Shown here one piece after another: positions 1 through 39,095 of a DNA stretch of 39,095 bases (the first letter of the stretch is position 1; each line of letters begins with the position of its first letter). Made by a program: the position numbers and the translations under genes. Source of the stretch: Candidatus Methanoperedens sp. (GTDB taxonomy: Archaea > Halobacteriota > Methanosarcinia > Methanosarcinales > Methanoperedenaceae); contig JAHFDG010000038.1 in the NCBI GenBank assembly GCA_023249105.1, positions 1 to 39,095 on the forward strand. Reading direction: 5' to 3'. Below the pieces are notes generated by a model. It did not search any database. It was given only the letters and a program-made list of their open reading frames with translations, and was not told the origin of the DNA.

Positions 1-109
1 GGGAGCAGACCCATGCAGTGGGATTTTAACCCTTTGAACATGCATTGTATTTTTCTTTCCTCCAAATGTTCTGTTTGTTGTACTTTCTTTCTTGTGCTTC
101 GAGGCACGC

Positions 110-150
110 AACGCAGATTTTGTTAAGCGAGTATCTGCGTTCATCTGCGG
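110..150. repeat. Short inverted repeat, ACGCAGAT type
   Basis: AACGCAGAT at 110-118 is the reverse complement of ATCTGCGTT at 133-141, and a further ATCTGCGG follows at 143-150. It lies in the gene-free left end, next to the larger palindrome at 165-235. Bases 1-109 show no gene or other structure that I can support. The function is unknown; it looks like a dispersed intergenic repeat. Confidence 0.5.
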
Positions 151-164
151 TTTGTTTCTCTTTT

Positions 165-235
165 CACCGCAAAGTTCGCAAAGAACGCAAAGCATAGCGA
201 CAACAACCTTTGCGAACTTTGCGTTCTCTGCGGTG
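165..235. repeat. Dispersed palindrome family A, copy 1 (28-nt arms)
   Basis: Arms of 28 nt at 165-192 and 208-235 flank a 15-nt loop. The left arm starts CACCGCAAAG and the right arm ends CTCTGCGGTG. Each arm is built from a 9-nt period of the form GCAAAGNNC. Three further copies lie at 3262-3332, 18983-19050 and 28875-28943. This copy sits 21 bp beyond the stop of the ferredoxin gene, so it could act as the 3' end structure of the nif transcript; that role is inference. Confidence 0.85.
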
Positions 236-256
236 CGTTTTTACGCCCACCAATCT

Positions 257-526
257 TCACCTCACCTTCGGCTCGCACACAATATTCTTCTTCGGGCACC
301 CTCGCGCGCAGGCGCCGCAGCCGATGCAGTTATCAGGATGCGCCACTGTCATTACCTTGGCGCCGCACAGGTCATCGCTGTTGGGATGGTCGATGTACTC
401 GAACACACCGCGACCGCATATCTTGAAGCACTTTCCGCAGCATCCGCAGTCGTTGATATTGCTCCTCACCACAAAGGTGGGAGTCCAGCTCCCGCCTGAT
501 GCTGTTATACCGGTTACGTATTCCAT
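257..526 (-). CDS. nif-associated 2[4Fe-4S] ferredoxin
   Basis: This 89-residue protein carries two cysteine clusters, CGCCGKC followed by C, and CIGCGAC followed by C. They fit two [4Fe-4S] clusters of the nif-specific ferredoxin type. It is the last gene of the nif operon, 9 bp after the nifK stop, with GAGGTG as ribosome-binding site. Its likely role is to pass electrons to the iron protein NifH or to serve nitrogenase cofactor assembly. The first cluster motif (CxxCxxC with only two residues between the first pair) differs from ordinary bacterial ferredoxins and resembles FdxB/FdxN-like nif ferredoxins. The ferredoxin class is sure; the exact partner is inferred from context. Confidence 0.85.
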   Translation of the reverse strand: MEYVTGITASGGSWTPTFVVRSNINDCGCCGKCFKICGRGVFEYIDHPNSDDLCGAKVMTVAHPDNCIGCGACARGCPKKNIVCEPKVR

Positions 527-535
527 TTTTTCACC

Positions 536-1855
536 TCACTGATGCAGCTTGTTGGGGTCGTACTTGTGGTCCAGTATCGCGTTTGTCATCTGGTCAAGCA
601 GGTATATCGAGCCATTGTAGCCCATGATGGAATACCTGTACACACCAACACGGTCGTACACAGGGAAACCAAAGCGCACAAGCGGAACGCCCTCATCATC
701 CGCAACGTCCTTGCCCTTGGAATTTCCAAGAATCAATTCCGCTCCCTGTGCTTCTACAACCTTGTGGAATTCATACAGGTCTGTACCTTCAAGGATTTGC
801 GTATCTGTTTTATATTCTGTATTTACTGCCTTTATGTCAGGTGCAAAGTCCTTATGCTTTGTAGCTGTCATCGCAACCGTGGGGTTCATTCCTGCTTCCG
901 CGCAGAATCTCACGATGGCAGACACAATATCAGGGTCGCCGAATATCGCGACTTTGCGCCCGTACATATAGTGGTGCACATCAACCATGCTGTCTATCAG
1001 CCTGCCGCGGTCTTTCTTGATCTCATCCGGGATCGGGGCACCGCTTAACTTACTGATATTCTGCACGAACCTGTCATTGTTAACGACTCCTATAGGCGCT
1101 GGAGCAAGCACAGCCGGCACTTTGAACTTATTCTGGAGATACGTTGCAGCAGAACCTGCTGTCCTGCATATCGCGATAGTACCCAGTGAATTTGCTGAAT
1201 CAATGATATCAGCAGGTTCTGTTCCTCCATCAGGCAGCAAGGGTTTGTGACCACCAGGCATAATAGGCGTATCAAGGGTCTCAGAGATATCGGACAGGAA
1301 TATGTTCTTCACATTCATGATGCGAAGCATGTTCTTTATCTCCCTGATATCGCCCGGATTAATTATGCCCGTGATGATGTTTATTTTGTTGTTAGGCTTA
1401 CCCTTCACAGCCAGCGTTTCCACGAGCGCCCGCATTGCATTATCATAACCTGTGAGATGAGTTCCCACATAGCTTGGAGTGGATGCGGGGATTATCTTCA
1501 TCGTATCATCGGGCGCAATCGCCTTCTTTGATATCAGTTTTACATCATCACCTATTGTCTCGCTCATGCATGTTGTGCATATACCGATAAGTGCTGGATT
1601 GATACGCGACTTCACGTTCTTTATCGCCTCTGTCAGGTTCTTTGCTCCGCCATAGACAGCGGCATCTTCAGCAAGCGAGGAAACTGCAACCTCAGCAGAT
1701 TCCCTGAAATGCCTTGCGATATTGTAGCGAGGGTACGTGCTGCATCCCTGAGAACCGTGCACAAGCGGCACACAGCCGTGTACTCCCATATACGCCAGTA
1801 TAGCGCCCATGGGCTGGCACATCTTGGGTGGATTAATTGTTACACTTCGCGCCAT
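536..1855 (-). CDS. nifK: Nitrogenase molybdenum-iron protein beta chain NifK
   Basis: NifK forms the alpha2-beta2 dinitrogenase with NifD and holds half of the P-cluster. Three expected P-cluster cysteines are visible: Cys13 in KMCQPMGA, Cys38 in GSQGCSTY and Cys96 in CTTCMSETIGDD. At 439 residues it is the short form, lacking the N-terminal extension of proteobacterial NifK, as in other archaeal and clostridial (cluster III-like) nitrogenases. The start ATG follows the nifD stop directly, with GGAGGTGA inside the end of nifD, so the two are translationally coupled. No delta subunit gene lies between nifD and nifK, which argues against a vanadium or iron-only enzyme. Confidence 0.96.
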   Translation of the reverse strand: MARSVTINPPKMCQPMGAILAYMGVHGCVPLVHGSQGCSTYPRYNIARHFRESAEVAVSSLAEDAAVYGGAKNLTEAIKNVKSRINPALIGICTTCMSETIGDDVKLISKKAIAPDDTMKIIPASTPSYVGTHLTGYDNAMRALVETLAVKGKPNNKINIITGIINPGDIREIKNMLRIMNVKNIFLSDISETLDTPIMPGGHKPLLPDGGTEPADIIDSANSLGTIAICRTAGSAATYLQNKFKVPAVLAPAPIGVVNNDRFVQNISKLSGAPIPDEIKKDRGRLIDSMVDVHHYMYGRKVAIFGDPDIVSAIVRFCAEAGMNPTVAMTATKHKDFAPDIKAVNTEYKTDTQILEGTDLYEFHKVVEAQGAELILGNSKGKDVADDEGVPLVRFGFPVYDRVGVYRYSIMGYNGSIYLLDQMTNAILDHKYDPNKLHQ

Positions 1856-3226
1856 TTACTTCACCTCCAGGGGCTGGTTTATGAACTTCCAAACAGGGCT
1901 GTTCACCGCGACATCAATATCCTTCGCAAAATTAACAAAGCCCTCAAATCCAGCATATGGCCCTTCTTCATAGGAATGACCGTTGATAAAGGGAATGCCC
2001 AGCTTGTATGTCAGGTATTTCTCCTTCAATCCGCCGATAAAGAAATCCGGCTTGAGCTTGACTAAGTATTCCTCTATCTCAAGAGCATTCGGATTGTCTA
2101 TGCAGATATGTCCTGGCTTTGCCTTTTCCATTATTTTTTCATAGTCATCCTTATGACCGAACGTAGTTGCCGTGAGGATCGTTTCGATGCCCAATTCCCG
2201 CATCGGTTCCATCCAGTGCCAGGCGCGCGGGGCTCCCTGGTATATGAAGCACTTCTTACCTTCAAGTTTCTTTCTATAGTGATCGATCCTGGACTGGTAC
2301 AATGCAAGCTCTTCTGCTATCACTTTTTCTGCATTCTCCTCGAGATGGAAGAACTTGCCAACATCGCGCAGAGCTTCTGCCGTCTGCGCCATGCCAAACA
2401 GGGATACGTTGATATATGGGACACCGTACTTGTCCTGTATCATCTTTGCGATATAGGTGGATGACCTCTGGCACTGCACGATATTCAGCTTTGCCCTGTG
2501 CATGGGTGGAATATCACTATACGAGGCATTGCCCGTAAATACCGAGAGAACTCTCACGCCCATCCTTTCAAACAACGGCTTGACGATCCAGGCATCGCCG
2601 TCGATATTGAATTCACCGACTATGCACATGTCGTAAGGTGTGGTCTCTTCAGGTTCCTCTGTCCCGACCACCTTCTCAAACAGCGTGCGGTTGGCGATGT
2701 GATGCCCCAGGGACTGGCTCACACCCCTGAAACCTTCGCAATGGAAGGGTATCACGGGTATCCCGATCTTTTCCTGCGCCTGCTTGCATATCGCATCTGT
2801 GTCGTCACCTATCAGCCCGACCACGCATGTGGAGTATACGAACACTGCCTTTCCTTCCGGAAAGAGTTCATGCGATTCGATTATCGAGTTGAGGAGCTTT
2901 TTTGCGCCTCCGTATATCACACTTTCTTCTGTCAGGTCGGTACTGAAGCAGTACTTCCTGTGCAGCTTCGTGTCTGAAAGGTTTCTGCGTGTGCCCCAGG
3001 TATAGTAGGCACATCCAATCGGTCCGTGCACAAGTTGTATTGCGTCCTTTACAGGCCCGCCAACTACGCCCCTGCATCCTGCGAACGTGCAGCCGCGCTC
3101 GGTCATGTCACCGGGAACTGTCTGGACATTGCACATTGGCAATACCATGTTCCCAGGCTCATGGCAAACGATGTGCGGCTTGCGCTGCGGTATGGGGATA
3201 TCGCATTCCGGTAATATTGTTGTCAT
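1856..3226 (-). CDS. nifD: Nitrogenase molybdenum-iron protein alpha chain NifD
   Basis: NifD carries the active-site cofactor of dinitrogenase. Expected P-cluster ligands are Cys46, Cys72 and Cys134. The cofactor pocket shows EGFRGVSQSLGHH (Gln171, His175, matching Azotobacter Gln191 and His195), Cys252 in NIVQCQRS (matching Cys275) and His417 in NGHSYEEGPY (matching His442). The 456-residue length and the segment GAPRAWHW at 331-338 differ from Azotobacter NifD and recall V/Fe-type chains in that loop. The rest of the pocket and the missing delta subunit favour the Mo type. The RBS is AGGAGTAA. A 109-bp gap holding a large palindrome separates it from nifI2. Confidence 0.95.
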   Translation of the reverse strand: MTTILPECDIPIPQRKPHIVCHEPGNMVLPMCNVQTVPGDMTERGCTFAGCRGVVGGPVKDAIQLVHGPIGCAYYTWGTRRNLSDTKLHRKYCFSTDLTEESVIYGGAKKLLNSIIESHELFPEGKAVFVYSTCVVGLIGDDTDAICKQAQEKIGIPVIPFHCEGFRGVSQSLGHHIANRTLFEKVVGTEEPEETTPYDMCIVGEFNIDGDAWIVKPLFERMGVRVLSVFTGNASYSDIPPMHRAKLNIVQCQRSSTYIAKMIQDKYGVPYINVSLFGMAQTAEALRDVGKFFHLEENAEKVIAEELALYQSRIDHYRKKLEGKKCFIYQGAPRAWHWMEPMRELGIETILTATTFGHKDDYEKIMEKAKPGHICIDNPNALEIEEYLVKLKPDFFIGGLKEKYLTYKLGIPFINGHSYEEGPYAGFEGFVNFAKDIDVAVNSPVWKFINQPLEVK

Positions 3227-3261
3227 TTTTTGTTACTCCTGTTATGTTTTTATATGAATTT

Positions 3262-3332
3262 CACCGCAAAGAACGCAAAGGGCGCAAAGCACAGTAACAA
3301 CAATCTTTGCGTTCTTTGCGAACTTTGCGGTG
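3262..3332. repeat. Dispersed palindrome family A, copy 2, inside the nif operon
   Basis: Arms at 3262-3289 and 3305-3332 (28 nt each, 15-nt loop) have the same 9-nt GCAAAG period as copy 1. It fills the gap between the nifI2 stop (3336) and the nifD start (3226), so it would be transcribed as a long hairpin within the nif mRNA. A possible effect is a processing or stability boundary between regulatory (H, I1, I2) and structural (D, K) parts; this is inference. Confidence 0.85.
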
Positions 3333-3335
3333 CAT

Positions 3336-3713
3336 CTACTTGATTGCCTGTTCTCCGCTCTCTCCTGTCCTTACTCTCACAGCATCATCCACAGGACACA
3401 CGAAAATCTTTCCATCCCCTATGTGCCCGCTCTGGTTGGTTCTGATTATAGTCTCAACCACTTTCGGGACATCATCATCATCAACCACTGTGTATATCAT
3501 CCTCTTGGGAATAAAGCGCATGCTTGTGCCGGTATTTTTCTCTTCCACCTCTGTTAGCGTGGGGTCAAGTTCATAATTCCAGCCTGGCAGTCCTTTCTGT
3601 TTACCTCTGCCTTCGACGCTTATCATTGTGAGCGCAGGGACACCTATTCCAAGAAGACCTGCTTTTGTCTCCTGCAAATTATGTCTTCGGATTATTGCGA
3701 TAACTTCCTTCAT
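3336..3713 (-). CDS. nifI2: Nitrogenase-regulating PII protein NifI2
   Basis: This is a PII-family protein of 125 residues. It has the PII core (GRGKQKG in the T-loop region, GHIGDGKIFVCPVDDAVRVRTGE at the C-terminal signature) but an enlarged T-loop between them. That enlargement is typical of NifI2, which with NifI1 inhibits dinitrogenase under ammonium and is relieved by 2-oxoglutarate in methanogens. It starts 8 bp after the nifI1 stop with an AGGTGAGG ribosome-binding site. Its place between nifH and nifD is the hallmark archaeal arrangement. Confidence 0.94.
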   Translation of the reverse strand: MKEVIAIIRRHNLQETKAGLLGIGVPALTMISVEGRGKQKGLPGWNYELDPTLTEVEEKNTGTSMRFIPKRMIYTVVDDDDVPKVVETIIRTNQSGHIGDGKIFVCPVDDAVRVRTGESGEQAIK

Positions 3714-3721
3714 GACCTCAC

Positions 3722-4039
3722 CTATAATCCCGATTCTCCAGTCCTCACAGTGTAGGCTTCTGAAACATCGGTCACGAATATCTTACCGTCCCCGATATTC
3801 CCGGTGCGTGCGCTGTTCTGGATAACATTTACCGCTTTTGTTACTTCCTCATCATTCACAACAAGCATCAGCATCACTTTGGGTAGTTCATCGTAACATA
3901 CCGTCCCTACCCTGATACCCTTCTGTTTGCCGCGCCCGAACACGTTCATCTTGGTCATGGAGTAAAATCCATCTTTTTCCAGGTGCTCTACGACTTTTTC
4001 TTCCTTGTTTGGTCTGATTATTGCACGAATCATCTTCAT
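3722..4039 (-). CDS. nifI1: Nitrogenase-regulating PII protein NifI1
   Basis: This PII-family protein of 105 residues begins MKMIRAIIRP, with GRGKQKGIRVG as T-loop base and GNIGDGKIFV plus RTGE near the C-terminus. The T-loop lacks the GlnB/GlnK-type Tyr51 context, as expected for NifI1. I chose the ATG at 4039 because GAGGTGA lies just upstream, overlapping the nifH end; an upstream ATG at 4057 would overlap nifH by 14 bases and has no better RBS. With NifI2 it forms the complex that switches nitrogenase off after ammonium addition. Confidence 0.94.
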   Translation of the reverse strand: MKMIRAIIRPNKEEKVVEHLEKDGFYSMTKMNVFGRGKQKGIRVGTVCYDELPKVMLMLVVNDEEVTKAVNVIQNSARTGNIGDGKIFVTDVSEAYTVRTGESGL

Positions 4040-4043
4040 GTTA

Positions 4044-4952
<909 letters not shown>

Positions 4953-5003
4953 TCAATACAAAAATTATTACACAGAGTATAAGTTGAAAAAAATGCTGAC
5001 TTG

Positions 5004-5216
5004 CTAACTTAAACTCTTATAATTCTTCAAAAAAGCACGGATAGACCACACGCCGAACGAAGTGGTCAGAACGGTAAATATAAAAAGTCCCATTTGCGGC
5101 GTTCCAGTAACGCCGGCTATCTGCACAAATCCTCTTATTCCTATCACCAAAAAAAATATTCCGCCAATGGCATAAGAAACGATTCCAAAGTTTTTAATCA
5201 GGCTGTTTTTGTCCAT
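5004..5216 (-). CDS. Small two-helix membrane protein, unknown
   Basis: This 70-residue protein has two hydrophobic stretches, roughly residues 11-30 and 41-60, so it is probably a two-pass membrane protein. I do not recognise the family. There is no Shine-Dalgarno sequence, but a TATA-like ATATATATAA at 5241-5250 lies about 30 bp upstream of the ATG, which suits a leaderless transcript. It sits between the nif operon and the first amt gene, divergent from amt. It lacks the nitrogen operator, so no link to nitrogen metabolism is shown. Confidence 0.6.
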   Translation of the reverse strand: MDKNSLIKNFGIVSYAIGGIFFLVIGIRGFVQIAGVTGTPQMGLFIFTVLTTSFGVWSIRAFLKNYKSLS

Positions 5217-5272
5217 GTTTTTTCTTATTGCTCAATAGTAATATATATAAGTTTCCCTTTATTTCAGTAAGT

Positions 5273-5312
5273 TTTAAATAGTATTAGCTATTCAGTAGGT
5301 ATCCGTATGCCT
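5273..5312 (+). promoter_or_regulatory. amt1 promoter: TATA box and nitrogen-regulon operator
   Basis: The TATA box TTTAAATA is at 5273-5280 and CAGT at 5293-5296, followed by the palindrome AGGTATCCGTATGCCT at 5297-5312. The spacing and motif match the nifH, amt2 and amt3 promoters. Confidence 0.8.
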
Positions 5313-5336
5313 ATTAAAAGGCAGAAAGGAGGAAAA

Positions 5337-7077
<1,741 letters not shown>

Positions 7078-7138
7078 TCTCCTATTTTTTTCTGCAAAAT
7101 ATTCTATTATTAATAGTTTTCTCTTATTTTGAGTTAAA

Positions 7139-7178
7139 TTTAAATACTATTAGTTCTTCAGTAGGTATCCGTATACCT
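7139..7178 (+). promoter_or_regulatory. amt2 promoter: TATA box and nitrogen-regulon operator
   Basis: The TATA box TTTAAATA is at 7139-7146, CAGT at 7159-7162 and the palindrome AGGTATCCGTATACCT at 7163-7178. This is the most symmetric of the four copies: six-base arms AGGTAT/ATACCT around CCGT, i.e. GGTA-N6-TACC. Confidence 0.8.
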
Positions 7179-7192
7179 TATAAGGGGTAAAT

Positions 7193-8518
7193 ATGGATAT
7201 AATAAAATCTATACGAAATATAATACGTTTTAAGCATTTTTTCCTGGCAGCTATTTTACTTGCAGTATTGACAGATGCAGCGTATGCGGCTGAAACCTCA
7301 AAAATAGATACAGGCGATACTGCCTGGATGCTTATCAGTTCGGCTCTCGTGATGCTGATGATACCCGCAGTGGGCTTATTCTACGGCGGCATGGTGCGGA
7401 AGAAGAACGCCCTCTCTACAATCATGTTCAGTTTTATTATCCTGGCGTTGATAAGCGTGCAGTGGGTACTTTTTGGCTATACTCTCGCTTTCGGTCATGA
7501 TGTAGGTGGAGTTATAGGTAATCTTGACTGGCTGGGGCTAAATGGTGTAGGTCAGGCGCCGAATGCAGATTACGCAGCCACAATTCCGGCGTTGGCATTC
7601 ATGGCATTCCAGGGGATGTTTGCCATCATCACGGTGGCGCTTATCACCGGTGCATTCGTTGAACGCATAAAGTTCAGCGCATTCATGGTGTTCGCGCTGC
7701 TGTGGGCGACACTTGTGTATGACCCCATTGCCCACTGGGTATGGGGCACAGGAGGCTGGCTTCGCGGCATGGGCGCGCTTGATTTCGCAGGCGGCACCGT
7801 CGTGCACGTCAGCTCCGGCATCTCGGCTCTTGCCATCGCATTTGTGATAGGCGCGCGCAAGGGGTTTGGAAAGCAGCCCATGGAGCCGCACAACATACCC
7901 ATGAGCGTCCTTGGCGCCATTCTCCTGTGGTTTGGCTGGTTCGGGTTTAACGCGGGAAGCGCGGTTGCAAGCGGCGGGCTTGCTGCAAGCGCTTTTGTGG
8001 TAACAAACACAGCCGCAGGAGCGGCAGCATTAACGTGGACTCTCCTGAGCTGGTACCACAAAAGACCAAGCGTGCTGGGAACAGCGACAGGCGCAGTAGT
8101 AGGTCTTGTTGCAATCACGCCCGCATCCGGGTTCGTTACCCCCCTGGCAGCAATTGCAATAGGAGCTATTGCAGCCGTGTTGAGCTACTACGCGATGCTG
8201 TTCCGGATGAAGCGCAACGTGGATGAATCCCTGGACGTCTGGGCATGCCACGGCATTGGAGGGACATGGGGCGCCATCGCAACCGGGATTTTTGCCACGA
8301 CCCTTGTGAACCCTGCCGGAGCTAACGGTCTGCTCTACGGAAACCCGGCGCAGCTTGTGATACAGATAGCGGCAGTCGGCGTGACATGGATATACGCTTT
8401 CGTTGTAACCTTCATACTTGCAAAGGTCATCGATGCGACCATAGGGCTGCGCGTCGGGGATGATGAGGAAGCTGTGGGTCTGGATATTTCCCAGCATGCC
8501 GAGAAGGCATATGCGTGA
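7193..8518 (+). CDS. amt: Ammonium transporter Amt (copy 2)
   Basis: This Amt-family channel has 441 residues. It has a cleavable signal peptide (to about residue 33, ending AYAA) and the conserved segments [33 protein letters not shown] (first pore His) and [11 protein letters not shown] (second pore His). The RBS is AAGGGG just upstream of the ATG. It is nearly the same protein as the copy at 9030-10346, so this pair arose by recent tandem duplication. It is followed by glnK2 with the stop codon inside the RBS. Confidence 0.96.
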
Positions 8519-8528
8519 GGTGAGCAAA

Positions 8529-8867
8529 ATGAAGAAAATCGAGGCAATAATAAGACCTGAAAATCTTGATGGGATTCGAATAGCGCTTCAGGAGAAAGGT
8601 ATCATAGGCATGACCGTTTCAGAAGTACAGGGACGCGGACGCCAGAAAGGTGTCTGTTTGCAGTGGCGAGCGGGCGAATACTGCATCGAATTCCTTGAAA
8701 AGCTCAAGCTGGACATGATTGTGGACGACAAGGATGTGGAGCCTGCGATAGCAGCGATAACCCAGGTTGCGAAAACAGGCAGGAATGGCGATGGCAAGAT
8801 TTTCATATATCCTGTTGAAGATGTCGTGCGTGTCAGCACGGGCGAACGCGGAAAGGAAGCCATATAG
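8529..8867 (+). CDS. glnK: PII signal protein GlnK (pair 2)
   Basis: This 112-residue PII protein begins [11 protein letters not shown]. Its T-loop is [21 protein letters not shown] and its C-terminal signature [13 protein letters not shown]...STGERG. An in-frame upstream extension reaches back into amt2, but the ATG at 8529 has GAGGTGAG at 8517-8524 and gives the standard PII length. It closely resembles GlnK3 and is expected to control Amt2. Confidence 0.95.
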   Translation: MKKIEAIIRPENLDGIRIALQEKGIIGMTVSEVQGRGRQKGVCLQWRAGEYCIEFLEKLKLDMIVDDKDVEPAIAAITQVAKTGRNGDGKIFIYPVEDVVRVSTGERGKEAI

Positions 8868-8974
8868 GTCTGGCTTCCTTCATTTGTGCTGGAAGAAATA
8901 ATTAAGACATTTTCAGGAGGTTAAAGGCGCAGAAATAATCCTATATTTAAAGTTTACTCTACTTTTGGGTTAAA

Positions 8975-9013
8975 TTTATATATAATAAATATTCAGTAGG
9001 TCTCCGTATGCCT
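8975..9013 (+). promoter_or_regulatory. amt3 promoter: TATA box and nitrogen-regulon operator
   Basis: The TATA box TTTATATA is at 8975-8982, CAGT at 8994-8997 and AGGTCTCCGTATGCCT at 8998-9013. One arm position breaks the symmetry (GGTC against TGCC), so this may be the weakest of the four sites. Confidence 0.75.
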
Positions 9014-9029
9014 TAAGGATTGAGTAAAT

Positions 9030-10346
9030 ATGGGATTAAAAATACCTAAAATGCGTTTCAAGCATATTTTTCTGGCAGTTATTTTACTTGCAGTGTTGAC
9101 GAATGGAGCCTTTGCGGCAGAAGAGCCAAAAATAGATACAGGCGACACTGCCTGGGTGCTTATCAGCACAGCGCTCGTGATGCTGATGATCCCTGCCGTG
9201 GGCTTATTTTATGGCGGAATGGTGCGGAAAAAGAATGCCCTTTCCACAATAATGTTCAGCTTTGCCATACTTGCATTGATAAGCGTGCAGTGGGTGCTGT
9301 TTGGTTACAGCCTTGCCTTTGGTCATGACGTTGCGGGTGTAATCGGCAACCTTGACTGGATAGGGCTAAACGGTGTGGGTCAGGCGCCGAATGCTGACTA
9401 TGCAGCCACCATTCCCTCAATGGCTTTTATGATGTTCCAGGCGATGTTCGCAGTAATCACAGTCGTTCTAATTACAGGCGCGTTCGTTGAGCGTATCAAG
9501 TTCAGCGCCTTCCTTGTATTCTCTTTTCTCTGGGCGACCCTTGTTTACGACCCCGTAGCCCACTGGGTATGGGGAGCAGGGGGCTGGCTTCGCAACATGG
9601 GTACTCTTGATTTCGCAGGCGGTATCGTGGTGCATGTGAGCGCCGGTGTATCAGCAGTCGCCATTGCGCTTGTGATAGGCGCGCGAAAAGGATTTGGAAA
9701 ACATACGATGGAGCCGCACAGCATACCTCTGACCGTAATTGGGGCCATGTTGCTCTGGTTCGGCTGGTTCGGATTTAACGGAGGAAGCGCCGTAGCGAGT
9801 GGCGGACTTGCCGTAAACGCGTTCGTAGTTACCAACACAGGCGGGGCTGCCGCAGCGCTGACCTGGATGCTATTGAGCTGGTACCACAAAAAACCCAGTG
9901 TCCTTGGCACTGCAACAGGCGGTATAGTCGGCTTGGCGGCAGTTACTCCGGCATCAGGTTTTGTCACCCCGCTTGCAGCGATAGTAATAGGCTCGGTAGC
10001 AGCCGTGATAAGCTATTATGCCATGCTTTTCAGGATGAAGCGCAACATAGATGAATCGCTGGATGTCTGGGCATGCCACGGTATAGGCGGGGCATGGGGC
10101 GCTATCGCCACAGGGATATTCGCGACCACACTGGTAAATCCCGCAGGCGCAAACGGTCTGCTCTATGGGAATAGCGGACTTCTTGTAACGCAGATAATAG
10201 CAGTGGCAGTGACCTGGATATACGCTTTCGCAGTGACATTTATACTGGCGAAAGTAATAGATGTAACAATTGGTTTGCGTGTAGGCGAAGAAGAAGAAGC
10301 GGTAGGCCTGGACGTATCCCAGCATGCAGAGAAGGCTTATTCGTGA
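9030..10346 (+). CDS. amt: Ammonium transporter Amt (copy 3)
   Basis: This Amt-family channel of 438 residues is near-identical to Amt2 along most of its length. It has a signal peptide ending near AFAAEE, pore histidines in GIVVHVSAG and [11 protein letters not shown], and the ERIKFSAF segment. Divergence is concentrated in the signal peptide and a few helices, which dates the duplication as recent but not immediate. It has its own operator-bearing promoter and its own glnK 9 bp downstream. Confidence 0.96.
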   Translation: MGLKIPKMRFKHIFLAVILLAVLTNGAFAAEEPKIDTGDTAWVLISTALVMLMIPAVGLFYGGMVRKKNALSTIMFSFAILALISVQWVLFGYSLAFGHDVAGVIGNLDWIGLNGVGQAPNADYAATIPSMAFMMFQAMFAVITVVLITGAFVERIKFSAFLVFSFLWATLVYDPVAHWVWGAGGWLRNMGTLDFAGGIVVHVSAGVSAVAIALVIGARKGFGKHTMEPHSIPLTVIGAMLLWFGWFGFNGGSAVASGGLAVNAFVVTNTGGAAAALTWMLLSWYHKKPSVLGTATGGIVGLAAVTPASGFVTPLAAIVIGSVAAVISYYAMLFRMKRNIDESLDVWACHGIGGAWGAIATGIFATTLVNPAGANGLLYGNSGLLVTQIIAVAVTWIYAFAVTFILAKVIDVTIGLRVGEEEEAVGLDVSQHAEKAYS

Positions 10347-10694
<348 letters not shown>

Positions 10695-10715
10695 GACTGC
10701 TCTCTTTTTAATTCA

Positions 10716-11615
10716 CTATATTATCGGAGAACCTGCTATCAGGCTCCCAACTACGTATCCCAGGATGACCCCACCGTTCAGGAACGGCAGGCCGGCCTGG
10801 GGTTTACCTTTCATCACCAATCCCATGAGCACGGCAAACCCAACAAACGTACCGAGCATGGCACCAATTGCAGGGATATTCACGGAGCCTATGAGCGGAA
10901 GTGAATAATAGGTTGCCTCAGTTATGAAAAAGTTAGCTGAAACAACAAGTATCGTGGGCATCACGGCATCCCCCAGTCCCATAAAGAAGGCTTCGCGTTC
11001 TTCTTTGTCGAACTTCTCTGTAAGGAAGGAATAGTTCCAGTGTTTTGGGATAACGAGTAATATCGGAAGCCTCAAATCCATCACGCCTTCTGCAAGCGTT
11101 ATCATGTGTTTTGTCCTGTAAACCGCAATATAATCATATACTAACAGCAGGACAAGTAAGAGCAAAGTCGGGATAATAGCAAGCGAGATGCCAAATATCG
11201 ATGCTGCGCCCGCCCCAATGATTACGCCAGTGACATCAATCACATACCATTCTGGGAATTTATAAAGGACAATCGTCAAGCCTGCTGAAAGTATAAGGGT
11301 TAAAAAGAAATTCGTTACCGGCGATAAGAAATATGAAAAAATCGCATAAAAAACATAATATAAAGTAGATAACACTGTAAAAAGGATAAACGCCTGTATT
11401 ATCCATTTTTTATTCAACTTTATGACTAATAATATAAATGCAGTAAAAACAAGGATGAGCGCAACCCAGTAAATAACATTGCTTGTAGCTTCTGGATTGG
11501 AAAACGCTTTCATATCGTTTTTCTCAAAAGGCTTACTTAAAGCAACTGCAATTAACTGCACGAGAAGCAATACGAATGCCATGCCAATGAAAGGGATATA
11601 TTTTGTCAGCTTCAA
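10716..11615 (-). CDS. Presenilin/signal-peptide-peptidase-type membrane protease
   Basis: This 299-residue multi-pass membrane protein has the three marks of GxGD intramembrane aspartyl proteases. These are YD (Tyr160-Asp161), GLGD (Asp216) and a PAL-like LPFL at 276-279. Archaeal presenilin homologues such as the one from Methanoculleus have the same order and similar length. About nine membrane segments are visible, with a hydrophilic loop near 195-210. The start is a TTG at 11615 with GGAG a few bases upstream; no ATG fits. Its substrates are unknown. It converges on glnK3 and diverges from pheA. Confidence 0.85.
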   Translation of the reverse strand: MKLTKYIPFIGMAFVLLLVQLIAVALSKPFEKNDMKAFSNPEATSNVIYWVALILVFTAFILLVIKLNKKWIIQAFILFTVLSTLYYVFYAIFSYFLSPVTNFFLTLILSAGLTIVLYKFPEWYVIDVTGVIIGAGAASIFGISLAIIPTLLLLVLLLVYDYIAVYRTKHMITLAEGVMDLRLPILLVIPKHWNYSFLTEKFDKEEREAFFMGLGDAVMPTILVVSANFFITEATYYSLPLIGSVNIPAIGAMLGTFVGFAVLMGLVMKGKPQAGLPFLNGGVILGYVVGSLIAGSPII

Positions 11616-11724
11616 ATTGATCTCCGCTCTTAATATGGGAGATTGGCTTTAAAAGTTTGCCAAAAATCCGGTAACCTTCCATTATCAACAAACTATTTCT
11701 TTATTCCTTCAATATATAGTACAG

Positions 11725-12531
11725 ATGATAATCGGAACTTTAGGGCCGCAAGGTTCTTTCTCAGAAAAAGCAGCCAAGCAATGGAATGATAAGGCTGAAT
11801 TGCGATATTACGATGATATATTCGATACAGTGGATGCGCTCTTGCATAAAGAAGTGGATTACAGCATCGTGCCTATTGAAAATTCCATCGAAGGGTCTAT
11901 AACGCTAACGCTTGACATTCTTATGGAGCAGCAATTGAAAATCTCAGGCGAGGTAATTGTCCAGATAGAACACTGTCTCCTTTCAAAAGGAAAACGCAGC
12001 GAAATTAAAAGAATCATGTCCATTCCCCAGGCTTTATCCCAGTGCAGGAAATACATTAAAAAGAATTTCAATAATATAGAGGTGCACTCGACCTTGAGCA
12101 CATCGCAGGCAGCAAAGCTTGCACTGGAATCAAAGGAGTTCGCCGCCATTGCATCCAGGGAATCTGCCAGGACGTATGGGTTGAATATACTGGATGAGAA
12201 CATACAGGACGCCAACGAGAACTTCACCCGCTTTATCGTGATAGGGAGAACCACTCCAAAACCTTCAGGCAATGATAAGACCTCCATCATCGTGTATCTT
12301 GAGAAAAACAGGCCTGGTGCGCTTTATGAAATTCTCGGGGAATTTGCAAACAGGGGAATCGACCTGACCAGGATAGAATCGCGCCCAACGAAAAAAGTCC
12401 TCGGGGATTATCTTTTTTATATCGACCTGAAAGGACATATTGAGGACAGGATAATAAAAGACGCTCTTGATAAAATAAAGAACAAAGTTGGTATGCTCAA
12501 AATACTGGGTTCTTACCCGGTGGCAAAGTAA
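11725..12531 (+). CDS. pheA: Prephenate dehydratase PheA
   Basis: PheA converts prephenate to phenylpyruvate in phenylalanine synthesis. Of 268 residues, about 1-180 form the catalytic domain (GTLGPQGSFSEKAA start, PIENSIEGS, and the NFTRF motif) and about 185-268 form an ACT domain (GALYEIL, ESRPTK), giving phenylalanine feedback control. Length and layout match free-standing archaeal PheA. There is no Shine-Dalgarno sequence before the ATG, so a leaderless or short-leader transcript is likely. Confidence 0.95.
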   Translation: MIIGTLGPQGSFSEKAAKQWNDKAELRYYDDIFDTVDALLHKEVDYSIVPIENSIEGSITLTLDILMEQQLKISGEVIVQIEHCLLSKGKRSEIKRIMSIPQALSQCRKYIKKNFNNIEVHSTLSTSQAAKLALESKEFAAIASRESARTYGLNILDENIQDANENFTRFIVIGRTTPKPSGNDKTSIIVYLEKNRPGALYEILGEFANRGIDLTRIESRPTKKVLGDYLFYIDLKGHIEDRIIKDALDKIKNKVGMLKILGSYPVAK

Positions 12532-12559
12532 TCAACGAAAAGTTTTATCCCTTATTAAA

Positions 12560-12589
12560 CTCATTATTGAGTAGCACCTCAAAAATGAG
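12560..12589 (+). promoter_or_regulatory. Tandem CTCA-N4-TGAG palindromes before rbkR
   Basis: CTCATTATTGAG (12560-12571) and CTCAAAAATGAG (12578-12589) are two 4-4-4 palindromes whose centres are 18 bp apart, just 6 bp before the rbkR ATG. Two identical half-site patterns on adjoining DNA turns suggest cooperative binding of a dimeric regulator. The likely binder is RbkR itself, which is known in other archaea to combine riboflavin kinase and DNA-binding roles. That link is inference. Confidence 0.65.
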
Positions 12590-12595
12590 TGGTTT

Positions 12596-13243
12596 ATGGA
12601 TATAATTTCTTTAAAAAAACTTGCGCTTCTTGGCGCGCACAACAGGCCTCTGGAATTATCATCGGTCGAATTTGCATCATATATAGATTCAAGCCAGCAG
12701 ACTGCATCAAGAAAACTTAAAAGCCTTGAAGACGAGGCGCTTATATCAAGACAGATTTTACCTGACGGGCAGTTAATTTCCATAACAAAAAATGGCATGA
12801 ATGCCCTGCAAAAAGAATTGTATGATTACCAGGAGATATTCTCAGGGAATGGAAGCAATAAAATCCTCTCCGGAAAGGTAATCACGGGGCTGGGTGAAGG
12901 CCAGTATTATATTTCACTTGAGGGTTACAGGAAACAATTCAGGGAAAAACTCGGGTTTGACCCCTATCCAGGGACATTGAATATAAAACTTGATGCTCAG
13001 AGCATTGAGCTTCGAAAAAGAATCACCGGGCATATCAGGATTTCAGGATTTACAGACGAGAACAGGACTTTCGGGAAGGGCTCCTGTTTCAATGTCAGGA
13101 TTTCCGATGTTGAAGGCGCGGTAATCACCCCTGAAAGGACGCATTATCCTGAAGATATAATCGAAATAATCGCCCCTGTGAACCTTCGGAATTACCTGGA
13201 TATCAGGGATGGGGGCGCTGTCCAGGTGGAGGTCATCAAATGA
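12596..13243 (+). CDS. rbkR: CTP-dependent riboflavin kinase / regulator RbkR
   Basis: This 215-residue protein has an N-terminal winged helix-turn-helix (about 1-80, with SSQQTASRKLKSLED as the likely recognition helix). The archaeal CTP-dependent riboflavin kinase domain follows (about 88-215, with GEGQYYISLEGY, GFDPYPGTLNIKL and PRD-type C-terminal strands). Fusion proteins of this kind are the RbkR regulators that make FMN and control riboflavin genes. The ATG lies 6 bp after a double palindrome. The stop overlaps the ribB start by 4 bases, so kinase and synthesis gene are coupled. Confidence 0.92.
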   Translation: MDIISLKKLALLGAHNRPLELSSVEFASYIDSSQQTASRKLKSLEDEALISRQILPDGQLISITKNGMNALQKELYDYQEIFSGNGSNKILSGKVITGLGEGQYYISLEGYRKQFREKLGFDPYPGTLNIKLDAQSIELRKRITGHIRISGFTDENRTFGKGSCFNVRISDVEGAVITPERTHYPEDIIEIIAPVNLRNYLDIRDGGAVQVEVIK

Positions 13244-13911
13244 GCCTAAAAGAAGCAATCGATGCGATACGCAAAGGCAAAATGATACTGCTTTACGACG
13301 CGGATGACAGGGAAGGCGAGACTGACCTTGTAATCCCGGCGATTTCTACCACGCCTGCCGACGTTGCCAGAATGCGGCGGGATGGCGGAGGACTGATATG
13401 CGTTGCGATACATGACAGTGCTGCTGAAAAACTGGGGCTCCCCTTCATGTCAGATATCTTAAGAAGCGTCTCTTTAAATGGAAATAAGGCTTTGCGCACG
13501 CTTGTCGAAAAGAAAGGCGACATCAGTTATGATTCACGTTCCTCGTTCTCCCTGTGGGTGAACCACAGGAACACGTTTACCGGAATAACTGATAACGACA
13601 GGGCTCTTACCATCAAAAAGATAGGCGAAACTGTGCACAGGGTTTTAAACGGGGAAAAGATTGATTTTGGTGAAGAATTCAGGTCACCTGGGCATGTCGC
13701 ACTGCTTCGCGCGGCTTCAGGTCTTTTAAATGAGCGGCGCGGGCAGACAGAATTATCCATAGAACTGGCATTAAAAGCAGGGATAAATCCTTCCATGGTA
13801 GTATGCGAGATGCTTGATGAAAATACGGGAAAAGCCCTATCAAAAGAGGATGCCAGAAAATATTCCATCATGAACAACATGCCTTTCATAGAAGGAAAGA
13901 ACCTTCTGTAA
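13240..13911 (+). CDS. ribB: 3,4-dihydroxy-2-butanone-4-phosphate synthase RibB
   Basis: RibB makes the four-carbon unit of riboflavin from ribulose 5-phosphate. The 223-residue sequence shows the family signatures YDADDREGETDLVIPA near the N-terminus, RRDGGGLICVA, and RSPGHVALLRA with the RxGQTELSIEL segment. It is single-domain (no GTP cyclohydrolase II part), as in archaea. The ATGA overlap with rbkR indicates one transcript under the tandem palindromes. Confidence 0.95.
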   Translation: MSLKEAIDAIRKGKMILLYDADDREGETDLVIPAISTTPADVARMRRDGGGLICVAIHDSAAEKLGLPFMSDILRSVSLNGNKALRTLVEKKGDISYDSRSSFSLWVNHRNTFTGITDNDRALTIKKIGETVHRVLNGEKIDFGEEFRSPGHVALLRAASGLLNERRGQTELSIELALKAGINPSMVVCEMLDENTGKALSKEDARKYSIMNNMPFIEGKNLL

Positions 13912-13935
13912 ATATAAGGGATTTTTACCCAGGTA

Positions 13936-14361
13936 TTATCTTTTCGCACGCTGCCGTTGAGTAGTGGTGGAGGGAGTGGGGGGTTCAATAAGTTTTTGAA
14001 CTTTCATGTCCCAGATATTATCTAAAACAGCTGACGTTATGGTTCCTTTTTCCATGGCGATTACAGCAGTATGGTTGGTTATCACAGGGTTTACAACAGC
14101 ATTTGTCCTGTCGCCATATCCAGAATTCCTGCCCTGGTATTCAAAATGGAATTCCCAGCAATACATGCATTTCAGGGGGACCGTATCAGTTAATTTGAAT
14201 GATTCCGGTATCCCATCAAATTTATATGTGGCTTCATTTTTTATAAAAGTCGTGGCGATTAAAGCGTTCCCCTCTTTTGTATAATTAAGTGTAAAAAAAG
14301 CTATTGTCAGGACAATAGCTAAAATTATTACTATTATTGCTAAAAGCTTTGTTTTTTTCAT
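13936..14361 (-). CDS. Membrane-anchored protein of unknown function
   Basis: This 141-residue protein has an N-terminal hydrophobic helix (about 6-27) followed by an exported domain. The domain contains LKCMYCWEFHFEYQGRNSGYGDRT and a second half with TNHTAVIAMEKGTITSAVLDNIWDM. The CxxC pair and the GYGDRT motif recall small secreted domains found in methanogen lipoproteins, with no known function. A proline/threonine-rich tail ends the protein. It is convergent with ribB and separated by 24 bp. Confidence 0.65.
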   Translation of the reverse strand: MKKTKLLAIIVIILAIVLTIAFFTLNYTKEGNALIATTFIKNEATYKFDGIPESFKLTDTVPLKCMYCWEFHFEYQGRNSGYGDRTNAVVNPVITNHTAVIAMEKGTITSAVLDNIWDMKVQKLIEPPTPSTTTQRQRAKR

Positions 14362-14405
14362 TGTAGCTTCACAATATACTTTTTCCCCACTCCCTCAGGA
14401 AAAGA

Positions 14406-14780
14406 TTATTTTGTCAATTCTTTCAGGCGTTTGATGCTTGCCATCATGGCCTGGGATTCTTTTTTCTTCTGGTTTTCAAGATGCCCGATGATTGAATCGA
14501 TGTCTGTTTTGAGCTGGTATATCTTATACGGTCTTCCTTTTCCAGGTTTTTTCTCTTCCCTTTCTGCAATCCAGCCGAGTTCTTCAAGTTCTCGCATGGC
14601 GATACTGACCTCTGGCTGCCTTAAATCCGAACCCATTTCAAGGTCCCTGGAAGTTACATCTTTAACATTTTTTAAATATGTAAGTACTTTTGCTACGTTT
14701 CTCTTTAATCCTAATTCGATAAGCGTGTCCGCAAATTCCTCGTCGGCTTTGTCGAGCACATTGACTGAAAGACTTTTCAT
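14406..14780 (-). CDS. Winged-helix transcriptional regulator
   Basis: This 124-residue protein has a winged HTH fold at about residues 25-95 (VTSRDLEMGSDLRQPEVSIAMRELEELGWI, then a wing with KKPGKGRPYKIYQL), followed by a lysine-rich coiled C-terminus. It resembles archaeal one-domain regulators of the COG4738/MarR-like type. The RBS GGGTGA is just upstream. It diverges from ilvE across a 191-bp region with two inverted repeats, so it might control ilvE or itself. Confidence 0.8.
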   Translation of the reverse strand: MKSLSVNVLDKADEEFADTLIELGLKRNVAKVLTYLKNVKDVTSRDLEMGSDLRQPEVSIAMRELEELGWIAEREEKKPGKGRPYKIYQLKTDIDSIIGHLENQKKKESQAMMASIKRLKELTK

Positions 14781-14920
14781 AATATTTCACCCTTCTGCTT
14801 TAAATGTATTCATTAAATATAAATCTTACGTTTTAATATAAATTTAAAAAGAAAAGTCTTCATAATCAAAACATGTTGGAAAATTGATTCATTACAATTC
14901 ACTGCGAACGTGGAGACAAT

Positions 14921-14973
14921 AACTATCAAAACGCATATATGATAGTTTTTCCCTATGAGAATGGGATTCTCAT
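14921..14973 (+). promoter_or_regulatory. Two inverted repeats upstream of ilvE
   Basis: AACTATC (14921-14927) pairs with GATAGTT (14941-14947), and ATGAGAAT (14955-14962) pairs with ATTCTCAT (14966-14973) around GGG. The second, a perfect 8-bp palindrome, runs into the first two bases of the ilvE start codon. They could be operator sites or an mRNA hairpin at the start codon. No regulator can be assigned; the neighbouring winged-helix protein is a candidate. Confidence 0.45.
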
Positions 14974-15844
14974 GGATTTAGTAATCTATTTCAACGGAAA
15001 ATTTGTGCCAAAAAACGAGGCAAAAACCTCAATATATGACCACGGTTTCTTATATGGCGATGGTGTTTTTGAAGGTATAAGGGCATATAACGGCCGGATA
15101 TTCAGGCTCGATGAGCATCTTGACAGGATGTACGATTCTGCAAAAGCGATTGACTTGAAAATCCCTCTCTCAAAGGAGGAGATGAAGAAAGCAATTATAG
15201 AGACGCTCAAGAAGAACAAGTTAGACGACGCCTATATCCGTCCCATAGTTTCACGGGGCGACGGAGACCTGGGCCTTGACCCCAGGAAATGTCCCAAACC
15301 CAATGTGTTCATTATCACGCAGGAATGGGGCGCAATGTACGGCGACCTGTATGAAAAAGGTCTTACGGCAATTACGGTTGGTGTCCGGAGAAATGCGCCT
15401 GAAGCCCTGCCTCCAAACATTAAATCATTAAATTATCTCAATAACATACTTGCCAAGATCGAAGCAAATGCAAAAGGCGGCGATGAAGCAATAATGTTTG
15501 ATGTTCACGGCAATCTTTCGGAAGGTTCAGGGGATAATATTTTTGTCATAAAGAACGGCAGGATTATCACACCCCCCACGCTTAACAACCTCAGGGGAAT
15601 AACAAGGGCAGCAGCAATCGAACTTGCAAGAAATGAAGGGATAGAAGTAGCAGAGATTAACATGGGTTTGTTCGATATTTATACGGCAGATGAGGTTTTT
15701 GTAACAGGGACGGCAGCAGAAATAGCCCCGATTACCAAAATAGACGGGCGCTTGATAGCTGATGGAAAGCCCGGCAAGATTACAAAAAAGTTAATGGCTG
15801 CCTTCAAGGAATTAACAAAAACAGAAGGCACACCCATTAAGTAA
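14972..15844 (+). CDS. ilvE: Branched-chain amino acid aminotransferase IlvE
   Basis: This class IV PLP aminotransferase has 290 residues from the ATG at 14972. Motifs are [16 protein letters not shown] near the N-terminus, [14 protein letters not shown] holding the PLP lysine, and [14 protein letters not shown] plus [13 protein letters not shown] in the second half. It transfers amino groups to make valine, leucine and isoleucine. An upstream ATG at 14939 would add 11 residues not seen in the family; the start at 14972 gives the usual [13 protein letters not shown] beginning. The start codon lies in a hairpin. Confidence 0.94.
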
Positions 15845-15846
15845 TT

Positions 15847-16053
15847 TCACAATTCCCTGACAATGTGAATGTTTGAGAACGGTATATAGTGTTTCTTTCC
15901 CGCATGTTCTCCCTCAAGCGGGAAGAACACCAGATACTGGTCATTATGTTTTACTTCGATGACATTTGAACTTGTGACCCACTGGTCAAATGTGGTTTTC
16001 CCATCTTCGCAACTATATCTTCTGGATTCAATAACATATTTTCTTTCCGGCAT
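15847..16053 (-). CDS. Small protein of unknown function
   Basis: This is a 68-residue soluble protein beginning MPERKYVIESRRY. The ATG at 16053 is preceded by GGAGGT, which favours it over an earlier in-frame ATG at 16074. The sequence alternates charged and hydrophobic residues like a small beta-barrel (VIEVKHNDQYLVFFPLEG). I do not recognise a family. It converges on ilvE with a 2-bp gap. Confidence 0.6.
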   Translation of the reverse strand: MPERKYVIESRRYSCEDGKTTFDQWVTSSNVIEVKHNDQYLVFFPLEGEHAGKKHYIPFSNIHIVREL

Positions 16054-16139
16054 AATTACCTCCTCACATAACAATTCTGTATATGATGGTATTTCAATGT
16101 TACTGAGAACCTAAAATTTGCTGAAAAATTTTGATTCAA

Positions 16140-17132
16140 TCATCTTTCACATTCAAAAATTAAATAACGCATCTGTGTTTCGCCTGGATTAAGACGATAT
16201 ATTTTCAAAAAACTGCCCATGTCCCCAAAAGTTATTGAATTATTATACATTATCCATTCGCGAGAAACTTCTCGAATATTGATTTTTGTTAAATTATTAA
16301 GGTCTAGAACAGGGTAAATAAGGACATTTCTACAGTTTTTATCGACCACCAATTCTCTTAAACTATCGCGCGCTGGAGTATTATTCTCAATCTTTAATGT
16401 GGTAATGAAACTTACTGGAAATCTTTCAATATTAGTCACCTCTGTTTGCATGTAATATCTATTATCGTCTAATTTATTGAGACGTTCTATATTTGAATGG
16501 ATGGTACCGCTGTCGTTTCCATTATTAGGTGTGTTGGACATTAATGCTCTAACAGGTTGTTTAGAAACCAAGTAAACCGATGTTGATAGCTTGCCTAAAC
16601 TCCATGCGTCGATATTTGTTTTAGGATTTAAACAAACTTGTATTGTTTTATAAAATCCAGGAAATTCTGAAGAAGGATTTGTTAGATTTATTTTCAAAGG
16701 TTCTAATAAGACATTAACCTCTCCCCTATTAACTAACATTAAATCATAGTCTCTACAATTAAAGCGATCTATATTGGTTAGAAATAATGGTGGACTGACA
16801 TCAATCTTAAATTCCCTATAAGTTGTTGTATAATTCTCATACACAAATCCATAAGTTGTATCTCCAACGGAAATATCCAACTTTGGAGCAAATACGGGTA
16901 TTGATCCTTGAAGTGTGATAATGGCCGCGATGAATGTTATGACACCTAAACTTATCTTAATCTTTATACTATCTTCTTTTTGCAAATTAAACCATAAGTA
17001 TAACAATATAAAAATAAAATAAATAAAAATAACAATGAATCCAAACAAAGTCTGGATGAATTTTAAAATTATAAGAAACGAAATTACAAGAACAATAATT
17101 TTGTTATAACGGCGTATCCATTCAAATTTCAT
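16140..17132 (-). CDS. Membrane protein with large exported domain, unknown
   Basis: This 330-residue protein has three hydrophobic segments (about 12-30, 31-48 and 57-78) followed by an outside domain of some 250 residues. The domain has several N-glycosylation-like NxT/S sites and four or so cysteines. The gene is more AT-rich than its neighbours, which suggests later acquisition. No family is recognised. There are no close neighbours on the same strand within 126 bp upstream or downstream. Confidence 0.6.
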   Translation of the reverse strand: MKFEWIRRYNKIIVLVISFLIILKFIQTLFGFIVIFIYFIFILLYLWFNLQKEDSIKIKISLGVITFIAAIITLQGSIPVFAPKLDISVGDTTYGFVYENYTTTYREFKIDVSPPLFLTNIDRFNCRDYDLMLVNRGEVNVLLEPLKINLTNPSSEFPGFYKTIQVCLNPKTNIDAWSLGKLSTSVYLVSKQPVRALMSNTPNNGNDSGTIHSNIERLNKLDDNRYYMQTEVTNIERFPVSFITTLKIENNTPARDSLRELVVDKNCRNVLIYPVLDLNNLTKINIREVSREWIMYNNSITFGDMGSFLKIYRLNPGETQMRYLIFECER

Positions 17133-17258
17133 AATCTCCTTTTTACTAAGAAGTATGCTTATTTAATCTTTTGTGCAGGTTTATTTTTCTTCCCCGTTTG
17201 TAATGCTGGCTGAATGAATTATCTAAAGCTGTTAACAGATAGCTAAAATTATATGAGT

Positions 17259-18068
17259 TCAGATTACCCGAAACTGAGCAACACCAATGACAACAACCGT
17301 GATTGCAAGAACAAAAATATCAGGAACGCTTATTTTTTTCCTGCTCACATACACATGCGCGTCAGCATTGTATCCCCGGCACAGCATGCTCTGGTACGTC
17401 CGCTCCCCCTGTTCGTATGAGCGGACAAAAAGGGAACTGATTGTATAGCCAATTTGTTCAAGAGTCCATTTTCTTGGCACATTCTTATTCCATATCTCAA
17501 AACACCGTGTTTTCTGCGCTGTCCTTATCCTGTCAAGCATATTCCAGAAAACAAAGAGGTAGCGCACCATCATGGTAAAAAGGAGAGCGAGTTCCTTTGG
17601 CAGCCCCAGGCGCCGCGCCGACGAGACAAGTTCGCTCATAGGAATGGTGGACGATAGAAGTATAACGGCGCTTATGCATACAAGGAATTTTGCAAAGATG
17701 ATAATTCCAAAAAGTGCACCTTCACGGCTGACTTCGATTCCAAGCGGGAGGGTGTATAATATTGTAAAATTTTGTATGAATGGCTGTTTCAGGAACGGCT
17801 GGAATGCCGCAATACCCAGGCCGAAAGGAAGCGCAATCGCAAACCGCATTGCAAGGTATGAGAATTCAAGCCTGGCGAACATCATGAGAATTATAAGATA
17901 TACCTCAAGCAAGCCAAGTTTAATCAAATCAAGAGAATCCATGCGGGGAAGAGCTACAGCATATACTATGATTGCAAGAGTCATAAGAATCTTAATCCTC
18001 CCGTCAATACGATGAATAGGAGATTTCCTATAGGTTTCGCGCTCAAGCTCAGTCAGGGTGATATGCAT
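17259..18068 (-). CDS. cbiQ: ECF transporter membrane subunit CbiQ (T component)
   Basis: This 269-residue EcfT-type protein has about five membrane helices, the N-terminal SPIHRIDGRIKILM segment typical of the family, and the coupling-helix motif MLCRGYN (Ala-Arg-Gly-like) near residue 230. It links the ATPase to the metal-binding M component. The ATG follows the cbiO stop with no gap. Metal specificity (cobalt or nickel) cannot be read from this subunit. Confidence 0.9.
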   Translation of the reverse strand: MHITLTELERETYRKSPIHRIDGRIKILMTLAIIVYAVALPRMDSLDLIKLGLLEVYLIILMMFARLEFSYLAMRFAIALPFGLGIAAFQPFLKQPFIQNFTILYTLPLGIEVSREGALFGIIIFAKFLVCISAVILLSSTIPMSELVSSARRLGLPKELALLFTMMVRYLFVFWNMLDRIRTAQKTRCFEIWNKNVPRKWTLEQIGYTISSLFVRSYEQGERTYQSMLCRGYNADAHVYVSRKKISVPDIFVLAITVVVIGVAQFRVI

Positions 18069-18893
18069 TTATTTCACGACCCGCAAAAGCTCATCCCTTG
18101 CCTCTTCAAGCGTGAACTTGACACCGACAGGCACACCTTCTTCCTGCAGCATCTCCATGAGCTGGGCTACAATTGGCAGGCGCAGGTGAGTTTTCTTGAT
18201 GAGTTCTGGTGACGAGAATATTTCAAGAGGCGTACCGTCGCCTATGATTTTGCCCCTGGACATTATGCACACCCTGTCAGCAAGCAATGGCACGATGTCA
18301 ACTTCATGCGTTGCTGTTATGATGGTTATCCCGAGGTACCTGTTCATTTCATTTATAAGTTTTATGAGGCGCATCGCACCGCCCGGGTCAAGTCCTGCTG
18401 TGGGTTCATCCAGCACGAGCACCTCAGGACGCATGGCAAGTATGCCTGCTATGGCGACTTTCTTTTTCTCACCTGTACTCAGGTGGTGCGGCGCCCTTTC
18501 CTCAAAGCCGGTAAGCCGCACAGTCTCAAGCGATTCGCGTACCCGTTTTTCGATTTCATCAGGGCTTAGACCCAGGTTCATGGGGCCGAAAGCCACATCC
18601 TGTTTGACAGTCGGCGCAAATATCTGGTCATCCGGGTCCTGGAATACGACGCCAACGGTCCGCCTTACATCAAGAATGTTCTTGCTGCTTATCGATTCAC
18701 CTTTTATCAGGACATTGCCGCTTGTCGGTTTGAGTATGCCGTTAAAGTGCTTGAAAAGTGTGGATTTCCCTGCGCCGTTCGCTCCTATTATGGCAATTCG
18801 TTCACCCGGTTTTGCCGTGAAGTTGATACCATCCAGCGCTGTTATTTTTCCACGATAGACATGGGTGAGTTCACGGGTCTCGATTATGTTCAT
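18069..18893 (-). CDS. cbiO: ECF transporter ATPase CbiO
   Basis: This 274-residue ABC ATPase has Walker A GANGAGKST, the Q-loop in VFQDPDDQIF, the signature LSTGEKKKVAIAG, Walker B VLVLDEPTAGLDP and the H-loop THE. The signature has LSTGE where most ATPases have LSGGE. Its RBS GAGGTG is the loop of a repeat-derived hairpin (18892-18942) and its start region is in the stem. It is separated from cbiM by 297 bp of repeats, with a possible promoter of its own near 18948-18956. Confidence 0.94.
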   Translation of the reverse strand: MNIIETRELTHVYRGKITALDGINFTAKPGERIAIIGANGAGKSTLFKHFNGILKPTSGNVLIKGESISSKNILDVRRTVGVVFQDPDDQIFAPTVKQDVAFGPMNLGLSPDEIEKRVRESLETVRLTGFEERAPHHLSTGEKKKVAIAGILAMRPEVLVLDEPTAGLDPGGAMRLIKLINEMNRYLGITIITATHEVDIVPLLADRVCIMSRGKIIGDGTPLEIFSSPELIKKTHLRLPIVAQLMEMLQEEGVPVGVKFTLEEARDELLRVVK

Positions 18894-18942
18894 AATGCAA
18901 CACCTCGCGTTAGGTGGTGTTCAGGTATGGCAAAGCCATACG
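18892..18942 (-). repeat. Two-hairpin repeat family B, copy at the cbiO start
   Basis: On the minus strand a hairpin GTATGGC/GCCATAC (18925-18941, AAA loop) is followed by TGAACACC and then a second stem-loop. In the second stem-loop TAACGCGA (18905-18912) pairs with TTGCATTA (18893-18900) around GGTG. One C-A mismatch and one G-U pair are present. The loop is the core of the cbiO ribosome-binding site and the stem reaches the start codon. It aligns base for base with the copy before 35879. Confidence 0.7.
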
Positions 18943-18982
18943 TGTTGAATTTATAGTTAAAAACTAAGCGTTTCAAACTTGT

Positions 18983-19050
18983 CTTTGCGACCTTTGCGCC
19001 CTCTGCGGTGAATAAAATCAAACACCGCAAAGCACGCGAAGAACGCAAAG
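18983..19050. repeat. Dispersed palindrome family A, copy 3 (inverted order of arms)
   Basis: Arms at 18983-19010 and 19023-19050 are 28 nt each with a 12-nt loop. Here the GCGGTG end faces inward and the CTTTGCG end outward, the reverse of the other three copies, so the palindrome is inside-out. It lies between cbiM and cbiO. Confidence 0.8.
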
Positions 19051-19111
19051 TGTTAATATAATATGCATTGAAAATTAAGTTTGTAACTATAGTAAACTTC
19101 TCTAAAAGTTT

Positions 19112-19166
19112 AGCGAAACCTCGCTTTAGGCGGTTTTCATGTATGCTTCGCATACCTGTGGTTTTA
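19112..19166 (-). repeat. Two-hairpin repeat family B, decayed copy
   Basis: On the minus strand GTATGCGAAGCATAC (hairpin 1) is followed by TGAAAACCGCCTAAAGCGAGGTTTCGCT (positions about 19115-19142). This matches family B, but the sequence that would supply the ATG reads TCGCTAAAC. The inner stem keeps AGCGA/TCGCT. No gene starts here; it is in the cbiM-cbiO gap. The 297 bp between the two genes consist of two family B copies, one family A copy and AT-rich spacer. Confidence 0.65.
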
Positions 19167-19190
19167 TAAAAATTTCTAACATTTTTCATT

Positions 19191-20117
19191 TTATACCCTT
19201 TTCAATAGCTTTGCAGCACCAAGCCATAATAAAATAATTGCTGCAAATCCGATAATAATAGCAGCCACTTTTCCCATCTCTCCCATACCCGGTATGGAGT
19301 AATCTGAGAAGAGAGGCGTTATTGCGCTGTTTATTTCATGTTTCAGGACCAAGTTTGCGGTTTGCCCGAGACCGTCCGGATTGCCGGACGCAAGGAAGGG
19401 CGCTGCAACAGCAAGCCCGAATAAAGCAACGATTCCGGCAGCAGCTACCTTTACAGTGCTGACTTTTTGGGGTGCGTCCTCTTCAACTATGTCCGGGCGT
19501 GCTTTTATGATGGCGCCAAATACTATGACTGTAATAAGTCCTTCTCCTATCCCTGCCACGCCCTGGAATGTGCCCATGAGGAGCGCACCCTGTTTTAGCG
19601 GGAATGTGCCGGCGAACCATAACTCAAATGCAAGGGCGATTGCAGGTAAAATCATGCTGAGCCATGCACCCGCGAATAATGCAATCGGGCGCTTTATTGA
19701 TAATTTGCTTAAGCCTATATAGCTGTAATATCCAAGGAAACCGCCGATAATCCCCATGTTCAGTATATTCGCACCCATTGCCGTTACGCCGCCATCCCCG
19801 AAAAGGGATTGGACTGCGAGCACAAGCGTTATCAAAAGGACAGCTGCCCACGGGCTTGCGAATATAATTGCAGTAAGCGCCGCTCCGACCACATGCCAGC
19901 TTACGCCTGTGAGCATCGGCACAGGTATGAGCAGGTTGGCTGCGATATTTATAGTCTGGAGCACGAACATGCCCGCAGCGAGCACGCCGAATAGCGGTAT
20001 CATGTTTTCGTTTAAGTCTTTGCGCGCCCATTTTATCGACCTTGCGATAAATAATATTGCGATTATCCAGTAGATTGCAGCCTGTTCCAATGGGATGTAT
20101 CCGTCCGGGATATGCAA
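19191..20117 (-). CDS. cbiM: Metal-binding ECF transporter subunit CbiM with fused PDGLE domain
   Basis: This 308-residue S component for cobalt or nickel has the metal-binding N-terminus MHIPDGYIP (Met1-His2), FASPWAAVL and a GDGGVTAMGANILNMG core. After a linker (about residues 215-222) comes a PDGLE-type domain (NPDGLGQTANL) equivalent to CbiN/NikN, joined in one chain. The start is a TTG at 20117, preceded by AAGGAGGT at 20125-20132; His2 must be second, so no other start is possible. It is first gene of the leftward M-O-Q set, 243 bp from the next gene upstream, with a palindrome in that gap. Confidence 0.92.
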   Translation of the reverse strand: MHIPDGYIPLEQAAIYWIIAILFIARSIKWARKDLNENMIPLFGVLAAGMFVLQTINIAANLLIPVPMLTGVSWHVVGAALTAIIFASPWAAVLLITLVLAVQSLFGDGGVTAMGANILNMGIIGGFLGYYSYIGLSKLSIKRPIALFAGAWLSMILPAIALAFELWFAGTFPLKQGALLMGTFQGVAGIGEGLITVIVFGAIIKARPDIVEEDAPQKVSTVKVAAAGIVALFGLAVAAPFLASGNPDGLGQTANLVLKHEINSAITPLFSDYSIPGMGEMGKVAAIIIGFAAIILLWLGAAKLLKRV

Positions 20118-20159
20118 ATTTTATACCTCCTTAATTGAAAATTAATATTATTATTTCAA

Positions 20160-20201
20160 ATATTACAAATATTGTATTACGAATTTACAATTTTGTAATA
20201 T
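20160..20201 (-). promoter_or_regulatory. Candidate metal-regulator site upstream of cbiM
   Basis: ATATTACAAA (20160-20169) and TTTGTAATAT (20192-20201) are perfect 10-bp inverted repeats 22 bp apart, with GTATTAC at 20174-20180 between them. The GTATTA/TAATAC half-sites recur before nikR and nikM, so NikR is a candidate regulator. AT-rich context makes chance symmetry possible. The remainder of 20118-20360 holds no gene I can support. Confidence 0.45.
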
Positions 20202-20360
20202 CCAGATAATGCACAATAAATCATTATAGTATATTAGATTTTGCACAATAGTAGACAGCAGGCGGTCATCCTGAAAATCATTTGTAATATTGACTGGAAA
20301 ATAAGGTTGCAATTGGGAAAAATAGGAGGTGGGGGTATTATCCCCCGATAAATTTTCTTC

Positions 20361-20612
20361 TTACCAGTCCATGGCATCGCCACATGGTATTCGCATAGCG
20401 AGGAGCTTTTGTTCCCGAGGTGCAAGTTTCGGATACATAACATCCAGAATTGCCAGAGCATGGTAGCCTTCTCCGTGCTGGTCTTTAATCTGATCCACTG
20501 CCCAGTTGAAGGCGTCCAGGACTTTTTTACCCTGTTTGTATATTTTATACACAGCCTCGTTCACAACCAATTCAACCTCATTTTTTATGCTTTCAGTACT
20601 TCCATTTGCCAT
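20361..20612 (-). CDS. Small protein of unknown function next to nikR
   Basis: This 83-residue soluble, mostly helical protein begins MANGSTESIKNEVELV and ends CGDAMDW. GAGGTGA lies 6 bp before the ATG, so translation is well supported. The family is not recognised; there is one cysteine and no obvious metal site beyond a single His-containing stretch GEGYHALAIL. It diverges from nikR over a 163-bp region with two palindromes, so it may share nickel control. That is inference from position only. Confidence 0.65.
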   Translation of the reverse strand: MANGSTESIKNEVELVVNEAVYKIYKQGKKVLDAFNWAVDQIKDQHGEGYHALAILDVMYPKLAPREQKLLAMRIPCGDAMDW

Positions 20613-20634
20613 CTTTTTATCACCTCTTTTGACA

Positions 20635-20691
20635 TACTAATATGAAATTCATTCATATTTAGTAATACAATTTATCATAAAAGTATTACTA
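20635..20691. promoter_or_regulatory. Candidate NikR operators in the divergent nikR promoter
   Basis: TAGTAATAC (20660-20668) and GTATTACTA (20683-20691) form a perfect 9-bp inverted repeat with 14 bp between. This is close in shape to the bacterial NikR site GTATGA-N16-TCATAC. A second, overlapping inverted repeat, TACTAATATGAA with TTCATATTTAGTA (20635-20664), has one extra base. Both lie between the small gene and nikR. Assignment to NikR rests on shape and location. Confidence 0.55.
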
Positions 20692-20775
20692 ATTTATATA
20701 GCTTTTCCTTCAGGGTTTATAAAAAATGCAAAAGATTATACTGTACAACTTCAATTCTTGATAAGGAGACTTTAT

Positions 20776-21198
20776 ATGGAGCAAGACCTGTCAAGAATCG
20801 GCGTTTCTCTTCCTGAGAACCTGCTTGGAAAATTCGATGAAATCATAACAAAAAGAGGCTATTCATCGCGCTCTGAGGGCATACGCGATGCAATAAGAAG
20901 CTATATTCGTTACTACGATTGGATGAGCGAGGTCGAAGGCGAGAGAATTGGTATTTTATCTATGACTTATGATCATTCCCAGCGCGGGCTTGTTAGTTCG
21001 CTTCTGGACATACAGCATGAGTTCTCTGCTATTACAACGTCGGCTGTACACGTTCACATAAGCCATGATGAATGTATGGAAGTTGTCATACTGCGCGGAG
21101 AGGGAAAAGATGTAAAAGCTATTGCTGAACGGATCATGGCGCTAAAAGGCGTAAAGAATGTTAAGCTAACTACCATACGTCCAGGGCAAGAAGTTTAA
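20776..21198 (+). CDS. nikR: Nickel-responsive regulator NikR
   Basis: This 140-residue protein has an N-terminal ribbon-helix-helix (about 5-48, RIGVSLPENLLGKFDEII...YSSRSEGIRDAIR) and a C-terminal ACT-like nickel domain. The four square-planar nickel ligands of E. coli NikR are all present at the same spacing: His81, His92, His94 and Cys100 (SAVHVHISHDEC). The start at 20776 is chosen because AAGGAG sits at 20763-20768; an in-frame TTG at 20758 precedes that RBS. It stands before the nikMNQO transporter and likely represses nickel uptake when nickel is bound. Confidence 0.95.
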   Translation: MEQDLSRIGVSLPENLLGKFDEIITKRGYSSRSEGIRDAIRSYIRYYDWMSEVEGERIGILSMTYDHSQRGLVSSLLDIQHEFSAITTSAVHVHISHDECMEVVILRGEGKDVKAIAERIMALKGVKNVKLTTIRPGQEV

Positions 21199-21351
21199 TT
21201 CATCCCACGCGCTTTTTTTTTTAATTTTTAAGTTTCAAAGATTCTATTGAATATATATTTTTTAAATAATTCCTAAACCGCAAGTTATTTAAACCTTAAT
21301 GATTATTCATGGTTTTGCTACAAAAGTTAATCTTCGTAGCACTAAAGATAC

Positions 21352-21377
21352 ATAGTATTATAAAATTGTTATACTAT
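21352..21377 (+). promoter_or_regulatory. Candidate operator upstream of nikM
   Basis: ATAGTAT (21352-21358) and ATACTAT (21371-21377) are inverted repeats 12 bp apart, with AGTATTA resembling the half-site in the nikR region. It lies about 50 bp before the nikM start. The region 21199-21428 is otherwise AT-rich with no other gene seen. Confidence 0.45.
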
Positions 21378-21428
21378 ATATTAAGTTAAATAGAATATTT
21401 GCGAAATATTAATAAGGAGGTAAAAACT

Positions 21429-22148
21429 TTGCATATTCCAGACGGATACTTGGGACCGATAACATGGGGTGCTTTGTGGCTGGTGATGATTCCGATATGG
21501 ATTATCGCTTCACGCAAACTCAAAAAAGACCTGAAAACAAAAAACGTTCCTCTGCTGGCGATGGGAGCAGCATTTTCATTTGTGATAATGATGTTTAATG
21601 TTCCTGTACTCGGAGGCTCGACCGGTCATGCAGTGGGAGGCACATTAATAGCCATCGTTTTAGGACCATGGGCGGCTCTGGTAGCGGTCTCTGTCGCGCT
21701 AATCATCCAGGCGCTTTTCTTTGGGGACGGCGGAATAACCGCAATCGCAGCCAACAGTTTTAATATCGGTTTTGTTCTGCCTTTTATAGGGTACTATATA
21801 TACAGACTGATAAGCGCCAATGCGGACATAACTTCAACACGACACTGGATAGGTGCAGGCATTGCAAGTTATATAGCTATAAACGTTGCAGCCATACTAA
21901 CAGGGATAGAATTCGGTATTCAGCCGATTCTTTATCCAGCAGTTGATGGAAAGTTCCAGTACTTCATGTATCCATTAAGCGTTTCCGTACCTGCAATGGC
22001 ATTTGAACATCTGCTGGTATTCGGCTTTGTTGAAGCTATTGTAACTTTAATGGTTGTCAGATACCTGCAGCAAACAGATGCATCATTATTAAGACTAACA
22101 GAAAGAACAATTTCACAGGATAAAATACCCGCCGGGGTGAGTGTATGA
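21429..22148 (+). CDS. nikM: Nickel ECF transporter substrate-binding subunit NikM
   Basis: This 239-residue S component has the N-terminal metal site MHIPDGYLGP, GDGGITAIAANSFNIG and about seven helices. The true start is TTG at 21429. AAGGAGG at 21414-21420 sits 8 bp upstream, and the family needs Met1-His2 at the very N-terminus. The longer in-frame reading from 21399 would bury it. Nickel rather than cobalt is inferred from the nikR gene just upstream. Its stop overlaps the nikN start (ATGA). Confidence 0.92.
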   Translation: MHIPDGYLGPITWGALWLVMIPIWIIASRKLKKDLKTKNVPLLAMGAAFSFVIMMFNVPVLGGSTGHAVGGTLIAIVLGPWAALVAVSVALIIQALFFGDGGITAIAANSFNIGFVLPFIGYYIYRLISANADITSTRHWIGAGIASYIAINVAAILTGIEFGIQPILYPAVDGKFQYFMYPLSVSVPAMAFEHLLVFGFVEAIVTLMVVRYLQQTDASLLRLTERTISQDKIPAGVSV

Positions 22149-22489
22149 ATAAAAATACTCAAAAGAAATTATGGATCGGGCTTGCAATACTGATTGTCCT
22201 GACACCTCTCGGACTGCTTGCAGAAGGAACAGCTTTCGGTGAATGGGGCTCTGAAGATTTACTGAAGGAGGTGGGTTATGTCCCAACGGGTGTTGAACAT
22301 GGTGAGAATCTGTGGCATTCTCTGTTCCCGGGTTATACTGTCGCAGGTTTTGAGGGCAGCTTCCTGCACTCAAGCATCGGCTACATACTATCCGCGGTAA
22401 TAGGAATTGCCCTGATCTACATCGTGACAATCGTCCTTGGAAAAATCATAGCAAAAAGGGAAGAAGAGACGAGAAATGAAAATTCCTGA
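22145..22489 (+). CDS. nikN: PDGLE-domain subunit NikN of the nickel ECF transporter
   Basis: This is a 114-residue protein with a helix at each end (about 9-26 and 80-103) and an extracellular middle (GEWGSEDLLKEVGYVPTG...LFPGYTVAGF) of the CbiN/NikN-type PDGLE family. These small proteins insert into the M subunit and assist metal loading. Here it is a separate gene, whereas the cbiM at 19191-20117 has the same domain fused. It overlaps both neighbours (4 bases with nikM, 14 with nikQ). Confidence 0.85.
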   Translation: MNKNTQKKLWIGLAILIVLTPLGLLAEGTAFGEWGSEDLLKEVGYVPTGVEHGENLWHSLFPGYTVAGFEGSFLHSSIGYILSAVIGIALIYIVTIVLGKIIAKREEETRNENS

Positions 22490-23414
22490 TTGGCTTGCAG
22501 AAAGTTCTCCCTGCCCGTGCTGTAGTATCGGCGTGGGCGGGAAGAAAAATTTTATCGAAAAAACTCTGGTCGAGATAGCAGGCATGATGGAGCGTTCCAT
22601 ATTCTCTGAAAAATATGCCTCTTCTAAAGGCTTTCTTCAAAGCATTGATCCAAGGGTCAAATTAATAACCATATTGCTTTTAATAGTAACAACCAGTTTC
22701 ATCAGTAAAACAGAGATTATCCTGGGAATATATGCATTGACACTGTTTTTTGCGTATCTCTCGAAAGTAGAACTATTTTTCTTTATCAAGAGAGTCTGGC
22801 TTTTTATACCCATCTTTTCCGGGATAGTAGCTTTTCCAGCCATGTTTAATATCATGACACCAGGGGAGCCGCTTGTTACACTCATGCGCTTTAACAGCAC
22901 CATCCACATCTGGGTATTTCAATTCACAGAGATATCTATTACAAAAGAGGGTGCGCTTGGAGCACTGTTGTTCATTTCCAGGGTAGCAACTTCCGTCTCG
23001 CTAATAGTCTTATTGACCCTCACAACCCGGTGGGCTGATGTTATGAAGTCATTAAGGACGTTGGGTGTGCCTCAGATATTTGTCCTCGTACTTAGCATGA
23101 CATATCAATACATCTTCCTCCTTGTCAGGATAGTCCAGGAAATGCACCTTGCCAAAAAGAGCAGGACAATTAAAAATAACATGACACGGCAGGGAATAAA
23201 GAAGGAGCAGAACTGGGTAGCCTCGCGGATAGGGACTGTTCTTATGAAATCATATAAAATGAGTGACGAGATAAACTCTGCCATGGTGTCGCGGGGTTTC
23301 CATGGCGAAATCAAATCCCATGGAACTTTCAGAATAAAAAATATCGACCGCATCTGGACTGGTTTCTCTATATCTTTGATCTCCGCTGTTATCTGGCTGA
23401 ACTATCTGGTATGA
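22476..23414 (+). CDS. nikQ: Nickel ECF transporter membrane subunit NikQ (T component)
   Basis: This 312-residue EcfT-family protein has about six helices. A cysteine-bearing cytosolic N-terminus (CPCCSIGVGGKKNFIEKTL) is common in the CbiQ/NikQ subfamily. LQSIDPRVKLITIL marks the family, and MVSRGFHGE near residue 275 is the ATPase-coupling motif. It is translated from an ATG inside the end of nikN. Confidence 0.9.
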   Translation: MKIPDWLAESSPCPCCSIGVGGKKNFIEKTLVEIAGMMERSIFSEKYASSKGFLQSIDPRVKLITILLLIVTTSFISKTEIILGIYALTLFFAYLSKVELFFFIKRVWLFIPIFSGIVAFPAMFNIMTPGEPLVTLMRFNSTIHIWVFQFTEISITKEGALGALLFISRVATSVSLIVLLTLTTRWADVMKSLRTLGVPQIFVLVLSMTYQYIFLLVRIVQEMHLAKKSRTIKNNMTRQGIKKEQNWVASRIGTVLMKSYKMSDEINSAMVSRGFHGEIKSHGTFRIKNIDRIWTGFSISLISAVIWLNYLV

Positions 23415-23420
23415 GGAAAC

Positions 23421-24245
23421 ATGACCCTATTTGAACTTAAAAACGTAAATTACCTGTACTTAAACAGGATACCTGCGCTCAATGACATTAATCTCTCGAT
23501 AGAAGAGGGTGAACAGGTAGCAATACTCGGCGCAAATGGTAGCGGTAAATCCACACTTCTAAAGCTGCTTGACGGTCTGATTTTTCCATCATCCGGGGTT
23601 GTAAAAGCCTTCGGCAAAACACTTACTGAGAATATTCTGGATGGCGAAGGAGGAGATTTTCCACAGTTTTTCAGGCGAAAAGTGGGATTGATATTCCAGA
23701 ACTCTGAAGCGCAGCTTTTCTGCCCGACAGTTATGGATGAGATTAAATTCGGTCCGTTGCAACTGGATATCCCAGAAGAGGATATTCATCAAAGGGTCAA
23801 TGATGTAATTGAGATGCTGAATATCGAAAATCTCAAAGACCGCGCCCCTTACACGCTAAGCGGCGGCGAGAAAAAGAAAGTAGCTATAGCTTCGGTACTA
23901 TCTATAAATCCTGATGTACTGCTGCTGGATGAGCCTACCAATGGTCTTGACCCGCGAACCCAGAGATGGCTTGTGGAACTGTTACTTGAGCTTAGAAAAA
24001 GTGGGAAAACCATTATAATAGCAACACATGATCTGGGTATCGTGGAAGAGGTTTCCGAGCGTGCTGTCGTTTTCAGTGAAGACCACAGGATAGTAGCAAA
24101 CGGTGAAGCACAGGCAATATTGAATGATACGGAGCTACTGATGAAAGTGAATCTTATTCATGAACATTCTCACAGGCACAATGTAATCTTGCATAAACAT
24201 AAGCATGCACATACTTTGGAACATAATCATGACCATGTTTTATAA
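23421..24245 (+). CDS. nikO: Nickel ECF transporter ATPase NikO with histidine-rich tail
   Basis: This 274-residue ABC ATPase has Walker A GANGSGKST, Q-loop LIFQNSEAQLF, signature LSGGEKKKVAIA, Walker B VLLLDEPTNGLDP and H-loop THD. The last 28 residues hold eleven histidines (HEHSHRH, HKHKHAH, HNHDH), a probable metal buffer or sensor at the cytosolic exit of the transporter. GAGG precedes the start. It is last gene of nikMNQO and converges on hmgA after 13 bp. Confidence 0.94.
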   Translation: MTLFELKNVNYLYLNRIPALNDINLSIEEGEQVAILGANGSGKSTLLKLLDGLIFPSSGVVKAFGKTLTENILDGEGGDFPQFFRRKVGLIFQNSEAQLFCPTVMDEIKFGPLQLDIPEEDIHQRVNDVIEMLNIENLKDRAPYTLSGGEKKKVAIASVLSINPDVLLLDEPTNGLDPRTQRWLVELLLELRKSGKTIIIATHDLGIVEEVSERAVVFSEDHRIVANGEAQAILNDTELLMKVNLIHEHSHRHNVILHKHKHAHTLEHNHDHVL

Positions 24246-24258
24246 TAAAAAAACCTGT

Positions 24259-25467
24259 TTATCTCCCAAGCTCAGCATGCGCCTTTGCCAGATGCCGCGC
24301 AGCAAGAGCCGCGATGAGTGAAATCTCACCTGCAAGTACAGCAGCGGCTGCAATCTCGGCAAATTTTTTTGCATTCGCACCCGGCGGTTTACCCGCTCCC
24401 GCTACGCCCAGCATACTAAGGCACTCCTGCTGCGTACCGATGCGCGTCCCACCGCCCACAGTCCCGACAGGCAGCGAAGGCAGTGTAACCGAGCAGTATA
24501 GACCAACTTCAGTGATTTCCATTGTGGTCATGGCATTACTTGCCTCTACGACATGCGCAGCATCCTGCCCGCATGCGATGAAAAGCGCTGCCGCGATGTT
24601 CGCCGCATGCGCATTAAACCCGAGCGACCCGGCGCGGGCAGAGCCAATGAGGTTTTTCCTGTAATTTACCTCTGCCATTCTTTCAGGAGTTGTTTTAAGT
24701 TTCCCGGTTATTATCTCTTTTCCGAGAATAACATCAGCAGAGACTGTTTTTCCCCTGCCCTCAATAGCGTTTATTGCAGCAGGTTTCTTGTCTGTGCACA
24801 TGTTGCCCGATAATGCTATAAGTTCTACTTCGTTTGCCTCAAGAACAAGGTCAACGGCAGCATCGGTAGCAATCGTCACCATGTTCATTCCCATGGCATC
24901 TTTTGTATCATAGGAAAATCGCAGGAAAACATTCCTGCCAGCGACAAATGTTTTTACCGAAAGAAGCTTGCCAAACTTAGTTGTCTCTTCTGCTTTCTCT
25001 TTTAAGCGTTTGAAATTCGCATTTACCCAGTCCGCGAGTTTTTTTGCACCGATTATGTCCTGTGCCCTGAAAACAGGCGCCCTTGTCATCTCATCCTGGA
25101 AAATCCTCACGTTCGCGCCGCTGCATGCCGTGATGGCTGAACTTCCCCGGTCTGCGCTTGCCACGAGCGCTCCTTCCGTGGTAGCAAGAGGGATATAATA
25201 ATCACCTTTTGCATATTCGCCGTTAACGCGAAGGGGACCTGCCACGCCAAGCGGAACCTGTATTGCGCCAATCATGTTCTCGATATTGCGCTTAGTTACG
25301 CTTTCAATGTCAAATGAAAAGTTGCGGATATGCTTGAGTTGTGTTCCGGTTAATTCAGAAACCGCAGCACGCCGAAGTTCGATTGCCGTGTTGTCGTCAA
25401 GTGATTTTCCAATCTCGTGAAAACTTGTCTCGCCGTTTTTAAGTCTAAGAAGGAGTTCCCTGTCCAT
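24259..25467 (-). CDS. hmgA: Class I hydroxymethylglutaryl-CoA reductase HmgA
   Basis: The enzyme reduces HMG-CoA to mevalonate for archaeal isoprenoid lipids. Of its 402 residues, the catalytic set is visible: Glu98 (TTEGALVAS), Lys227/228 (CTDKKPAAIN), Asp302 (GQDAAHVVE) and the C-terminal His397 (LAKAHAEL). Length matches archaeal class I enzymes lacking the membrane anchor. No Shine-Dalgarno sequence is present before the ATG, so a leaderless start is likely. It converges with nikO. Confidence 0.97.
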   Translation of the reverse strand: MDRELLLRLKNGETSFHEIGKSLDDNTAIELRRAAVSELTGTQLKHIRNFSFDIESVTKRNIENMIGAIQVPLGVAGPLRVNGEYAKGDYYIPLATTEGALVASADRGSSAITACSGANVRIFQDEMTRAPVFRAQDIIGAKKLADWVNANFKRLKEKAEETTKFGKLLSVKTFVAGRNVFLRFSYDTKDAMGMNMVTIATDAAVDLVLEANEVELIALSGNMCTDKKPAAINAIEGRGKTVSADVILGKEIITGKLKTTPERMAEVNYRKNLIGSARAGSLGFNAHAANIAAALFIACGQDAAHVVEASNAMTTMEITEVGLYCSVTLPSLPVGTVGGGTRIGTQQECLSMLGVAGAGKPPGANAKKFAEIAAAAVLAGEISLIAALAARHLAKAHAELGR

Positions 25468-25506
25468 ATGGAGCGGTAAATGAACCTTGTGATTAAAAAG
25501 GCTTGC

Positions 25507-25881
25507 TCAAAGTGTTATTACAAGCTGCCCTTCTTCACAGTACTCAAGCATCAGGTCAGCCACCTCAAAGGAATGTATCATTTCCACACCTTCTATCAGT
25601 TCCCCTGTGTCAATACCTATCATGGAAGACGCCAGTTCACAGCATTTGAATTTAACTCCCATATCAATACACTCACGGACGCGTTCATCATACGGCGGCG
25701 TGCCGCGCTTTCCTTTTTTCGCAAGAATGACACCCATCGGGCCCCAGAGAACCACGACCACGTCAAGACCTTTCTTGCGGTAGTATTTTGCAAAGCGCAA
25801 TATTTCCATCGGGCTTGTGCTCTCGTATACCATGTTCTTAAGGAACAGGAGTACTTTTGTGACTTTTTGCGGTGTCATCAA
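25507..25881 (-). CDS. DsrE/DsrF-like family protein
   Basis: This 124-residue protein has an alpha/beta fold of the DsrE type (VLLFLKNMVYESTSPMEILRFAKYYRKKGLDVVVVLWGPMG) and a Cys-Cys pair in MGVKFKCCELAS, at the position of the reactive cysteine in sulfur-relay proteins. The exact partner and substrate are unknown. It lies between hmgA and a flippase-like gene, on the same strand but with 85 bp of spacing, and has no clear RBS. Confidence 0.75.
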   Translation of the reverse strand: MMTPQKVTKVLLFLKNMVYESTSPMEILRFAKYYRKKGLDVVVVLWGPMGVILAKKGKRGTPPYDERVRECIDMGVKFKCCELASSMIGIDTGELIEGVEMIHSFEVADLMLEYCEEGQLVITL

Positions 25882-25966
25882 TGTTATATTTTGAATCTTA
25901 CCTGATTAACTTATCTGATATGTTTTATGATTTTTATTATATTTAAAAAAACTTTTACTCAATTCT

Positions 25967-26902
25967 TTATTTAGTGACGCTAAATACTGTTTTTAAGCCA
26001 ATCAAATCAACCAGTGATATACTGAACCTCACCAGAACTGAAAAAGCCAATCCCATAGCCGATGGAATTCCAAGCAACGAAAAAACAACAATCACTCCAC
26101 CCTCCATTAATCCAAGCCCGGCAGGCGACAGTGGTACGAACATCAGGATAGTAATTAGCGGGTGCAGTAAAAAGAAAGTAAAAAGTGAAAGTTCGATACC
26201 TATAGCTTTACCGAGATAAAACCACTGAAATGCTGCAAGAACCCATCCTATCAGATACAATGCTAAAATGGTTATAATACTGCCTTTTACCTTGATATTG
26301 TGTTCCTTAAAAGATGAGAGATTTTCTGTGAATTTATTTAAAAACGGCAGTTTACGAATGAATTTCGAAGTCAGGTTTTCATCATACCATGAGATAACCA
26401 ACATTGAAATTCCTGCAATCAAAATAAGAACAGCACCGATACTCATTGAAATTAGCAGGTTCTCGCTGATGGATGAGATGGTAGATATGTAGAATACAGC
26501 AGCGACAGCTCCGCCCACCTTAAGGATAAATTCCAGTCCCTGCGGCGCAAAGATGCATGCCATCCCGTCAGTTATCCGCACCCCTGCATTTTTTTTCAAA
26601 ATCGATGGAGTTAAAAAATATCCGGCACGTCCGGGAGTGATATCCCCAACAATCATTCCACCCATATGCGAAAGAAAAACCGCTGGATATTTTATATCGT
26701 ATCCGATTTTTTTAAGCAGGTAGAGCAGGCGTGTGGAAAGGACGATGTTCAAGCCGAGATAGGCCAGGCATGCAAGGATGAAAAATAAAAGATTTGTTTC
26801 TTTGAGAACCGAGACCACTTCATCAATGTTTAGTTTTTTCAAAATAAAAGCAATAATAGCTATGCCGATGATTACTTGAAGAATTATCCTGAGGTTTTTC
26901 AT
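25967..26902 (-). CDS. Flippase-like membrane protein (LPG synthase TM family)
   Basis: This 311-residue protein has about eight helices and family motifs of the UPF0104/lysylphosphatidylglycerol-synthase membrane domain (GMIVGDITPGRAGYF near residues 84-98 and PLSPAGLGLMEGG near 256). Members are thought to move lipids or lipid-linked sugars across membranes. The start ATG overlaps the stop of the upstream HELHH gene (ATGA), so the two are co-translated. Confidence 0.85.
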   Translation of the reverse strand: MKNLRIILQVIIGIAIIAFILKKLNIDEVVSVLKETNLLFFILACLAYLGLNIVLSTRLLYLLKKIGYDIKYPAVFLSHMGGMIVGDITPGRAGYFLTPSILKKNAGVRITDGMACIFAPQGLEFILKVGGAVAAVFYISTISSISENLLISMSIGAVLILIAGISMLVISWYDENLTSKFIRKLPFLNKFTENLSSFKEHNIKVKGSIITILALYLIGWVLAAFQWFYLGKAIGIELSLFTFFLLHPLITILMFVPLSPAGLGLMEGGVIVVFSLLGIPSAMGLAFSVLVRFSISLVDLIGLKTVFSVTK

Positions 26903-27546
26903 TCTGAGGTCGTAATATTATCCTTCAAGGTTAAATGTTTCGCATGGAAATTCACGGTTCTGGAACGGGGAATGCGGATCATATCACCATAGATGGCGCC
27001 GTATCTGCGTTTCAATTCTGAATATTTGTATTTCAAGAACTCACTTAATTCGGGATGAGCAGTTGATTTGATATATTCATCAGTGTAAATATTAATAAGC
27101 TCATCATATTTTTTTCTCGAACTTCCGTGTGCATAATTCTTGCCCTGGAATCGCCTTATATCGCCGTTAAATAAAGGAGAGATATGATGTAATTCATGCA
27201 ATACCGTGGAAAGTTTTGTCTTAAGGTTGCCGTGATTCATGAATCGCGGCAGATGGAAATATACGATGTACAGGATGTTGTTCCCGTTTATATTGACCTC
27301 GGGAGCAATATATTCTATCCCACGGAAAATCCTTGTTTTAGAACCGTCTTCAAACCTCATGGGTCTTAACTTTGCAACAACGCCGTTACTTCTTCCATTG
27401 GATGGGGATATTGCAACAAGGACATTATCAGGTCTTATGTGGCAGAAAAAAGGATGGGTTTTAACTACGTCTTTCACCAGCAGGGCCATATTACCTGTGA
27501 AATCAAAGCCCGTTACGCTATTTTTTTCGGAATTTCCCGGCTGCAT
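26899..27546 (-). CDS. Putative zinc metallopeptidase-like protein (HELHH)
   Basis: This 215-residue protein has the motif VLHELHHISPLFNGD near the middle, a close variant of the HExxH zinc site. A conserved-looking HGSSRKKYDEL follows that could give the third ligand. I do not recognise the family, so peptidase activity is tentative. The start at 27546 overlaps the end of pgk by 29 bases with GAGG upstream; an alternative ATG at 27489 would avoid the overlap. Its stop overlaps the flippase-like gene. Confidence 0.7.
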   Translation of the reverse strand: MQPGNSEKNSVTGFDFTGNMALLVKDVVKTHPFFCHIRPDNVLVAISPSNGRSNGVVAKLRPMRFEDGSKTRIFRGIEYIAPEVNINGNNILYIVYFHLPRFMNHGNLKTKLSTVLHELHHISPLFNGDIRRFQGKNYAHGSSRKKYDELINIYTDEYIKSTAHPELSEFLKYKYSELKRRYGAIYGDMIRIPRSRTVNFHAKHLTLKDNITTSE

Positions 27547-28741
27547 CCTTTAAAGCCTCAATTCCGGGGAGTTTTTCACCTGCTAAGAAATCAATGCAAG
27601 CGCCTCCGCCAGTACTCACATGAGAAAATTTACTGGAAATACCCATTTGTTCGGCGGCAGCAGCGATGTGACCGCCCCCTATTACCGAGAATCCTGATTT
27701 TGCTCCTGCTTTTATGAGTTCATAGGTTCCAAGGGCGAAAGCATCCTTCTCAAAAACCCCGGCAGGGCCGTTCATTACAACCGTCTTTGCGCTGCTTATT
27801 TCCTCTGAGAATTTGACCATCGTCTCAATGCCTATGTCATGGATGGGCAATTCCGTGTTCAGGTTGCGCACTTTTTCTTCCACGCGCTCATCATTTTTAT
27901 TAAGCGCGACATCCACCGGCATCCCGATATTTTTCTTAAAACGTGAAAGGAGTCCACGGGCTATCTCTATCTGCGGCAAATAACCCTGTTTTTCAATAAA
28001 ATTCATATTCGAGCTTCCTATTTTCACACCTGTTGCCGCAAGAAATACATTCGCCACCACGCCGGTTACAAGCACCCTGTCAGCGCAGCCCCTCTCAAGT
28101 ACGTTTTTCGTGACTTTGATGGAGTCATCGACTTTCGTGCCGCCAAGCACGTATATGCACGGGCGGTCGTTGCAGGATAATCCCCTGTTAAGGGAGTCGA
28201 TTTCCTTTTCCATTACTCTTCCTGCTATGCTCGGTAACACTTCAGTAAATCCTGTGACTGAAAGATGAGACCTGTGGGAAACCGAAAAGGCGTCGTTTAT
28301 GAAAATGTCGCAAATGGGTGAAAGCCGCTTTACCATGTGGGTCCTTGTATGCTCCTTCGGTGTGCGTTCAAGCGGTTCTTCAGAATAAAAACGGGTGTTT
28401 TCAAGCATTATGATGTCGCCATTGCCCATTCTTTTTATAGAATTGACTGCGTGGGAACCGAATATGTCATCGATATAATCCACATTCCTGTGCATCATTT
28501 TCGATAATATTTTCGAATGGGGCTCCATGGTTGTAAAATCGCTCTTACCCGGGCGGCTCTGGTGTGATAAGATTACGACTTTTGAATCTTCAAGCTCCCT
28601 GAGAGTTGTAAGGTGGCTCCTGAACCTGCTGTCGTCAAGAATCGTGCCGTTTGGGTCCATCGGTGAGTTCAGGTCGAGCCTGCATAACACGGTCTTCCCT
28701 TTTGTGTTAATGTCATCCAGTGTAAGGTAATCACGCATCAT
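27518..28741 (-). CDS. pgk: Phosphoglycerate kinase
   Basis: This 407-residue PGK interconverts 3-phosphoglycerate and 1,3-bisphosphoglycerate. Motifs include CRLDLNSPMDPNG (N-domain substrate site), LENTRFYSEE, FINDAFSVSHRSHLSV, the nucleotide-domain MNGPAGVFEKDAF and the GGGHIAAAAEQMG / STGGGACIDFLAG end. Archaeal PGKs have this length. No Shine-Dalgarno sequence is seen; the leader ends CCACCTCCAT, and a TATA-like element lies at about 28769-28783. Confidence 0.96.
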   Translation of the reverse strand: MMRDYLTLDDINTKGKTVLCRLDLNSPMDPNGTILDDSRFRSHLTTLRELEDSKVVILSHQSRPGKSDFTTMEPHSKILSKMMHRNVDYIDDIFGSHAVNSIKRMGNGDIIMLENTRFYSEEPLERTPKEHTRTHMVKRLSPICDIFINDAFSVSHRSHLSVTGFTEVLPSIAGRVMEKEIDSLNRGLSCNDRPCIYVLGGTKVDDSIKVTKNVLERGCADRVLVTGVVANVFLAATGVKIGSSNMNFIEKQGYLPQIEIARGLLSRFKKNIGMPVDVALNKNDERVEEKVRNLNTELPIHDIGIETMVKFSEEISSAKTVVMNGPAGVFEKDAFALGTYELIKAGAKSGFSVIGGGHIAAAAEQMGISSKFSHVSTGGGACIDFLAGEKLPGIEALKDAAGKFRKK

Positions 28742-28874
28742 ATGGAGGTGGTTTAATTCTCAGAGGATGGCTATATAAATAACGGAAGGATTTTTCTTGA
28801 CACCAGCGATGGTGTTAACTTAATATTAATATTTTAAAATCTATGGATTTTTCACTGAGATGGATTAGATAAAT

Positions 28875-28943
28875 CACCGCAAAGAGCGCGAAGAACGCAA
28901 AGCGAAGAATAACATCTTTGCGAACTTTGCGTACTCTGCGGTG
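28875..28943. repeat. Dispersed palindrome family A, copy 4
   Basis: Arms at 28875-28902 and 28916-28943 (28 nt, 13-nt loop) have the CACCGC...GCGGTG ends outward as in copies 1 and 2. It lies in the 315-bp divergent space between pgk and the lipoprotein gene. The rest of that space holds the pgk TATA-like element, a weak 5-bp hairpin at 28800-28815 and AT-rich sequence. Confidence 0.85.
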
Positions 28944-29056
28944 AAGCGAAAGGCTCACATAACATACGGATGAAAATTTACATCAAGTTAACTGCACCCG
29001 CACCGGCATCGATAAGGTTATTTATGAATACTGCTAACATTAATATTGGTGTGGCT

Positions 29057-29572
29057 ATGAAAATTAATAAATTAATCCCTGTTGTCATCGTAATAATTTC
29101 GCTCTTTTTCCTGGGATGTGTTAATCCTCAGGTTGGAACTCCTACACCGACTGCAACCCCGACAGCAACGGTGCAGCCCACAGTCTTTCCAACCATATCA
29201 CCAACTCCTGTCCTGACAGTTTCTCCAACTCCTTCTCTTGAGCCCATAATGTACAGAGTATGGGTTGACAGCGATTACGGGTTTTCCATGGTAAGGGCGA
29301 TTAGAGGGAATTCTTCTTATGGCCTGCCGGCAGGCTTTAACACACTGAATTTTACCATTCACACAGGCGACAGCGTCAGATGGATAAATGACGACAGCTA
29401 TGATTTTCCTCTTACTGTGGTAAGCAATGAAGGACTCTGGAGCGGGAGGACAGGACTTATGCGCTATCAGACCGAGCACTTTGATTATACGTTTAACAAG
29501 ACCGGGACATATACATTCTCAATTGAAGAATACCCGCGCATCCAGAACCAGACAATAACAGTAAAACCGTAA
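29057..29572 (+). CDS. Lipoprotein with cupredoxin-like domain
   Basis: This 171-residue protein starts at ATG 29057, giving a signal peptide with lipobox LFFLGC (lipid-attached Cys21). A Pro/Thr-rich linker of about 45 residues (TPTPTATPT) follows, then a C-terminal beta domain of cupredoxin shape (VWVDSDYGF..., HTGDSVRWIND, and FNKTGTYTFSIEEYP). The Cys-x-x-x-x-His copper ligands expected after GTYTF are replaced by IEEYP, so it probably does not bind type 1 copper. Earlier ATGs at 28970 and 29024 would place extra residues before the signal peptide. Confidence 0.7.
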   Translation: MKINKLIPVVIVIISLFFLGCVNPQVGTPTPTATPTATVQPTVFPTISPTPVLTVSPTPSLEPIMYRVWVDSDYGFSMVRAIRGNSSYGLPAGFNTLNFTIHTGDSVRWINDDSYDFPLTVVSNEGLWSGRTGLMRYQTEHFDYTFNKTGTYTFSIEEYPRIQNQTITVKP

Positions 29573-29586
29573 CTATCTGAGTAAAC

Positions 29587-29629
29587 CCGCCGTCAGGCGG
29601 CGCCTCACGGGGTCTGGGGCTTGCCCCAG
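29587..29629. terminator. Two GC-rich hairpins between convergent genes
   Basis: CCGCC-GTCA-GGCGG (29587-29600) and CTGGGG-CTTG-CCCCAG (29614-29629) lie between the lipoprotein stop and the TatD-like gene stop. They probably end transcription from one or both sides. The second resembles a common intergenic repeat. Confidence 0.5.
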
Positions 29630-29667
29630 CGCTTGTTGATGTTGTGTGATGATTAAAGAAGGTGTAG

Positions 29668-30516
29668 CTAAATATTTATTTCCACGCCATACACTTTTTC
29701 AGGATTTTCTTTGTGTATTTTCCAGAACACATCCTCGCCCCATTCCGGTATCAGTTGTTTTGTCCTTTTCGGGACGGTCTTTGGCCCGAGTACCGAACCC
29801 GGTCTTTTAAGGTCGTCGATGTAATCGGTTTCCATCATGAAACGTGTGCCTTCGGACAGGGCTTTTTCGATTGCATCCTCAGCCGCAAGGACGCTTGGGA
29901 AAATCCCATGTTTCTCGCATATTTTCACCATGGGCGGTGAAAAATGCTTGACAACCTTCTGCGGCGCAAGCCCTGCTTCCCTGGCAATTCCCGCAATCTC
30001 AGCCAGCCCTTCTTCTGTGGCGCTTTCGGTATGAAGCTGCACGGCGCAGCCTGCATCCTTTGCCAGCGTGAAGCTGTGGCGCATGATATCATTTGAGGCG
30101 TCCCATATTTTCGGCTCAATTTCATAATGAGGGCGCCCTGATTTTAATCCGACCGCAAGACCTTTTTCGACATATTCGCTCGCAATTTCAAGCCCGCCTT
30201 TCATTATCTCCACGGCGCGCGACATCCCGAAATGCTCAGAAAGCCTGTTTATCTCAGCTGGATGCACGCCCAGCACCACGAATACCTTGACCTTTTCAGC
30301 TTCCTGGGCGAGCCGTGCGATTTTGAGGACTTTATCAAAAACCTGCCTGTAATCCTCAGGCGCATTTATCTCGATGCCAAGAGACCACGGCGGGAGCGAC
30401 ACAAGCACGATATGCGTCCCCCCGGCGCGCGTGAATTCGCGGACTGCGTCGAGGCACCTGCCTGCGGGGTTGAGGTGCATGTGGTTGTCGAGGATGGGGA
30501 GGGTGGGGGCGGTCAT
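29668..30516 (-). CDS. TatD-type TIM-barrel metal-dependent hydrolase
   Basis: This 282-residue amidohydrolase-type protein has LDNHMHLNP at the N-terminus (first metal histidines), VLGVHPAEI, QLHTESATEEG, VVKHFSPP and METDYIDD near the C-terminus (last Asp), the layout of archaeal TatD-related hydrolases. The substrate is unknown. The start at 30516 is chosen since it lies 4 bp after the TPR gene stop; an earlier ATG (30534) would overlap that gene. The two genes are probably one transcript. Confidence 0.85.
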   Translation of the reverse strand: MTAPTLPILDNHMHLNPAGRCLDAVREFTRAGGTHIVLVSLPPWSLGIEINAPEDYRQVFDKVLKIARLAQEAEKVKVFVVLGVHPAEINRLSEHFGMSRAVEIMKGGLEIASEYVEKGLAVGLKSGRPHYEIEPKIWDASNDIMRHSFTLAKDAGCAVQLHTESATEEGLAEIAGIAREAGLAPQKVVKHFSPPMVKICEKHGIFPSVLAAEDAIEKALSEGTRFMMETDYIDDLKRPGSVLGPKTVPKRTKQLIPEWGEDVFWKIHKENPEKVYGVEINI

Positions 30517-30520
30517 GGTG

Positions 30521-32002
30521 TTAGGAGCGCTCAAAAGTAATTCCTATCGGCTGGGTTCTATGCTCTGTGCTCATATCAAACTCACTTTCACCTGTACCTA
30601 GTTTAGGTTTAAATCGTTTGATCTGATGTATGAAAAAAACAAAGATTAGCATGGTAATTAAAATAGTTGAGTAAGTCGCAAAAACAGCTTCGGTAAGCCT
30701 TTCAATCCAGAACAAATAGTAAGAAAATGCAATAAAAACCAATAACAGCAGTTTTATTGCAAGGCATTTCTGGAATTTACAGTTTTCTATCTCGGCCTCT
30801 ACTTTGCCAAGCTTCCGAAGGTTGCGAATTGCCTTCACATTCATGGGGTCAAGAGCAACTGCTTTTTTAAATTTTTCCTCAGCCTTCTTATATTGTTTTA
30901 ATTGTGCATAAACACAACCGAGATTGTTATGAATTTCCGAGGTTGCAGAATCTTTCATTGATGCTGAATTTTTCAATGCCTTTTGATATTCTTTTATTGC
31001 GTCTTCAAAATAGTCCTCATTTGTAAGAATATCTCCCAGAGTTCCGAGCGCGTAGGGGTTTTCTGGCTCGATTTGAAGCGCAATCCTTATCTCTTTCTCT
31101 GCCTCGTAAAACCTCTCGATTTCTCTCAAAAGTCCTGAATAATTAGAGTGTGCGATTGCGAGTTTAGGGTCTAATTCTATTGCCTTTTTATAGTATTCCT
31201 CGGCCTCAGTTTTCCTGCCCAATTCTTCGAGCAGTTTTGCATTATTAGAATATGCTCCAGCAAGTTTAGGGTTTAACTTTATCGCCTTTTTATAGTACTC
31301 TTCTGCCTCAATTTTCCTGTCCAGTTCTGAGAGCAGTACTGCATAATTAGAGTGGGCTTCAGCTAGATCAGGGTTTAATTTTATTGCTTTTTTATAATGT
31401 TCTTCTGCTTCTGTTTTCCTATTTAGTTCTTCAAGCAGGAGAGCATAATTGTTGTGAGACCATGATTTTTCCGGGTCTAATTCTATTGCCTTTTTATAGC
31501 ATTTCTCGGCTTCGATTTTCTTATTCAATTCTTTAAGCAGATTCGCATAATTGTTGTATATCGCTACATTTTTCGGGTCTAATTCTATTGCCTTTTCATA
31601 GTATTTTTCAGCCTCATTTTTCTTGTTTAGTTCTTTTTTAAGCAGATTCGCATAATTGTTGTGTGCCTCTACAAGTTTTGGGTTTATTTCTATCGCTTTT
31701 TTAAAGAGTTCCTCAGCCTCTTTTATTTTTTCAATATATTTCGCTGCAAGACCTGCATTATTATATGCACCTGCTTTTTCATTTCCCTCAAGACTCTGTG
31801 CCGCCGTAAGCTCAAGAACATAAACAAACTCATATTCTTTTCTCACTTTCATCTGTGTAGATAACTCTAAGAGGTTGGGCGCCCCCACCCCCATCTCCCC
31901 CGCCACCCGCGCCGCCTCCTCCACGCAAGCCTCAAGCTCGCCGCGCTCGATACAGGGCGCGAGTTTTTCAAGGAATTCCTTAGTTTTCTCGTTATCTGAC
32001 AT
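30521..32002 (-). CDS. TPR-repeat protein with C-terminal membrane helices
   Basis: This 493-residue protein has three parts. Residues 1-50 form an acidic helical domain (KLAPCIERGELEACVEEA). Residues 75-395 contain about nine 34-residue tetratricopeptide repeats with the WLGYAFAP-like pattern NNYA...EAEKYYKKAIELDP. Two hydrophobic helices lie at about 418-435 and 445-465. The repeats face the cytoplasm or outside and bind unknown partners. The first 130 bp are GC-rich and the repeats AT-rich, so the N-terminal domain may have been joined later. A truncated second copy of that domain lies at 32700-32858. Confidence 0.88.
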   Translation of the reverse strand: MSDNEKTKEFLEKLAPCIERGELEACVEEAARVAGEMGVGAPNLLELSTQMKVRKEYEFVYVLELTAAQSLEGNEKAGAYNNAGLAAKYIEKIKEAEELFKKAIEINPKLVEAHNNYANLLKKELNKKNEAEKYYEKAIELDPKNVAIYNNYANLLKELNKKIEAEKCYKKAIELDPEKSWSHNNYALLLEELNRKTEAEEHYKKAIKLNPDLAEAHSNYAVLLSELDRKIEAEEYYKKAIKLNPKLAGAYSNNAKLLEELGRKTEAEEYYKKAIELDPKLAIAHSNYSGLLREIERFYEAEKEIRIALQIEPENPYALGTLGDILTNEDYFEDAIKEYQKALKNSASMKDSATSEIHNNLGCVYAQLKQYKKAEEKFKKAVALDPMNVKAIRNLRKLGKVEAEIENCKFQKCLAIKLLLLVFIAFSYYLFWIERLTEAVFATYSTILITMLIFVFFIHQIKRFKPKLGTGESEFDMSTEHRTQPIGITFERS

Positions 32003-32014
32003 TATGCTCTCAAA

Positions 32015-32437
32015 TCACAAATCGCCAACTTCTTTAATGCCAATTATAGAACTCGATCTTTCAAGCATTTCAGCATCCAGGCTCACCAATGGAATATTGA
32101 ACTCTTTAGCAGTCTGGATAACTATAGCATCCATTCCCCTGACCCCGATATCCCTCGCAATATCAGCAGCTTCGTGAGCCCTGTAAGAAACAACCTCAAG
32201 AAACACTATCGAATTTATATCGCATAAATCTTTTTTAACCCTTTCGGCAAGACGGGAAGAGCCGGTTCGTCTTTTTATTGCAGCTACAATTTCGACTAAA
32301 ACGATAAACGGTTCTACAGCGAGATATTCACCGTTCTTGACTTTTTCAAATAATCTCTTGCACTCTTCATGCTTTGCTTCCTGTTTGAGAAGTGCAGCAA
32401 TTATAACTGAGCTATCTATGGTTATGCGCTCTACCAT
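32015..32437 (-). CDS. vapC: PIN-domain toxin VapC
   Basis: This 140-residue PIN ribonuclease has the acidic set Asp8 (ITIDSSVII), Glu49, Asp103 (RGMDAIVIQTA) and Asp121 (LVSLDAE). The ATG at 32437 overlaps the antitoxin stop in GAATGGTAG, the usual VapBC coupling. A longer in-frame start at 32488 would overlap the antitoxin by 58 bases and is less likely. VapC toxins cut tRNA or rRNA; the target here is unknown. Confidence 0.88.
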   Translation of the reverse strand: MVERITIDSSVIIAALLKQEAKHEECKRLFEKVKNGEYLAVEPFIVLVEIVAAIKRRTGSSRLAERVKKDLCDINSIVFLEVVSYRAHEAADIARDIGVRGMDAIVIQTAKEFNIPLVSLDAEMLERSSSIIGIKEVGDL

Positions 32438-32646
32438 TCCTTTTCTCTCTGGCTTCGGATTTCCTCTAAAGCGGTTGGTCCCTTCCATTCCCTGGAAATT
32501 TGTATGGATGCCTCCATCAGGTCATTCCATGCTCTTTCCGCTTTTAGTTTATCTACGGTCATAAGGTCAAGAGTTATTTTCCTTATTTGAGTTAGCTCTT
32601 CACTTATGTGTTCCAGATGCTCTTCTATTTCCTGTAAATTTTGCAT
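32431..32646 (-). CDS. VapB-like antitoxin
   Basis: This 71-residue, highly charged, mostly helical protein (IEEHLEHISEELTQIRKITLDLM at the N-terminus) sits directly upstream of vapC with a short overlap. It has no clear AbrB or RHH signature, so it is called antitoxin from position, size and charge. The C-terminal basic/aromatic part (ISREWKGPTALEEI) would wrap the toxin. Confidence 0.7.
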   Translation of the reverse strand: MQNLQEIEEHLEHISEELTQIRKITLDLMTVDKLKAERAWNDLMEASIQISREWKGPTALEEIRSQREKEW

Positions 32647-32699
32647 TATTCCTCTAACATTTCTTGGTATTGTTCTTTCTTATACCTATCGCATGAGAA

Positions 32700-32858
32700 T
32701 TAAACATTTTTGATGTAGCCAACTCCAGCCAGATCCCCCGCCCCTATTCCCATCTCCCCCGCCAGCTCCGCCTCCTCCACGCACGCCTCAAGCTCGCCGC
32801 GCTCGATGCAGGGCGCGAGTTTTTGGAGGAATTCTTCGGTTTTGTTATTTTCTGGCAT
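32700..32858 (-). pseudogene. Truncated copy of the TPR protein N-terminal domain
   Basis: The reading frame from ATG 32858 codes 52 residues beginning MPENNKTEEFLQKLAPCIER. It matches the TPR protein's first 43 or so residues almost exactly, with one residue missing. It then departs after GEMGIGAG and ends at TAA (32700). The matching DNA is GC-rich like the other copy. Probably a leftover of a duplicated gene; a real tiny protein cannot be excluded. Confidence 0.7.
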
Positions 32859-32874
32859 GATTTTCAATATTTAT

Positions 32875-33237
32875 TTATCCTGTAGCGGAACCTTTATCTT
32901 CAGAATTGAATAGTATTTTCCCTTTCAAAATTTCCTTCACAAAAGGATTCCCTTTTCGTCTCATTTCTTCAAATTCTTTTTCCGTATAGCAAAGGGGTTC
33001 TATCGGGAGTTCCGTCATCTCAAAAATTCCATCCGCGCGGTCTAAAAAACGTTCCTTGAAATCCCCAATGATAGCGAGGTCTATATCGCTGCCTTCATTA
33101 AAGTCATCACGCGCCACTGAACCGAACAGATATACCTTTTTAATATCGATATGAGAAACGAGTTTCTCAACAAACCGTTCTATTTTGCCAGGAAGTTTCT
33201 CACTTCTGCTAATATCGATTCTGCATATTTTATGCAT
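32875..33237 (-). CDS. MNT-type nucleotidyltransferase antitoxin
   Basis: This 120-residue minimal nucleotidyltransferase has the active-site motif GSVARDDFNEGSDIDL (Gly39, Ser40, Asp51, Asp53) and a possible third acid at Glu80. MNT partners of HEPN toxins add AMP to the toxin's tyrosine and block it. The start at 33237 overlaps the HEPN gene by 58 bases; no in-frame alternative start is seen. The HEPN-then-MNT order matches other such modules. Confidence 0.88.
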   Translation of the reverse strand: MHKICRIDISRSEKLPGKIERFVEKLVSHIDIKKVYLFGSVARDDFNEGSDIDLAIIGDFKERFLDRADGIFEMTELPIEPLCYTEKEFEEMRRKGNPFVKEILKGKILFNSEDKGSATG

Positions 33238-33581
33238 TTGTCTGCATCCTCTCTTGTATAATATTCAAAAGGCGAGCCTGATGGAAACGCGTCCGGGTAG
33301 CGCGGGGGAATGTAATGCTTATCAAGTTCCATCGAAGCCCTGCCGAGGTCTTTGAACTCCGGGATTATTTTTTTCACTTCCCTGAATAATTCCCGCGTTG
33401 AGTGGGTTACAACCGTGCGATGCCCCTTCAAAAAAAGCAGGCTTTTAAGCGCCTTCTCAGAGGCTTGCTGGGCATGGAAACATGCGCTCTCATAGAACTC
33501 TTTATCCATCAAAACCATAGCTGCGCCCAGGTCGCGTTCACCCTGATTTAACCACCGCATAGCTTCTTCTTTGTTGCTCAT
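33180..33581 (-). CDS. HEPN-domain toxin
   Basis: This 133-residue all-helical HEPN protein has the RNase motif R-x4-H at Arg55-His60 (KGHRTVVTHS) and the conserved FHAQQASEKALKSLL helix. A YYTREDAD segment near residue 107 could hold the tyrosine modified by the partner. HEPN toxins cut RNA. It is the first gene of the pair, with the MNT gene overlapping its end. Confidence 0.88.
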   Translation of the reverse strand: MSNKEEAMRWLNQGERDLGAAMVLMDKEFYESACFHAQQASEKALKSLLFLKGHRTVVTHSTRELFREVKKIIPEFKDLGRASMELDKHYIPPRYPDAFPSGSPFEYYTREDADKCIKYAESILAEVRNFLAK

Positions 33582-33626
33582 ATCCTATTACTCCTCATAT
33601 CACATGATATAAGTTTTTGAGTATAA

Positions 33627-33761
33627 AAGTTGGCAAGGGCGAAAAGAAAGCTTGGCACGATTATGGGAGATGATGTGCACACGGGGATTAACAGTATGAT
33701 TAATGTTGGCGCTGTGGTAGAAAGCGGGGCGATGATAGCGCCCGGGGAATTCGTGAAATAG
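33627..33761 (+). pseudogene. Remnant of a GlmU-like sugar nucleotidyltransferase C-terminus
   Basis: On the plus strand a frame after a stop at 33624 codes about 45 residues including KRKLGTIMGDDVHTGINS and GAVVESGAMIAPGEF, ending at TAG (33759-33761). This is the left-handed beta-helix end of archaeal GlmU-like bifunctional enzymes. There is no start codon except an internal TTG (33630) and no upstream part, so it is a gene fragment. The minus-strand frame over the same bases is not supported. Confidence 0.65.
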
Positions 33762-33779
33762 AAAAAACAGAGAAAATTT

Positions 33780-34391
33780 TTAGGACACTTTCTCAGCAAA
33801 AGCCAGAGTGCCTGTAATCTTCTTGATTTTTATTTTTACGGTATCTCCCTTAACAGTATTGGGCACATAAATTGTATATTTATCCTTTTTAGCGATACCG
33901 TCGCCTTTACTTCCCACCGCATCGATCTTGACGTCGTAAGTTTCACCTTCAGTCAGTGCTTCTTCTTTTGCAATGGTCGTTGCCCGCCGTTTTGTTACAG
34001 GTCTGTGCGCTCCACAGGCATCGCACCGGAGGGTCAGGATTCTCTCGCTTTTCATCAAATGCGTATCCGGGCGTCCGCATTCCGAGCATGTCACATATTC
34101 CTTGACATATGCATTAATAAGTTCGGTAACGATTCCCGAAGTGAGTTTCCTCTGGAATATTGCCCTTGAACCATCGATTTTACCTGCTGTGCCAAGCTCC
34201 CGCAAAAGGAATTTGAATAAATGCTCCTGTTCACGGTTCAGTTTGTCAGCAATGCCGGCAAAATTTTCAAGGACTGTAGTCTTTCCTTCGGTGAGAAGCT
34301 TGGGCTCAGGAACTACAAATCGCTCCCCTGAACCTTTAATTTCAGGCAGTAGTTTCAATGCCCTGTCAAGGTTTGCAAGATAATCATTCAA
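33780..34391 (-). CDS. Translation initiation factor aIF2 beta subunit
   Basis: This 203-residue protein has the aIF2 beta core with a C4 zinc ribbon (CSEC...CDAC, about residues 102-128) and the domain IVTELINAYVKEYV. A C-terminal TRAM domain (about 145-203, GETYDVKIDAVGSKGDGIAKKDKYTIYVPNTVKGD) follows, an addition found in Methanosarcina-type homologues. It acts in the heterotrimer delivering initiator tRNA. The start is a TTG at 34391 with GAGGT upstream. Confidence 0.92.
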   Translation of the reverse strand: MNDYLANLDRALKLLPEIKGSGERFVVPEPKLLTEGKTTVLENFAGIADKLNREQEHLFKFLLRELGTAGKIDGSRAIFQRKLTSGIVTELINAYVKEYVTCSECGRPDTHLMKSERILTLRCDACGAHRPVTKRRATTIAKEEALTEGETYDVKIDAVGSKGDGIAKKDKYTIYVPNTVKGDTVKIKIKKITGTLAFAEKVS

Positions 34392-34436
34392 AAAGTGATA
34401 CCTCGCTTTATATACCTGTCGTTTGATTATTCATAG

Positions 34437-34958
34437 TCAAGTTACAATTAATTCCAGGCCTTTTTCTACGACCAGGCTGATGGGAGTTGGCAGTTTATAT
34501 CCTGCTGAAGTGAGTGATTTTTTTGCCTGTTTGAAACCTGCCGGGTTAATATACACCGTCATGAGTTTCTGACCTGCCCTTACCCTTGCTGCCGTACCAA
34601 TAGGCTTCCCGAATGCGAGGCGCATTCCCTGTGAAACACGGTCGGCGCCTGCTCCTGTTGCCTGTTTATTTTCCCTCAGGACTTCGTGCGGGTGTACCCT
34701 GATTTTTAAATGATAATTGGGCTGCCCGAGAACTTCAAGTAAGGTCCTGTTCGCTGCTATGCGAGCAGATTCAAGAGCGCTGTGCCGTATATTGCATGCT
34801 TCTTTTGCTACGAGAGACATTTGTACCGGGAAATCATCTTTCAGGTTTCCCATGTCATAGGTAACTATTTTGCTTCCCGGAACACCGCCCATGTATTCGC
34901 GCCTTGTAAATGAGCGCTGGGTGATCTTCGTGTACATTCTTCCTGGTTTTCTTGCCAT
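34437..34958 (-). CDS. rpl10e: Large ribosomal subunit protein L10e (uL16 family)
   Basis: This 173-residue uL16/L10e protein starts [14 protein letters not shown] and contains the R/K-rich [12 protein letters not shown] loop and [23 protein letters not shown], as in other archaea. It sits near the peptidyl-transferase centre and tRNA sites. GGAGG lies at 34967-34971. Its promoter region contains a perfect 20-bp palindrome. Confidence 0.96.
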
Positions 34959-34976
34959 TTGAGTAATCCTCCAAAA

Positions 34977-34996
34977 CCCCGTATTTAAATACGGGG
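34977..34996 (-). promoter_or_regulatory. 20-bp perfect palindrome over the rpl10e TATA region
   Basis: CCCCGTATTTAAATACGGGG is perfectly self-complementary with ATTTAAAT at the centre, 19 bp upstream of the rpl10e ATG. The core could be a TATA box inside a repressor site, or the sequence may act as a hairpin. The rest of 34959-35124 is AT-rich with no other gene. Confidence 0.6.
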
Positions 34997-35124
34997 TATA
35001 ATATGGAATGTGCGTATTAAAAATATATCACACGATTTGGTTTCCAGATGACTTTTGGGTTTATAAACTTTATTGAAACCGATCTTCCAAAACATTCAAT
35101 AGCATTTAAAGAATATTATCACTA

Positions 35125-35757
35125 ATGGCGCAAGAGTTAACCTTCTTCATTTATGCCTTTACATCCATCTTCGCAATCGTAAACCCGGTCAGCGGTGTAA
35201 TGGCTTTTATTTCCATGACATCGCACATGAGCCAGGCTGACAAAATCTATATAGCAAAGCGCTCTGTAATAATCGCCAGCATTATCGCAATTACCTTCTC
35301 CATATTAGGGGAACTTCTTTTAAAACTTTTTAATATAACAGCAGATTCCTTGAGGGTGGCAGGAGGAGTTTTACTTTTCCTTGTAGCAATAGACATGCTC
35401 TTTGCAAGAACCACGCGTGAAAGCATCACTTCCGAGGAATTAAATGAAGCGGCGCAAAAGGAAAACATATCGGTATTCCCGATAGCAATGCCCCTCCTGA
35501 CAGGGCCAGGAGCGATTACGACAATAATAGTGTTGATCAGAACCGCCGATAACCTCAACTTAAAACTGACAGTAATAGGAGCAATACTGCTTACTTTTAT
35601 TATTACATTTTTAATCTTCAGGTTTTCTGATTACTTTAATAAAGTGGTAGGGATGACAGGCATGCTTGTAATGACACGCTTGATGGGTCTTTTCCTGGGA
35701 GCCATAGCTGTTGATTTTATCTCTACTGGAATTAAAGGAATATTCAATCTGGTATGA
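35125..35757 (+). CDS. MarC-family integral membrane protein
   Basis: This 210-residue protein has six helices and MarC family motifs (FAIVNPVSGVMAFISMT near the N-terminus, FPIAMPLLTGPGAI at about 116-129, and a C-terminal TRLMGLFLGAIAVDFI). The physiological role of MarC proteins is unsettled. It is divergent from rpl10e and 121 bp from the next gene on the same strand. Confidence 0.9.
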   Translation: MAQELTFFIYAFTSIFAIVNPVSGVMAFISMTSHMSQADKIYIAKRSVIIASIIAITFSILGELLLKLFNITADSLRVAGGVLLFLVAIDMLFARTTRESITSEELNEAAQKENISVFPIAMPLLTGPGAITTIIVLIRTADNLNLKLTVIGAILLTFIITFLIFRFSDYFNKVVGMTGMLVMTRLMGLFLGAIAVDFISTGIKGIFNLV

Positions 35758-35796
35758 AAAACTTTATGAAAGTTTTATCAAAAACCGTCGCGCCTG

Positions 35797-35819
35797 TTTA
35801 TAAACCTTTAAGAAAGGTT
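35797..35819 (+). promoter_or_regulatory. TATA box and adjoining palindrome before the DHPS-related gene
   Basis: TTTATAAA (35797-35804) is the likely TATA box. It overlaps the palindrome AACCTTT-AAG-AAAGGTT (35803-35819). A transcript starting about 25 bp downstream would begin near 35827, right at the first hairpin of the repeat at 35828-35881. Confidence 0.5.
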
Positions 35820-35827
35820 AATCAAAC

Positions 35828-35881
35828 GACAGGTATGCGAAGCATACCTGAACACCGCATAAAGCGAGGTGTCGCTTTATG
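35828..35881 (+). repeat. Two-hairpin repeat family B: leader that pairs the start codon
   Basis: Hairpin 1 is CAGGTATGC-GAA-GCATACCTG (35830-35850, 9-bp stem). Hairpin 2 is CATAAAGCGA-GGTG-TCGCTTTATG (35858-35881), a perfect 10-bp stem with a GGTG loop. The last three bases are the start codon of the next gene (35879-35881), and the loop is the core of its Shine-Dalgarno GAGGTG (35866-35871). Initiation would require opening this stem. Related copies lie at 18892-18942 and 19112-19166. Confidence 0.8.
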
Positions 35882-37357
35882 AAAATCCTCGTAGTGACAG
35901 GGAAACTTGCAGAGAATGCTGTAAAAAAGTCTGTAACAGATGAAGCCGATGTCCTGGTACTGGATATAGAAGTCGCAGCTTTTGTAACGCCAGCACTTTT
36001 GCGCCGCTCTTTACCGGATAAAAAATACGACTTGATTCTTATTCCCGGGCTTGCTTCAGGCGATTTTTCAGGACTTGAAAAAGAACTCAACACGCCAATC
36101 AGACTCGGACCGAAACACGCGGTTGACCTTGATTTTGTTCTTTCATTTGCAGATACAATCGCTTTTTCCAAAAAAGTTCCTGCATGCGAGCTGTTATTGG
36201 AAAAAAGGCGAAGCAGCGCATTTGAAAAAATAATCGAAATTGAAGAAAGGTCAATTTCGCCATTAACATTAAAAGGACTAAAACTTGGCGGGAATTCCCG
36301 TATGAAGGTGATGGCAGAGATAGTGGATGCGGGGCATTTGACCCGAAGCGAACTCACCAATAAAATATACTATTATATCGAACAGGGAGCCGATATCATC
36401 GACCTTGGGATTTCACTTGACACCGCGCCGGATAAAGTTAGAGCGGCAGTAGAAACTGCAAAATCGGTCACAGGCATTCCCTTGAGTATCGATACTCTTG
36501 ACCCAGCTCTAATCAATACGGCGCTTGATTCCGGGATAGATATTGTTCTTAGCCTGAACTCTGAAAATATCAATGAAGTGAGGGATAACATCGTCCAGAG
36601 TTCCGCAGCCGCTGTAATAATTCCCGACTGCGTTGAGGATCTGGAGAGTTTATTTAAAAACATTGAATCCGCCAAAAATTCAGGAATCGTGAATATCATA
36701 GCCGATCCGGTTCTTGAACCTGCGGGGCACGGTCTTGTGGAATCGATAAACAGGTATTACGAGCTCAGGGAACGCGACTGGGAAACGCCGCTTTTCTTTG
36801 GCATCGGCAATGTTACAGAACTTATCGATGCCGATTCGATAGGTGTGAATGCAATGCTGTCCGGCATCGCCATGGAGCTCGGTTCAAGCATCCTGTTCAC
36901 GCCCGAATTCAGCTCAAAAGCGTATAACAGCGTATCGGAGTTAAAAACCGCATCTATGATGATGATGCTTGCAAGAGAAAGGGGAAGCGCCCCGAAAGAC
37001 CTCGGGATTGATTTGCTTGCGATAAAAGAGAAAAGAAGGCGGGAGTTCGGTCTCCATCCTGAAAATGCAACAGAAGCAAGAGAAAACGAGAAATGGCATC
37101 TTGACACGGCAGGCAGTTTTAAAATCGAGATAACAGAGGATGAATACAGTAACGGAAAAGCCCATCCAGGAAAAATCGTGGCAAAGCATAATGATAATTC
37201 AATCGCGGGAGAAACAGCAAAGGAAGTTCTTGACACAATCATAAGGCTTGGGCTTGTTTCACGCATTGACCATGCAGGTTATCTTGGAAGAGAACTAATG
37301 AAAGCCGAACTTGCCCTGAAATTCAAGAGGAGCTATTCACAGGATGACAAATTTTGA
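35879..37357 (+). CDS. Dihydropteroate synthase-related protein
   Basis: This 492-residue protein belongs to the archaeal family related to dihydropteroate synthase (TIGR00284 type), linked to tetrahydromethanopterin synthesis. An N-terminal domain of about 140 residues precedes a TIM barrel with MKVMAEIVDAGHLT, QGADIIDLGISLDTAPDKV and PLSIDTLDP. A C-terminal domain of about 120 residues follows. The start codon lies in the hairpin leader. It overlaps the next gene by 14 bases, so the two are coupled. Confidence 0.85.
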   Translation: MKILVVTGKLAENAVKKSVTDEADVLVLDIEVAAFVTPALLRRSLPDKKYDLILIPGLASGDFSGLEKELNTPIRLGPKHAVDLDFVLSFADTIAFSKKVPACELLLEKRRSSAFEKIIEIEERSISPLTLKGLKLGGNSRMKVMAEIVDAGHLTRSELTNKIYYYIEQGADIIDLGISLDTAPDKVRAAVETAKSVTGIPLSIDTLDPALINTALDSGIDIVLSLNSENINEVRDNIVQSSAAAVIIPDCVEDLESLFKNIESAKNSGIVNIIADPVLEPAGHGLVESINRYYELRERDWETPLFFGIGNVTELIDADSIGVNAMLSGIAMELGSSILFTPEFSSKAYNSVSELKTASMMMMLARERGSAPKDLGIDLLAIKEKRRREFGLHPENATEARENEKWHLDTAGSFKIEITEDEYSNGKAHPGKIVAKHNDNSIAGETAKEVLDTIIRLGLVSRIDHAGYLGRELMKAELALKFKRSYSQDDKF

Positions 37358-38447
37358 AATAATAAAAAAATTTTCGGATAACGATGCCATTTCCGAAATC
37401 CTCACCCGTGCCCTTGATAATGAACCAATTGGACTGCAAGAAGGCGTTTCGCTTCTTGAATGCAGCAACCTCAATCTCCTGGGCGCAGCAGCGGACGAGT
37501 TAAGAAAACAAAGCGCCGGAGAGCTTGTTACCTTTGTGGTTGACCGGAATATAAATTATACCAATATATGCTCTTCAAAATGCAAATTCTGCGCATTCTT
37601 CAGGGAACCTGATTCAAAGGATGCATACGTGCTGGCAATCGATGAAATTCTTGCAAAAATCGATGAGGCGGTTGGGCTTGGGGCGACACAGATTCTCCTG
37701 CAGGGAGGGCTGAATCCCGATATCCCGATCGATTACTATGAAGAGATGCTGAGGCAGGTAAAAAAAAGATTCAATGTCCAGATGCATGCCTTCTCGCCGC
37801 CTGAAATAGTGCATATCTCAAAGTTATACGGCGCAGGTATCAGGGAAACGATTTCACGTCTCCACGAGGCAGGGCTTGATTCCATACCCGGCGGGGGGGC
37901 TGAGATCCTTGATGACCGTGTGCGAAAGAGCGTATCACCCAATAAGATAGGGTGGAAACAGTGGCAGGAGGTCATGCTGGCTGCCCATTCGCTCGGTATC
38001 CCGACCACTGCGACCATGGTATTCGGGCATGCCGAGACTCTCGAAGAGCGGGTGAAACACATCCTTCGCGTGCGTGAAATGCAGGAAAAATATAATGGAT
38101 TTACCGCGTTTATCCCGTGGAGTTTCCAGTCAGAGAACACGCAATTGAGCGGGACTTCAACAGGGGTGGATTACCTGAAAATGGTCGCAGTGTCTCGCAT
38201 TCTTCTTAACGGACATATTAAAAACATACAGGCTTCATGGGTGACGCAGGGTTTATCGGTCGCCCAGGTGGCATTGAATTACGGGGCGAACGACCTTGGC
38301 GGGACGATGATAGAAGAGAACGTGGTCAGGGCGGCTGGCGTGCCTTTCCACAGCAAGAGCATAGATGAGTTTGTGCATATTGCGACAAAAATGGGGCGGC
38401 CTGTTGCGAAACGGGATACGCTGTATAATATCCTGGAGCGGTATTAG
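37344..38447 (+). CDS. mqnC: Radical SAM enzyme, MqnC-like (dehypoxanthine futalosine cyclase)
   Basis: This 367-residue radical SAM protein has CxxxCxxC at Cys76, Cys80 and Cys83 (YTNICSSKCKFCAF). The family also includes CofG/CofH (F420) and MqnE. LDSIPGGGAEILDDRVR, TAFIPWSFQSENTQL and ASWVTQGLSVAQVALNYGANDLGGTMIEENV fit MqnC better than CofH, which has other residues at the FIPW and SWVTQG positions. MqnC closes the ring in the futalosine menaquinone pathway, known in some archaea. CofH remains an alternative. Confidence 0.75.
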   Translation: MTNFEIIKKFSDNDAISEILTRALDNEPIGLQEGVSLLECSNLNLLGAAADELRKQSAGELVTFVVDRNINYTNICSSKCKFCAFFREPDSKDAYVLAIDEILAKIDEAVGLGATQILLQGGLNPDIPIDYYEEMLRQVKKRFNVQMHAFSPPEIVHISKLYGAGIRETISRLHEAGLDSIPGGGAEILDDRVRKSVSPNKIGWKQWQEVMLAAHSLGIPTTATMVFGHAETLEERVKHILRVREMQEKYNGFTAFIPWSFQSENTQLSGTSTGVDYLKMVAVSRILLNGHIKNIQASWVTQGLSVAQVALNYGANDLGGTMIEENVVRAAGVPFHSKSIDEFVHIATKMGRPVAKRDTLYNILERY

Positions 38448-38488
38448 CGCAAGTTTCATTTACTCAACATCACGACGGGTAGGGACTT

Positions 38489-38976
38489 CTATTTTCTTCC
38501 CCGGAACAGAAGCGGAATAATCCCTATAACCACAAGAACGCTCCCGAACCAGAGTAGAGTCATGCCAGGAATAACCCTCACGTTGGCAACAGAGATGAAA
38601 ATAGGAGTTTCAGTACCTATCCCCTGGTATCTTACGTTGACATCAGCAAGAAGTCCCCTGTATATCAAAGGCTCGGTTATGAATTCTCCTTTGATTTCCC
38701 TGAAACTTGCCGCACCGGAATCTATCAGAACCCCGTCTTTGTAGATATTGTACACGCCGATTTTTGTTAAAACGGCTGAAGCGTGTTTATGCGCCACGGG
38801 AAAAGCGAGGTTCTCAAGCTGGATCTCGTATACGCCTAATTCAGGTATCTTGCTCATGACGCTTTTCTTTTCATGGAATTTCATGAACAGCACGGTTTCT
38901 GAATTTGCATAAGCGCTCATGAGTACACCGATGAGAATAATCGCAATCCCAAGATGAACAATATGGGGACCGCTTG
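38489..38976 (-). CDS. CcmF-like cytochrome c maturation protein, 3' exon
   Basis: The frame running leftward from the intron junction codes about 161 residues starting SGPHIVHLGIAIILIGVL. This is the GGxxVHLG-type helix of CcmF. A periplasmic beta region (YEIQLENLAFPV, DGVLIDSGAASFREIKGEF, TPIFISVANVRV) and a last helix (GMTLLWFGSVLVVIGIIPLLF) follow. The upstream part of the gene is beyond the intron, outside the window. An ATG at 38920 could be read as a start, but the homology reaches past it. The CcmF call is from memory of the family. Confidence 0.65.
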
Positions 38977-39095
38977 GTAGAGTAAAAGAGAGGTCTTAAC
39001 AACCTCCCTCTCCTCATCAAACTGCACGGACTGATTTCCAGTATGCAGCTTTCGTTTGGCAATCCCTTTTCAAGAAATGGTTTCATCCAGTAATA
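38977..39095 (-). mobile_element. Group II intron, 3' end (domains V and VI), partial
   Basis: On the minus strand 39051-39019 folds as domain V. A 9-bp lower stem AAGCTGCAT/GTGCAGTTT carries the catalytic AGC, then a CC bulge, then an upper stem ACTGG/TCAGT with AAA loop. Domain VI follows: GAGAGGGAGGT pairs with ACCTCTCTTTT (loop near 39000), then a bulged A at 38983, then GAG/CTC. The bulged A is 7 nt from the 3' end CTCTAC (38977), the normal branch-point distance. The intron-encoded protein and 5' end lie beyond the window. Confidence 0.85.

Follow-up and report, generated by a model that had tools for sequence, protein, structure and literature searches.

Does a group II intron interrupt a cytochrome c maturation gene at the right-hand end of this archaeal DNA, and would splicing restore that gene? 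The window, i.e., the whole stretch analysed, is the complete 39,095-bp contig C126 of a Ca. Methanoperedens genome bin (3.28 Mb, 134 contigs, 99.7% complete). We consider it very probable (about 85%) that it ends within a ccmF-like gene carrying a mobile group II intron of roughly 2 kb, one of nine near-identical copies.

Intron termini and the split ccmF-like gene

The features at the right-hand end of the window are as follows.

38489 to 38976, minus strand: 3' exon of the ccmF-like gene, in which 2 nt from a split codon precede 161 codons and a stop, its first base (C at 38976) being the presumed IBS3 (NCBIfam nrfE/CcmF C-terminal match, Pfam CcmF_C, continuous orthologues)
38977 to 39095, minus strand: last 119 nt of a group II intron, running from the final part of the reverse-transcriptase/domain IV region through domains V and VI to the 3' splice site ...CTCTAC (RF00029, nine identical contig-end copies, empty site in a relative)
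38980 to 39015, minus strand: domain VI helix with a single bulged adenosine, the branch point, at 38983 (pair counts over 18 homologues)
39019 to 39051, minus strand: domain V helix with AGC triad, GAAA-type loop and CCG bulge (RF00029 and homologue pair counts)

The first-pass annotation of the window had folded domains V and VI by hand, and its AGC triad, domain V bulge, lone bulged A and ...CTCTAC terminus were all found as described. The group II covariance model of Rfam (RF00029) recognises domain V, matching 38977-39053 on the minus strand over model positions 1-77 of 77 with 45.5 bits (E=5.9e-6; gathering score 40 bits). Covariation agrees with this identification. When the domain V-VI region of 18 homologues was aligned and pairs were counted on one explicit structure, 27 of 27 pairs were present in the window sequence, 99.2% of the 485 cells over the homologues were paired, and 8 pairs had changed on both sides. 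Double-change cells numbered 49, against 1-5 in controls slid by 1-3 columns, and the covariation score was matched by none of 500 shuffles. The bulged A, seventh nucleotide from the 3' end, is invariant in the 18 sequences.

A search for the adjoining 5' exon and intron 5' end, which the annotation had set as its check, located both on contig C89. The genome holds ten Cytochrom_C_asm genes. In one of them, on C89, the frame is still open where the contig stops, and the likeness to CcmF is lost 38 codons earlier; this non-CcmF tail is a sequence present nine times, identically, at contig ends. The two exons are distributed over two contigs (5' exon on C89, 3' exon on C126), each stopping at a contig end, and a ccmE-like frame is found upstream of the 5' exon.

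The exact boundaries are given by an uninterrupted ccmF orthologue in a related genome (G026; 88% nucleotide identity across the junction), which reads AATAAGCTGCGTTCAAGCGG, with the junction at AATAAGCTGCGTT|CAAGCGG. This empty site unambiguously places the end of the 5' exon at ...CTGCGTT and the start of the 3' exon at CAAGCGG, so that the insert is exactly GCGTGCC...CTCTAC and the unspliced junctions are CTGCGTT|GCGTGCC (5') and CTCTAC|CAAGCGG (3'). A different placement, guessed from the frame and a GT start (5' exon ...CTGC, intron GTTGCG), was ruled out because the empty site retains GTT in the exon. A 5' end of the GTGCG type had been anticipated; the empty site and the relatives, in which all intron starts read GCGTGC, show GCGTG instead. 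The 5' terminus GCGUG is thus one base off the GUGYG consensus (U2 to C), and the 3' AC agrees with the consensus AY.

The CcmF-like frame reopens at the junction without its first codon base (nCA AGC GGT ...), and its proposed exact resumption there is supported by the 5' exon on C89, the empty site and EBS1-IBS1 complementarity. The joined exons read ...NGIKNKLRSSGPHIVHLG... and encode a CcmF/NrfE-like protein of 640 aa that aligns without gaps to the G026 orthologue at the junction (...NKLR(S)SGPHIVHLG...); on RNA, the spliced junction would join AATAAGCTGCGTT to CAAGCGGTCCCC. Orthologues in G021, G033, G038 and G034 are likewise uninterrupted across the junction (G021 and G033 at 66-67% identity), and no uninterrupted ccmF allele was found in the genome bin itself.

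The CcmF-like identity assigned to the gene was upheld by the Cytochrom_C_asm and nrfE/CcmF matches, the located 5' exon and the orthologues. The 3' exon alone yields the NCBIfam C-terminal match and a sub-threshold match to Pfam CcmF_C (25.3 bits). The spliced product scores 96.2 bits against Cytochrom_C_asm, above the cut-off, with the CcmF-type C-terminal part in the same frame, and it matches nrfE/CcmF over positions 58-639 with 182 bits, far under the NCBIfam CcmF/NrfE subfamily cut-off of 569 bits. The family searches with the joined protein used a 639-aa version (NKLPSGPH for NKLRSSGPH), which differs in one local stretch.

Intron copies, insertion sites and the intron body

Nine copies of the 119-nt 3' end and nine of the matching 5' end are present in the genome, identical within each set and always at a contig end. 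The assembly broke at these points because nine near-identical copies collapsed and their bodies were lost, and the nine copies hence account for nine assembly breaks. Accordingly, a search of the genome's own assembly found no RVT_1 domain. The identity of the ends further indicates that the insertion is recent. A second copy lies at the left-hand end of the window.

1 to 109, minus strand: 5' end of the second intron copy (first 109 nt, GCGTGCC...), downstream of nif genes (100% identity to the 5' end on C89)
110 to 116, minus strand: CTGCGTT, the IBS1 of the 5' exon next to this second copy (complementary to the EBS1 of the complete intron in genome G013)
135 to 148, plus strand: unoccupied copy of the repeat CTGCGTTCATCTGC, which contains the intron target (genome-wide, 20 occurrences; reversed control, 0)

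The window is flanked by two copies in the same orientation (1-109 and 38977-39095, both minus), about 38.9 kb apart. Frames resembling nifH, nifI1, nifI2, nifD and nifK, identified by eye, occupy 536-4868 (minus), with the left-hand copy just downstream; recombination between the two flanking copies could remove the nif operon and the 3' end of ccmF.

All nine copies are preceded by CTGCGTT, or at least by TGCGTT. Considering the 20 uninterrupted copies of CTGCGTTCATCTGC, of which one is 26 bp away from the left-hand intron copy, we conclude that the target of this lineage belongs to a common intergenic repeat and that its two insertions in genes are chance matches. The 3' flank CATCTGCGTTTATCTGCGG is common to several other intron copies. 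The second coding insertion splits a P-type ATPase (C133|C109) with the same intron boundaries, at the junction GCATTACTGCGTT|CATAAAGGGG; the in-frame join reads ...PRGITAFIKGAPEVVLG..., and the joined protein matches PMR1-type Ca ATPases over its length. A third copy (C65|C74) is antisense at an ATGA gene overlap, its contigs being paired, less certainly, by gene continuity. In relatives, the eight copies delimited at both ends and the 3' ends inspected yielded no further convincing in-frame coding insertions. The same genome also contains a second group II intron family, seen as three domain V hits without RVT_1 (L009 on C102, L010 on C52 and L011 on C7; 62.6-63.8 bits).

The known sequence of the ccmF copy amounts to about 114 nt of each intron end, and its likely possession of a full reverse-transcriptase body is suggested by a complete relative. 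This copy (L071), in G013 (Ca. Methanoperedens isolate Fe_173), is 2021 nt long, is 94% identical at the 5' end and 95% at the 3' end, and encodes an RT-maturase of 405 aa (TIGR04416, 418.6 bits) in which RVT_1 and GIIM domains are recognised, with no endonuclease domain among its domain matches. Its EBS1 loop, AACGCAG, is the exact complement of CTGCGTT in the ccmF exon. In the same alignment column, other 5' exons are accompanied by other matching EBS1 sequences (TCGAAT with ATTCGA, CGATTCA with TGAATCG), so the pairing covaries: of seven distinct introns, six form 5-7 of the 7 pairs. Over all seven, 39 of 49 pairs form against a permuted mean of 22, and 18 of 5040 permutations were as good; these counts include the G031 intron, whose EBS1 lies one column off (0/7 pairs at the common offset, 6/7 one column away).

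Splicing and alternative explanations

The most likely course of insertion is that an intron ribonucleoprotein with the EBS1 AACGCAG recognised CTGCGTT|C in ccmF, where the intron would have reverse-spliced and then been copied by its reverse transcriptase/maturase. In a sense transcript, the EBS1-IBS1 pairing would set the 5' splice site, which the bulged A of domain VI would attack; the exons would then join, restoring the 640-aa protein, and the intron would leave as a lariat. Both retrohoming and splicing in vivo are inferred. That the ccmF intron is spliced appears reasonably probable, as all elements that splicing should need are there.

The first-pass annotation had argued that splicing is probably efficient, as c-type cytochromes would otherwise be lost. 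This argument proved weak, since the genome encodes at least four other CcmF-like genes, on C85 (762 aa), C124 (672 aa), C47 (673 aa) and C46 (561 aa, cut by the contig end), and since the split gene is patchily distributed. The canonical motif WGGFWGWDPVEN is present in the gene on C47; the split gene has WIWDPAFT. Of the 59 other genomes searched, only 7 have a close orthologue of the split gene; in one of these 7 (G016) it is decayed, with stops in a partial match. Judging from these sequences, the split gene is an accessory paralogue.

The same observations lend weight to a real insertion that is poorly spliced or not spliced at all, with ccmF knocked out, tolerated thanks to the other CcmF-like genes, and decaying. 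We regard this explanation as plausible, though not as the probable one. In its favour are also the small number of relatives with the gene and the youth of the insertion, given which the intact exons are uninformative on selection for splicing. Against it, the 7-nt IBS1 is perfect, domains V and VI are intact and the junction is in frame, all of which splicing needs, and the intron ends are the same as in the eight sister copies.

It is unlikely that the ccmF copy instead lacks the ORF, being a shortened derivative that depends on the maturase of another copy, acting in trans, for its mobility and splicing. There is a precedent in the trans-acting maturases of Thermosynechococcus elongatus (PMC2882425), and a 426-nt ORF-less derivative with both ends intact does exist in a related genome (G031, L079 282-707); however, the ends found here resemble those of the full-length G013 copy in carrying RT-proximal domain IV sequence, and the ccmF copy itself provides no direct evidence for such a derivative. 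A contig-end artefact, i.e., a collapsed intron repeat wrongly joined to ccmF or an insertion in only some cells, might be suspected from the fragmented bin, the exons at contig ends and the missing body, but is very improbable, given that the points at which two contigs stop complement each other exactly within one gene, base-exact with the G026 empty site, that the ATPase gene repeats the pattern, that the bin lacks an uninterrupted allele, and that overhangs of ~100-119 nt into the repeat are expected from reads spanning unique flank.

Comparison with known introns

The recently mobile group II intron in the ccmF-like gene is real, and its type is already known. Its unusual traits are the in-frame coding insertions in an archaeon, the GCGUG start, the repeat-derived target and the nine copies. 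In bacteria, housekeeping genes are rarely interrupted by group II introns (PMC6003770, PMC4424553). The efficiency of group II splicing from cellular mRNA in Archaea is debated in models of intron origin, and an archaeon with two in-frame insertions in conserved genes, identical copies and known empty sites offers a natural test of it. A search of the open-access literature found no paper naming both group II introns and Methanoperedens.

Relatives of the intron include a copy on NZ_JMIY01000001.1 of Ca. Methanoperedens nitroreducens ANME-2d. In G026, the 3' ends of two copies (L040 and L066, on C120 and C97) are 99-100% identical to that of the ccmF intron, compared with 87% amino acid identity for the ccmF orthologue, which suggests a recent transfer between species. 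Several relatives with other EBS1s (L069, L070, L078, L079, L081, L082) show a stable hairpin 8-12 nt before the insertion, and none was seen before the ccmF site, most sister sites or the G013 copy, both in a small sample judged against mononucleotide shuffles. A switch of target type between the hairpin-linked relatives and the hairpin-less CTGCGTT lineage is possible. Rather more speculatively, a GCGUG-start archaeal lineage may have left hairpin-linked intergenic sites, adopted the repeat-derived target CTGCGTT|C, reached nine copies and come to interrupt conserved protein genes whose expression relies on routine splicing, which would give an archaeon organelle-like intron-containing genes; we consider this whole scenario doubtful.

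The split gene shares with the CcmF/NrfE heme lyase family the Cytochrom_C_asm domain, the family match over the spliced protein and the ccmE-like neighbour, and it differs in its score below the subfamily cut-off and its divergent tryptophan motif. The Rfam D1-D4 class models gave no match to the ccmF-type intron, and an RF02012 match in L069 was dropped as class evidence because it is located in a neighbouring intron. By sequence, the nearest solved maturases are of group IIC (7uim from E. rectale, 6ar1 GsI-IIC). The intron further resembles group IIC/bacterial-C introns in lacking an endonuclease domain and in having hairpin-linked relatives. Group IIC introns carry a CGC triad in domain V; in contrast, the triad here is AGC, and the CTGCGTT lineage has no upstream hairpin, so we leave the class unassigned between C, D and CL1, the published archaeal intron-encoded proteins falling into classes C, D, CL1A and CL1B (PMC8919778).

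The introns of Methanosarcina acetivorans and other Methanosarcinia combine a group II ribozyme with an RT-maturase in the same archaeal class. Three relatives (L069 at 2531, L070 at 3133 and L056 at 2334, including the ANME-2d copy) sit directly behind another group II intron 3' end and recall the nested introns of M. acetivorans. The introns of M. acetivorans have no coding exons, whereas Ca. Methanoperedens has two in-frame insertions in conserved genes and nine copies that agree fully at their ends; intron-bearing archaeal genomes hold 3.0 +/- 2.2 copies on average (PMC8919778). The TeI3/TeI4 introns of T. elongatus (28 copies; PMC2882425) are similar in their multi-copy burst, their diverged EBS1 target families and their insertion beside other introns, and one of them, TeI4h, is located in a putatively essential tRNA gene (PMC2882425). 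They are bacterial, thermophilic and of group IIB, whereas the Ca. Methanoperedens copies are archaeal, and those with known targets lie either within genes or in an intergenic repeat that contains CTGCGTT.
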